This document shows, one piece after another, positions 1 through 64,000 of a stretch of 64,000 bases of DNA (within the stretch, counting starts at the first letter, position 1; each line of letters starts with the position of its first letter). The stretch is from NCBI GenBank assembly GCA_964016985.1, contig OZ024827.1, forward strand, positions 114,036,411 to 114,100,410. Direction: 5' to 3'. Below the pieces are notes generated by a model. That model was not told where the DNA came from and searched no databases. It worked only from the letters and a program-made list of their open reading frames with translations. The position numbers and the translations under genes were made by a program. This DNA comes from Anodontia alba (lineage: Eukaryota > Mollusca > Bivalvia > Lucinida > Lucinidae).

Positions 1-460
1 TTGGGGTATGATCGTTTCACTTTTCTATATTAGCCAGGGCATGACAAAAATACAAAATGTCTGGCCGCCCTCTAGAACCAAAATCATTTGATCATTTTTG
101 GCCCCCATCACCACAGTTAAAGGTCATCAACTTCTTTAAGGGATTCTTTAACGTAAATTTATCAACACTACATAATTTTGATGGTCATAATTATCATCAA
201 TCGTTTTATTTCGGAGTAAGCGTATGCATCAACACTAGTTTAAACATATGTGGTACATGAGAAATGCAAACAGGGACAAATGTAGAAAAAGAAAGTAGCA
301 AAATGACAGTTTGCTGTTGCTAGCGGAAAAACGTGCCATCTTGTCATGAAGAACAATAGACTGAAATGCACTGGAGACGACCATGTTTGTGTAATGTGTC
401 CGAAAACTGGTCAATGGCTTTGTGTAGCCTATGACTGCATTTATTTGTAACTAAGCATTT
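1..460 (+). repeat. Dispersed repeat, module Y (copy 1)
   Basis: This stretch is closely similar to 5,395-5,768. Shared blocks include 'ctggccgccctctagaacca', 'tttaagggattct' and 'gcatcaacactagtttaaac', and the similarity runs on to 'ggagacgaccatgtttgtgt'. The window starts inside the element, because the first 25 bases match the end of module X at 5,380-5,400. A 67-codon ORF at 57-260 and a 78-codon ORF on the other strand at 344-580 show no protein-like features, and I treat them as chance. The family is not identified. Confidence 0.75.
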
Positions 461-1233
461 TCGGACAACGTTAAAATCTATTGCAGTGAGAACGTGTTCG
501 ATTTCATCCCGTGGTAGTGTGTAGTGACATAATAACCTGCCAGAAACGGAACTCAACTCTGTTGAGTGTCGATATCCCAAAACTCAGGCAGAATGAATGG
601 ATAAATGTGCCCGAGTATACGATCATTATACGCACTGCTGTTCAAATGCTGAAGTGGCAATATTGTGTGCTTTATTTTCCAGTAGAATCGCGAACACTCT
701 TGGTTTTTATCGCATTAAGTAACTAATATAATGTTATGTTTAATGTTCGACTGACTGAGGTGCTGATTTACATTACACAAAGCTGGTACCAGAACTGCGA
801 CAGTGCAATAACTACAACCCTTGAACTCTAAACTTGATCTCTGAAGCGTTCGTTATACCGTGGCTTAGTAAGCATGAGTATTTCCCAGAGTACTGCCAAG
901 GTTCAACAGTAATAACTGTTGTCTAAATCGAATGCGGTCATTGACAATACCATGTGCTTAGTCAGGGCCTATCTGCCATCTTTGAATAATTTGAATAAAG
1001 AGATTGTCTTTAAATTAAAATATGAGAAAAAGCAAACAAATTCATTAGATCACACATACGAATTATCAGTTAGAGCAATTTGCTGATGAATCAGTGTTGA
1101 AAACCCGCTGGTAATAATCTGTTCATTTAGTAGTATAGATTAACGCTTTTACCACCTGAATTGTATCAGTGCGTTCAAATTTGATCATTACGCTTCTCAG
1201 CAATTTGGCTAATGTCGTAGAGCGTCTGGGCTC
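461..1233. other. No recognised feature
   Basis: AT-rich sequence. Short ORFs such as 511-726 have no family features. I see no RNA gene, clear inverted repeat or tandem repeat here. Confidence 0.6.
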
Positions 1234-1260
1234 TTGATCAGAATAGTCAGAAGAGGCTCA

Positions 1261-1596
1261 ATGAGCCCAAAGGAAATAATATATAACAGACACTATGATG
1301 AAGAACGGGGATATGTTTTACGGCCGCCAGACGGCGTTGACTTTGTTGCAAGTCTGACTTACAGGGGGAATAGTTGTGCAAAATACAACATAACCCAATT
1401 TAAGAAAAGTAGCTCATTTGAAGACAAGATTATTAAACAGCAGTGTTTTAGAACCAGACTTAATTTAAACATATGGAGGAAATTCGGAAACAACATGTCA
1501 GTAACTATTCAACAAAGCTATTACCAGTCTTTCATTTCATACCTTCTGTCAGGTTTGTGGGGAACAGATATTATTTCAGGGGAAGAAACTATTTAA
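1261..1596 (+). CDS. Unrecognised ORF, about 111 codons, possibly spurious
   Basis: The frame is open from 1,234 (TTG) and the first ATG is at 1,261; it ends with TAA at 1,594-1,596. The predicted product is basic in its first half, with no signal peptide, membrane segment or motif that I recognise. There is no clear splice acceptor or promoter next to it. In a genome of this composition an open frame of this length can occur by chance, so I record it only as a candidate. I would drop it if transcript or homology evidence is absent. Confidence 0.15.
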   Translation: MSPKEIIYNRHYDEERGYVLRPPDGVDFVASLTYRGNSCAKYNITQFKKSSSFEDKIIKQQCFRTRLNLNIWRKFGNNMSVTIQQSYYQSFISYLLSGLWGTDIISGEETI

Positions 1597-1965
1597 AATT
1601 GTTGTTGCTCTTTTCTGGACAAGGGTCTACTCTACAAAGAAAATAATTTGCCTTGGGAACGAATTTGTTCTTTTTTGAAGGGGGCTGGTGTATAGGAAAG
1701 GACAGGAAACAGACAGTCACATGTTATCAAGTTCTTTTAAACAGTAGTACAGTCATTTGAAGTAATCAAATCACAGTGATACACCATTAAGGCCATGTTC
1801 TTAATAATTCAATTGACAGTATCGTAGACAGTAGCTATGTATGTCAGTATTTACCTTGTGGTCGGACCCGTCGTGGTCCTACTTTTGTGTTTTTATTTAT
1901 TTATAACTGGTCCACTTACGTTTCTCTTTGTAGTGTTATGGACACAGCTGTTTTGTTTTGATTAC
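1597..1965. other. No recognised feature
   Basis: AT-rich spacer leading into the retroelement fragment. Nothing I can support. Confidence 0.5.
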
Positions 1966-2759
1966 GTAAGCAGACTTTTCGGAGCAATTCAGAAAACTTA
2001 TTAACCGTTATAAAAGAATTGGCTATAGCCTGGATATTATGCGGCAGACTGCATGCCTAGTTGTCAGCCCAATCATTGTTGATGGCTATGCTTCACTTTT
2101 TAATTGCACGACGGCGGTTCGGGCCTCAGACCCAATGACGGCCTCTTCGTAAAACTGTAACCAGTGGGTTGGGGCTTGATGATATGTCTTTGGCTTGGCC
2201 CGCCGTGGTTCAACTATTGGTTTTCATTTACTCTGGCATACAGTAGAATTAGCCACGAGTACTCGTCTTTGTTTATTATAGTGATTAATTTGATTTTTGT
2301 GTTTTCGCTTTGATGCATTGACTGAGTTGGGAGCCTTTATGCGAACCGAATTTTTATGTGTTTCTGTATTAAGTGTAGCATCGGGACCCAGGGTGAAGTT
2401 AGCTAGCTGTAAAAGTGCTTTAAACACCCCCCCTCACCCCACCCCCCTCCCCGGTGGTTTACTCTACTGACCGTTCTAAGGCGGTGGTCCCGGTGTTAGT
2501 CTTACTCTTTGTTGCTTTGTGGTTTATTCTACGAGGCGATTTGTTGTATGTCTTTCCGTGTGTCATTTTGTTCCTGTGTTTTTCAGTCCCTTTAGTATTG
2601 CGATTACCTCGCTTGGGGAAGAGAGAGCTAATCTTAGTGCTTTTCGTAAGTTTGTTCGATTTGTGCTTGTTTGGATTTGTTGGTTTCCTCTTCCTCTTGG
2701 GGAAGGGCTGCTGTTTGTGATTGTGGCACTCCCTGGACATTTCTTTTACCTTTTTTTTT
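1966..2759 (+). mobile_element. Retroelement 3' end, copy A (RT C-terminus plus 3' UTR)
   Basis: The first part, 1,973-2,152, is a frame continuous with the C-terminus of the RT family seen at 7,772-8,326. It reads FSEQFRKLINRYKRIG, then MRQTACLVV and ASLFNCTTA, and stops at 2,150-2,152. About 600 bases of 3' UTR follow, shared with copies D and E and, in reverse, with B, C, F and G. The copy ends in TTACC followed by a run of nine T. Low-complexity C-rich sequence at 2,430-2,453 replaces the shorter 'aaaccccccggtgg' of other copies. The ORFs in the UTR (for example 2,454-2,720 and the antisense 2,459-2,812) recur in every copy only because the UTR is conserved; I see no support for translation. 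The copy is 5'-truncated, as expected for target-primed reverse transcription. Confidence 0.8.
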
Positions 2760-3025
2760 AACATATATTTAATGCGCAACGCACGAAAAGTTCCCCAAGC
2801 TTTTGCGGACAAAGCATGCTTCAGATCAGACTTTATTGTGTGCTTACAAAATCAATGGATACTGTAGTGTATGTCAGCGAACAGAGCTGTATGTATCAGA
2901 TCCTGAGTTCAGCTACTAGCTTTGTTCAGAACAGACTGCACGGTAGACTGGCTCCAGTCTCTAGTGACAAAATATTTTTTTCTTATAATCTGTTTAATAA
3001 TCTACTAAGATAAAACCAAAGTAAT

Positions 3026-3082
3026 ATCATGACTATAAAGGCTGGTCACTAGACTCTAGTGACCAGCCTTAATAGTCATGAT
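3026..3082. repeat. Short perfect-type hairpin, 27-bp arms
   Basis: Left arm 3,026-3,052 and right arm 3,056-3,082 are reverse complements with one mismatch and a 3-base loop. The arms contain 'ggctggtcactag'. It may be the core of a foldback element or a decayed MITE. Nothing else is recognised in 2,760-3,025 or 3,083-3,690. Confidence 0.8.
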
Positions 3083-3692
3083 AGTTTTTTGTTTGTTCTA
3101 TTTAAGTGAATTATCAAACCGAATTATGTGAAAAATATTAGTCATTCGAGACTGGAGTCAGTCTAACTGCACGGAAATGCACGCTCATCTGGACTTTCGT
3201 TATTCGCATATTGCATATATATATTTTAAAGGAAAATGAAAATACAAAAGTTGTCTCCTTTGTAAAAGAAAAACTGGCAGAAAGTCTATCAGGTGTGTAA
3301 AATCCCTTTAAGGGAAATACATACACTTTCAAGGGTGACAACTCTGTCAAAATTGCTTTTACTCCTTTCTACCTTTCTAAAACGGAATGAATTCATAAAG
3401 AAAAGAATTTGCTAAAGAATTTGCTCCATTTAGGGGATTGAGGGAATAGACAACTTTCAAAAGGGGAGTGTGTACAGAAACATAAGATGCCCCACCCATT
3501 TTTTTATCAGCTGAATCAACTCCCCTTGATGTTTTCGATAAGCCGTTTACGCTTTAAGTGTTTTAGTTGCAGCTTTTATGTTGTCTTTTTGAATGAAGCA
3601 TAACATTTTTATTGTGTCTTCCCTTTCTAGTTTATAAACAATCAGACAAAACCTCCCGACAAGGCATATATATAAAATGACGTGAACCCATT

Positions 3693-3785
3693 TATGCCCA
3701 GTGTCCCATAAAAGGGATATTGACAAACAGTGTAGACCCAGATCAGACGCCGCAGAACGATCAGAATTGTTTGTAAAACATGGTT
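3693..3785. repeat. Partial MITE-like 'aaacagtgtagaccc' repeat
   Basis: The string 'aaacagtgtagacccagat' followed by 'cagacgccgcagaacg' matches one arm of the complete palindrome at 56,473-56,537. Here the second arm is decayed ('atcagaattgtttg'). Related diverged copies occur near 18.2, 28.4, 32.84, 33.54, 33.79, 34.27, 35.25 and 35.50 kb. Confidence 0.6.
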
Positions 3786-5150
3786 AACAATAAAAAGTAA
3801 CCAGACACCCCTTATATTGAAAACTGATCGAGGAACTTATGTACATGGTTTAAAAACTACAGGTAGAACGCAATTTTAATGTGCTTAGCAAATCTGACCT
3901 GTGATGACCTTGAGGTCAAGGCTACTGGAATCGTTAGCACCTAGTCTACGACGTATACGGACGCTCTGCACGGAACTTTGCTGTTTAAACCAGCTGTATT
4001 ACTTTTGTTACTTCAAGCAAAATTTAACTGCATAAATCTGTCTTAACACTTTCATCTATGAAGACGAAAACAGACTCGTTACGAGCAGTCTCCTCGGGAT
4101 CTTCACTGTTTGCCATTCTGTTCTGATTTACAACTGTAACACTTTTCGCAGTAATGGAGGTGTCCAAATGCAGAGAGGGGCGATTCTATTTCAGAAACTC
4201 AAGATCAAAACGTTTACCGTGCTTAATAATCAAACTCTTCCCCATTTCCCATATTATATGGTGAAAATTTCCTGACTTAAAATAGCTTTAGATACTTAAC
4301 ATCTCTGAGCTGAATAAATCATACGTGCAAAATGGACAAATGGTATAAGGGAAATAACTGCATTGTCGTTAATCACAGTTACAATGTACGGTTAATCCTC
4401 ATTTGGGTGTAATATATTAGTTTCAGAGGTTAGATATCAGTGCAAGTTCATAATGAATCGTCTGCCAAGCACACAACGTACATGAAATATCAAGTGTTAT
4501 TTTCTCTGAAAAATAGTAATGATAAACGAAATATCGTCTGACACAACTTTCCTTTGCGTCAAAAGCGTTAAAACTAGTCTACTGTTACAGCACGGGTTCT
4601 GTCGCATAGTTGTCGCCTATACAAGGAATAACTCGTGCTAGCACGAGCTATATTATGTAACACATTCTGCCTGTTACCACAGGCCCGTGCATAACGTGTC
4701 ATTTATAAGTACAAGAAAATGACCTGCGCAAGCGCAGGTATATCATAAAAGCCATCGGACTGATTTCAACCTGAAAATATTGAAAGGTCGATAGTTTACT
4801 TTTATTTTATTCGGGTTTAATGTCTCTTTCAACAATCATTCAATCATATCGTGACAGTGTCTGGATGCGACAGCGGTCTCTTTGCTTACTTTTAGAGGGC
4901 TTCCTTGCTGAAATATCATGTCCCGGACGCATGACGTGGTATTTAACTGAAACACATTACAGTGACACCAGGCCGACCAGTTCAGATTCCAAGCAAAAGA
5001 GCAGCTAGTACAATTTTCAACGTCTTTTATACGACTCGACGGGCGATCGAACCCCCATCTCCCCACCCCTGGATGCAAAACGGAGGCTTTAGAAAATGAG
5101 TCGCTGGAACTGTAGGCTCAAAGGTCAGCTGCTTGCTAATTTAGAACGTC
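3786..5150. other. No recognised gene
   Basis: AT-rich sequence with no protein-like ORF. 'gcgatcgaacccc' at about 5,042-5,055 resembles a reversed pol III B box and could be a tRNA-derived remnant, but no matching A box or fold was convincing. Confidence 0.5.
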
Positions 5151-5154
5151 TTCT

Positions 5155-5768
5155 TTACCCCGCCACACGATAGTCTGTCTGTCAGTCTGTGGTACGTCCG
5201 TTCATATGTCGTCGTCCGTCCGTCCGTATTTCGTTTCCAGACGATAACTTGAGTAAATATTAATGGATTTTCACTAAATCTGGTATGTGCATTGGTATTG
5301 TATTGGTCTGGTTCGGGAATTTCATCAGTTGTGTAGGAGTTATCTGCCCACCACACGATAGTATTGGGTTATAATCGTTTCACGTTTTCATATTAGTCAG
5401 CGCATGACAAATCTAATAAAAGGCTGGCCGCCCTCTAGAACCAAAGTCATTTGGTCATTTTTCTGCCCCCATAACCATAGTTAAAGGGTCGTCAACTTGT
5501 TTAAGGGATTCTCTAACATAAATTTATCGACACTGCATAATCTTGATGGTCATCATTATCATCAATCGTTTTATTAGTTAGCGTCTGCATCAACACTAGT
5601 TTAAACATATTTGGAAAATCAGAACTGCATCAGAAAAAATAGGGGAAAAGAAGCTAGCAAAGTCGGACAGTTCGCTGTTGCTCGTGAATAAAACGTGCCA
5701 CCTTGTAACGGAGGACAATAGACAGAAATGCATTGGAGACGGCCATGTTTGTGTGGTCATCGGCTTGG
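5155..5768 (+). repeat. Composite dispersed repeat, modules X and Y (copy 2)
   Basis: Module X (5,155-5,395) contains 'gtccgtccgtccg', 'aatggattttcac', 'tggtatgtgcattg' and 'ggagttatctgccc', and recurs at about 45,855-46,090. Module Y (5,395-5,768) is the second copy of the sequence at 1-460. Seeing X and Y adjacent here, with X's end also preceding Y at position 1, indicates that they belong to one element. The copy is cut at 5,768, where retroelement fragment B begins. Confidence 0.75.
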
Positions 5769-6402
5769 AAAAAAAAAAAAGGTAAGAGAAAAGTCCAGGG
5801 AGTGCCACAATCACAAAATAGTTGCGGTCATGGTACCTAAGCCGTAATCCAAACTCATAAATCCGTAAAAGAATGATGGATCAGAATGTTCAGACCAACA
5901 ACCATGGACCACAGAATAAAGGGTGTAATCAGGCGTCCGCGGATAGTAAGCATTACTTGGTAAGCAAGCTTCGCCCACCATGCCCGTAGGCCTGAAATAA
6001 GGAAATATCGGTAGAAGCGTATGTCCGGGATTTGGGAAGTCTACTTATGGCGCGTCACTGGCAAAAACATCAGAAACAGTTCTGGAAACTGCCACATTGT
6101 AGGGATTGACCAGATCATGATGTCTCCCATAGAACTCCTTAAGTGTTACTACTAGTTTGGTGTTTTGATACCCCTGGCTCAACACCTTTGTAGTGAGCAC
6201 TTTCCCACGCTCCATGAAGTCCTGATAATTTGAACAGGTTCTGGCATAACGGATTAACTGTGAAACGTAAACGTCGTATGCTGGTACAAACCGCAGCACT
6301 TCCCAGGCACCAAGAGGAAGAGAAAACAGACAAAATCAAACAAGCACAAATCGAACAACTGTACGAAAAGCACTAAAATTAGCTCTCTCTTCCCCAAGGA
6401 AC
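5769..6402 (-). mobile_element. Retroelement 3' end, copy B, interrupted
   Basis: On the minus strand this is the same 3' UTR as copies A and D-G. Its terminal T-run appears here as twelve A at 5,769-5,780 followed by 'ggtaagagaaaagtccaggg'. The copy resumes at 6,286 with 'acaaaccgcagcacttccc' and ends near 6,402. Between 5,818 and 6,285 lies a different retroelement fragment (separate entry), flanked by a duplicated 'acaaa' at 5,813-5,817 and 6,286-6,290. The order of events is therefore B first, then the inner insertion. Confidence 0.75.
5818..6285 (-). pseudogene. RT C-terminal fragment of a second retroelement family
   Basis: The minus-strand frame ending at 6,045 encodes YDVYVSQLIRYARTCSNYQD, then a KVLSQGYQ motif and FYGRHHDLV, and terminates after VFASDAP. 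It is clearly related to the YISQLIRFAR/FYRRHSDLV region of the RT gene at 7,772-8,326 but is a distinct subfamily. Only the last 80 or so codons and about 225 bases of 3' UTR remain. The coding part starts directly at the insertion boundary ('accagcatacgacg' read on the minus strand), so this is a 5'-truncated insertion. No catalytic RT motif is present. Confidence 0.75.
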
Positions 6403-7015
6403 ATTTCTATAAAAGTGTTGTCAAAATATCTGCGACGGCTTAACAATAAATGCCATTTTTCTACTTTCCCATTATAAGTTTATGGCAACTAAGTTACCAT
6501 ACAAACCAGAGCTTATGAGCAACACAACATTTGTAGAGGCTAATACAAAGAATATTTCTGCAAAGTCTCAGCCCTGTGTTCCATATGGTTTCTGAGGAGA
6601 TGATTATAACAGATATTTTTTTCTATGCAAAGAGCACTGAACAAAATAATCATCTGCCTGGTAGAGGACCACTCAAGAAACATTTCTGAAGCAGTTTTGT
6701 CAAAATATCTGAAATGACTTAATAATAAATTTCTGTTTTCCCATTATAAGTATACGGCAACTTTGATTTGCCATAGCAACCAAACTTAAAGGCTGATTTT
6801 CAATTTAAAAAAACGCAAACTTTCCATCCCCAGCCCAAGGATGCTAAGGTTGAAATTGGGGCTCAATCGGCCTAGTGGCTTCAGAGGAGATGACGTTAGA
6901 AAATGTTGACGCCAGACGCCGGACGCCAGATACCAGACGACGTCAGACGACGACGGACAACTGCCTATCCTATAAGCTCCCCCGGAGCCTTTGGCTCTGG
7001 TGAGCTAAAAAACAA
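6403..7015. repeat. Duplicated AT-rich repeat with 'gacgacg...gagct' tail
   Basis: Two diverged direct copies start at about 6,403 ('aacatttctataaaagtgtt') and 6,680 ('aacatttctgaagcagtttt'). Both continue with 'gtcaaaatatctg' and 'ttcccattataagt'. After them, 6,895-7,015 holds 'gacgccggacgccag', 'cagacgacgacggacaac' and 'ggtgagctaaaa', a terminus type that recurs at about 26,505-26,580. I read the whole as one dispersed element with internal tandem duplication. Confidence 0.6.
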
Positions 7016-7350
7016 AGGAAAAAAAGGTAAGAGGAAAGTCCAGGTAGTGCCACAATCACAAACCGTAGCCCTCCAAGACACCAAGAGGAAGAGGAAACAG
7101 ACAAAACCAAACAAGCGCAAATCGAACAAACGTATGAAAAACACTAAGATTAACTCTCTCTTCCCCAAGCGAGGTAATCGCAATGCTAAAAAGACTGAAA
7201 AACACAAGAACAAAATAACACAAGGTAAGACATAAAACAAATCGCCTCGTAGAATAAACCACAAAGCAACAAAGAGTAAGATTAACACCGAGACCGCCGC
7301 CTTAGAACGGTCAGTAGACCGGGGGTTTAAAGCACTTTTACAGCTAGAAC
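7016..7350 (-). mobile_element. Retroelement 3' end, copy C
   Basis: Minus-strand 3' UTR copy. The terminal T-run is the A-run at 7,019-7,025 followed by 'ggtaagaggaaagtcc'. The copy stops after 'cacttttacagctag' near 7,350, so it contains only the last 330 bases or so of the element. It is more diverged than D-G. A 110-codon ORF at 6,903-7,235 and antisense ORFs at 6,965-7,288 lie inside it and are not considered genes. Confidence 0.75.
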
Positions 7351-7484
7351 ATTTCTGAATCTTGTCTGGAAGTGTCTGAACTTAGGAGTTTGAAAAATAG
7401 CTGAAAATGTCTGAATTATGGATGAAACAGTCCCGATTTCAGCAAAGATTCAGCCACCAAGTTTTCTGTTTGTGCTACTGAAGG

Positions 7485-8337
7485 CCAAGACAAGCTTCTT
7501 ACATTATATTGGTTACCTAAACTTCATAAAAGACCTTACAAAGCACGGTTTATTGCAAATTCAAGCTCTTCTACCACTACTGAAATTTCTAAATTATTAA
7601 CTTCACGTCTTACTGCCATCAAAAAACATGATTTATTGAATATTAATAATACCTTCGTCGATGGTTTAATCAGTCAATTTTACCCCCTCCTCCCCCCTCC
7701 CCCCCCCGCCCCCCCCCCCCCCCCGAACTTCAGTTAAATAAAGCTAACTCTTCTAATACCGAACCGCGTTTTTGGATTTACATTTATCTATTGTAAATGG
7801 GTTTGTTTCCTGCAAAATTTATGATAAATGCGATGATCTTGATTTTGAGATTGTAAATTTTCCTTTCTTGGATGGAGATGTTCCACGTGCGGCATCCTCC
7901 GGTGTTTATATTTCACAATTAATTCGATTTGCCAGAGTGTCTAGTCATGTAACTGACTTCAATACTCGTAATAAATTGTTAACTGCTAAACTTCTTAATC
8001 AAGGTTATCGGTATCATAAATTACGTAAAGCCTTTTCTAAGTTTTACAGACGTCATTCCGATTTAGTTTCAAAATTCAATGTTGGACTTAAATCTCTTCT
8101 GCAACAAGGCGTATCGGAACCTGAATTTTATGGTGACTTAGTGTATAAATTCAGAAAAATATATGCTTGCAATGACTTCAGTGCCCAATTTCTGAAAATC
8201 ATTCTTCGATATAAAAAGATTGGATACAACAAAAATGTTATACGACAGACTGCATGCATGGTTGTTAACCCAATCACGGTTAAAAACTTTGCTTCCCTCT
8301 TCAATTGCACGCCGGCGGCGGATTAGGCCTCATATTC
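7485..8337 (+). pseudogene. Reverse transcriptase with catalytic core deleted
   Basis: Two RT pieces lie in the same orientation. The first (about 7,500-7,685) reads LYWLPKLHKRPYKARFIANS, then TEISKLLTSRLTAI. This is the N-terminal finger/RT1-like region; the LPK-H motif resembles that of Penelope-like RTs. The second (about 7,725-8,326) reads FLDLHLSI, KIYDKCDD, FPFLDGDVPR, YISQLIRFAR, YRYHKLRKAFSKFYRRH and LLQQGVSEPEFYGDLVYKFR, ending ASLFNCTPAAD with TAG. A C-rich run (7,681-7,725) sits at the junction. The palm with the expected YxDD or FxDD aspartates, which should lie between the pieces, is missing, so no active enzyme can be made. The class (Penelope-like or another non-LTR type) is inference. 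The only long intact frame is 7,772-8,326. Confidence 0.8.
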
Positions 8338-8520
8338 TATGATGGTTCCAGCGTACTTGAAATTTAATTTTGGGTAATGCTGGCTGGTAGTTGATGCTCT
8401 ATCTTTGGTCGGGCCCACCGGAGTGTAACTGTTAGTTTTCTTTTGCTCCAGCATTTCAGTTGTTTCGTGCTGTCGAGTCCTTGTTGTTGCATCTCTGTAA
8501 CTAATTGATTATTTTTTTTG
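8338..8520 (+). mobile_element. 3' UTR of the deleted RT element
   Basis: 'gatgctctatctttggtcgg' and 'gcccaccggagtgtaac' align with 'gatgatatgtctttggcttg' and 'gcccgccgtggttcaac' of copies A, D and E. The downstream halves differ, so this RT copy represents a sister subfamily of the A-G group. Confidence 0.55.
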
Positions 8521-9198
8521 TTGGTGTGTGTTTTCGGAGATGTAGCAAGGATGAGTAAGGAAGCTTCTCTGTCGCAAGATCTTGCAGTTCTGCAAGATCT
8601 TGCGGCGCAAGTTCTTGCGGTCGGTCTTTTAATGCATGATATTGAGATAAAACCTTTAAACTGATAAAAATTATTACATAAAATTCGTCTGACATGTTTT
8701 GTTAATTCGAAACATACTTTTTAAATTATCGATTTATTGATTATCTAGTTTTCGGCTTACTGCATGTGCAGTATGTTTATGGCCTGACAACGGCTTTATC
8801 AATTTAATGATTATTATATTAGGTCTTCATAGAAAAGACAGCAAGTTGTACCAAAACATTTTTTCTAGTATTTATTTATTTATTTATTTTTGTTTGTGTG
8901 TTTATTAATTTATCTGAAAAATCAAAACAAAATAAATGCAATCATAACAGAAATTTTGGACTTAAATTTGAATTTCATCCTGAAGACATATATGTGTTTT
9001 TTCAAAAACTATATTGATATCGAAAAATAATAGAATATTATTATTTTATCACATGCGATAAGCGGCTTATTTTATCAAATGCGATAAGCGGCAGTCGCGA
9101 AACATGAGTATCCACGATCATTTTTGAAGACATAATGAACATGGAATAATCGCTTTCCATTTACCAAATGCAGAAAAGACTGTACTTTAATAATAATT
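8521..9198. other. No gene; short direct repeat at 9,043-9,092
   Basis: The motif 'ttttatcacatgcgataagc' is duplicated as 'ttttatcaaatgcgataagc' within 9,043-9,092. Otherwise AT-rich sequence without features. Confidence 0.5.
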
Positions 9199-9457
9199 GA
9201 GCCGGGCACAACAATTCCTACAAGTTTCATGTGCGCCCAACGAGGACTCAGGTTAGCTTGCGCAACCGCGCTGTCTGATCAGCCTTCACATGCCGCATGA
9301 AGAAGCACTGGGTCCGTAGCTATCCACTGATAGAGCAATTTGCGAATAACCTGATCAGACTGCGCAGATGCGCTGATCAGACTGCGCAGATGCGCAGGCT
9401 GATCCGAGTCCTTGTTGGGCGCACATGTAAATTGTAGGAATGGCTGTGCCCCGACTC
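9199..9457. repeat. MITE-like element with about 52-bp TIRs
   Basis: The left terminus 'gagccgggcacaacaattcc' continues to 'gtgcgcccaacgaggactc'. The right terminus is its imperfect reverse complement, ending 'ggctgtgccccgactc'. The inner part is rich in 'ctgatcag' and 'tgcgcag'. A related element lies at 12,667-12,871. There is no coding capacity. Confidence 0.7.
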
Positions 9458-10694
9458 AGTTATTATAAATTTGAGCTGCGTTCGTCGACTGTATGTATTA
9501 ATTGTACAAACAAACAGTATTTTGCCTTCCACAAAAAAAAAAAAAAAAAAAAATATGTTGAAAAAAAAATAACCTCGACAGACCTGGAAAGTAAGTAACG
9601 AAGAAGAAGAAGAAAACAAATTAAGCGTCTCTTCTTTTCTTCCTACAATTCTCTCTTCAGATCTATTCTGTGACACTTAACACATAACCAGTCCTGCATC
9701 CTGATCAGTAATGCTTTCTTTTTCCTTCGTTTGTTTGTGGTGAGAGTTTACATCCCCGTCAACACATTTTAGGTCATTGGAGACGTTGCTTCCGCTTTCT
9801 ATTTTAGAAATCGGATGCGGAGGTGAATAATATTATTTTTCTTATTCGCTGTCGAAACATTAGATTGTGGATAACCGCGACTGTCATTAATTTGAGCAGC
9901 AATTGGGAAATTATCACAATTTTACATCATGAAGACTTCCACAATCATAAAACTGAAATTACGATTCGTATATAGCATGTCATTGGTGTAATTATGTCAT
10001 GAAACGACATTTGAAATGTGATACTATTTAAGTATTTATGTCTTAAATCAATTGAATTCAAAATATTATATAACATGGACCTTTTTCAGATCATTTTACA
10101 TGTAACTAACCAGCGGAACAACGTCTGGCCAACGAGTATTCGAACGTCAGTGTCCCGATTTAGAAAGCTTATCAAATGTGTAATTACAGTTTACAGATTT
10201 TTAACGCTGCCAGGCAACTGAGTCACATAGAGGCAGCGATGTGTCTTTAAAATACTTGAATTCTTTTATACTTTTTTTTTATCACAAAACACAGATCCTA
10301 TGAGGGTGACGCTTATTGGGTGGGAGGGTTTGGGGTGGGGCGTTATAGCTTCGGGACAAGGACATGTACCTGCTGTGTCATATCCAAGTTTGGAAAGTTA
10401 AAAATCCAGGTAGGTTAAAATTTCACTGTTATGTTTCATGAACATGAAAGTTTGCAGTTATGTATGAAAACTTTATCATTTGTGATCACTTTCCAATACC
10501 ATAACAACCCACCTATCTGATTGAAGAAAAAAAATAAATAAAAAAAAACGCGCTACAGATATCAAATAAAATCATCACTTTATCATAAAAAAGATGATCA
10601 TTTTGCTAGGCTTAAAAATCACATTATTGATAATTTTTGCATTCCAAAGGTCAGGGAGGTCTGGTTACCTATGTACTGGGAACCTACTACTCCT
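9458..10694. other. No recognised gene
   Basis: AT-rich sequence with an A-run at 9,532-9,552. ORFs at 9,377-9,676 and 10,018-10,221 are not protein-like. Confidence 0.5.
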
Positions 10695-10701
10695 CACCCC
10701 C

Positions 10702-10732
<31 letters not shown>

Positions 10733-10738
10733 ACACAA
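10695..10738. repeat. Poly-C followed by (AC)n
   Basis: About 20 C followed by about nine AC units. Length is likely variable and prone to sequencing error. Confidence 0.9.
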
Positions 10739-10859
10739 TCCTACTCTATACCTTGCTCGACACAGCAACTTAACACGCAGGTATGGTCTTAAACGTATTT
10801 GATAAAGTGCATTATGGGGTTTGAAATGTTTTAATTCAACAAATAGTGAAAAATGCCCT

Positions 10860-10945
10860 ATGTTTTATTTATTTATTTTTTATTTTTTTATTTTTTTATT
10901 TTTTTATTTTTTTTTTTTTTTTTTGTGGGGTGATTGGGGGGGGGG
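10860..10945. repeat. (T7A)-type low-complexity tract and poly-T/G
   Basis: Repeated blocks of 'atttttttatttttttt' followed by T-runs and a G-run. The 78-codon ORF at 10,846-11,082 is an artefact of it. Confidence 0.85.
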
Positions 10946-12666
10946 CATGGGGGTGTTATAAAATGGAGACAAAATGCATGAAATATCAAAACCTGTTTGC
11001 TGAAAAAAAAAAAGAAAATAGAAAATATTTCAAAATGTCGTCAGCTGGAAATAAATTTTATAAAGCAATAATCCGCTCGTGACAGGTGGGCCAATGACCG
11101 AATTAAAAGCATTAATTAATAAAAAAAATACTTAGTAACATTTTATCAGTTAATAGTCGGTGTGTACTTATTAAGTTAAATAAATAAACGATTGTCCGAA
11201 AGACATCATAAACAAATAAAACGCATGGTGAGCTGAGTCAATTCGATCCCAATTGTCATTTCACCTGAACGCATGTTCTCCCCCAATTACTGTCTACGTT
11301 ACCATGTTATGCAAGTTTTCATTTCGAGAATTTTACCGAGATTATTATTATACGACTAGCAAAACCTACTTGAATCTTTGTCTTATCATTTTTTCGAATA
11401 GGTTTTTCACCTTTCTGCAACGAAAATCATTAATGCGATGATTGTCCTACTTGATTTTATGTATTAAGGGACGTCTTGTTTCTCTCAAACAATAATCATG
11501 TCCACGACGTATAGGTAAATGACGCCGCACCAACATAATTTAGCTTTGCGAAATCCAAATCTCGATTTTAAAAACATAAAAAAAGTGTGCAGATAAATGG
11601 CAGTAAGATCCGTTTTAAATTGATTGTGTTAGGACAAAAGGTTTTTGGTGGAATAGTTCGTCTGACTTATGGTAAAATCGAGTATTCCAAACAAATCACA
11701 TGCTGGCGCAGACAGCAGCTTTTCGTTTTGTTTTTTCTTTCTTTCTTTTTTTTCCTTTTATTTTTTTAATGGTTCTGATATATGCAAACATATATCTTTT
11801 ACAAATACAGAGTATTTCCGTTTTTGGGGGTTAAAATGACATATTGTCACCAATGAAAATATACATTTTTTTTTCAACTATGCCTTATATGTTAATTTCT
11901 TCTTTATTTCATTAACTTCTATAAAATAAATAATTTTAGTATTCTTGAACATCTTTTGTATTGTTACATTCCATTCTTTCTTTCTCCATGTCAGTATACA
12001 TGATCGAAATCAACAGGCAGTTTGGCATGTTGCAGAATATTGGCGGCCTGTTGATTAAAGAAATCACACCTTCCACGGCTGTTTTAACTATGACAAGCTT
12101 AGGTGATAAATGTCAAAACGATAATGATAAAATCACAACTTTTTGTGATATTTAAACTTTCGGTGTTGATTTGTCAACGAATGAAGCACTAAAGGTGTGA
12201 AGAGTCTTCAAACTTGACACCACATCCCACGACTCAGTCTTGTATAAAACTTTGATTATCGTTTCCCTTTCAGAAATTGTCTATTTGTGCCTTCGTTTAT
12301 ATTGAGTTATGGAGCTTTAATAATAATAATAATAAAAAAATAGTTTTTTTTATTCGTGTCAAATATTTCCTTGAAAATTATAATGTGTGTTAAGTTTTAA
12401 AGCAAGACAGTAATTCATGGCTGAATGATAATTCCTTGAAAATTATAATGTATCTAAGTTTTTGTGCTAAAACAATAATAATGTGACTTGAAACCTGTAC
12501 GGGTGTTTTACAGTTGTACATTTTAGACATGTGCTTGATTGTGTTTTGTGTTTAGAGACTAGAATGTGGTAGTGTCTCCCGTTCCAAGTGCTAAAACGGT
12601 CATGACGGATAAAAAAGGGTTAGTGCGTTGTAAATCGAACGTCATGAGAGAATTTGTTTTAACAAT
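10946..12666. other. No recognised gene
   Basis: About 1.7 kb of AT-rich sequence. Duplicated 'ccttgaaaattataatgtgt' and 'ccttgaaaattataatgtat' occur at about 12,371 and 12,434. No protein-like ORF was found. Confidence 0.5.
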
Positions 12667-12871
12667 CACAGCAAGACCTATAATTTACACGTGCGCCCAC
12701 CGAAGACTCTAATCTGATTGCGCAGCCAGATCAAAGTCTTCGCTGGGCGCTCCATGGACATCTAAGACCCAATGTTCTCCATGCGATTCGGGAAGACGGA
12801 TCAAACTATGCAGGTTGATCTGTCTTCGCTGGGTGCACATGTAAATTATTGAAATAGCTGTGCACCGACTC
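12667..12871. repeat. MITE-like element, same family as 9,199-9,457
   Basis: 'acacgtgcgcccaccgaaga' on the left pairs with 'gtcttcgctgggtgcacatg' on the right, and the element ends 'agctgtgcaccgactc'. The 9.2-kb element shares the order and sequence of the terminal blocks. Confidence 0.65.
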
Positions 12872-13129
12872 ATATGAAATGTCCTGATCTTAATTTCAAT
12901 TTAGTTCAGCTTTGCATAATTGATGGGGAGGAGCAGTTGGAACATTCCCTCTGCCCCATAAAAAAAGAAAATGAAAACGGTATCAGTCTTACGTGTTTCA
13001 GATATTTTATAGGACAAGTTCTTTCATGACGGTCGCGATCGTTTTGTTTTTTGTTTTGTTTTTTTTTTTTGTTTGTTTGTTTTTTTGTTGTTGTTTTTTT
13101 TGTTGTTGTTTTTTGTTTGGATCTTTACG
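12872..13129. other. No gene; T/G low complexity at 13,042-13,117
   Basis: Runs of 'tttgttttttg' type. Nothing else seen. Confidence 0.5.
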
Positions 13130-13287
13130 ACAAAACGTCTATTCAAATATATAGAAAATTTCACATTCAAAAACTGAAAAACAAAATCAGATAAAAAAAA
13201 CTGATATTTTTCATATTTCTGCTCTAAACACGGATTGTGGGTACACGTTAGAACCGCCTCAGCAAGGCGGGTCTAACGAGTACCCAC
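13130..13287 (-). repeat. Palindromic element P, copy 1, inner part
   Basis: The hairpin 'gtgggtacacgttagaacc' / 'ggtctaacgagtacccac' around 13,238-13,287, together with the flanking 'ctgatatttttcatatttct', matches the uninterrupted element at 18,925-19,200 in reverse orientation. The other part of this copy lies at 15,829-15,945, so the two were separated by the 2.5-kb insertion described next. Confidence 0.75.
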
Positions 13288-13339
13288 GAATTACAGTCAA
13301 AACGGCCCTAAGTCAAAACGGCCACACGTCAAAACGTTC

Positions 13340-13341
<2 letters not shown>

Positions 13342-13370
<29 letters not shown>

Positions 13371-15175
13371 AGTATATGCATAGACAAACAGACGGATAAC
13401 TTATATAGTGTTTAGGAGTAGGAAATACTTGAAATGGCAAAGTTATGTATATACTTGTAAACAACAATGAAACAGGTGAGTACTTTAACATGTAAGCAAT
13501 GAAATGTAATAAAATAAATGATACTGAAAACAGAGTTTGTGTTTTGTTTTCTTTTGTTATATAAAAAAAAGTTAACATCCATATCAGTGGGCCCCCTTCC
13601 AGATAGCTGGCTTGCTGCACGCATGGCAGATCTCACACCAGATCTCCAGGTACGTCTATCATGAGGGTTGATAGCCGAAAGCTTCCACTCTCTGCAATCC
13701 TTCTCTGTCAGATGTTTCCATGTCTCCCAGGCCCACGCTTTCCATCAATCTGTATGTCAAAGGCTGTCTTGACTGCACCACTAGTGCGTTCCACATGTCC
13801 ATACCATCGGAGTCTTCTCGCCTTCAGAATGAGGTCCAGATCCTCAATGCCAAGTCGCACAAGTAGCTCAGTGGATCTGGTGGTGACAATTTCTTGTGGC
13901 CTGACATTGCAGATCTGTCTGATCATTGCCCTGTCATTTCGCTGCAGACGCTGGAGGTTTGGCTGTGTCAATGTCTAAGTCTCGCTGGCATGGAGCATTG
14001 CACTCCGCACACAAGAGCTGTACACACGGCCACGTGTTTTGAAAGAGAGATGGTGTGAAGAGAGAACTGGTAGCAGATCCTTGAACTTCTTCCAGGCGCT
14101 TTTCACACATGCTGTGGTTGAAAGTTCACAGCCTTCTGCTGCTGAGAGCATGTCTCCTAGGTAGCAAAAGGAAGCTACCACCTCAAGCTTGTCAGGTCCG
14201 CCCTGGACCTCCTTCTGTGGTCTGCCATCCAAGGGGCATACCGTTCCCTGACACCGTGTACATCTGTAGTCAGGGTCTTTTTTTCAAGCGCTTGTGCCCA
14301 CTGCATTTCTTGTGCACCCAGTGCTTGCAGCCATTGCAGAAGATGCTGCTGCTGCCCACTCCAGTGCGACAGACGGCGCATGGAAACTCGCCTGAACTCT
14401 GTGGGGCATACACTGACAAAAGGTAACCACACGCTGGCCGACTATGAGTTTCACTAAAATGATTCTGTCGGAGACTCTCTGAACCTCAAAAACTTTCTCT
14501 ATCCACTCTTCTGCCACAAACACTCCTACACCAGCAGTGCCTTTGTCATTTCCTGACCAGTAGAGCTTGTACCTGGTGTCCTTGCCCTTGATTGTGCGAC
14601 AGTTGCCACCACGGTATCTGGTCTCCTGAATGCAGCAGACATCCACTTTCCTGCGGAATAGTGTTTCCACTACCTCGCAAACTCTTCCTCTCAGGGTGTT
14701 CACATTGAGTGTTCCCACTCTGAATTTCCTCAAGTGCTTGCTTGATTCGCCACAATGGCCCGACCCTGTCTCGCACACCTAACAGGAGGCTAAGCCGGAG
14801 ACGTTACCAACAGAACTTTGCTGTCTGTTGGCACCGCCTAACTGTGTACCTATTCTTCTGCTTGCCATGTAAGATTTTGAACAACTGATTTTACGGGATC
14901 GCCTGTCCTAGCTGACATCCCAATTCGGTTCTTTTATGGCATCTGAGCATGTACGCCGTTCCCGCACTAGGGCTGTGTGCTTTGCCGTTGTCCTTATAAA
15001 GAAAGGATTGTCCGCCAAACCACAATAGCTAGAACACCAAGCTATTGGTCTGTAAACGATTGCTGCTAGCTCTGCCACCCAGGTTGTGGCAGCCTCGTAA
15101 CCCTGAAGGTGGAGAGGCAACTGTGATAGAGGGCAGCTTCATTCCCACACTCATGTTGAGTGTCACAGCTGGATA
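13342..15175 (-). mobile_element. Degraded APE-type LINE retrotransposon
   Basis: Minus strand. Poly-A tail seen as the T-run 13,342-13,371; 5' UTR-like sequence beyond 14,868. The coding content is described in the CDS pseudogene entry. The 5' limit is approximate. It sits inside the hAT-like element 13,288-15,828, whose termini are intact on both sides, so it inserted after that element did. Confidence 0.7.
13560..14868 (-). pseudogene. LINE ORF: endonuclease, zinc finger and RT C-terminus; RT core deleted
   Basis: The frame opens at ATG 14,868 (MASRRIGTQL) and is stopped by TAG at 14,779-14,781. It continues with an apurinic-endonuclease-like domain (VGTLNVNTLRGR, then CCIQETRY with the catalytic-type QE, then VGVFVAEEW), similar to proteins annotated as craniofacial development protein 2-like. 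Near 14,425 it jumps, out of frame, into a finger of spacing C-x2-C-x10-C-x2-C-x4-H-x2-C (about 14,290-14,395). After that comes a typical LINE tail: EVVASFCYLGDML, ILKARRLRWYGHVER and KRGPGR. The entire RT catalytic region between the endonuclease and the finger is missing. Further lesions are a stop near 13,975 (ASET then stop) and a frameshift near 13,725. The end of the ORF (MRAASQLSGRGPTDMDV) lies near 13,567. It cannot be functional. Confidence 0.85.
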
Positions 15176-15725
15176 CAGTTTTACGTCACACCCAGGACTA
15201 TACTATAACAATAATCACAGAAGTGTGACACAGGACCAAATTGAAGCTATTTTCAAACTTCCTTGTTATTACCAAGCTTTCTTTGCTTTTTAACGCGAAA
15301 TAACCAATATCTATATTTTTAATTAGTGGCATTTGTTTAGCCATCATATGTCATAATCAAGTCTGGTTACTGGAATACTCGCATACTGCAACTCTATAGT
15401 GTTAAACAAAAACGGAATCTTGTTATTTATATTACTTATGTTATTTATGTTACTGCAATATGAATATTGAATAATAAAATGTGAATTGTGCATTTTTTTA
15501 TTTGCCTTAACAGCTATTGTGATATTGTGAATCAATCCGCGTCAGAAAGGATCAGCGCCCAAAAATGACCCCATTTTCGACTATTTTTTTTTTTAAAAAA
15601 AGTTAATATAGACAAGATATATTCAGTTGAAATTGATTAGCGCTGCAAAAATGCATTTACATACATTATTTTTTTTTACTTAAATCCTGTCGAATTTGGG
15701 GCCATTTTTGGGGCCGGTTTTTGGG
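15176..15725. other. Interior of the TIR element, no gene
   Basis: AT-rich; ORFs at 15,045-15,293 and 15,344-15,535 have no recognisable features. The 'ttggggcc(a/g)(t/g)tttt' repeats start at about 15,697. Confidence 0.45.
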
Positions 15726-15828
15726 GCCGTTTTGACCAATCTGAAACTGCAGTTGGGGACGTTTTGACCAATTTGGGGATGTTTTGACTTGGGGCCGTTT
15801 TGACTTGGGGTCGTTTTGACCTGATACC

Positions 15829-15945
15829 GTACCCACTATCTATGTTTTGAATAGAGGTAAGAAAATAATATATACCCGTGCAAACCCATGTTTTGTCATA
15901 TAAAAGTGGGGTTTAAGGGTTCAAAATTATATAGGCATGTTTTTG
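15829..15945 (-). repeat. Palindromic element P, copy 1, outer part
   Basis: 'gtacccactatctatgtttt' followed by 'cataaaagtggggtttaag' and 'aattatataggcatg' is the reverse complement of 18,925-19,045. This confirms that 13,130-13,287 and 15,829-15,945 were once contiguous. Confidence 0.7.
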
Positions 15946-16129
15946 TAATGATTAATGTTCCATGATCAATGTCCTTCGCGGCATTGACTATTCCTACAAA
16001 CCCCATTTTATATCTTAATATGGTGAAAGGTGGAGTTTGTAGCGGATTTTATTTTTCCTGTTTCTGTTGAGCAGAATGAGGGGAAAATAATTAAGCTTTT
16101 CCACAGGAAACTGATTTTCATTTTTAGTA

Positions 16130-16610
16130 TTTTTATGCCCTTCGACCTCCCCCCATCCCCCGCGCACATTCGAAGAAATGCGGAAGGGCATTAAGTTTTA
16201 CGTCTGTCCGTACGCCTGTACCTCTGTCCGTATGTCTGTACGTCCGTCCCTAGGCCATATCTCCACAACCGTTTAGAATATATTCATGAAACTTCACAAG
16301 TACGTGCATCATGTCTAGACGATGTGTTGCGAACAAAGAAGACAACTCTTGCTTGTTTGGTTCTGTGCCGATCCCTTTTAAACTTTGCAGGTGTTTTAAT
16401 GAAGATATGCATGCTATTCTTCTTTTTTCTTTTTTACATTTTTTCTTTATTTAAGACAATTTTAGCTCTACTTGTATACGAGTGTATGGGAAGTAGGTAC
16501 TTTGTCCTCTTTACTCCTCCTACAGTTTTAGACCTATGCTTTTGAAGCTTTACATGTGTTTTAATAATGGTCTGCAGAAACGCATGTGCATTTTTCAAAA
16601 TCATGAAAAT
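16130..16610 (-). repeat. 'gtctgtccgt' repeat with reversed copies of the 191-bp unit
   Basis: A small inverted repeat, 'atgcccttc' / 'gaagggcat' at about 16,135-16,194, is followed by 'ttaagttttacgtctgtccg' and short 'tgtccgta' iterations. From 16,355 to 16,605 the sequence is the diverged reverse complement of the 191-bp unit of 20,214-21,655: 'actcctcctacagtttta', 'ttttgaagctttacatgtgt' and 'ttaataatggtctgcag'. About 1.3 units are present. Confidence 0.6.
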
Positions 16611-16659
16611 ATTTTTATATACAATTTAATTTAATTCACTCTTGTCCTTCATCAGAAAA

Positions 16660-16662
16660 TTG

Positions 16663-16697
<35 letters not shown>
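16660..16697. repeat. Poly-A tract
   Basis: About 34 consecutive A. It could be the tail of a retroposed sequence, but I could not identify the body upstream. Confidence 0.8.
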
Positions 16698-16867
16698 ACT
16701 AGAAAAGACTACATTATTGAAGCCGCCATTACTGATCTCGCGGAAATAAATAAACTGAACCGGACATAGCGTCAAACTACAGGGTTATGGCGCCAAACGT
16801 TACCAGCGTAAGCTGCGCCCTACAAACTTTATTTAGTCCACTAATGTGTAAACTAGCAACAAAGGCC

Positions 16868-17125
16868 ACGGTGAGACCGCGAGAATGCGCAGACCGGCGC
16901 TAACCCTACCTACCGCAACCCGGCGAGACCGCGCGGGGGCGCAGGCCCGCCCGACGCCCATTAAACTATTAAGCAAAGATACGGGCCAGCCCGCCCCCTC
17001 CCCTACCCCCGACGGGAGCCCCGCCACCGCAAGCAGCGGGGCCGGGAGGGCCCGCGCAGCCCCACCCGAAGCCCACTCAACGCGACAGCAAACATCTGGG
17101 CGAGACCGCAAGGCCCCACCCAAAC
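16868..17125. other. GC-rich island
   Basis: About 250 bases of very GC-rich, CpG-containing DNA in otherwise AT-rich sequence. The motif 'gagaccgcg' or 'gagaccgca' occurs at about 16,873, 16,924 and 17,103. An open frame 16,885-17,244 on the plus strand gives a proline/alanine/arginine-rich product and an antisense frame is also open; both are expected from composition alone. It could be a CpG-island promoter, the 5' end of an element, or foreign or chimeric sequence. I cannot decide between these. Confidence 0.5.
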
Positions 17126-17985
17126 ATCCGCCACCAACACAAGTATATTTTTATATACCTTTTCCGCATTTTTACATGGACTTTTTCCGAACTCGGATAC
17201 TATACATATTGTGTAGGTTTCTTGTATTAATCTATGAGGATTAGCAGAAGGATGACATGGCATTTAGCGGGGGCATCTGTGTTAGACACATTGTCTTGTT
17301 ACAACTGAAATAGCAAACTATATCTTGAATAGGCATTTAAACTAAATCTGGTGCCGCCGGCATTATTTAAGTTTGATTTTATGGTCATATTAATGAAGCA
17401 GTGAACGGTAATGAATGAATTAATTAATTAATGAATTAATGAATTAATTAATTTAGTTATAGATCATTCAGCACAATTTTTATTGAAAATTGATTGTTTA
17501 TCCGAAGTTTGCAAGTTAGAAAAATTTAATTAAACATAAAACAAAGATACGTTGAAAATACCAGAATGGAGGAAGGGAAGGAGCGAACGAATGATTCAAT
17601 GAAAATGTATGTATAAAAAAAAAATCAACAATTTTATGATTATTAATAACTAAAGAGAGAAAGAAAGAAAATGAATTTTAAAGAAAGATTCTGAATACTT
17701 CAATTATTAAGTAAGATCATTTTAAGGCATTTGCTTGCATAGTTATTAAAGATACCTATTCTTTAAAGTGACTTTGGTAAACCAATTACCCATCAATGCT
17801 ACCAACACAGATTAAAGAAACCTGTTGATCAGAATACAAGTGCAATGCTTACAAAATTAATTATTTTTAGTGGCTGGTTTCATTTGATGTAAAATGTATA
17901 TACTATAGAGACAGATTCTTTAACCAAACATTCATCAAGTGAGAGCCAAAAATGACTGCAAAACAGCAAATCTTTATAAGTGACA
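17126..17985. other. No gene; short 'aattaattaatg' iterations at 17,408-17,455
   Basis: AT-rich sequence. Nothing else supported. Confidence 0.5.
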
Positions 17986-17987
<2 letters not shown>

Positions 17988-18048
<61 letters not shown>

Positions 18049-18050
18049 AG
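17988..18050 (+). repeat. (TC)n microsatellite
   Basis: About 31 dinucleotide units with one 'cgc' interruption. The 76-codon ORF 17,952-18,182 is a by-product. Confidence 0.95.
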
Positions 18051-18924
18051 TTCTTTCAAAGAATGTATTCGGCACTTTTAACTTGTTTATGCCTGGGAGA
18101 CTTTTCGATCTTAACTCTTTGGACATGTTCATTTCAATTTAATGCGAGCCTGATTAGTTTTTATTATTACCATGTTTTATAGATATACCTGTCCTAAATG
18201 CAAACAGTGTAGACTCTTATCAAATGCCATGATACGCAGCGTCTGATCTGTGTCTTGACTATTTGCCACTGCCTTTTTAAGACAAAGACGAGTATAATAG
18301 CCATTAATGTTACATTGGGTTTAGTTAACTGGTGATAATAAAGTTGAGTCAAAGTTGAAAGCGACATTCAGCTATGTACCCAATGTAGACCAAAACCATT
18401 TTGCGCTTTATCATAATTAAGTTGTGTTTCTTTTTATCCCTGCTATTTCTGTCAGTTTTAACCCTGCTATTCTTTATGTAATGATTCGAATAAAACATTT
18501 GGACACAGCACTATCATTTTTCCTAAACATAATAAAGCATGTTGGCATATATTGGTGGTTTAGTCTAGTATATATATCAAAGTAAAACAGCAGTCTGAAA
18601 CCAGTCTGCAAAGCTCACACTGATCATCAGATAGGCAGAGCTGTACAGTCAGGACTTTTCTGTCAATGCAGGTAGATTAATGATTCTGGGGCTATTTGTT
18701 CACTGCATTTAGACAACTTGATCCTATGATAAACTTGGACTGTGCTAATGGCACCCATAAGAGGTGTGACTTAGCATCGTTATTATAGGGAATCAGCTTA
18801 ATCGCTTGAAAAGTAATACATATAAAGATATCTCCAGATAAGGTTATTTCTCAACGAAAACATATTTTGTGGTTACTAATTAAAAACGCCTCCCACAGGC
18901 ACTTCTACTAAGTGAACGCATCAC
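18051..18924. other. No gene; diverged MITE remnant at 18,200-18,285
   Basis: 'gcaaacagtgtagactctta' followed by 'gcagcgtctgatctgtgtct' is a decayed palindrome of the 'aaacagtgtagaccc' family. A second weak remnant, with 'gaaaccagtctgcaaagctc', lies at about 18,596. Confidence 0.5.
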
Positions 18925-19200
18925 GAGAACATACCTATATAATTTTGACCCCCTTAAACCCACTTTTATGTAGTAAAACTGGGGTTGACAGGGGTATACA
19001 TTATTTTTCTTATTTCTGCTCAAAAACATAGATTGTAGTACTCGTTAGAACCGCCTCGCCGAGGCAGTTCTAACGAGTACCAACAATCTATGTTTTGAGC
19101 AGAAATATTAAAAAATATCAGAATTTTTATCTGAAAATTTTCATTTTTTTATGGAAAAAAATTTCAATATATTTGAATAGGCATGTCTTCGTTATGGCAA
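18925..19200 (+). repeat. Palindromic element P, copy 2 (uninterrupted)
   Basis: Arms 19,011-19,058 and 19,059-19,107 form an almost perfect 48-bp hairpin. They contain 'tttctgctcaaaaacataga', 'gtactcgttagaaccgcctc' and the complements. Outer sequence matches copy 1 on both sides of its interruption. A third, more diverged relative is inside the hAT-like element at 25,083-25,280. No coding sequence. Confidence 0.8.
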
Positions 19201-20090
19201 GATGCATTTTCATAATATGGGTCCTGTTGTCCGACATATGAGTTTAGGTTAATCACTCGGGTCATTCAAACCACTAAAAGTCACACAAAAGTCCGAAAAA
19301 TAACAATGTTTTTTACAGCACCAATAAACAACCGCCTTCTCGGTCTGGTTCCCGTCGTAAACACTTAAGTAATTGATATTTCACCACCAAATTTAAGTGG
19401 CCGAATTTCCTAATTTTCACACCTGTAGATCAGGTACATCAAGAAAATTGATAATGTCCCAAATTTAATTTTAATTTCTAACATTTTTATCCTGTGATTT
19501 ATTTCCTGTGTCTTTGTTTTAGACCATCAGACCTGAGTCTGAGGAAGTTCTTTTGTTTTTTTCTTTTTCACTTTTCGTACTGAATGTCACTTCAAATATA
19601 TTTTCATTACACATCAAAAACCAGCAGACAATTTTACCCTTTAAATGCCAATTATAGCTGCAGCAGACGAAATTGCAAAATATATTTTATTTTACGAACC
19701 TTGCTGTGCACTTTCAGGTTTAAACTGTTTTCGTCTCAGGAAACAGGTTTTGACATTTCATGCAAACTGTCTATTTGCCAACCAGGCGATTCAAGTGATA
19801 TTTCATAACTTATACTCTTTGAAAAAAAATAAATATCTGTCATCTTTTTTTATTTTCATTTATTTATTTTTTTTATTATTATTTTTTTTTTCTGTGCTTT
19901 ATTTTAGGGCTGAATATTGTTCCCAAAATATGGGTATGCCAATTCACGCAACCTGTCTTTTTTGGAGACAATTTGCATGGAATGTCAAAGTCTAAATTCT
20001 GGGAAAAAAATATGAAGAATATATTTGTCTGTCCATGATTAATAAATGTTGCCTCAGAATCATTTTAAACAAGCAAATTCCATGGGGAAT
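19201..20090. repeat. Mostly featureless; separated 'tttgacatttcatgcaaa' arms
   Basis: 'ttttgacatttcatgcaaac' at about 19,747 pairs with 'tttgcatggaatgtcaaa' at about 19,973. The same pair occurs as a tight palindrome at 34.58 and 34.78 kb. The ORFs at 19,584-19,808 and 19,645-19,995 show no family features. Confidence 0.45.
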
Positions 20091-20093
20091 TTA

Positions 20094-21783
20094 TGTCCCC
20101 CGCCTTATTTTTATTTGAGGTGTTAAAAATGGTAAAGTTAACCAGAGGACCATTGGTCCTGTATCAATTACCTAAGTATTGAAGCAGGAAACCAGTGATA
20201 AAATAATTTCAAGATTCTGAAAAAACTACATGCATATCTTCAGACCATCCTTAAAGCACCTGTAAAGTTTCAAAGGATCGGCTTAAAACTGTGGTAGGAG
20301 TTACGGGGTCAAGGTACCTACTCCCTATACGCTTCTGTTGTATTAGAACTAAAAAAATATCTAAGTTAAAAATGCAGAAAAAGTGGTAATAAATTATTTT
20401 AGGATTCTGAAAAAACCACATGCATATCTTCAGGCCATTCTTAAAGCCCTTGTAAAGTTTCAAAAGGATCGGACAAAAACTGTGGGAGGAGTTAAGGGGA
20501 CAAGGTACCTGCACCCTTTACACTTCTGTAATATAAGAACTCAAAAAATGTCTAAGTTAAAAATGCGGAAAAAGTAATAAAAAAATATTTCAGGATTCTG
20601 AAAAATCCACCTGCATATTTTCAGGCCATTCTAAAATCCCACGTAAAGTTTCAAAAGGATCGGTCAAAAACTGTGGGAGGAGTTAAGGGGACAAACTACC
20701 TACTCCCTATAGACGTCTGTAATATTAGAACTCAAAAAATGTCTAAGTTCAAAACGTGTAAAAAGTAATAAAAAATAAATTTAGGGTTCTGAAAAAATCA
20801 CATGCATATTTTCAGACCATCCTTAAAGCACCTGTAAAGTTTCAAAAGGATTGGCCAAACACTGTGGGAGGAGTTAAGGGGATAAGGTACCTGCTCTCTA
20901 TATACTTCTGTAGTATTATAACTCAAAAAATGTCTAAGTTACAAATGCAGAAAAAGTAATAAAAAATTATTTCAGGATTCTGAGAAAACCACATGCATAT
21001 TTTCAGGTCATCTTGAAAGCCCTTGTAAAGTTTCAAAAGGATCGGACAAAAACTGTGGGAGGAGTTAAGGGGACAAGGTACCTGCACCCTATACACTTCT
21101 GTAATATAAGAACTCAAAAAATGTCTAAGTTAAAAATGCAGAAAAAGTAATAAAAAATTATTTCAGGATTCTGAAAAAAACACATGCATATTTTCAGGTC
21201 ATCCTAAAAGCCCATGTAAAGTTTCAAAAGGATCGGCCAAAAACTTTGGGAGGAGTTAAGGGGACACGGTACCTACTCCCTATACGCTTCTGTAATATTA
21301 GAACTCAAAACATGTCTATGTTCAAAATGTCTAAAAAGTAATAAAAATTAATTTCAGGATTCTGCAAAAACCACATGCATATTTTCAGACCATCCTCAAA
21401 GCACCTGTAAAGTGTCAAAAGGATTGGCCAAACACTGTGGGAGGAGTTAAGGGGACAAGGTACCTGCTCCCTATATACTTCTGTAGTATTAGAACTCAAA
21501 AAATGTCTAAGTTAAAAATGCAGAAAAAGTAATAAAAAATTATTTCAGGATTCTGAAAAAACACATGCACAGCTTCAGACCATCCTTAAAACACCTGTAA
21601 AGTTTCAAAAGGATCGGACAAAAACTGTGGGAGGAGTTAAGGGGACAAAGTACCTACTAAAAACTCGGAACCACGCAACACGCGCCACGCACCACGCACC
21701 ACGCGCCACGCACCACGCACCACGCCCCACGAAAAAAACCCAAAACAGTGTCCCTCCACTTTTCTTCGAAAAGGCGGGGGACA
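20094..21783 (+). mobile_element. Element bounded by 13-bp inverted termini and filled with a 191-bp tandem repeat
   Basis: 'tgtcccccgcctt' at 20,094-20,106 is matched by its exact reverse complement at 21,771-21,783. Between them is an array of a 190-192-bp unit starting at 20,214, 20,404, 20,595, 20,787, 20,977, 21,168, 21,359 and 21,550, about 7.5 copies. Each unit contains 'cacatgcatattttcag', 'gtaaagtttcaaaaggat' and 'ctgtgggaggagttaaggg'. A shorter array of 'cacgcaccacgc' (21,674-21,731) follows. The 64-87-codon ORFs within are repeat artefacts. No transposase is present, so it must be non-autonomous if mobile. Confidence 0.75.
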
Positions 21784-21794
21784 ATTAAACCATC

Positions 21795-22509
21795 AAACTT
21801 AATATTATGCGGCAGGCTGCATGCCTAGTTGTCAACCCAATCATTGTTGATGGCTATGCTTCACTCTTTAATTGCACGACGGCGGTTCGGGCCTCAGACT
21901 AAATGACGGCCTCTTCGTAAAACTTTAACCAGTGGGTTGGGGCTTGACGATATGTTTTTGGCTTGGCCCGCCGTGGTTCAACTATTCGTTTTCATTTTCT
22001 CTGGCATACAGTAGAATTAGCCATGAGTACTCGTCTTTGTTTATTACAGTGATTAATTTGATTTTTATTGTTTTGCTTTGATGCATTGACTGAGTTGGGA
22101 GCCTTTATGCGAATCAAATTTTTATGTATTTCTGTACTAAGAGTAGCATCGGGACCCAGGGTGAAGTTAGCTAGCTGTAAAAGTGCTTTAAACCCCACGG
22201 TGGTTTGCTCTACCGACCGTTCTAAGGCGGTGGTCCCGGTGTTAGTCTTACTCCTTGTTGCTTTGTGGTTTATTCTACGGGGCGATTTGTTGTATGTCTT
22301 TCCGTGTGTCATTTTGTTCTTGTGTTTACAGTCCTTTTAGTATTGCGATTACCTCGCTTGGGGAAGAGAGAACTAATCTTAGTGCTTTTCGTACTTTTGT
22401 TCGGTTTGTGCTTGTTTAGATTTCTCGGTGTCCTCTTCCTCTTGGGGTCTGGGAAGGGCTGCGGTTTGTGATTGTGGCACTCCCTGGGCTTTTCTCTTAC
22501 CTCTTTTTT
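21795..22509 (+). mobile_element. Retroelement 3' end, copy D
   Basis: Coding remnant 21,801-21,902 (NIMRQAACLVVNPIIVDGYA, then SLFNCTTAVRASD and TAA), followed by the shared 3' UTR and a TTACC(T)n terminus at 22,499-22,509. It is very similar to copy A over the whole overlap but lacks the C-rich insertion. The stop directly after ASD is probably the original one, because copy A reads through to a later TAA. Confidence 0.8.
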
Positions 22510-22783
22510 AAAAAAAGAAAGTCTGTCAAAAATTATTGACTAGCTTATATAACAATCGCCTACTTGATCTTGCATATGCTATTTGTATTAACCCTTATCA
22601 CACAAGCAAATTTCTTGTGATATGTCAGATTAGAGAATTGCATTGGCAGAAAAAAAAAGATGTGAGGAAAAAAGGAGATTATGACTTATTCAAACATTTA
22701 GTCCCACATCAGCCTGTGCAGCTACATATTCTGATCATCTGATCAGGATTTGCACGTTCAACATGTTCTCCAGTAATCAAATT
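22510..22783. other. No recognised feature
   Basis: AT-rich spacer; the 68-codon ORF 22,536-22,742 is not protein-like. Confidence 0.5.
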
Positions 22784-22961
22784 AAGAAATAAATTATTCC
22801 AAACCGTGCTCAAATGCCTAAGATAAAGCACAGTGGAGTTTTGGTTGCACCCATTTGAGCACGAGCGAGCGCAGCCAGCGAGTGCTCAAATGGATACAAC
22901 CCAAACTCAAATGTGCTTTATCTGGGGCATTTGAGCACGGTTCGGAATAATTTATTTCTTT
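22784..22961. repeat. Large inverted repeat
   Basis: Outer arms: 'aagaaataaattattcc' with 'gtgctcaaatgcc' (22,784-22,820) against 'ggcatttgagcacgg' with 'ggaataatttatttctt' (22,926-22,961). Inner arms pair 'cccatttgagcac' with 'gtgctcaaatgg' around a 'gagcgagcgcagcc' loop. A foldback or MITE-like element without coding content. Confidence 0.8.
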
Positions 22962-23242
22962 TCTAACACCCCTCATTGAGCAAGTTTTGCATAAATGATT
23001 TTGTTTTTATTGATTTTCATTATTATTTTTATTATCTGACTTCCCCTTTGGTAGTAGACAATACCTCTTAAGCATTACGTCACGCGGTTACGTAGTTACA
23101 AGGTTCGATGACGAATATTCAAAATGGCGGATTACTTATGCGAATCAGCTGACGGTGTAAAATATAAACGATTTATTAATATAAAAACTTAAATCCTGTG
23201 TTCATGAAAGAATTGCAAAATGCATGAAATTTGAGTGCCGCG

Positions 23243-23610
23243 AAGAGGAATACTAACCCTAAAATAAAATAACTTTTCAAAGAGAGAAGCAATAGCCACT
23301 TCAATGCATACTAACCAGTACAAATCCACTTGGGGTGGGCCCGAATCATGTATTTCTAAACTTAATACTTCCAGGAATTATGACTTGCTACGAACAATCT
23401 TATCCAAACTCTTTGTAACCCCAATACTGAATCTACTTTAAGAGGAATACTAACCCTAAAATGAAATTACTTTTCTTAAGACAAAGGCAATAGCCACTTT
23501 AATGCACGCTAACAACTAGTACAAATCTACCTTGTACCTCCATGAATTATAATTTTCCACAAATAATCTGATCCAAACCCTTACCCTTACTACTGAATTC
23601 CGCGCAAGAG
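23243..23610 (+). repeat. Two direct copies of a roughly 207-bp unit
   Basis: 'agaggaatactaaccctaaa' occurs at about 23,243 and 23,451. Each is followed by 'aatagccact', 'agtacaaat', 'gaattat' and 'ctgatccaaac'-like blocks. A degenerate third start is at about 23,604. The upstream region 22,962-23,242 contains 'attcaaaatggcgg' but no supported gene. Confidence 0.6.
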
Positions 23611-23889
23611 ATGTGTTTACTCTAAAAGTTAATTACATGTACGTTGTAAAATATGACAAGTTTATCGGGGTTAGTAATCCTCCTATTTTTTTTTAACGAA
23701 CCAGCCGATAAAGGTTACAGCACAGTGATAAAATCATATTCAGAGGAAGAAGGGCCTGGGGATGAAAACGTAGGGTGATGCCATCTGCATAATTGTACAA
23801 GCTACCTTTCAAAGTAAACAAAATACATCATTTATGTACAAAACATATAAAAATGGTTCTAAATTTTATCCCTGCAGAACACATTAATG

Positions 23890-24382
23890 AATATCTGCCC
23901 ACAGCTATGAAAAAAAGAGCACCGCAAGCGGGTGCCAACGCTTGGCTGCTATTTGACATTAAAATTAGGTCAAGGTCACCAAATTCCTTTCTAGAATGAA
24001 GACCCTCCTAATTATGCTAAATACCAAACAAGACCAGAATCTATCCAGTGGTTCTGGAGATATAGCAGTGAAATCCATTTTCTGAATGATCAAAGTTCCA
24101 TGGTGACCTTGAAAATTAGGTCAAGGTAACCAAATTGCTTTTTGCAATGGAGACTCTCCCAATTATGCTATATACCAAACATAATCAGAATTCATCCATC
24201 AGTTCTTGAAAAATCACAGTGAAACCATTTTTCAACAAAATTTCTAAGTCGAAAAAGGGGCATAACTGTGCCATAAATATTTAGAGGGTTACCTCTCCTA
24301 CTGGTATGAGTTCCCATTTCCATAAAAAAACAACTAGTCCGAGTTTCAAGTAAATATCTTCAGTAATGACAGATATTACAAA
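23890..24382 (+). repeat. Dispersed 'aaggtcaccaaa' repeat, left part (target of the hAT-like insertion)
   Basis: Two diverged units contain 'aaaattaggtcaaggtcacc' (about 23,960) and 'aaaattaggtcaaggtaacc' (about 24,113), with 'ctatataccaaac' in between. The sequence breaks at 24,382 and resumes at 26,480 with 'attacaaaatgtccaag', ending in a 'cacgacgacgacgcagacg' segment as in the element at 6.9-7.0 kb. Confidence 0.6.
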
Positions 24383-26479
24383 CAGACCTGTTACCGATTA
24401 CATACAAATGTATTCGATTACAATTACAATTACTTTGTAATTTCATGATTACAGATTACAATTTCAATTACATTATTCCTGAATGTAATCAATTACAATT
24501 ACAATTACATTTACAATTACTTTCTTGTTGTTCTGTGTTTAAAAAAAAATTCTAGTTTAAATTAATAATCTGTTTTATTGTTCTTTCAAAGCTTCATGCA
24601 TGGCATGCTATATCTTCTGACAAGATGTTATTCATATTCTTTATACTATATATTCATTTTTTCTATGATATTCCATTTACTATACATTTTCTATGACGTA
24701 TGGTTATTTTTTACTCTTCCTCTTGGTACCATGAGCTGGTTCAAAGACTTATAGTGCCTGGCTTTTGTTGTACTCCCTGGGGTGCAATATAATTCTGTCA
24801 GGCTGTTCATCTTAAGCATTGATATATAAAAATGAAAACAATAATGGAATTAAATCAAGTTTTCATCTGTTATAAATAAGTTTAATTTGCATAAGCAGCA
24901 TTATTAAGCTTCATGGAACAAAGGAAAGAATCCCTTCTCTATCTAAAATGTAGTGTGGTGGCTGATCGGGTGTGTGTGGGGAGGGGGGGGGGGGGGGCAA
25001 AAAATCAATCTTTGCCTGGGGCTGTAAAGTTTAAAATTTGCAGTGAATAAGTTTTGTTAGGACATTGCTTTACCTGTCAGTAGACCAGATAAGAGGAGTA
25101 AATTGCTGATAATTGAAGGATAATTTTCCTTATCTTTCAATGAAAACATATGTTGTGGGTACTCATTTGAACTGTCTCGTCAAGATGGTTCAAATGAGTA
25201 CCCACAACATATGTTTTCATTGAGAGATAAGAAAAATTATCCCTGAAGTATCACTAATTTACTCCTCTTATTTGGTCCTCTGCCTGTATGAAAGAACCAG
25301 CTCAAAACCTGTCAGTGTCCTCAGGCAATATGTCAAAACTTAACACAGATACTTTACAGAAGGGCCAGTTTTTAGTAAATGCCATAAATAATTCAAGTAT
25401 TTGGATACTTGATAAATAGGTCTATGCAAACAATGAAGAAAAAATACATCAGGGTCTACATCCTTTCAAATTCAAATGTCATTGTTTAGATGCAGAAATA
25501 TATGACAAGACCACACTCCAACTATAAATTATGACAGGTCAACTTTAGCCACTTAACAATTGTCCAAATGTATATAACTTTTACAGTAGGTCATCTGACA
25601 TGAGAGACATTGTTGACAGCATGCACACAATAAACATGAAATTATATAAGTCAGTAAGTTGCTGTAAAAACACTAAAATTTTCATTTTCCATATTACATG
25701 TGTGGAGACAGTGAAGGCTCTGGTGGGACTGCACAGATTCAAAGCTGCACCTGAAATGCCTCTTTTGGCACATGCCTTTACCATTATCACATGAATTAGT
25801 CAATTCTGATCTGGATCTACATTTTTATAACTTTAATATTCCAAAGATAAGAAACGTTAATTCACTATCAGTCTATCACTATTTCATAAAATATCTATAA
25901 TGGTGGCTAGTAAATTAAACAACCTACATATATACAATCTGCTTTTCACACATTTCTTGTAACTAATTGGCATGTACAGCAGCTTCAAAGAAAACTACTT
26001 TAAGTAATTAAATGTTTGCCAATTTAATTACTTTGATTATTTGCTAATCCATATCAGCTAATCCATGTGTGAAACTTCAATTTCCTTTGATCTCGAAGAT
26101 GTATTTTTTAAATTTTCTTTTATCTCAAAGATGTATTGATTGTTTTAAACAAACCAATACAGAGTCATTAGGTCATTAAATGTATACAAATTAAAATAAT
26201 TATCTCCAATATTCTTGTTTTTTGTCAAGTTGTCATACCAGAAATGATTTTTTTTTCAATTCTATTCCTTCTGACTTATTTTATTTAAATATCCATATTG
26301 TAATCGTATTGTAATCGTCAAAGTAATCACGATTACAGGCGGTTTTGCAATGTATTCGATTACAATTACAATTACTTGTAATCATAAAAATCAACGATTA
26401 CAGATTACATTTCGATTACTCAAAACTTGTAATCGATTACATGTAATCACGATTACTGATTACAATTACAACAGGTCTG
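24383..26479. mobile_element. hAT-like non-autonomous transposon, 2,097 bp, with perfect 8-bp target duplication
   Basis: 'attacaaa' at 24,375-24,382 is repeated at 26,480-26,487. The termini are 'cagacctgtt' (24,383-24,392) and its reverse complement 'aacaggtctg' (26,470-26,479). Directly inside both ends are dense iterations of 'gattacaattacaattac' in opposite orientations (about 24,395-24,520 and 26,298-26,470), the kind of subterminal repeats that hAT transposases bind. Joining the flanks restores the older repeat without a gap. Only short ORFs such as 25,600-25,794 occur inside, so transposase must come from elsewhere. A palindrome lies at 25,083-25,280 and a G-run at 24,980-24,997. Superfamily assignment rests on the 8-bp duplication and end structure. 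Confidence 0.8.
25083..25280. repeat. Foldback element nested in the hAT-like element
   Basis: The ends 'gaccagataagaggagtaaa' and 'tttactcctcttatttggtc' are inverted repeats. The core is a long hairpin containing 'gtgggtactcatttgaac', which resembles 'gtgggtactcgttagaacc' of element P. Total arm length is about 95 bases with a few mismatches. Confidence 0.75.
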
Positions 26480-26580
26480 ATTACAAAATGTCCAAGTTTT
26501 TGCACCACGACGACGACGCAGACGAGGCCAGAGCTATGACAATACCTCATCGTTTTCTTCGAAAACAGCCAAGCTAAAAA
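26480..26580 (+). repeat. Dispersed repeat, right part beyond the hAT-like insertion
   Basis: Continuation of 23,890-24,382. It ends in 'cgacgacgacgcagacgagg' and 'cttcgaaaacagccaagcta', the terminus type of the gagct-family elements. Confidence 0.55.
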
Positions 26581-27240
26581 TTACCAACTTTTATCAGCAT
26601 TACAATTTATCCTCTGCAGAGAGTTTTTTTTCTTCTTCTTCTTCTTTTACCCCAAAACCTGTCTTGTATCCCTAAAATTGGAGTCTCTACTTGTATACTC
26701 TGCTGTACACTGGAAGTATTTACTGACAGTTTCAAAATGCAGTGGGAACCTTGTTTATTCTCTGTTTTCTGTTGAAAGTTACTTCAACTTTCCATTAACT
26801 AGCAGTACATTCCCACTGGACATACCCTAGACTGACAGCCTGTACACAATGACATACTGTGGGGCAAGCAGTCAAAAGCCAGTCACACACGACTTACCAA
26901 ATTACCAGAATACCTGTGAAAAATACAGGAATACCTGTGAAAGACACATATTGAAGACACCATTAGTGGCTTTAATTAAGATATGTCAACAGACAGATAA
27001 AGGGAAAGTCTTTTAACTTGTAACCACAAATAATTTGCAAACTGTCTTTGAAGTGCTACCTTTTGAAAACAATTTGTCCACACAGTTTGCTCAGGTCGGC
27101 CTGGTTATAGGACAAAATTGGAAGTCTCATGGTTAAACCTTCTTTCTTTGCTTTTTCTTTTTTTTTCTATGTGCTAATTCTTTTATTTGCCTCCCTTGCT
27201 GTTGATTTTCTCAACCTGTATGAAAATTAATAGGCTTGCT
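26581..27240. other. No recognised feature
   Basis: AT-rich sequence with duplicated 'ccagaatacctgtgaaaaat' / 'caggaatacctgtgaaagac' at 26,905-26,945. Confidence 0.5.
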
Positions 27241-27334
27241 GTTTTTGTTTTTTGTTTGTTTGTTTGTTTGTTTGTTGTTGTTTTTTTTTTTTTTTTTTTT
27301 TTTGTTTTTTTTTTGTTTTTGTTTGTTTGTTGTT

Positions 27335-27371
<37 letters not shown>

Positions 27372-27392
27372 TTTTTTGTTTTTTTCCAACAG
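27241..27392. repeat. T/G low-complexity tract
   Basis: Long T-runs broken by 'gtttg' and 'gttgttg'. It generates open frames on both strands (lysine- or phenylalanine-rich) that are not genes. Confidence 0.9.
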
Positions 27393-27574
27393 ATATCTGA
27401 CAGACAGTCATTGTTTCCCTTAGAGGAGACACTCAAGTACTGGGTGCAAATCATCATTTTTTCTGAGAAAAGAGCAAAACAGTACCTTAGCGCTTAATTT
27501 GCGAGATAGCAGTTTGCGCATCAAAACATTTATCACTGTTTCTAAGTCCTAGAGGAAAACACACTTCTGTTTGT

Positions 27575-28525
27575 TAAATTATAGAGTATTTTGTCGTCAG
27601 AAATGCATATGAAACTGGCATATATTAAACAAAAAACAGACTCATATCAGACACCGTAGAGAAAGAGGGAATGAAACTTGTTAGAGAGGACAGAGAACAT
27701 GGAAATTTGGAAAACACTTTCAGGACAATAAGAGTATCAAGACATGCGACCAGTGAACAGTGAAGACTCAGACATTCTTTTAATGCAAGGCCAGTCAGAT
27801 TTTGCCATTTGTGGTGACAAACGGAGAGATTACAAATTTCTTGTTAACTACATCACCGTTTCGGTGAAGGTTTAAATATGTTCTGTTGCATCTGATCTGG
27901 GTCTTCACCTCAGGCCTGTCTGTCCGAATAAGATGAGTAAGTACAGAAATTCAATCAAATCGAACCCCTTTAGAAATCATCCTGGGTTTGCCCCTGATTT
28001 ATAAAAAAATGCTGTGTTGTAAAATTCATTATCAAGGCATATACAATTAGCTCCCTTTAAACAGTAAAACCTAAAGAATGAGGGCCTTAGCCCGCATTTA
28101 CCAGGGCATAAATAAATAGTAGTACCGTTATTCTTTTATACTATCTATGGATTGAGAACATTATAATAACTGAAATAAACAGAAAATGCAAGTCACAAAG
28201 CAATATTGCCCTTGCCCCGCATGAAGAAACCAAGTGCTCGTAGCATTAATGTCACCTGGTCATGGTGGGAAACTACTTCGGGAGAAAAACAAACTTAATT
28301 TATAGAGCCTTTTCTTGTCAGAAATGCATATGAAACTGGCATGTATTTATATTTAAAGAACTTAAACATTGGGACAGACAGGCCTTTGCAAACAATGTAG
28401 ACCCAAATCAGAAGCCATAGAGAACAAGGGAATGAAACTAACTTGGAAGAATAGTGATCATGAAAATTCAGAAAACACTTTTAGGACAATAAGACCTGTG
28501 TGACCAGGGAATACTCAGATCAGCC
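27575..28525 (+). repeat. Direct repeat, two copies about 730 bp apart
   Basis: 'gtcagaaatgcatatgaaac' followed by 'tggcat' occurs at about 27,597 and 28,318. Both continue with a 'cagacc/cagact' block, 'gaatgaaact', 'aaaacactttcaggacaata' (27,714) or 'aaaacacttttaggacaata' (28,473). The spacer 27,790-28,300 holds no gene. Confidence 0.55.
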
Positions 28526-28600
28526 TGCAAATCAGTCCTCGCTGTTCGCATGCGCTTTTTTGGCCTCTGGGCTTATCAAGATCATCCTCCGGAGTATCAC

Positions 28601-29062
28601 AGTGGGGAATCCACGTGACCAAATGACTGGGTTTGTTGCTTTCAGCTCCGCTTCAGGTAAGTTTTTTTAATATCTTGATTTATACTTGATGGAATTTTTT
28701 CAAATAAAGGCCAGAGTAAGTAGAAAATCAAGCTCTTTGGGGTGGTGTCAGCACTGTTCTGTAATCTGTTCTGATTCTTGAGAACATTCGGAGAATGTTT
28801 TTCGTCAAAATTCATGCATTGTCTTGTTGACCCAGACTGACAGCAATATCATTCTTCAAATGTTCTCGAGAATGAGATCAGATCACAGAATAGCGCTTAC
28901 ACCGTCAGAAAGAGCTTCATTTTCCGCGTAATCTGCACTTTATTTCCACAACTTCCATTTGATATGAATAGAGATATTCTAAAAAATCCTACCTAAAGTG
29001 GAGTTAAAAATAGTAACATACCCTGTGTACTTTGTCATTTGGTCACATGGATTCCCCACAAT
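28601..29062. repeat. MITE-like palindromic element, about 460 bp
   Basis: Terminal 'gtggggaatccacgtgacca' and 'tggtcacatggattccccac' are inverted. Inner arms 28,728-28,805 and 28,850-28,920 (including 'gttctgattcttgagaacat' against 'atgttctcgagaatgagatc') extend the palindrome over about 70 bases each. No coding sequence. Confidence 0.7.
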
Positions 29063-29144
29063 GTATATGGATTTCTACATTAAAGCCAGTATTGGTTTCT
29101 TCAGTAGATGTCTTTCATAGGTATTCCTGAATTTTTCATTATTC

Positions 29145-29352
29145 CAGTATGCAGATCTGGCAGGGATGGTGTAGAACCAGCAACATCCAGATAATGCCAG
29201 AAACCAATAACTGTCCTTCTTGAATAAGCAGAAGACAGAACGGAGAGAATGACCGTATAAAATATTTCATGATCAACCTCCATGGCAGGGATAGGATCGA
29301 ACCAGCAACATCCGGATACCTGGTGGATGGGCGTACAAATGAGCCACCCAAA
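29145..29352 (-). repeat. tRNA-derived SINE-like fragments
   Basis: On the minus strand 'gggtggctcatttgta' resembles an A box and 'ctggttcgatcctatcc' a B box, separated by about 35 bases as in tRNAs. A second, diverged B-box region ('gctggttctacaccatcc', minus strand) lies about 135 bases downstream on that strand, so two SINE fragments may be tandem. I do not predict a functional tRNA. Confidence 0.5.
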
Positions 29353-29712
29353 GACCTATAAATTCACAAGCTGACCAGCACATAGTGCCAGCAGAAAGTC
29401 TTAGTAGCACCTATAGGAAAATGCCGGTGCAATATTGCATCTGCTAATCAACAACGATTTCAATGTGTGTATTGAAAATCCTTTAAGGTAGAGATGTCAT
29501 TAAGGAGAAGATTTTCATATTGATACATTGATAGTAATTATCGCATGAGTACATCAAATCAATAATCTTAAATATTTCCTTCTTAATATGATAATGTTGA
29601 TGTTGAAATCCCAAAATTATGTTATTTAAACAAGTTTTAAGACATGAAGGTATTTGAGCCTCAAGTTTTTTTCAAAAGATAGTTCTTGCAAAATTGTTAT
29701 TTTAATTTAACA
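29353..29712. other. No recognised feature
   Basis: AT-rich; nothing seen. Confidence 0.45.
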
Positions 29713-29767
29713 CTTATAAGAGTAATGGTATCACAAATAACACATCCTGTATATTTACTGAGACAGC

Positions 29768-30013
29768 TTTATTATTAGCGTAGCTTAATACAGATCTTGG
29801 TTTACTCTGTGTGCTGATCAATATTCCGACATAATCTCCATGTGACAGACCATTATACCCTGGATTACTGACTGATACACTGGGTAAGAGTGTAGCTAGG
29901 TCTTTATATTCAAGTATATTATAATGGTCAAGTATCAACAAATCATCAATCTTGACCCTGTCAGTAGAAAATAATGTACATTTTATGCTGTGAATTGTGT
30001 CCGCTAATCAATC
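29768..30013 (-). CDS. Candidate internal exon of an unidentified host gene
   Basis: Minus-strand frame open from about 30,013 to 29,714. It reads IHSIKCTLFSTDRVKIDDLL, then ILDHYNILEYKDLATLLPS, then GLSHGDYVGILIS. The composition is more protein-like than neighbouring chance ORFs: alternating hydrophobic residues and few low-complexity runs. A 3' splice-site-like 'tgattgattgattag' precedes it and a donor-like 'gtaaatata' follows the codons for NNKAVS near 29,768. Alternatively, translation runs to the TAA at 29,714. I do not recognise the family, no partner exon was found in the window, and it could still be chance or an unrecognised transposon. Confidence 0.25.
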
Positions 30014-30679
30014 AATCAATCAGTGATATGGAGTTGTCTTATGCCATTTTAGATTGCGTGTGTATTTTTGAATTTGCAATTGCTATATGCCAGTCACTGG
30101 CTCAGTGATTTATTTACAATTTTATACCCATGCGTCCCAGGACTTGCTTGGGCTATATAAAGTGAGTCCTACTAGAAAATCATTGCGTCCATTACAGAAT
30201 TTTCCACTATAACTTTGTGAGTCCTGGGACTCGCTGAGATCTAAAATGTGAGTCCCAAAGCAAAAATGTGAGTACGGGACTCGGGATGCACAGGTAAAAA
30301 AAATCACTGCTGGCTTACAGTGTAATTCTCTGCTTAATATGTGAATGTCTGTTTATAAAGGGTAAAGTTTCCTGAAACTTATATGGAGATTTAAACATTT
30401 GTATATTTCTCAGAATGAAAATATAGACTTTCCAAACAATTCTACACGGCGGGTATAAATACTGATGTCGGGATTCAATCATCTAGCACTTGTTTCTCCC
30501 GGAGCTCCTGCTAATTGTTGCAAGGATAAAAGTAAGAAAATAAACCCAATGGTCGGTATTATTTATGCCCATCTAAACTATTTGCTTACAAATCTTCCCA
30601 TTGTTTATTTAAATGGAAAATCTTGAAAACAATTCATCTTCAGTCAAACAAAACAATGTCAACGTAACGCTTTCAGTAT
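30014..30679. other. No supported gene
   Basis: Contains 'gggtataaatac' at about 30,451 followed by a short open frame from ATG 30,467 and a donor-like 'gtaagaaaataa' at about 30,532. This might be a promoter and first exon, but the evidence is too weak to call. The 29,998-30,020 'aatcaatcaatca' tract is a short microsatellite. Confidence 0.35.
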
Positions 30680-30681
30680 TG

Positions 30682-30682
30682 A

Positions 30683-30711
<29 letters not shown>
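30682..30711. repeat. Poly-T tract
   Basis: About 28 T, directly before 'actttcgttttcaccggaag'. Could be a reversed poly-A tail. Confidence 0.8.
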
Positions 30712-30714
<3 letters not shown>

Positions 30715-32085
30715 CGTTTTCACCGGAAGTCATGTTGTGCTATGGCATTATGGCTACTGGAATAACGCTAATTCATCGTTCGTGGCTGCAGATTTATACT
30801 ACATAGTAACTGGTTAACATCAAATTAACTTCGAACGATTTCACGCTAAAAAGAAAAAATATGAATCATATGCAGGAATTCTCGTACTACAGGTACTAAT
30901 CCGCACTAATCGGTCCCTTCTGTGACGTCACAGCCTGTCGGTAGTTCTCAGACAGGTAATAGTGTGGAAATGTATAGAATTATATAGGAGCCCATCATTT
31001 AACGAATAAAATCATTTATTTTCAGTAATACAAGATATTATTATAACCTCGCAATAGTTAGAAAAATGTATCTGCTTCAATTTGATACCAAATTTGTTGA
31101 AATAAGATAAATTTTAAAATGGCCCAGATTGTAATGAATGCTACAAGGGTTTTTCCTTATTAAGTCTTTGTATTTTACAACAAAAATGAAAAATAGCCTT
31201 GATTCAATCGCCCAAAAGTCATATTTTTTAAAATTTCTCCGTTCGCTATAACCTCTCATTCGATAGATCGATTTAATATCTATAGTTACGTAGTAAAATA
31301 TTGAATAAATTATTTTTTTAAAAATGGCCCACAGGTTGCAGAATATAGCTATATTTGAAAAATGCGGAGCGAAAATGTGTAATGATTACACAGACGCAGG
31401 TCTTGTGTACACATGATACTAGAATGCATTGCAAAAGAGGTTGTAAGAATTGGAAAAGAAAAAAGAAATTGATATCCAGTGATAGTATTATAAAGATTAT
31501 TTAGCTTCAAAAAGGAAAACAAAGATATATATTTATAGTAAAATAAACTTATTTACTTAATTTTTGTTTATGTCGAATTATGTTTTTATTCGGCAACTTA
31601 TTGAAGCTTTAATGAAAATTTGATATAATTACTTTTGACCATAGGAAAACTACAAACTGCTTAATTACTTGTTTTTTGTTTGTTTAATGACGAAAAAACA
31701 TGCTTTGTCGGGATACAAGAAAAATGCCTAAATGCGCGGCCATTCTTGCGACATTTTCTTAATAACAATTACTGCTAATGAGTGCCAATTATGTCCTTAT
31801 CTTGACGAAAGAAAACAACGAAATCACTTTTTACATAACTGACATATATGCTTATGCGCAATTTTAATTGCACAAACAGAATCAAATCCAACATTTGAAC
31901 TTTTTGCATAAACTAGCACTTTAATTGACACGATTTGCTCATTTTAGATTCCTGTACATAAATAAAGACTAAAGTACATGGTTCATAATCATGGCTTCAT
32001 CGAGTGCGAGTGCGTGCGTGTACAAAATAAATTTGACTATAAAAAACTGAATGAGGGTGAGGCTCTCTCTCTCTCAAACGTTGTT
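30712..32085. other. No recognised gene
   Basis: AT-rich. A consensus ETS-like 'accggaagt' at 30,721-30,731 is the only regulatory-looking string and is unsupported by a gene model. Confidence 0.45.
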
Positions 32086-32089
32086 CCAT

Positions 32090-32230
32090 AAATCTGTGAA
32101 TAACACGAGTTTCTCCAAATAAAAGCAGCACTAAATATGACGTGCAACCATTGTAGTTCCAGATCAGCATGTACATACATTTTTTCTCTGATAGAATGTG
32201 CAAGCTCTATTCATCATGCGGTGTTAAATA
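32090..32230 (+). repeat. Dispersed direct repeat R, copy 1
   Basis: 'ccaaataaaagcagca', 'caaccattgtagttccagat' and 'cagcatgtacatacattttt' recur at 33,680-33,800 with small deletions. Confidence 0.65.
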
Positions 32231-32404
32231 TGTATATTTAAAAAATAATTTATAATATTAAAAAAAATACATTAAAACAAAATGATAATTGATATTATTT
32301 TCAGAAATAATTATTGTAGTTATCTTTAGCTGTATATCATAATTCGGAAAATAAATAATCCTATGCTTGTCCTATTTTGTTTCATAAAATGGTTCTCTAT
32401 CCAG

Positions 32405-32655
32405 GAAATTGAATACATAATGATACTAATGATATTATTATTATTATTATTATTATTATTTACTACTACTACGACTATTATTATTATGTTGTACATCACT
32501 ATTCCGAAGAATAAATATTATTATGCTGGTCATATTCATGATACTAATGATATTATTATTATTATTATTTTTATTATTATTTACTACTACTACTATTATT
32601 ATTATGTTGTACATCACAATTCCGAAGAATAAATATTATTATGCTGGTCATATTC
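32405..32655 (+). repeat. (ATT)n/(ACT)n microsatellite with duplicated flank
   Basis: Two (ATT)n(ACT)n tracts, each followed by 'gttgtacatcac(a/t)attccg' and 'aagaataaatattattatgc', form a tandem duplication of about 116 bp. A partial third flank lies at about 32,341. The 89-codon ORF 32,363-32,632 is repeat-derived. Confidence 0.85.
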
Positions 32656-33243
32656 GAAATGTTTTATTTGTAAAATAGCCACATGGATAGTTAATACTAT
32701 CGTACATGTGAATTTTAGGGGTAAAATATTGCTAATTACCGTATAAACCCTATTAGACACATTAAATTCCATCATACTGAAATTTGATCAAGTCCGTTTG
32801 GCTACCTGTTGACACAGCTTATACCTGCTATTTGGGTGGCAAACAGTGTAGACCTTGATAAGATACTCTCTGATGTAATGTCTGATCAGGGTCACTGCCT
32901 TTTGTTATGGTGTGTTGATCAGAATCCTGAGGTTAAATACATTTAAACACTTTCTCAGTCAGATTCAATAAATTGTTCACACCTTTTCAAACATTACCCT
33001 AAAGGCAACTGTTTCAAAAACAAACCAGGGATACCAGATGATTCGATTCTACTCTTTACAACTTGCCCTATCTTTTTAACAAGGCCATTCTAGAACCAAT
33101 TGATTTGTCTAAACATTGCTGGGTAAGTGTAAAATAGTGTAGACCTAGCCTTGCCCAAGGCTTAGAAATATACATATATATTTTTTGGCTTATTGAGCTC
33201 TGTGGCTAGTCTATAGATAATATGGTCTGGATTCTCCAATATA
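32656..33243. other. No gene; decayed MITE at 32,835-32,910
   Basis: 'gcaaacagtgtagaccttga' and 'aatgtctgatcagggtcac' are arms of the 'aaacagtgtagaccc' family. Confidence 0.5.
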
Positions 33244-33533
33244 TTTCAGAGACAACCACAGAAGAAAAGTTCACCCATAGACTAGCTAAACATTGAATCA
33301 AAAAGTAGAATGTAAATGAAAAAACAAACAATAATAAGTAAACAAAACGTGACAAACATACTTATATATTGGCCTAGTAGCTAGGCTATTTCAGAGACAA
33401 CCACAGAAGAAAAGTTCACCCATAGACTAGCTAAACATTGAATCGAAAAGTAGAATGTAAATGAGAAAACAAACAATAATAAGTAAACAAAACGTGACAA
33501 ACATACTTATATATTGGCCTAGTAGCTAGGCTA
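33244..33533 (+). repeat. Near-identical 145-bp tandem duplication
   Basis: Units 33,244-33,388 and 33,389-33,533 both start 'tttcagagacaaccacagaa' and end 'gcctagtagctaggcta', with about two differences. The near identity indicates a recent event. Confidence 0.95.
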
Positions 33534-33600
33534 GTGTAGACCCTGAACACACAATGCGTAATGTGATCTGATCTGGGTCTACACTGTTGGCACAGACCTC
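33534..33600. repeat. MITE-like palindrome, 'gtgtagaccc' family
   Basis: 'gtgtagaccctgaacaca' and 'atctgatctgggtctacac' are inverted arms. It lies immediately after the 145-bp duplication. A related remnant is at 33,788-33,850 ('tagactctgatca' / 'aatcggggtctaca'). Confidence 0.6.
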
Positions 33601-33679
33601 TGTCTAAAAACCTAGGAGAGTAGTAACAGTCATAATCCAAGGAAAACGACATTTTATCCATATATGCTAACTACCCAAC

Positions 33680-33800
33680 ACAGAAATAACACGATTCTCT
33701 CCAAATAAAAGCAGCAACCATTGTAGTTCTAGATCAGCATGTGCATACATTTTTTCTGATAGATTATGCAAGCTGTATTCAACATGCAGTATAGACTCTG
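33680..33800 (+). repeat. Dispersed direct repeat R, copy 2
   Basis: Second copy of 32,090-32,230. It lacks the 'ctaaatatgacgtg' block of copy 1. Confidence 0.65.
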
Positions 33801-33860
33801 ATCAATATATTTCAGCAGACACACGGACTAATCGGGGTCTACATTGATCGCATAATTCAT

Positions 33861-34529
33861 AAAGCCCATTTTTTTAAAAAAAAATTCAATCATAATTGTT
33901 CTTATTTTACTTGAAGACACCTCAAAGTTCTTGAAACGATCAACAAAATATTTTACTTTCATTTACATTAGCATTAAAAAAAATTGTTCAAACATATATA
34001 AATACAAGTTAAATAACAGCACGTTGTTTATTTTCTGGTTCCATTTGTCTACTCTTATTATCATTATTCAGTGGGAACTAGAAGCCTCAGGCCACTAGAC
34101 AAGTTAATAATAGCTAGATCTATAACTCATGCAATAAAAACAAAGTGGCCAAAACATCAAATAAACATCAACATTTGAAAAAGACCGTTATGACTATGAT
34201 CTAAGAATATGGGCAAACAACTCCATCTTTAACTGTGTAACTAAAGAAACTGATTACTGTAGAATATATTGATTAAGAGTTAAAATCCTGATCAGAGTGT
34301 GCAGATGCACAGACTGATCTGGATCTTTAGTGTTTGCATAATACATAATTTCCCTTTTTTCATAATCTGACACAACTGCCCTTTATCTGAGACAGGTCGC
34401 GGGGTCCTGCAATTCTTGAGATGATAAGATAAAACTAGAATTAATTTTTATGCAAGTTTTTTGACAGTTTGTCTATTTTTTTTTTCTTTTCTTAAGTTTA
34501 AATGATTGTTAAAACAACGTTCATGCATT
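33861..34529. other. No gene; decayed palindrome at 34,265-34,345
   Basis: 'cctgatcagagtgtgcagat' and 'actgatctggatctttag' are weak inverted arms. Remainder AT-rich. Confidence 0.45.
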
Positions 34530-34966
34530 AAGGGAAAAGTGATGATGATATTCTTATTTTTCCCAGAAAGTAGGCTTTGACATGTCATGCGAATTGTCTT
34601 CAACAGAGACAGTTTGTATGGACTGTCAAACCTTTTTTTTTTTTTTTTTTTTTTTTTTTTCCTTTCTTTTTTGTGGGGGTGGGGGAGAGATAAAATTTTT
34701 AACCCTTAACCTTTTCCACTCTCTGGGCTAATTCAGTAGCAATAAACTGATGATATTTGTTGAATTTTCCCCCAGAAAATAGGATTTGACATTTTATGCA
34801 AATTGTTTGCAATGGAGATGCTTTGCATGAAATGTCAAACCATTTCCTTTTTAGGGGTGGGGTGATTTGATCGCTTAACGTTCATCACTTTCTGGGCTAA
34901 TTCTGCATGCGATAAAGAGCATTATCTTAGAAAGTGATGAACGTTAAGCGATCAAATCACCCCAAT
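34530..34966 (+). repeat. Direct duplication of a palindromic unit plus a perfect 35-bp hairpin
   Basis: Two units of about 205 bp begin 'tgatgatatt' and contain an inverted 'ttgacatttcatgcaaa'-type pair around 34,576-34,630 and 34,782-34,836. Both end near 'ctctgggctaattc'. The second unit is followed by an exact 35-bp inverted repeat, 34,859-34,893 against 34,929-34,963 (starting 'ggggtgatttgatcgcttaa'). A poly-T/G tract is at 34,629-34,687. Confidence 0.75.
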
Positions 34967-35689
34967 AAGTACTGCGCCACCATTGGCTCCTAAGTTTATG
35001 AAATAGGATTGTCTTTATGCTGTGAACAAATAACCCAAAGCTATTTATGTACCTGTCTTGAAAGATATGTCCTTTTTGTACACCTTCGCCAGCTGATGGT
35101 CTGTGTGAGCTTTGAAGACTGGTTTCAAACTACTAAATTATCAAATTACCAATAATAATTAAAACCTCTAAATTTGCGGGTTTTTTTTCTTTGTTCTAAT
35201 CATGTACCCTTATACTACTAGAAAAGGAAATAATGACTAGCGTTGTTTGTACTTTAGACCCAGACCAAACTGTGCTCAGGCACAGAATGACCAGGAGGAT
35301 TGTTTAGCATAAGCATCTGCACATACTGATCTTAACAATCAGATCTGTAACACACATTAAGCAAAGAGCATAACCTTGCTTAGAAAGCGCAAAGGGGTCT
35401 TGGTCTACAAAGGGTACATACCTGAAGATTAATTAAAACACATTAATATTTGATATTATTCATTTATGCTAAAAAAAAGGGACATTGACAAATAGATAAG
35501 AACTTTAGACCCAGATCAGACGCCGCATATCATGGTGTCTGGTGAGCATTGATTAAATACACTTGATTGCATTCTGATTAATAGGTTTCTTTAATCTGTG
35601 GTGGTAGTATTAAAGTGAAATAGGCTACCTAGATCACCTTAAAGAATAGGTATCTTTAATTACTGTACTAACAAATGTCTAAGGATAAC
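34967..35689. other. No gene; decayed MITE arms at about 35,250 and 35,500
   Basis: 'ctttagacccaga' occurs at 35,251 and 35,503, the latter followed by 'tcagacgccgcat'. No ORF of interest. Confidence 0.45.
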
Positions 35690-35815
35690 CTAACTTAATA
35701 ACGGAGGTATGAAGACTGCCCTTTGAGGTTAAGAAGTGGATGACAGAGGCCTTTCTCTATATTCATTATCCATATGCTTCTTTCTTTCTTTCTTTTCTTT
35801 CTCTCTTTATTTATT

Positions 35816-35855
<40 letters not shown>

Positions 35856-35985
35856 TTGTATTGTAACAACAAATGTCTTAGGATAACTTAATAACGGAGG
35901 TACGCAGACTGTTTTATGATGTTAAGAAGTGGATGACATAGGTCTTTCTCCTGTATTTATTATCCATAGGCTTCTTTCTTTCTTT
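35690..35985 (+). repeat. (CTTT)n microsatellite between two direct repeats
   Basis: 'taataacggaggta' and 'gttaagaagtggatgaca' occur at about 35,698-35,745 and again at 35,889-35,938, each followed by 'cattatccata' or 'attatccata' and 'tgcttctttctttcttt'-type tracts. The (CTTT)n core is at 35,774-35,856. Confidence 0.85.
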
Positions 35986-36660
35986 CTTTAGTTAATGGTT
36001 ATCATAGTAATGTTTTTATTATTTATTTTTTTTTATTATTTTATTCATTCATTCATTTTTTTCAAATTACTTATATTTAATTAAATTTTCCCATTTGTTT
36101 TCTCCAGGTGAAATGATCGTTTTTCTTTCAAAATTTGTACCGCGTACCGAATTATCATCAGTAATTAAAAACAACCTTAATTAATTAACTCATTTGTTTT
36201 CTTAGATTAACTATTGTCCTTCATTTTAAAATCTTACTGAATTACCGTTCATTAAATATAACACTTTTTAAATTTATTAATTTCTTTTGTTTTCTTAGGT
36301 TAAACTATTGAAATTCGTTTAAAAATCATATTGAATAATCTATAACTAAATACAACACTTTTTATTTAATTTGAAATAATAATAATAATAATAATAATAA
36401 ATAATAATAATAATAATATTAATAATTGATTTTAATCAATTAATTAATATTTTGTTATTATCATTATTAATTAATTCTTAGGTTAAACTATTGATATTCT
36501 TTTGAACATCATACTGAATATCTGCTGATATTCATTCATTCATTCATTCATCTAACTCGGACCTAGTCCAGTGTATATTGGGTCCAAGATTCTAAAGAGC
36601 ATCCATACATGATTAAATCTTAATTGTAGTAGTACTGTAGGTGTGTGACACTGGGTTGAT
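35986..36660. repeat. AT-rich sequence with (AAT)n and (ATTC)n tracts
   Basis: (AAT)n at 36,377-36,425 and 'attcattcattcattc' at 36,530-36,550. Three diverged copies of 'taaactattg' plus '(a/t)(t/a)atc(t/a)tactgaat' lie between 36,205 and 36,520. No gene. Confidence 0.7.
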
Positions 36661-36699
36661 TACACACCAGCTACACAGGTAAGACGACGCTTACGGGCC

Positions 36700-36871
36700 T
36701 CCGGTCAAAGGGGATTAATCGAAGCCAATCTAAAATGGAATATCGATAATCTGAGTGACAGTTCTTGTAGTACGATAATTCCTGGTAGTGACCATTCCCA
36801 TTTCCTTCTACACTATCATGTTCAAAGCCACCCCGTAAACAAATCGCTGCCAAAACTTCCGGCTTGTAAGA
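36700..36871 (-). CDS. Weak candidate exon on the minus strand
   Basis: The minus-strand frame reads CLRGGFEHDSVEGNGNGHYQ, then ELSYYKN and ILDWLRLIPFDRRP. An acceptor-like 'tttttcttacaag' lies just upstream and a donor-like 'gtaagc' follows the RRP codons. The frame has no ATG; its first plausible start is TTG. 'ccggaagt', an ETS-type motif common near promoters of ubiquitously expressed genes, sits directly at the upstream edge. Product unknown. Chance is a serious alternative. Confidence 0.2.
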
Positions 36872-36895
36872 AAAATTTAATCAGAAGGTCAACGT

Positions 36896-37665
36896 AAACA
36901 AATAACGTACGGTTTAGATGCCACTAAAAGAAAAAAAAATGCAATGTGAAATATATATATATATACTTTACCACAGCTGAAGAAGCCTCTGTTTCTTTTG
37001 AAATATATGTTGCGTCGGACTCGGCAGTTTCTACAACATAGGGTCGCGACTTGAACAGCGGAATAATTCTTGGGTCGTGATTTGCCCTTGGACACCCAAA
37101 CATACCGTCGAAAGAAAAAAAAAGTTATAAATGTCAACCATTTTGCTGACCTATTTAATTGAAGTTCACATGTATATACTATATTTAGCGCACTGCAACA
37201 GTTTCACATGTACGTAAAGTATATAATTTACTTCGAACTATTTTTCACTGCGGAAGGAAAATGAACTCGTCAAGTAGGGTTGAAGGACTTGTCCTAAACG
37301 TTTTAGTAGATCAAAATTGAATTCTGTCAGAAAATGCTATTTCTTTCTATAATCACTTTTCGTGTTTAACATGAATACGCTAATAGAACCCTAACTTTAC
37401 TTACAATATCCAAACGAGTTCATCCTTAAAATGTGAACTCCCACCAGTGGACGAGTTCAACAGTTGTGGATACAATTGTATGCTTATTAATTACGATTTG
37501 TAGAATTACTTACAGTAATTTCTATTGTAAGTCACTAACGCCTAGAAAAAGTCAAAGAACTACAATATGCTCATAGATCATTTTCTGCCTTAATAAATAA
37601 TATAATTTATTATGTATATGAATGTTTCGGCCAATATTGTAAGCTAATCTAGCGTCCATACTTAC
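36896..37665. other. No recognised gene
   Basis: AT-rich; the minus-strand ORFs 36,889-37,137 and 37,552-37,953 have no recognisable features. Confidence 0.45.
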
Positions 37666-37669
37666 CAGG

Positions 37670-38360
37670 TGGTGGGGGGGGGGGGGGGGGGCGAAACTTT
37701 CGCAAATATGATTGGTTTCCCGTCGATAGCGCGCGACGAAATTCCTGTGCTCAAATACCTTAGATAAAGCACGGCTAGAAATGTAAAGACAAATAAGGAA
37801 CAACACGTGCAGGGATGTTAGAATTTTCTGTAAGTCACAGCAAACTACAATGATTAGTCTGTCCGTTGCGTTTCTGATTATATAAAACCCAGTCTCGGAG
37901 ATGGGGGCGGGGGGGGGGGCGGATGCGAGGGGAGTAACTTCTATATATGGCATAGTACAGATGTGCGTGCCGAATAGCCCCCCTTTTTCAGCACTGCCAG
38001 GTATATGATTGGCCCCCTTTTTTCAACAAAAAGTATATGAATGGCCCGATTTTTCTGGATTTCTATGTGAAAGGCCCCATTTTTCTGACATCCTGGTATA
38101 TGCACATATTTTTCGCTCAGAGATTTTTCGAGGCTGCTTATTCCTCTTGGTATTACGGGAATTGACTGTGATTTCTGTGTAATAACCAGCAAAATAGGTT
38201 CAAAAAATCAAAGGGCAGTATATGAATAGGTCAACATGATCAAGTATATGAATAGGTCCGTTTTTTCGAAGGCCAGATATATGAATGGGGTAGATTTTGA
38301 AATACTGGCTCGCACACCTGTACCAAAATTACCGCCCCCCCCCCCACCCCCACGAGAACC
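37670..38360. repeat. G/C homopolymers and 'tatatgaat(a)gg(c/t)cc' interspersed repeats
   Basis: G-runs at 37,674-37,691 and 37,904-37,919, and a C-run at 38,335-38,347. Between 37,975 and 38,295 the motif 'gtatatgaatggcccg' recurs in variants ('tatatgattggccccc', 'tatatgaataggtc') six or seven times at irregular spacing. Minus-strand ORF 37,941-38,192 (83 codons) spans this repeat and reads VHIPGCQKNGAFHIEIQKNR, then AIHI. It looks like a repetitive remnant rather than a gene. Confidence 0.6.
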
Positions 38361-38504
38361 CAGTACTCTTAATTCACCTTATTTGTTGTAGGTGGGCTAC
38401 AGATCTAAATAATTCAGTTGGCTTTCTTCTGTATCCATTTTCGTATATATTCTATATTTGCTGTGTTCTGCTTAGTATCCTCATATGTTCGGTAAAGAAT
38501 TATA

Positions 38505-40083
38505 CTGAAAGGAAAAAGAAACGCAGGGTAAATGTTATTCCTAAATTTTCATTCAAGTTTGAAAAAGTTTGTTAAATATTTTACTGATTACAAAAAGGTA
38601 CATGTATGGAACAAAAGTTCCAAATTTCATTGGTTTGTGATCAACAAGTCTCGAGTTATTGAAGTTCATTGGTAGCTACCCTCCCCTCCCCCCCCCCCCC
38701 CCCCCCCCCCCCCAAATCTTGAAATAAAAATTAAACTGAAATTCAATATCGGGTGTGCCCCCTCTTGCTGCCGTTGCTGCCCTAATTCTCCTTTGGATAG
38801 AGTTAACCAAAGCATTGACAGTTCGCATCGGGATGTTATTCCATTCATCGATCAACGCATTCCTCAGTTGTGCGAGAGTTGCGGGGGATTTCGGCGCTTC
38901 CTAACCCTTCTGTCCAGCTCATCCCACATGTGCTCTATTGGGGTCAAATCTGGACTGTACGGTTGCCATGCTAGTGGTGCAATGTTATTGTTTGCCAGGA
39001 AATCCTGACAAATTCGGGTAACATGTGGTCGGGCATTGTCCTGCTGCAGAATCAGATTACGTTGTTGCACAAGCGGGACTGCAACAGGACGCAAGATCTC
39101 ATCCTTATACCTTACTGCGGTCATATTGCCCGCAACAATAACTGTGATTTTATCCCGTGAGCAATGCCTCCCCAGACCATAACGGAGCCACCCCCAAACC
39201 GATCCCGTTCGACAACACAGGCGTCGGCAAAGCGTTCTCTGCGACGTCGGTACACACGACGTCGACCATCTGCGCGATAGAGAGTGAATCTAGACTCGTC
39301 CGTAAAAAGAACTCGTCTCCACTGCCTCATCGGAAATAGCCTGGGCGCATGCGCCGTCAACCACGCCATACGACGCAACCTACGTGCCTGGGTCAGAGGC
39401 AGACCAACGTATGTACGACGAGCTCGAAGACCAATCTCACGCAATCGACTTCCAACAGTCTTCGGAGAAATTTGTCGATTATGCGTACCTACTGTATTAA
39501 GGGCAGTTTCGGTAGCAGTGAGATGACGATTCCGCAAATGTGCCAGACGGATTGTCCTGTCTTGACGTCGCGACGTCACGCGTGGAAGCCCAGACCGCGG
39601 TCGGTCTGCTAAATGCCCTGTTGTTGAGACGTTAACCCCAAAATGATTGGCAACTTGCTGTTGCCTCTGACCCTGCATCAGCAACGCAATTGTCCTACCC
39701 CTCTGAACATCAGTCAATCGTACCATGATTGAAAAAAAGTTCAAAGTAGCGTAAAAATGAAAAGAAAAATCGGTAAAAGAATCGAAGAGCGTTGTGTATC
39801 GTAGAAGTGTACCAAATGGTGTGAGGAAATCTTGTGCTGAAGGTTTAAACATGCTTGTTTTGCACGAAATTTTGGCTTTCCGTATTGTCCGTGCAATGCA
39901 CTGTGTAGTGCACGGTTGAATGATTTCACACACTGGGTAGATAGCACATCGACCAAAGACTCGAATACCCGCGGTTCACATTCACAGGACAATCTGTAAA
40001 AGTGTATGGCTATAGTAAACACAGTAAAAAATGGTTAAAATAAGAAGGAAAAAACTCTACCCTGCGTTTCTTTTTCCTTTCAG
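38505..40083 (-). mobile_element. Tc1-type DNA transposon, 1,579 bp
   Basis: The 26-bp terminal inverted repeats 38,505-38,530 and 40,058-40,083 are identical in reverse complement (start 'ctgaaaggaaaaagaaacgc'). They are flanked by TA at 38,503-38,504 and 40,084-40,085, the Tc1/mariner target duplication. The transposase lies on the minus strand (separate entry). A C-run of about 32 bases (38,683-38,714) lies between the gene and the left end. Confidence 0.9.
38750..39726 (-). pseudogene. Tc1-family transposase, frameshifted
   Basis: It would bind the TIRs and carry out cut-and-paste transposition at TA sites. ATG at 39,726 (MVRLTDVQRGRTIALLMQGQ). The helix-turn-helix follows, then LADRPRSGLPRVTSRRQDR. 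The DDE residues are in LFTDESRFTLY (first Asp), LQQDNARPHV (second Asp) and SPDLTPIEHMWDELDRR (Glu), with 'VMVWGGI' between. It is broken: the HTH-to-GRPR region lacks roughly a dozen residues after VNVST; a frameshift near 39,145-39,155 separates GIKSQL from GNMTAVRYKDEIL; a second near 38,887 separates RRNPP from ATLAQLRNALIDEWN. The frame then continues to about 38,750. The leader open to 39,933 has no support. The intact TIRs could still be mobilised by an active relative. Confidence 0.9.
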
Positions 40084-40085
40084 TA

Positions 40086-40410
40086 TATATATAAAAAAAT
40101 GTTTGAACCAAGTAAAATTAACACATTATGTCAAACAAGGTAGACAATGACAAATTTATACCATCAGTACAGTCTGATCATGAACGCCAATGTATAAGTC
40201 CGTGCAAGCAATGACAAATTTATACCGTAAATCAGTGCAGTCTGATCATGATGTTCAATGTATTATTCCGTACATTACGTTAGTTTGCAGTGACTCCTCC
40301 AGTTAGAAGTTATCGACTAATTTCATAAAATAAAATGAAATATGACCAGCATAATATTAATTCTCCCAAATTGTGATATAAAGCTCAGATACTATTAAAT
40401 TTATATACTA
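40086..40410. other. No gene; short duplication
   Basis: 'gacaatgacaaatttatacc' (40,144) and 'gcaatgacaaatttatacc' (40,208), both followed by 'cagtctgatcatga', form a 64-bp tandem duplication. Confidence 0.6.
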
Positions 40411-40412
40411 TT

Positions 40413-40492
40413 ACTACAACAACAACAACTACTACTACTACCACTACTACTACTACTACTAATAATAATAATAATAATGATAAAAATAATAA
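40413..40492 (+). repeat. (ACT)n(AAT)n microsatellite
   Basis: Trinucleotide tract 'acaacaacaactactacta' through 'aataataataataatgat'. Confidence 0.9.
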
Positions 40493-40864
40493 TGTTATTT
40501 ATCATCTTCAACTGAATTTCACAATAAATGTTTTTGTTTTTATTTCAGTTTCTGACATTTGATAAAATAGAAATATGAATATGATTTGCCACTTAAAGCA
40601 CCTAATCCTCAGGATAGAAGACTTACAAATTAAATTACAGTCATATAATAAAATATTTTTATCATAAAAATATGCTTTTAAAACTTCCCTATAGGACAAT
40701 GTAAGTGCACTATTATCTCGCGCACAGCCTTCCTTTCAGATACATGTAATTGAAATGTATCATTTCCGGCGGTACTTTATGATCAGCTGAATGCCTCCGG
40801 CTTTGCTTGATCTACAAAATGGTCGGTGTCTTATGATCTTACAGTCGGTAAACAGTAAACAGTC
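40493..40864. other. No recognised feature
   Basis: AT-rich, with a minus-strand ORF 40,508-40,699 that has no features. Confidence 0.45.
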
Positions 40865-40872
40865 TAAATCAC

Positions 40873-41090
40873 ACACCTGTCCCATTAACCTAGTGTTTAA
40901 TGCATCCGCTTCGGGAGCGGAAGAGGGAAGGTTCGAATCCCAGTCGTGGACCGTGGCCGGTTTGCCAGCCACCAGCTAGTTAAAAATTTGCCCGCCTGTC
41001 TGGTATCTGTCATAAAGGATGGGAATCGGGAAGGTACTGGGGAGCGAATTATATTAGTGAAGCAGTTCTTCCTTCAGTTCTTCAACGTAT
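40873..41090 (+). repeat. tRNA-derived SINE (Pro-like head)
   Basis: 'acctagtgtttaatgcatcc' carries an A-box-like motif. The stem-loop 'tccgc ttcggga gcgga' places CGG in the anticodon position. 'ggttcgaatcccag' is a good B box at 40,931-40,944. A tRNA-unrelated tail runs through 'gcccgcctgtctggtatctg'. The upstream arm does not pair well enough for a real tRNA gene, so I read this as a SINE. The ORFs on both strands here (40,760-40,979) are incidental. Confidence 0.6.
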
Positions 41091-42100
41091 GAACTTAAAC
41101 GTCATAACCACGGAGTACGCAATATTATTTATATGGTGATATATTTATCTGTTATGCATGTAAGAACAAGAAATGAATGCAGTAATTTGAATAGTGACTT
41201 GCATCATCTTTTTTTTTTTTGCTAACCAACCCACTTTGTAATTGTAACTTAGAACACGAGAATGCTGAACATTACTTTTTTTTCGCAGCCCTAATTAATT
41301 AATCTAAACGAACGTATACGACTGTTTAATGAAACCCGCAATTTTCATCCTCTTAACTTGGATATCTTGCTCTACGGCGTCTTTCGAGGACAATATGTCT
41401 CTATTAAAATCCGCTCAGTCATACATTAAGCATACTGGTAGATTCTCTAGAAATCAGTGATATATTACTACTCTACTGCTGATATCCTCCTGTGCCACAG
41501 CCTCCCCGTATAGACACACGCAATCCTTTTTCATTTATTTATTTATTTATTTACGATTTATTTAATTATTCATTTATTTATCGAGTTCCGTTCAGTTAGT
41601 AGAGCATACTTCAATTTTATTACTGAAATATCTGACAATGTTTCGTGATTGTTGTGTGTGTTGTAAAACTGTACAGGGGAGGGGGAGGGAGCGGGATGAT
41701 GGTGTGTGTGTGGGAGGGGGGAGGGGTGTGGAGGGGGTGTTACTAATGTTGAGAGAACTTGTGGCCCAACCCCATTGCATATATGTGTATTTTGTTTCAT
41801 GTAAACGTGCAATAAATTATGTTTATATGATTTTATTGTAAGTCAGAATAGACTGGCCTTTTCACTAGGGATGACACTATAATAAGAAGTAGTGTATACC
41901 CACGGATAACCTTAATCAAGTTTTAAAAAAGTTGGATTTAAGAGCGTATTCGTCGCATAAACTTGTTAACACATTGATATACGAATTGACTTTCTCATTG
42001 CACAAAATAAATAGTTTTTATTCTTAGCAGTAAAATCAATTCATAACTAAAGGAAGTAAAAGTGGTATTTTCATATGTGAAAACTAACATGTTATTTTCA
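41091..42100. other. No gene; G/T-rich tract 41,677-41,742
   Basis: A low-complexity block ('ggggagggggagggagcggg' and 'gtgtgtgtgtgggagggggg') makes long frames on both strands. (ATTT)n at 41,531-41,580. Nothing else supported. Confidence 0.55.
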
Positions 42101-42104
42101 CTCC

Positions 42105-42895
42105 GGGTTTCGGATTACTTCGGTTATCCCCATTGCTCCCCATCCCACTTAGGTTTTTGAACGCCTCTAACTTCTCAGTTTCTGAGCAAAACTATCAAGC
42201 GTTGTTATGCATTTTCTTAGTTAGAATGCAGGGAATATTTTGGTAACAAGATTACTATGATTTGCCGCAATTTTTTGTTTTCGTCTCTCTGGCGCTTCAC
42301 ATGGTAAGCACTGAACGTCGACGCTATGACGTTCGTGTTTTGTTTGGCGACGTCAGTTATGACGTCAAAAGCGAGCATTAGCTTGTGAACTATAAGATAA
42401 ATAGAGGATATTTATTCTTTTGCTGTGAATACCATAAATATTGTCATCGAGTGTAATCAAAACATCAGTATTTTCACGAGTGCGAAACACGAGTGAAAAT
42501 TTGAATGTTTTCATTACATGAGATGAAAATTTTTTATGGTATTCACTAAAAAAGTTTTTTTTTATTTAATTGCTTACACGCCAATGCGCGTTTCTGACGT
42601 CATAGCTAACTTCACCAAACAAAACATGAACGCCATGGCGTCGACGTTCAATGCTTAAAAACATGTGAAATGCTGGAGAGACAAAAACAGAAGAAAAAAA
42701 AATGGCAAATCAAAATAATTTTGATACCAAAATGTTCCTCACATTCTTACTAAGAAAATGCATACCAACACTTGATAGTTTAGTTCAGAAACAAAGAAGT
42801 TAGAGGTGTTCAAAAATCTGAAGTGGAGGTAACATCCACTTCTGAAACAATGAAGAAAACCGAAGTCATCCAAAGCGAGGAGTGAAAATAAAAAT
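42105..42895. repeat. Large foldback element with about 280-bp arms and a palindromic loop
   Basis: The left arm (about 42,105-42,385) and right arm (about 42,575-42,890) are diverged reverse complements: 'cggattacttcggttatccc' against 'aaccgaagtcatccaaag'; 'tgcattttcttagttagaat' against 'tcttactaagaaaatgcata'; 'actgaacgtcgacgctatga' against 'catggcgtcgacgttcaatg'. The loop itself is a palindrome (42,425-42,548) with 'gtgaataccataaatattgt' against 'attttttatggtattcac'. No ORF. It resembles a MITE or foldback transposon. Confidence 0.8.
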
Positions 42896-42984
42896 CACAT
42901 CAGTCATTAGTGAAATGATGCGATATCAATTCACTAGTGATTGATACCACCGCTAACAATAAAATAAAAAAGAAAATTTACTCT

Positions 42985-43115
42985 TTCAGTGGATACCTTA
43001 ACAATTTTCGTCAAGTGTAATGAAAACATTCAAATTTTCACTCGTGCTTCACACTCATAAAAATACTGATGTTTTCATTATACTCGATAACATATTTATG
43101 GCATTCACTTCAAAA
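42985..43115. repeat. Second copy of the loop palindrome
   Basis: 'gtggataccttaacaatttt' / 'atatttatggcattcac' and 'aaaacattcaaattttcact' / 'aaatactgatgttttcat' reproduce the palindrome of 42,425-42,548 in diverged form, outside the main arms. Confidence 0.65.
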
Positions 43116-43134
43116 AAACGTATTATCCTTTATC

Positions 43135-43290
43135 TGCCGTACCGTGTGTTATCGTGAATAATACATGGTGTTGGAGGGCAGACTGCGAAATATCAGTTCA
43201 CGACGGCGAAGCCGAATCCGGAGTAAATTAATATTCGAAGCTGCCCGACATGACCATGTGCTATTCACGATAATTCTCGGTACGGTAAAA
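43135..43290. repeat. Inverted repeat, about 45-bp arms
   Basis: 'gccgtaccgtgtgttatcgt' with 'gaataatacatggt' pairs with 'accatgtgctattcacgat' and 'tctcggtacggt'. Loop 43,180-43,245. Confidence 0.75.
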
Positions 43291-43740
43291 GTATTTCGAT
43301 TCTAACATGATACGGAACAGAATGACAACACTACTAAGGTGTTTCCAGAGGACTTTCGCAGCGGACGTCGACGTAATTGAATGTTAACAGGCAGCGTCAC
43401 GATGACGCTCTTTTGCACGCTAAACACTGGTAGCGTGAAATATCGCACATTTTCACATGATAACGTCTCCATTAGGCTCAATGTGGAAACGTTAACGTCA
43501 TGTTAGAATAACGGTTCACGGTGAAAACTGACGGGAATTCACCGCTATGCACATGTAAAGGTTATCTCGCCCTGTCAGCTGGAAAAAATCAATTATTATC
43601 CCTAGGTTAAAATAAACCACTTATTTAAAATAAAATCGAACTGGCTTTTCAGTATATGTTTGTCTTATAAATCTGAGAAAAATTGAGTTCCTAAGATATT
43701 TTTATTTTTTATTTTTTATTTATTTTATTTTATTTTATTT

Positions 43741-43780
<40 letters not shown>

Positions 43781-44249
43781 ATAGCAGTTTACCTTCGTAC
43801 AGGTTAAAGCGATTTTCATTTTCCAAAACTCCATGTGCACAAAGAAGGTTTTATATTCCTCGAGCAGGTATCTTGCATATTGCGCTTTGATATTAACATT
43901 CCATCTGATTAGCTTGTTTGATACATGATGTCACGAATACCCGTCCCCCGCCCCCTCCCCCCCCCCACGCCCTCCCCCCCCTCCCCCCCGCCCCATGTAC
44001 CTTTTTTACATAGTGTTACGAGTACACTACTTGTGCGAAGTTTCACTTAATTAAGTAAACACAAATTACTCTTATCGACTTCCATAAATGTTTCATCTAA
44101 TTAGCTGTTAGCTCTCAGTTCTCAATTTTCCCTATCAATTCTCCCTATATGTACAAAAATCACGTACAATGTTCTACAATGGAGCGTTTTCCAAATCAGC
44201 TCCCAAGCTGTGAAACTATCTACCTCAGCCAGTCAGAAACTCGTTCGAT
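43291..44249. other. No gene; poly-T 43,690-43,779 and C-rich 43,943-43,994
   Basis: 'ttattttattttattttatt' followed by more than 35 T, and a tract of C-runs with single T/G. Neither has a recognisable context. Confidence 0.6.
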
Positions 44250-44254
44250 AATTT

Positions 44255-47110
44255 TTGATGGATAACATAATTTACGTGTGTTTCTTTTAAATTGATGGCA
44301 CGAGGCTTTCTACCAGATCTTGAATCTTACGCCTGGATAATTTATAATTCTGACATTAATGATGCGACACTTTCATCCAGACCTTAAAAATTGCGCTAGG
44401 CTGATAATTTGTAAATGTGATTCCTTTGCTTGTCCAGTACTTTTTAATCATATTACATAATATACAAGTAGTTCTGTTGAATTTACGACACGAAGCTTTC
44501 GTCCGGATCTTGAATCTTGTGGTTGGCTGACCATTTGCTGGTACTGCAGACCAAGGCGTCTCATTTGCTTGTACAATATTTTTACTGGCTAACATAATAT
44601 CCATGTATCGTTTTTGGATTTATGGTACGAAGCTTTCGTCTGAATCTTGAATTTTGCGCTTAAATATTTATAATCATGTAGAATTTATGTATGGGGGAAT
44701 CTTTCAAGATCTTGAAACCTGCGGTTAACTGATCATTTATAAACACCGTAATTGCAGACGAAAGTGATTGCTGGTCTAAATAGCTTTCTAATGGGTGGTA
44801 ACCCCTTATAGTCCTGTCAAATTAATGGAATGAAGCTTTCGTCCACATCATGAATCCTGCGGTTGGTGTTGGTTGGCTGGCTGCCGGTAATACAGACTAA
44901 AGTGACTGCTAGTCTAATATCTTCCTAATAGGTAAAGTATTACAATTCTGTGAAATTAGTGATTCGAAGCTTCATCCAGATCTTTTATTATGCTGTTGGC
45001 TGATCATTTACAGATATCGGTATTGCAGACCAAAGCAGACCTATCAAATTCTGACATCTTTGTAATGGGAAAGGTTTTACAGTCCTGTAAATTAATAGAA
45101 CGAAGCTTTCGTACACATCTTGATTCTTGCGGCTGGCTGATAATTAAAAAAGCGCCGGTATTGCCGACCAAAGCAATTGCTCGTCCTAAATAATTCAATG
45201 GCTTATAGTTTATACTCTTGTCACATTTATGATCGTGAGTGTTTACCTTCAGCTGAGTATTTGTGAATGCCGGAATTGAAAACCGAAATATTTGTTGTCC
45301 AGTTATCATTGAAATGACTAACATATAGGAGTCCTATCAAATAAATGGTATGATGCTGTCGTCCAGATCTTGAATCTTGCGGTTGGCTGATCTTTTAGAA
45401 ATGCCGGTACAGCAGAACAAAGTAATTTATTTGCTCGTTCAATATTTTAATGGGTAACAAAATATGCGTGTACTTCTTTTAACTGAAGGCACGAGGCTGT
45501 CTACCATATCTCGAATCTTACGCTTGAATGTTTCAAATTCTGTCATATTATTGATGCGGAGCTTTCATCCAGATCTTAAAACTTGCGCTTGGTTGCTCAT
45601 TTGTGTATGCGGTATATTGCACTTGGCTCATCGTTTGTAATTGCGGTATTGCAGACCAAAATGATTCCTTGGCTTGTCCAGTACCTTTGAATTATTCACA
45701 TAATATACAAGTAAATCTTTTAATTTACGGCACGAAGCTTTCGTCCGGATCTTGAACCTTGCCGTTGGCTGACCATTTGCCGGTACTTACAGACCAGGGC
45801 GTTTCATTTGCTTGTCCAGTATCTTTTCCTGGTTAACATAATAGTCATGTATCGGGTATTATTATTTCACGTTGGACCTTCTTGTTTCCGTCCGTCCGTC
45901 CGTTAGTCGTACGTCTGTCTGTTTTTTTTTCCGTTTCCGGATGATAACTGAGTAAACATCAATGGATTTTCACCATACTTGGTATGTGCATTGATACTGA
46001 GATCTGGTTTGGGATTGCTAATGGGCAAAGTCTGTCAAATTTTTACGGAGTTATCTGCCCGCGACACGATAATGGCGGGGTATTATAGTTTAACGTTTTT
46101 ATTGATTTATGGTACGAAGCTTTCGTCCGGATCTTAAATCTTGCGGTTTGCTGGCCATTTGCTGGTACAGCAGACCTTGACGTTTCATTTTCTTGTCCAA
46201 TATCTTTTACTGGTTGTCGGTTGGCTAATCTTTTATAAATGTCGGTACTGCAGACCAATGGATTTAGTTGCTCGTTCCACGACTTTTAATGGGTAACAGA
46301 TATATACGTGTATTTCTTTTTAATTGATGGCACGAAGCTTTCTACCAGATCTTGAATCTTACACTTGGATATTTTATAATTCTGACATATTAATGATGCG
46401 AGGCTTTCGTCCAGATCTTAAAACTTGCGCTTGGCTGATCATTTATAAATGGGTATCGCAGACCAAAGTGATTCCTTTGCATGGTACAAAGCTTTCGGCT
46501 TTCATTCAGATCTTAAATTAAATCTTGCGTTTGGCTATTCATTAATAATTGCCGGTGCTTGCATATTAAAGTGATTTATTTGCTTGTTCACTATATATTA
46601 CATTATACTCAAGAAGTTCAATTACGATACGAAACTTCCGTCTAGATCTCGAATCTTGCGGTTGGCCGACCGTTTTTTAAATGTCGGTACTGCAAACCAA
46701 GGGGATTACTTTAATATCGTTTAATGGCTAACATTATATATGTAGTTTTGTTAAATTAATGCTATGAAGTTTTCATCAGATTTTGAAATTTGCTCTTGAA
46801 ACTTTCCTCCCGCTCTAGAATCTTGCGGTTGGCGGATCATTAAAAATACTAGTACTGCAGACCAAGGCGATTAATTATCCAAAAATTAAGTTAGATTTTG
46901 GTTAACCTTTTGCAGTCTTGTTACATTGCCCAGTTGTCGAACTATGCATTCAGCTGCTTACTGAAGAATGGCGTTATTGCAAACAAAAATGATTGCTTGT
47001 CCCGTATCATTTAAGGTCTAGAATACAGTAGTCATGTCAAATTAATCATACGAAACTGTCCGGATCTGAATTTTGCTCTTGGCTGAACTTTTTTAAAATA
47101 CCGATATTGT
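44255..47110 (+). repeat. Degenerate tandem array, unit about 130-140 bp
   Basis: About 20 diverged units are each marked by 'gaagctttcgtccggatctt' (variants 'ggctttctaccagatcttga', 'agctttcatccagatctt'), 'gaatcttgcggttggctgat' and 'ggtactgcagaccaaggcg', with 'cttgtccagtatctttt' between. Spacing is irregular because of deletions. Module X interrupts it at 45,855-46,090. ORFs within (44,356-44,604, 44,990-45,193, 45,004-45,324, 46,043-46,258, 46,324-46,521) are repeat-derived. The key motif also occurs as a rare spacer in the 59-63 kb satellite. Confidence 0.8.
45855..46090 (+). repeat. Dispersed repeat, module X (copy 2), inside the tandem array
   Basis: 'gtccgtccgtccgttagtcg', 'gatgataactgagtaaacat' and 'ggagttatctgcccgcgaca' match 5,155-5,395. 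Flanked by 'gggtattattatttcacgtt' and 'ggggtattatagtttaacgt', a possible duplicated target or terminal repeat. Confidence 0.7.
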
Positions 47111-47888
47111 AGACCAGCTTGATTGCCAGTGCATTTATTAGTTCATCTGAACACGAAGTGCTCATGGTGAGCTATTACGATCGTAATCCGTCCGTGGTCT
47201 GTCCGTCGTCGTCGTCATCCGTATCGTCGGCGTCATCTGTCAGTTGCTTTAAATGACATCTTCTATAACGTAGGCCAGATTTCAAAATAATTTCACAGAA
47301 ATGCTTTCCTTATAGCCCTTTATTTTTCTTGTTATTTTCGTTTTGTTCCACTAAACAAGATGACTACCAGAGCTAAAATAGAAAAAAAGGCAAAGTCTGC
47401 TTAAATGACATCTCCTAAACCAGATTTCAATATAATTTCACAGAAATGTTTATCTTATTGCCCTCTTATTTTACTTTAAATGCTATTTTCGTTCTACTCT
47501 ATTGAAGAAGATGGCTGACAGAGCTATAAACAAACAAACAAAAAAAAAAAAAACAAAAAACAAAAAAAAACGACATCTTCTAAGCCAAAAGTTCAAATTA
47601 AAAATTATTTCCTAGAAATAGTCATCTTATCGCCCTCTATAAAAAATGCTTTTTTTTTTTCGTTCCGCTCTACTGAATTAGATGGCCACAAGAGCTAAAA
47701 TGAAAACAATCTTTAAACATCATCTCATGAGCCAATGATTCAGATTCAAATTTGTTTTTCACAGAAATGTTTATCTTATGCTACTCTTCAAATCTTGCTG
47801 TTTTTGTTCCGCTCCACTGAAAAAGATGGCTGCCCCACCACAGATAGGAAATCCAAGATTGCCGCGATGGCCCGCCACCTTGAAAATC

Positions 47889-47889
47889 T

Positions 47890-47921
<32 letters not shown>
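47889..47921. repeat. Poly-T tract
   Basis: About 31 T inside a unit of the array, just before copy E. Similar but shorter runs are at 47,651-47,660 and 51,067-51,084. Confidence 0.85.
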
Positions 47922-47954
47922 CCTGAACCGAAAGGCCAGTCGATTTCAAACTTG

Positions 47955-48506
47955 TGATATGTCTTTGGCTTAGCCCGCCGTGGTTCAACTATTGGTTTTC
48001 ATTTACTCTGGCATACAGTAGAATTAGCCATGAGTACTCGTCGTTGTTATTATAGTTATATGTTTTCGCTTTGATGCATTGACTGAGTTGGGAGCCTTTA
48101 TGCGAACCGAATTTTTATGTATTTCTGTATTAAGAGTAGCATCGGGACCCAGGGTGAAGCTAGCTAGCTGTAAAAGTGCTTTACCGTAAACCCCCCGGTG
48201 GTTTGATCTACAGACCGTTCTAAGGGGGTGGTCCCGGTGTTAGTCTTACTCTTTGTTGCTTTGTGGTTTATTCTACGAGGCGATTTGTTGTAAGTCTTTC
48301 CGTGTGTCATTTTGTTCTTGTGTTTTTCAGTCCTTTTAGTATTGCGATTATCTCGCTTGGGGAAGGGAGAGCTAATCTTAGTGCTTTTCGTACGTTTGTT
48401 CGGTTTGTGCTTGTTTAGATTTGTCGGTTTCCTCTTCCTCTCGGGGCCTGGGAAGGGCTGCGGTTTGTGATTGTGGCACTCCCTGGACTTTTTTCTTACC
48501 TTTTTT
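47955..48506 (+). mobile_element. Retroelement 3' end, copy E
   Basis: 3' UTR only, from 'gtgatatgtctttggcttag' to TTACC(T)6 at 48,497-48,506. It interrupts 'ttcaaacttg' / 'taaggaagcatcggg' of the surrounding tandem unit, whose intact form reads 'aaacttggtaggaagcatc'. That gives the insertion point directly. Confidence 0.8.
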
Positions 48507-49219
48507 GTAAGGAAGCATCGGGATTTAAAAAAAAATAAAAAATAAAAAAAATTAAAAAAACAGCTAATATCTTTCCGATCAGAAGTCCATGATGGTCGCC
48601 ATCTTAAAAATATTTCTTTTTGCTTACTTTTCTGAATCGAGAGTCCAAATGACTTGAAACTTGGTAGGAAGTATCTGGGTGACTTGTAGATAAAAAATAA
48701 TTAAATCGAAACGATCCAAAATCCCAGCTGACCACCATGGATGCCATCGAGAAAAAAATCGCTTACTATTGAAATGAAAGGCCTATCGACTTCAAATTTG
48801 ATAGGAAGCATCTGGGTTATTTGTACATCAATAATAGCTGAAATAATTCAGATCAGAAATCCAAAATGGCCTCCAATCTTGAAAATCTATTTTTGCTTCT
48901 TTTTCTGAACTTAAGAGGCTTGTTGACTTAAAACTAGGTAGGAATTATCGGGATGACTTGTAGAACAAAAAAAGCTAAAACTGTTCTAATGGGAAATCAT
49001 GGCCGCCATCTTGAAACTCTTTCTCCTGAATCGGAAGGCCAATTGACTTGAAGCTTGGTAGGAAGCATTGGGGATCAAAATGATAAAAAGTGAATAAGCA
49101 CTGCTTATTAGATACCCCCCGCAAGGTAATGGTCGAAATAAATAGCAGCTCTGTTCAGATTATTAAAAAAATTCCATAGCAACAACAACTTATCATTTCA
49201 ACATTCATGCAAAATATAA

Positions 49220-49494
49220 CAAAAAAGGTAAGAGAAAAGTCCAGGGAGTGCCACAATCACAAACCGCAGGCCTTCCCAGACCCCAAGAGGAAGAGGAAAC
49301 CGACAAATCTAAACAAGCACAAACCGAACAAACGTACGAAAAGCACTAAGATTAGCTCTCTCTTCCCCAAGCGAGGTAATCGCAATACTAAAAGGACTGA
49401 AAAACACAAGAACAAAATGACACACGGAAAGACATACAACAAATCGCCTCGTAGAATAAACCACAAAGCAACAAGGAGTAAGACTAATTCTTAA
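49220..49494 (-). mobile_element. Retroelement 3' end, copy F
   Basis: Minus-strand 3' UTR. A-run and 'ggtaagagaaaagtccaggg' at 49,222-49,247; truncated at 'agtaagactaattct', so only about 270 bases remain. The ORFs 49,207-49,494 and antisense 49,257-49,551 are shared with the other copies and are not genes. Confidence 0.8.
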
Positions 49495-50760
49495 AATTAT
49501 GAAGCAAGATAGACAGGAATAACAATAATAAGGAATAAGTGTTATGGACATTTAAGAATTACAAAGAGGAATAACTATAACAGTATTTATCCCTTGACCC
49601 TTCTTTTTCTATAGCAGAAACATCTCATGAATATCAACATTTATGCAAACTAGTATGCGTAAATACCCTATCAGCACATTTTTAATATCCATAAACTGAA
49701 AAAATATAATGCTTTACTAGCCAAAGAACATCCTTGTAGACTTTGCCAATGTTGTTTTAGGTCTTTGTCAGGTCAATGTCACCAAAATCTAACAAGGGTC
49801 GTTTTAAGAGTCTTTACAATGTAGTGACTTGAAAATGAGAACATTTCTTTCCCATGTCCTAACGGTATATCTGTGCTAGTTTGTTAAAATTCCAGCCATT
49901 GGTTTAAGATATAATGTGCACACAAGCTTTTTTCTATCAAAATTTGAGTTTCAAAGTGGCATTGTGACCTTGAAAAGGAGGTAAAGGTCACCAAAATCTA
50001 ATCACTTCTTTCTCCAATCCCAATGATATAACTGTGCTAGTTTGATCCAATTCCATTTATTGATGAGAAAGAGTGCATACAAGACTCACTTTAGTATCAA
50101 GTTTTTATAATGTAGTGACCTTGAAAATAAATTCAAGGTCACCAAAATCTAATCACTTCTTTCCCTCATCCTGATGATGTATCTGTGCTAGATTGGTCAA
50201 ATTCCAGCCATTGGTTAAAGAGATAGTCTGCATACAAACTTTTTACTGCATTAACATTGCTCACTTTTCGAGTATTTATAATGTAGTGACCTTGAAAATA
50301 AGGTCAAAGTCATCAAAATCTAATCACTTCTTTCCCCTATCCAGATGATGTATCTGTGCTGGTTTGGTCAAATTCCAGGCATTGGTTAAAGAGATAATGT
50401 GTACACAAATTTTTTACTTCATTAACAAGGATCCTTAAGGCTCCTTTTTGAGTATTTATAATGTAGTGACCTTGAAAATAAGATCAAGGTTTCCAAAATC
50501 TAATCACTTCTTTCCCCTATCCTGATAATGTATCTGTGTTAGTTTGGTCAAATTCCAGCCATTCGTTAACGAGATAGTGCGCACACAATTTTTTTTCTGC
50601 CTTTTTTTCTGCATTAAGAAAAAAAAATTACAAAGGGCAATAACTCCAAGAGAATTGGTCCCTAGTCCTTTCTTTCTCTTATGTAAGTACATCTTATTGA
50701 TATCAATGTGTCTGCAGGAATTGATGAATATCCATCACTGCGTTTCAAGATATTAGGAAA
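49495..50760 (+). repeat. Tandem array of a 172-180-bp unit
   Basis: 'atgtagtgaccttgaaaata' starts units at 50,109, 50,281 and 50,461; diverged starts are at about 49,819 and 49,962. Each contains 'ccaaaatctaatcacttctt', 'tatctgtgctagtttggtca' and 'aattccagccattggttaaa'. Part of a wider 'aaggtcacc' family with the pair at 23.96-24.2 kb. A C-run and (CA)n lie at 50,814-50,841. Confidence 0.8.
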
Positions 50761-50815
50761 AAACCAGCGTCGAGGACTGACACACGGACGGACGGACAAC
50801 GTGAAAACAGTATAC

Positions 50816-50847
<32 letters not shown>

Positions 50848-51395
50848 TGCGAGGGGGGTGTAAATAGCTCAAATCATTTTTATCGGCAATCCAAGATGGC
50901 CACGATAACATCCATCTTGAAAATATAATTTTCGCTTCTACTCCTGTACTCAATTGACTTGAAACTTGGTAGGAAGCATCAAGGTGACATGTAGATTTAA
51001 AAATAACAAAATTTAATTTCGATTTGAATTCCAAGATGGCTGCTATGGCCGCCGTCTTCAAAATCTATTTTTTTTTTTTTTTTTCTTCACAACCGAAAGG
51101 CCAGCTGACTTGAAACGTCATACTTGATAGGAAGCGTGGAGGTGACTTGTAGATCAAAATAACTAAAATTGCTCAGATCAGAAATGCAAGATGGCTGATA
51201 TGACCACCATTTTGAATATCTATTTTCGCCTCTTCTCGAAATTCCAGTTGACTTGAAACTTGTTAGGAAGCATCTGTGCGACTTCTAGATTCAAATTAGC
51301 TTAAATCATTCCAGTTGGAAATCCATGATGGCTGCAAGGGCCATCATCTTGAATATCTATCCTTAACGGAACGGCCATTTGACTAGAAACTTGAT

Positions 51396-51818
51396 AGGAA
51401 AAAAAAAGGTAAGAGAAAAGTCAAGGGAGTGTCACAATCACAAACCGCAGCCCAGCCCTTCCCAGACCCCAAGAGGAAGAGGAAACCGACAAATCTAAAC
51501 AAGCACAAACCGAACAAACGTACGAAAATCACTAAGATTAGCTCTCTCTTCCCCAAGCGAGGTAATCGCAATACTAAAATGACTGAAAAACACAAGAACA
51601 AAATGACACACGGAAAGACATACAACAAATCGCCTCGTAGAATAAACCACAAAGCAACAAAGAGTAAGACTAACACCGGGACCACCGCCTTAGAACGGTC
51701 GGTAGAGCAAACCACCGGGGGGTTTAAAGCACTTTTACAGTCACCGTAAAATTCTGGTTCCGATATACCTTGCTGCAGAAGTGTTTTCAGACTGACGCTA
51801 TATTTTTGGATACAACTT
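51396..51818 (-). mobile_element. Retroelement 3' end, copy G (RT fragment joined to 3' UTR)
   Basis: Minus strand. The 3' terminus is 'aaaaaaaggtaagagaaaag' at 51,400-51,419. The UTR runs to 51,739, where 'cttttacag' passes directly into 51,740-51,818. The latter encodes YSVSLKTLLQQGISEPEFYG on the minus strand, the RT segment that in the 7.7-8.3 kb gene is followed by about 65 more codons and then by several hundred bases of UTR. Those are absent here, so this copy has an internal deletion or template jump. The ORF 51,383-51,922 spans the junction by chance. Confidence 0.8.
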
Positions 51819-51930
51819 CCCGGAAAACTTGTAGATATCAAATTATGGAGTGACGAAGGTAACAGGATACAACCACAGTGACAAAAACAGATACATATAC
51901 GGGACCGGAAAATAAGTATCATGTCCTAGA

Positions 51931-52901
51931 ATGGATCAGTTCAACAGATTGCTAACTCAAACAGTGCAGCAATCAAGACAGTCTTGGATACCAGGCTACA
52001 GACTGGTGGCGACGGCAAAGGAAAGTGCAAGGGCAAGGGCAAGAAAACGTTGAAAGCTCCATCGCAACCTCCAACAGACGCACAACACGTCGGAGAAATC
52101 ATTCCCGAAAACATCGACATTCCCTCAGCAACAGACGCACAACATGACGAAAACACAACCGAAAACAACAACAGTCCCAAACAGTATGCTAAAGTCACCA
52201 GGGCATCAGAGACAAACCGGAGAACTTCATCCGAGAGTGTAATCGCCAATGGCTCGGATGATATACGGCCAGCAGGATAAAACAGGGCTGTAATAAACAG
52301 TGATGAAGAAGACAATGCGTCACCCAAGAAACAGAAGAAAAAGTCCTAATTTCATGAAAGTGGCAAAACAACACAAACTGACTTTGCAAAGAAACTACAA
52401 ACTATGAATCAACAATTGAATGAAAACAACATTTTGGTTTCTCCAGAAGAAACGACAAAACTTTCGAAAGAAAATTCTTATGTAAAAAAACTGAAAACAC
52501 ATATGGCAGCAAGTTTGACAGAAAGTCAGAAGAAATTATCAGGCAAACGATCACAGCATGTAAAGAAGACAGTTTCAAACAGCGTCCGAATAATGAAATA
52601 TTTGGCACCAGGATATAACATTTTAGATTTTACGTGGTCCTGCTTAGCGGACGCTGACAAACTTAAACAATTCTACATTATTCTTGGAGATGTTGGAATG
52701 GCAACAAGGACTATATCAAATTACCAGAAGGCCTTGAATAAGTTGTTTGACGTTGCGTTAGCTGACGTAGACTGCCGACTGACGCAACCGGGAGTGTTTG
52801 CCCACGTAAACGCCATAAGCATTTCTTTTAAAGAACTAAAAAGAGGAATCAATAAAACCATAAATGAACAGACAATGGAAAAAAGGATAACTGAAGCATA
52901 A
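51931..52901 (+). pseudogene. N-terminal region and core-binding domain of the YR-SET protein
   Basis: One frame is continuous from 51,930 to 52,901 apart from TAA codons at 52,278-52,280 and 52,347-52,349; a third TAA at 52,899-52,901 closes it. A possible original start is the ATG at 51,931 (MDQFNRLLTQTVQQSRQS), which lies one frame away and would need a shift near 51,985. The region contains GDGKGKCKGKGKK, a low-complexity part with the duplicated phrase TDAQH, then acidic SDEEDNASPKKQKKKS, which looks like a nuclear localisation signal. From about 52,430 a helical segment (VKKTVSNSVRIMKYLAPGYN, then GMATRTISNYQKALNKLFDV) resembles the N-terminal SAM-like, DNA-embracing domain of tyrosine recombinases. 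Translation from the in-frame ATG at 52,404 would give 165 residues. Confidence 0.65.
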
Positions 52902-52962
52902 ACAGACATTAAAATTTATGAACAAAGGTATATGGACATTTTCAAAAATCTTGATAACGTAA

Positions 52963-54114
52963 GAAAAGGCCGAGCCCATAATAATAAAAGCAAAGGATGG
53001 GCCTGTCAACCTGAGTGACAATGAACTATTCATAGTCAATGGATTTTTTAATCTGTATTCTACTCTAGCGGCGGGGAACAGACCTGGAGTGTTCCAAAAC
53101 ATGGGTTTAAACGTATTTGTAATGGCGGATAACTGTAGGCAGACACGCGACGACGGCTCCACATATTACTTTATGGCCACGGCGACCCATAAAACTGGTG
53201 CAACCGACCTAGCCTTTATATACATAGATGAAAAAGACTGGGAACTGTTTCGAATTTACAAAAATAACATACGGAAAACGCCAATCGAGGGTGATGAGAA
53301 CTATTTGTTTATTAACAAGAATGGTCGACGTATCGGCAATCCCAGTGGAGACATAAAAATCCTCACTCAGCGATATGGAGTGGAGATGACATGTAACGAC
53401 GCTCGACATACGATAGAAGCAATAGGGAAACACTACTGTTCGAAAGAAGAACAAACGATCATTCATCGTATGTTAACCCATTCTGGAGAGGCGGCACAGC
53501 GCCATTATATAGAACCACACTCTGCATCCTTACCTCACAGAAAAGGTATTCCATTGTTGGAGAAACTTCTTCGGCACATATCTGGAAAACACCATGTATC
53601 CATAGCTTCTCCACTCAGTGGTAGCATGGCCCTGACAACCGACACATCCACTGCCAGAGACAACATCGCGGTAGAAGGAGAGTCGTCGGCCGTGGGGACT
53701 GAACACGTCGATGCCCCGCCCAGATCTGTATCTCCGACATCATCTGAGTCATCTTGTGAGAGCGCTGACAAAACGGATCGGTTTAAAATGTTAATGCAAC
53801 GGGCGTTCTCTGGTATGCATGCTGAACTACCACTTCCTGGACACTCGGCTGTTAGAAGCGCGATAAATGAGAATCCGGACTTAAAACTCAAAAATGAAAA
53901 GAAGACGTGGAGCGGATTTGTCGAACATTGTCGTTATCAAAGAATTCTCGCCAGGGCAGAGGAATGCGCCAATCATTACAGAAGGAATAAAGTAAGTGAC
54001 TTCCATACAGCAGCGAATGACCTTGTGCAAATGCGGAGTTGGGCTCCAGAAAAAAGGCTGTTAAAGAATTGTGCACAGAAACTTGAAACTGACAAAAAAT
54101 CAAGAAACTTCTAA
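52963..54114 (+). pseudogene. Tyrosine recombinase catalytic domain
   Basis: The frame opens at 52,963 (one base off the previous block; a shift near the A4 at 52,964) and stops at 54,114. Catalytic positions of the family can be placed. Box I Arg is in AAGNRPGVFQ (codon 53,080-53,082). The beta-hairpin Lys is in ATHKTGATDL (codon 53,191-53,193). Box II Arg is in CNDARHTIEA (53,404-53,406), with Asn where HxxR usually has His. The second His is in MLTHSGEAAQ (53,479-53,481). The nucleophilic Tyr is in AQRHYIEP (53,506-53,508). The spacing fits an integrase-type domain that cuts and rejoins DNA through a 3'-phosphotyrosine. After it comes a Ser/Thr-rich linker (SPTSSESSCESADK) and a helical stretch. 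The GTG at 53,089 is not a credible start; the domain belongs to the upstream frame. Confidence 0.75.
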
Positions 54115-54610
54115 ACGCGGTCAGTCGTGTAAACAACAAAAGATCCCTAAACAAATAAAGGAGCAAAACTGGCCTCTCCTTGAAATTCGCACATGCGCAC
54201 AAATTAACGAGAAAGGTATCTTTGCCGCGGAAGACATTAAGAAAGGAACACTTCTATGCGATTACCACGGAATAATTGTATCAGATAACGAAGGGTGGCG
54301 ACGTTACAAAGAATACGGCGACAATGCAAAGAATGCGTATATGCTCAATTTTACCTCAAATTCTGTGAAAAAAATGTGGATTGACGCCAACAAGCAATGT
54401 AGTTGTCATCCGAAGACGAAACTGAAGGGGCGGTTGATAAACTGTTCAAGAAAAAAGCCGAATGTGATAGCTAGAGCCGAACTGATCGAAGAAAAGGAGG
54501 TTGTTTTAATGTATGCGCGTGATGATATCTCAAAGTACACTGAATTAAAATTTGATTATGGTGTGTACAAAGATCCCCATTCAGTACAGAAAGAATGGAT
54601 GAAATATTAA
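54065..54610 (+). pseudogene. KMT5A-like SET domain, C-terminal part of the YR-SET protein
   Basis: SET domains transfer methyl groups from S-adenosylmethionine to lysines; KMT5A (SETD8) mono-methylates histone H4 Lys20. Visible here: EKGIFAAEDIKKGTLLCDYH (the GxG/I-F-A start), YMLNF, WIDANKQC, KGRLINCSRKKPNVIARAEL (the RLINHS motif with Cys for His, Asn at 54,440-54,442), then YARDDISKYTELKFDYGVY (the ELxxDYG end, Tyr at 54,557-54,559). The order and spacing fit KMT5A rather than SUV39 or trithorax types, and I see no cysteine-rich post-SET. The frame opens at 54,065 and has no ATG before the SET fold, overlapping the recombinase frame by about 50 bases. Shortening the A6 run at 54,094-54,099 by one base would fuse the two, so it is most simply the C-terminus of one protein. 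Activity is uncertain given the NHS-to-NCS change. Confidence 0.75.
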
Positions 54611-54615
54611 CTTCT

Positions 54616-54949
54616 GGATAAAGTGACACTATTCAGCAACAGTATGCTGCCAAATGTATCGTTTAGTGGTAATATTACGCTCCATTCTACATCTCTCGAA
54701 AACGCGATTTTGTATACTGTTTAGTTAAGAACCTTCTGCCGGGAAGTATTTCGTTTTCATTATTTAATTAACATTTGGCCTAAATTATGCCGTAAATATC
54801 GAAAAACAAATAATGTTTTGTTTCTAAAATTATATTTCAGTTGAGATTTCCCATGGGCATGGAAGATGATCACATTTTTTTAAACTTACAATTCTGGCAA
54901 TGTGTTAGTTCTCTCAGGAAGTCCGTTTTCTCTGGAAGTAGCAATTTTA
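54616..54949. other. No recognised feature (3' flank of the YR-SET element)
   Basis: AT-rich. I looked for inverted or direct matches to 51,825-51,930 and saw none by eye. Confidence 0.45.
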
Positions 54950-54954
54950 ATGTA

Positions 54955-55195
54955 TATTCACTATTGGCAGAGGTCTGTAAATAGCGATTTAAATGTATCA
55001 GCGCTATTGATAGACTTCTGTAAATAGCGATTTTAGCGTATATTCACTATTGACAGACGTCGAATTAAACGTATAATCGGTATATAAAGACATCTGTAAA
55101 AGGTGAATTTAACATATAACCGCTATTGACAGACGCCTGTAAATCGCGTTATTAAAGTTTAATTGCTATTGACAGATATCTGTAAATAGCCACAC
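54955..55195 (+). repeat. Tandem array, unit about 43 bp, 5-6 copies
   Basis: Units contain 'tctgtaaatagcgatttta' and 'tattcactattgacagac', starting near 54,974, 55,017, 55,057, 55,093, 55,136 and 55,180. Moderately diverged. Confidence 0.8.
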
Positions 55196-55716
55196 CGTAA
55201 AAACTAACAAAAATGTTAGTCCGTAATCTGCCTACAAGCAATTTGTACCAAGAATTCGGAAGTGGTCGAAATGGACTCAATCTGAATTGCAATCCGACCT
55301 TAAGTCGGTGCATTACGACATGTTACGCAAAAAAAAGAAAGAAAAAAAGAAAAAACGATGTGTATGAAAATGAAAATTTGGTCGGTTTTGAAAATTGCCT
55401 GTTTTTTACAAAAAAAAAAAAAAAAAAAAAGTGTCGATATTTTCTCCAGTTTTTTTTTTTTTTTTTTTTTTTTTGGTATGTTCCGCACAGTTGAAATCAT
55501 AAATGCAAATATCCGGAGAAAATATCGTTTCATGAAGATTAAATTCTTGAAAATATTGATTTTTCATTTCCTGGAAATTTTCATATTCAACGATAAGCTT
55601 TGGCAAGTTAGAAAACCCACGTCATGCAAATGTCTAGTAGTACCAGTTTCAGCAGAATTATTTACAGTTGAAAACTGTGCGTTATTAAAGCATTTGAGCG
55701 CATTTTTATTTTGCTC

Positions 55717-55749
<33 letters not shown>

Positions 55750-55895
55750 TTTTTTTTTTTGTTTTTTTTTTGTGTGTGTTTGTTTGTTTGTTGTTTTTTT
55801 GTTGTTGTTTTTTTTGTTGTTGTTTTTTAAGTGTTTGCAGCAAAGTTTTATACTAAAGTACCAGCTCTACTAAACGATATAAAAGAAATGCTTAC
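55196..55895. repeat. Low-complexity block with poly-A and poly-T tracts
   Basis: A-run at 55,410-55,430, T-runs at 55,451-55,474 and 55,719-55,748, then T/G sequence to 55,827. Long frames on both strands (55,213-55,494, 55,358-55,873, 55,300-55,606) are produced by these runs and are not genes. Confidence 0.75.
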
Positions 55896-56329
55896 CCGAT
55901 GATGGTTCATATTAAATGAGCTTTTCTGAGAGATGTCAAATGGAGAGATAAGTGCAAGAGGAAATTTGGCTTCTTGGTTGGAAGCACTTTAAATTTCCGG
56001 ATTCGATGAAAAAATATTTGTCCGTCGAAATCAACTTCGTTTTTAGCATGCGGCTCAAGCTTGTGGCACATTGCGTTGCCGACCCGCATGGTCATAATGG
56101 TTGTAGACTTCGTCGGATGAAATTGTATTTAGAGTTTATGTACTGTTTATTCTGTGATGCATACGTAAAACCTTGCTGATAAATGCCAACACAGACGTGT
56201 TTGAAACGCAATCTTTCGCCTGAAAAATAACATAGCTGACCCATAGCTGTTGGCGTCACAGTATCAGTCACTAAATGACTAATGCAAATCGAATTGAACT
56301 ATGAGCTGGAGCACAGCAATCCCACAATT
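55896..56329. other. No recognised gene
   Basis: Short frames at 55,907-56,095 (minus) and 55,952-56,179 (plus) overlap and lack recognisable features. Confidence 0.45.
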
Positions 56330-56545
56330 TACAGATGCTTACAGTGACGACAGACAAGTCTGTGCATCCATGCAGTCCGATCAGAGTCTTCACTATGCAT
56401 ACTCTAAGGATAGTTTAAGACCCATTGTTTCTTAACCCATTATAGTCAGAAGACCCGTAAAAGGGTAAATGTCAAACAGTGCAGACCCAGATGAGACGCC
56501 GCAGAACGCGGCGTCTGATCAGGGTCTCCACTGTTTGCAAATAGT
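56330..56545. repeat. MITE-like element with near-perfect hairpin at 56,473-56,537
   Basis: 'caaacagtgcagacccagat' / 'gatcagggtctccactgtttg'-type arms plus 'gagacgccgc' / 'gcggcgtctg' make a roughly 30-bp stem with a 5-base 'agaac' loop. This is the best-preserved copy of the family found across the window. The preceding 56,330-56,440 has diverged arms ('gcagtccgatcagagtcttc'). Confidence 0.8.
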
Positions 56546-56734
56546 TTAGCAATTTTTTTCTAGGAATATGTAAATCTCAAAACCGGACGTACCTAAAATT
56601 GAAATTGGACTCTTCCAATATATAGTATGGGAGTCTCAGAGTATATTCAGTATACAATGGGTTGAAGGTTCCATATTCATCTAAAATAGACATTTTATCA
56701 AGGAAAGTTTAATAAGTTTATAAATGGTATTAAT

Positions 56735-56965
56735 ATGATTATAAGATGTGACATCTGACAGCCTGTAAAAATTCAGTTAGTCTCGCGATTTTGAATTGGA
56801 TCAAAAAGTGATATGATTTTTATCGTACCTCTGAATGTATGTTGGCAACATTAATTCAGAGATACGATAAATAATATTTTAATTTTTGATCTAGTTCAAG
56901 AACGAGTGACTATGTGGAATTTTACAGGCTGCCAGGTTTCACATTTTATGATTGTATGAATGTTG
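56735..56965. repeat. Inverted-repeat element, about 95-bp arms
   Basis: 'gacagcctgtaaaaattca' at about 56,758 pairs with 'gaattttacaggctgccag' at about 56,918; 'tttttatcgtacctctgaat' pairs with 'attcagagatacgataaata'. Outer 'gattataagatgtgac' / 'cacattttatgattgta' extends the arms. Confidence 0.8.
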
Positions 56966-57114
56966 TTGTTTTTTTTTTTTAACCTTTCTTGGATAATAAA
57001 GTTTATTTTTTTGAGGCATATGAACCCCTAAAGCGACCAGGCTTACGTAAATTTAAAATATAAGTAATTTGACTGGATTCTGGTTGGCTGGTATCATTGT
57101 ACCAAAAAATCAAC

Positions 57115-57910
57115 GATTTATTTCAAATTCTAATTCACTCGCTTATGTAACGCGACGTCCGATTGGATAACGTCAAAACTTTGCGACGGTATATTCTGCG
57201 GTATACTGTCTGAAAGCCGACATCATCACATAACGTCGCTTTTCATTGGCTGGCATTTGGTTTTACGCAGCTCAAAACGCATGCTTGCCGCTTTGTGCAA
57301 ATAGTACAGTTTCAAGCAAAACAAATGAATAAGTAAAGACTAACCGCATTAAAATGCAACAGTAAATGCATTAGTAAAGATGAAGTGAATTAGAACGGGG
57401 ATAACCGTAATAAAATTTTTCATTTCGGAGGTATATCGTCGATTTTACGGCCACAAATTTCGTTTTACGGTTCCGCCGACGCGTCGCCGTAAAACAAAAT
57501 TTCCGACCGTAAAACCGACGATTTACCTCCCCAAATTAAAAGTTTCGATACAATTATCGCCTTATCCTAGTGTACTCGCAAATGTAAGCGACGTCCAGTA
57601 GGATGACGTCTAACATTTGCGATAGTATATTTCCTGCGAATATACTGATATACTGCCGGAAACCTGACGTCATTACGTTTTGTCGTTTTTCACTGGCTGG
57701 CGCTTGGTTTTGCGCTATTAACAACACTTGCCCGTGGTGTGAATATAGTTAAAAGTGTGCATTAGAATGGGGATAACTGTGTTAAAATTACCATTTGGGG
57801 AAGCAAATTGTCGGGTTAACGTTCGCAACTTGCATTTTACGGCGACACGTTTAAATGAAACTGGTGACCGTTAAACGCCGATTTACCTCCCCAAATGACA
57901 ATTTTGAAGA
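57115..57910 (+). repeat. Tandem duplication of a unit ending in a palindrome
   Basis: Unit 1 (57,115-57,545) and unit 2 (57,575-57,905) share 'gcgacgtccgattggat' / 'gcgacgtccagtaggat', 'cattggctggcatttggttt' / 'cactggctggcgcttggttt', 'ggggataaccgtaataaaat' / 'ggggataactgtgttaaaat', and a 'cgatttacctccccaaat' end. In unit 1 the last 110 bases form a hairpin ('ggtatatcgtcgattttacg' / 'cgtaaaaccgacgatttacc'). Diverged. Confidence 0.7.
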
Positions 57911-58634
57911 CAGTTTATCACCTAAATAAATCTAATTTGTGGTAGATTGCGCTGCAGACCTATATACGTTTGTGTACATAGTCAATATGTCTGTAAGCTT
58001 TGTCAACTTATTGAATGTTATAGTAAAATCACGTTTTGAGAAAATGTTGTCCAATTTATGATCTTTTAACGATCATATGTGCATTCACACTGAAAGGGTA
58101 GATGTCTAACTCCCTTTATAGCTTGAGCAACGGGAAGGATCGGGTGTGGCTAAGGATTAGTCGCACCTGAGTTTTCGCTGTTAGCACCGTTTCCTCATGG
58201 ACCGGCTCAATTTTATATGTACATCATAGCCGCCATACACAAACAACGCATAATATGCCAAAATGTATTTTCTTAAGTCATATCATCAAACTATAAAGTC
58301 TCATTTAGGCTGGCTATATGAAGGTGCTTTCAAACAGGGGACAAAGCGACACTCACTTTGCCACCATGGTTGAAATGTTTGATGTTTTGCCCACAGAAGT
58401 CATTGGTCTATGAAAAAATTTAGCCAAATATACTCAATACAATTTCCATGTCTGAATGCATTTATCCATGTGATGCGGTTGATATTCGTAGCCATTGTAA
58501 TGGATGAAATCGAATTCCAAGCTGCGAATCCCAAGACAACTTCACACACTAATAACATGTAGTCCAACGGCCATGTTTTCCTATAATTGTGGCGTTCTCA
58601 GGATTTTTTTATCTTGTTGATATGAAATCCGATT
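57911..58634. other. No recognised gene
   Basis: AT-rich; nothing supported. Confidence 0.45.
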
Positions 58635-58880
58635 TATTAGCTCACCTGAGCATGAAGTGATCAAGGTGAGCTGTTTTGATCAGTCAATGTCCTTCGTCCG
58701 TCGTGCGTCGTGCGTCGTCCGTCATTCATCGTTCGTCGGGAGGCGTTAACAATTGCTTTAAAAGCCTAGTCCTTCTACAACCCTGGACCAAAGGGCTCGA
58801 AACTTGATAAGGAAGCATCAGGCAGACTTGTAGATCATAAAAAATTGTTCCGATGGAAATGTCATATCATGCACCCAAGA
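58635..58880 (+). repeat. 'gagct/gtccgtc' family repeat, short copy
   Basis: 'ttagctcacctgagcatgaa' and 'ggtgagctgttttgatcagt' are followed by 'cgtccgtcgtgcgtcgtgcg' and one 'cgaaacttgataaggaagca' unit. Same family as 47,140-51,395. Confidence 0.7.
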
Positions 58881-58899
58881 TGAAACAGCCACAATAAAA

Positions 58900-59160
58900 A
58901 TTGAGAAGAGCAATGATCAGGCACTGATACAATCAGGTCCCGACTCTGCACAATAAACCACAAGGGAAAGAGGTCACAACAGGAAGTGACACCAGTAGAC
59001 TCATAAAACATGATAAATCGAGTGGTAGGTGATGACTCAGGGATCTAAACATAACTGAATAATAGCTACATACAAAGTAACACCTACGAAACTAACACAG
59101 AACAGTACAGAACCACAACAAAAGCACCATCTTGGAACGGTCGGTAATTAATGATTAGTG
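58900..59160 (-). repeat. Possible diverged retroelement 3' UTR
   Basis: 'aataaaccacaa' and 'caccatcttggaacggtcgg' resemble 'aataaaccacaaagcaacaa' and 'ccgccttagaacggtcgg' of copies F and G, in the same orientation. The rest is too diverged to align by eye; probably a sister subfamily. Confidence 0.35.
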
Positions 59161-59194
59161 GAGATAAGTTAACTTTACGAGACCTCATCTTTCA

Positions 59195-62100
59195 CTCTCA
59201 CTTCCACTGTGGTGCAAAACTTCAAACGCAGTACCATAGAAGTACCATACTCTACTTTACTACATCTCAGGTGCTGCTGTGGTGTCCTCCTGTACAGTTA
59301 TTACCGCCGTGATACAGCTCTACTGTATGGCGACTATGACCAAGTATAATATCCCGAGTCTACTACCACCCCGGTAGCCTGAAATGCAACCCCAGTACCT
59401 CTCTATGTTCCGACTGAACAGCTACCACTGTACTGTCACAGTTATAGTCATAAGCTTTCGTTCAGATCTGGAATCATGCGTTCAGCTGTACAGCTACTTC
59501 CAACCCAGTACTGCTGCAGTGCCCTACTGTAGAGCTGTGCCATTATTAGTGCTGAATTGCTCTACTGTACAGCTACCGTCAACCAAGTACCGGTGTAGTG
59601 GCCTACTCTACAGCTACCACCACCACAGTACATCTGTAGTGCCCATCTGTACAGGTACCACTGTCCCAGTAAAGTTTAAAGTTTTAGGGCCCAATTGTAG
59701 AGAATCACTCGCCCAAGTACCTCTGTATTGCCCTACTGTACAGCAACCACCACCTCACTACCGCTGGTCATCCCTACTGTACAGATACCGCAATCCCAGT
59801 ACCGCTGTAGAGCCCCACTGTACATGTAGCGTCACCCCAGTACCTCTATAGTTCCCGACTGTACAGCTACAGGCATTCCAGTACAACTGTAGTGCCCTAC
59901 TGTACAGCTAGTGCTAACCCCGTACCGCTGGAGTGGCCTTCTGTACAGGTTTTGCAACCTAAGTACCACTGCAGTGCCCTGTTTTACAGCTGCCTCCACC
60001 CCAGTATCGCTGTTTTGCCGCTGTAATGTAGTTCTGTACAGCTCTACAACCCCACTACCTCCGAAGTTCCGTGCTGTTTCACCGCCCAAGTACACATTGA
60101 GTGCCCTACTCTACAGATTACGCTGCCCCAGTACCGCTGAAGTACCCTATCGTATAGCAACCAAAACCTCACTTCCGCTGTTCTGCCCTACTGTACAGGT
60201 ACCGCCACCCTAGTACCGCTGTAGAGACCTACTATACAGCTGCTGTTACCCCAGTACATTTCTAGTTCCCGACTGTACAGCTATCGCCCCTCCAGTACCA
60301 CCGTAGTGCACTACTGTTCAGCTAGCGCTATCCCCGTACCGCTGGAGTGGCTGACTGTACAGGTGTCGCAACCGAAGTACTACTGCAGTGCCCTGTTTTA
60401 TAGCTATCGCCTTCCTAGTATCATTGTTAATCCCTAATATTCCGGTACTGCGACCAAAACACCGATGTAGTGTTCTACTGTATATCTGCCGACAACCCAG
60501 TACTGCTGTAGTGCCCTATTGTACAGCTACAGCCACAGTTACTGCTGTATTGCCCTATTTTACATCTACCGCCAACCTAGTACGGTTGTAGTGGCCTACT
60601 GTACAGCTACTGCCAACCCTGTACAGCTGTTTTGCAAATGAATTTCCAACCCAGTGCAGATTTAGTCCCCTACATTACAACTACCGTAAACCCAGTACCA
60701 CTGTAGTCCCTACTCTCAAGCTGTTGCCACTCCACTACCGCTGTAGCGCCTTACTCTACCCTACAGTACAGTTACTGACACCTAGTACTGCTCTAGTGCC
60801 CTACTGTACAGCTACTGCCACGCAAGTACATGTGTAGTCCCTACAGTACAGTTACTTACACCCAGTACGCTGTAGTACCCTACTATACAGCTACTGCCAC
60901 CCAAGTATCTGTAGTGCTCTACAGTAAAGTTATGACACCTAGTACCACTGTAGTGCCCTCATGTAAGTTTACTGCCACCCATGTACAACTGTAGTCCCTA
61001 CATTACAACTACCGCAAACCCAGTACCGCTGTAGTCCATACTCTACAGCTGTTGCCACTCCAGTACCGCTAAAGAGCCATACTCTACAGCTACCGTCACC
61101 CCAGTACCGCTGTCGTGCAGTTCTATACAGCTACTGCGACCCCTCTACCGCTGAGGTTCTCCACAGTTACTGCCGCCCTAGAACTTCCAAACTGTACAGT
61201 TGCTGCCATATCAGTACCGCTGTAGAACCCACTTTACATCTACCGCCAAACTAGTACTACAGTAGTGCCCTTCTGTAAAGCCACTGCCACCATTACTGCT
61301 ATATTGCCCTTCTTTACAGCTATCGCCAACCAAGTACCGCTGTAGGTCCCTACTGTACAGTTATTGCCACCCAAGTACTATTAAACTGTCCTACTGTACA
61401 GCTACCGCCATTCCAGTACCACTGCTGTGCAGTACTGTACAGCAACCGCCACCCGATTACCACAATGCAAAAACACAAAAGCCTACTGTACAGGTACCGC
61501 CATGCAAGTACCGTTGAAATGCCAACAGTACAGTGATTGCCACCACAAGACCACAGCAGTGCTCTACTGTACAGCTACCGCAACACCAGTACCACTGTAG
61601 TGCCCTACTATACTGACATCGGCACCCAGTACTGCTGTAGTGCTTTTCTGTGATCTAACTGCCACTGTACACTGTAGTGCCCTACTGTACAGGTACTGTC
61701 ACCCAAATACAGTTGAACTGCCCTACTGTTTAGTTACTGCCAACCTAGTACTACTGTATTGCACTAATGTACAGCTACAGCTACCTCAGTAGCACTGAAG
61801 TGTCAACTGTACAGGTACCGTTACCCAAATATCGCTGTAGTACCCCACTATACAGCTTAAGCTAGGCCAGTACAACTGTACTGTCACATTTATAGTCAAA
61901 AACTTTTGGCCTACTGTACAGCTACAACCACCCCAGTACCGCTCTAGTGCTCTACTCTACAGCTGCTGCTACTCCGTTATTGTTGTGGAGCCCTACTGTA
62001 CAGAACAGAAGCTGCCTACCCAGTACCGTTGTAGTACCGTACTGGGCAGTTATCATCCCCTCAGTACCTCTGTAATGCCGTACTGTACAGCTACCGTCAC

Positions 62101-63495
62101 TCCAGTACGGTTGTAGTGCCCTACTGTACAGCTGTATTTTTAGAGTAGGGCTCTACAGCAGTATTGGGGTGTCACTAGCTGTACAGTAGGGCAATGACAG
62201 CGGTACTGCGTGGCGGTGGCTGTAGAGTATGGCTCTTCTGTCATCCCAGTAAGGCTGTAGTGCCCTACTGTACAGCTTAAGCAGCCCGGTACCGCTGTAG
62301 TGGCAACTGTACTACCAGTATCCCAGTACCGCTGAAGTGATCTACTGATACAATCTCCCCAGTACCGCTACAGTGCCCTCCTGAACAGCTGCCGTTACCC
62401 AAGTACTGCTGTTGTGCCCTAGTTTTATTCATTACAGTTACTGTCGCCCTAAAACGCCTGTAGTTCCCATATCAGTACCGCTGTAGTACCCCACTTTTCA
62501 CCTGTCGCAAACCTAGTACTGCAATAGTGCCCTACTGTACAGCTACTGTCACAATTACTGCTGTATTGCCCTTCTTTACTGCTACCGCCAACCCTGTACC
62601 TTTGTAGTGCCCTACTGTACAGATACTGCCAACCGTTTTAATGAATTACTGTACAGGAACTGTTACCCAAGTACCGCTGCTGTGCTTAGTGTACAGCTAC
62701 TGATACCCCAGTACTGCTGCCCTCCCTTTCTGCACAACTACAGCAACTCGAATGCCACTAAAGTGTCAACTGTACAGCTACCGATACCCCAAAACCGCTC
62801 TATTGTACCGCTACAGCCCCCAAAGTGCCACTGCACCATAACATTTATAGTCAAAGTTTTCGTCTTTATTGTGAATTAAGCATTCATTTGTACAGCTACA
62901 GACACCCCAGTAGCACTGAAGTGTCAACTTTACAGCTACCGTTACCCAAGTACCGCTGTTGTGCTTAGTGTACAGCTACCGATACCCCAGTACTGCTGCA
63001 CTGCCCTACTGTACAACTATAGCAACAGTGCTACTAAAGTGTCAACTGTACAGCTACCGATACCCTAAAACCGCTCCACTGTACCACTACAGTCTCCAAA
63101 GTGCCACTGCACCATAACATTGATAGTCAAAGTTTTCGCCTTGATTTTGAATTAAGCATTCATTTATACAGATAAAGACACCCCAGTAGCACTGAAGTGT
63201 CAACTGTACAGCTACCATTATCCAAGTACCGATGTAGTGCCCCATTGTACAGCTACATCCACCACAGTACCACTATACTGTCACATTCACAGTCAAAAGC
63301 TTTCGTCCTACTGTACAACTACTAACACCCCGGTACCGCTGTAGTGCCCTACTCTACAGCTGCTACCACTGCAGTACCGATGTAGAACTATACTATACAG
63401 TGCTCAAGTATCGCTGTAGAGCTTTTCTCTGTACGTCAAACCTAGTACTGCTGTAGTACTCTACTGTACACCTACCGCCACCGCAGTACCGCTGG
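59195..63495 (+). repeat. 41-bp satellite array, about 100 copies
   Basis: The consensus unit reads 'cagtaccgctgtagtgccct' then 'actgtacagctaccgccaccc'. Period 41 is exact where measured (starts of 'tgtacag' at 59,901, 59,942 and 59,983). Each unit carries the 8-bp palindrome CTGTACAG. Units are 70-95% similar, with local indels. A block at 62,141-62,233 is inverted. Spacer pieces with 'atagtcataagctttcgttc' (59,444), and 'tatagtcaaa' types at about 61,881, 62,843, 63,122 and 63,288, recur. Frames such as 59,384-59,851 and 59,911-60,213 simply translate the repeat. Confidence 0.95.
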
Positions 63496-63920
63496 AGAAA
63501 CGAATTTGGAATTTTGATGTGCGCGGAGATATACGATGGCGCTGGCGCGGGGATATGCGATGGCGCGCCATCGATCTGCTTTAGTTTTGTTTGTGTTGGA
63601 GTTTTACGGCCCATTGACAATTTTAGGTCATTTCGATGCTGTCAGTTACTTAGTAGTTCATTACTATATTGCATAAAGAAAAGGTATGCTTCTAGGGTAA
63701 TGATTATACTGCTAAATACGAGTAATGTTTAAGAGCGTCAAAATCCATGACTACAGGGTATGTGGTTTAATTGACAGTACCAACCGTGGAAGATTGAGGC
63801 TAGTACTGCATATGTAGATCCATCCGTGGTTGGTGTATACAACGAGAACAGTGATGATACCTGGTCTGTCTGTACCTATTCACTCACACATGGTTTATGT
63901 TATGCCCTGCATCTTACCAG
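63496..63920. other. Satellite flank, no gene
   Basis: Small internal duplication 'gatatacgatggcgctggcg' / 'gatatgcgatggcgcgccat' at 63,527-63,572. The ORFs 63,393-63,620 (minus) and 63,514-63,732 (plus) overlap here without recognisable features. Confidence 0.5.
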
Positions 63921-63921
63921 C

Positions 63922-64000
63922 TAGCGCGGTAGATAAGTGATGAGCGTACTGGCCTGTAGAGCTACAGGTTCCATGATCGATCCCAGACGTAGGCAAGGGG
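63922..64000 (+). repeat. tRNA-derived (SINE-like) sequence at window end
   Basis: 'agctagcgcggtagataag' resembles an A box. 'cctgtagagctacagg' forms a stem-loop in the anticodon-arm position. 'ggttccatgatcgatccc' resembles a B-box/T-arm with an insertion. Cut by the window end, so the element's tail cannot be seen. Confidence 0.45.

Follow-up and report, generated by a model that had tools for sequence, protein, structure and literature searches.

The gene studied here lies on the plus strand at 51957-54607 of the window, i.e., the whole stretch of 64 kb that was analysed, and appears to have encoded one protein in which a likely tyrosine recombinase (YR) was joined with a KMT5A-type SET domain, a conclusion supported by the comparison with unbroken relatives. 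The window forms the final 64 kb of a 114,100,410-base contig within an assembly of 1.86 Gb in 317 contigs, and 9.4 kb separate the end of the gene from the end of the contig. The window copy is a single decayed gene, broken over three reading frames (52350-52901, 52963-54114 and 54065-54610). The latter two overlap by 50 bases and no ATG precedes the SET domain in the last one, just as the preliminary description had it. Homology begins at 51957, which equals residue 133 of the unbroken relative P0001 (tblastn places its residues 133-493 on 2968-3978 of locus L009, equal to 51957-52967 of the window), while residues 1-132 gave no match in the window. The features of the gene are collected in Table 1.

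Table 1. Predicted features of the decayed gene (window positions).
Feature	Position	Strand	Remarks
N-terminal charged region, likely disordered	51957-52349	+	matches P0001 from its residue 133 onward; two in-frame stops (52278, 52347)
Basic PKKQKKK stretch, putative nuclear localisation signal	52323-52343	+	by eye; between the in-frame stops 52278 and 52347
Helical region 5' of the catalytic domain, core-binding-like by position	52350-52967	+	in-frame stop at 52899; frame break near 52963
Tyrosine-recombinase-like catalytic domain	52969-53538	+	invariant pentad; 73% identity to P0001 across the 52969-54102 frame; Foldseek
Catalytic codons	R 53080, K 53191, R 53404, H 53479, Y 53506	+	
Linker, Ser-rich part and conserved part ahead of SET	53539-54094	+	
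KMT5A-type SET domain with flanks	54095-54607	+	PF00856 at 54212-54562; KMT5A best in PDB by profile
SET motifs	54215, 54257, 54428, 54548	+	
Frame break within this part	between 54095 and 54114	+	stop codon at 54608-54610

The surroundings of the gene contain several repeats. A repeat of about 270-325 bases has three copies in the window, at 48187-48508 (-), 49218-49487 (+) and 51399-51726 (+), which are 90-98% alike by block, and the last of these sits upstream of the gene, at the expected place of its missing N-terminus. Arrays of a unit of about 41 bp occupy 59486-63385 toward the contig end, where neither TTAGGGTTAGGG nor a TTAGGG array was found as telomeric repeat. An LLQQG-SEPEFYGD stretch is common to 7757-8326 (+) and part of 51383-51925 (-) and, by eye, likely belongs to a retroelement protein. 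Frames at 38864-39975 (-) resemble, by eye and by motif, what we take to be a broken Tc1/mariner transposase.

A protein search with the joined window frames, in which at least 7995 candidates were scored, gave five relatives among the matches listed: P0001 (1043 aa, 69% identity to the window protein), P0002 (1042 aa, 48%), P0003 (1029 aa, 43%), P0004 (a 529-aa fragment, 42%) and P0005 from the freshwater mussel Sinanodonta woodiana (1223 aa, 26%). P0001, P0002 and P0003 are single unbroken proteins that span the whole gene and carry the SET domain at the C-terminus, and the order in single-frame relatives is N-terminus, helical region, YR-like domain, linker and SET. Furthermore, an unbroken YR-SET frame of 815 aa from a divergent subfamily is present in the same genome at locus L048 (3713-6160; C6:113024712-113027156), where upstream exon-like pieces, judged by eye, make introns likely; its broken relatives lie on C16 and C19. 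On C16, a cluster of L048-type fragments was also observed at 52.96-53.32 Mb, all of them ending by residue 651, ahead of the SET domain. Since the relatives P0001-P0003 and L048 carry both domains in single frames, we read the three window frames as the remains of one polypeptide, as the preliminary description had supposed. The split of the window copy over three frames might instead suggest two unrelated broken genes that became neighbours by chance. However, this is next to impossible, being refuted by unbroken relatives of the same domain order and opposed by the joint divergence of both domains (see below). P0001 also matches the three window frames collinearly (52119-52967 at 56%, 52969-54102 at 73% and 54095-54604 at 66% identity), an agreement well outside what chance would give. 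The alignment search (A2) returned P0001 as its sole protein, a search with P0003 gave no proteins beyond the known ones, two scans of viral contigs revealed no relatives and one scan of genome contigs with a single peptide pattern revealed no prokaryotic YR relatives.

The SET domain is, by its profile, of the KMT5A type, as had been claimed. Its window frame matches PF00856 with an E-value of 5.5e-14, and all six SET segments match this profile. It scores above its cut-off in P0001-P0004, while the SET domain of P0005 is weak and degenerate (E 0.0062, below cut-off). Against the PDB, the SET profile found KMT5A/SET8 chains at about 1e-20 (CpSET8 2.2e-20), followed by KMT2D as the next family (4.2e-13). 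KMT5A/SET8/PR-Set7 is thus the closest SET family by profile and by fold, and the similarity extends into the SET flanks; the best 16 PDB fold matches of the full-length model of P0001 (pLDDT 49) are SETD8, and all 50 matches shown for this model are SET domains and none is a YR. NCBIfam gave matches far below cut-off only; one covers the SET portion of a model for a bacterial effector and, in our reading, reflects the shared SET domain. The F-D/N-Y-G motif including its Tyr is kept in all six SET sequences; P0005, which stands outside these six, reads F-D-K-G. In contrast to KMT5A, the family is fused to a recombinase-like domain and its N-H motif is changed in five of six sequences (N-C in two, N-N in two, T-H in one). 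Since N-H is intact only in P0002, activity of the SET domain is uncertain.

The middle domain is likely a tyrosine recombinase, as suggested by an invariant pentad with H-x8-Y spacing and by weak fold matches. Tyrosine recombinases carry the catalytic residues R-(K)-R-H-Y in this order, with nine residues from H/W to Y. The YR-like domain shows the same order and spacing, and the five residues, which the preliminary description had considered placeable, are invariant across divergent subfamilies. The usual H three positions before the second R is replaced by N in six of seven rows and by T in the remaining one. Using the YR-like domain as a Foldseek query, the best 16 matches were Cre or Tre chains, all of them weak. 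The proposed check against Pfam profiles gave a match for SET, whereas PF00589 stayed near noise (E 0.0071 in one of seven rows, below the curated cut-off); the phrog_1 integrase was likewise at noise level (E 0.008 in one of seven rows). The YR-like domain has no sequence match in the PDB, hhalign to Cre and lambda Int was negative and its C-terminal half has no catalytic-domain match. Together with the poor model, these results would fit some other DNA-binding domain in place of a recombinase, the protein then being a chromatin factor with a KMT5A-type SET domain. However, the invariance of pentad and spacing in divergent subfamilies and the rank of Cre and Tre in Foldseek argue against this, and we regard it as very improbable. 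Among the families listed in VIA-align, the top row matched the wrong part of lambda Int. Two further parts of the preliminary description hold in part: the helical region occupies the right position for the postulated core-binding domain, yet Phage_int_SAM reached only E 0.15 to 0.84, far below cut-off, and was outscored by an unrelated model in the window frames; and the basic stretch expected in the N-terminus is present, but the region is interrupted by in-frame stops and the localisation signal was identified by eye. PF12012 (DUF3504) had no match in any protein or row scanned, and no transposase family in Pfam was matched by the window frames, by P0001-P0005 or by L048.

Both domains share their history. 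Between window and L013, pS and pN are 0.82 and 0.225 for the YR part and about 0.85 and 0.33 for the SET part, with pS saturated. Comparing L048 with L049, dN/dS is 0.22 for YR and 0.24 for SET, and it is 0.39 for SET between L048 and L050, while wrong-frame controls gave 0.84 and 1.74. The young pair L015/L016 has a dN/dS of 0.70. For the window YR part, values are 0.35 against L010 and 0.36 against L012 (9 differences each) and 1.80 against L011 (22 differences). In a set of seven proteins, the distances for YR and those for SET are correlated (0.94), a value equalled by 22 of 5040 relabellings and helped by two distant members. In either tree, P0001 groups with the window, P0003 with P0004 and P0005 with L048. 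By these estimates, YR and SET diverged jointly under purifying selection and were therefore long kept together; the window copy itself is dead.

Within the genome, the YR segment gave at least 14 matched stretches, P0002 at least 36 and the L048 frame at least 64. We fetched 14 gene loci (L009-L017, L048-L051 and L054). YR and SET parts occur together in nine of them (L009 to L015, L048 and L049, in the last on opposite strands), so that the two are not confined to separate loci, and the SET part did not turn out to be a nearby host KMT5A gene unlinked to the recombinase. The other five hold one part, i.e., YR (L016, L054), linker and SET (L017, L050) or the N-terminus (L051), and L050 has a fragment of YR at a distance of about 8 kb. 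If loci are merged by duplication, five lineages with both domains result. The four close copies L009-L012 are located 9 kb (C7), 49 kb (C13), 0.30 Mb (C9) and 0.49 Mb (C12) from contig ends, and their flanks align over the entire 9.9-kb stretches (C7, C9, C12) or most of one (C13). Therefore they are segmental duplications near contig ends; independent transpositions are ruled out by the shared flanks. Several older paralogues are scattered and have unrelated flanks, with L013 and its partners L014, L017 and L051 as exceptions. The proposed multi-copy check thus points in two directions. At the 3' side of two distant YR loci, L015 (2704-3354) and L016 (5994-9681), a similar 36-bp minisatellite array was observed in the same relative orientation.

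The flanks could also speak for a domesticated host gene family: an ancient fusion of recombinase and KMT5A-type SET, now a bivalve chromatin protein, whose broken copies are segmentally duplicated pseudogenes. The duplications near contig ends, the 98% identical segmental pair L013/L014, the more than 5 kb of upstream flank common to L013 and L051, the purifying selection, the likely introns of L048 and the failure to find ends are consistent with it. However, the majority of loci are broken, they are spread over C4, C6, C7, C13, C16, C19 and C198, several of the compared pairs have unrelated flanks, and all five YR residues are kept, whereas the Crypton-derived host genes QRICH1/ZMYM/KIAA1958 have lost the catalytic Tyr and the second Arg (PMC3212892). 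We hold such a host gene family to be unlikely. Alternatively, YR-SET might belong to a larger mobile element as one of its genes, either DIRS-like or a giant captain-led one. The flank shared upstream by L013 and L051, about 1.3 kb of common sequence 3' of the gene in L013 and L017 and the low copy number would fit; against it, no reverse transcriptase or other element gene was recognised by eye in the frames beside the window copy or L048, and L048 and L050 have only about 120 bases in common beyond the gene, which makes this quite improbable in our judgement.

We lean toward a low-copy lineage of YR DNA transposons that bring their own histone methyltransferase, the gene likely being their transposase gene, and rank this reading clearly above a host gene family. 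In favor of mobility we count the scattered loci, several with unrelated flanks, and the preserved catalytic residues. Against it count the long common flanks in several pairs and the lack of recognisable ends, target duplications and empty sites. Aligning the flanks of copies, from which the preliminary description expected the ends to emerge, did not deliver them: no terminal motif was seen by eye (L013/L017; L048/L049/L054), no exact 9-mer is shared or inverted between two putative L048 ends and neither target duplications nor empty sites were found at the loci compared. The mobile element that had been postulated remains likely. We favor it slightly less because profile matches are no better than noise and the top VIA-align row aligns with a wrong region of lambda Int.

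Besides this family, a young dispersed repeat with a split SET domain and a likely intron was observed at L055 (C12:28263400-28268400) and L056 (C13:7538400-7543400), whose sequences show 99% identity across 5 kb. Of the 48 SET matches in the genome, 16 are near-equal hits spread over 13 contigs. This repeat may be a second SET-carrying mobile element.

Associations of SET domains with mobile DNA have precedents. SETMAR is a single primate host gene in which an N-terminal SET precedes a mariner (DDE) transposase. Like SETMAR (SET plus Hsmar1), the YR-SET family joins a predicted SET methyltransferase to a likely DNA-transposition enzyme; unlike in SETMAR, this enzyme is a likely YR, the SET domain is C-terminal and no mariner transposase was matched by Pfam. 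HarbingerS and MuDR elements use DDE transposases. Phytophthora families of both acquired SET histone methyltransferase genes and are hence likewise DNA transposons with an acquired SET, yet in oomycete hosts (PMC12730594). Phytophthora Helentrons are Rep/helicase rolling-circle elements that carry SET, compared with Clr4, as a separate ORF (PMC4067079). Cryptons, a kind of YR DNA transposon, occur in animals, fungi, oomycetes and a diatom; the mollusc Lottia is among their hosts, and one group has an extra C48 peptidase (PMC3212892). They resemble our family in the single YR-type catalytic gene, the catalytic R, R, H and Y and the animal hosts, but differ from it by the PF12012 match and the missing C-terminal SET. 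Because PF12012 is not matched, we call the family Crypton-like and not CryptonA. CryptonA elements have defined ends that lack terminal inverted repeats; no ends were found here in the loci compared. No YR-SET fusion appeared among the matches listed from the full-text CC-licensed literature, viewed by titles and abstract starts; most subscription papers, bioRxiv and Repbase reports lie outside this corpus. Within it, SET-carrying transposons of other classes are already known, while the YR-SET fusion appears undescribed, in agreement with the preliminary description, which knew of no YR transposon family with a SET domain.

By analogy to Cryptons, the YR would excise and integrate element DNA via covalent tyrosine-DNA intermediates, while the SET domain would methylate a histone lysine, with H4K20 as default guess from the KMT5A resemblance. 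Because writer and DNA-cutting enzyme are placed in one chain, methylation would be expected on nucleosomes at the element's ends or at its targets, where it could help integration or protect the new copy against silencing. One might speculate further, at somewhat less than even confidence, that the family represents a new animal YR DNA-transposon superfamily apart from Cryptons, in which a KMT5A-type SET entered the recombinase chain before the deep subfamily split and marks the DNA that is cut or entered. Transposons equipped with chromatin- or DNA-modifying enzymes allow the arms race between mobile DNA and its silencing to be tested. If our reading is true, no case would be more direct than a recombinase and a histone methyltransferase sharing one chain, since a single enzyme could both select a site and mark it. 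Such proteins would then show that recombinases linked to epigenetic writers exist in nature, and would offer chromatin genes ready for domestication.
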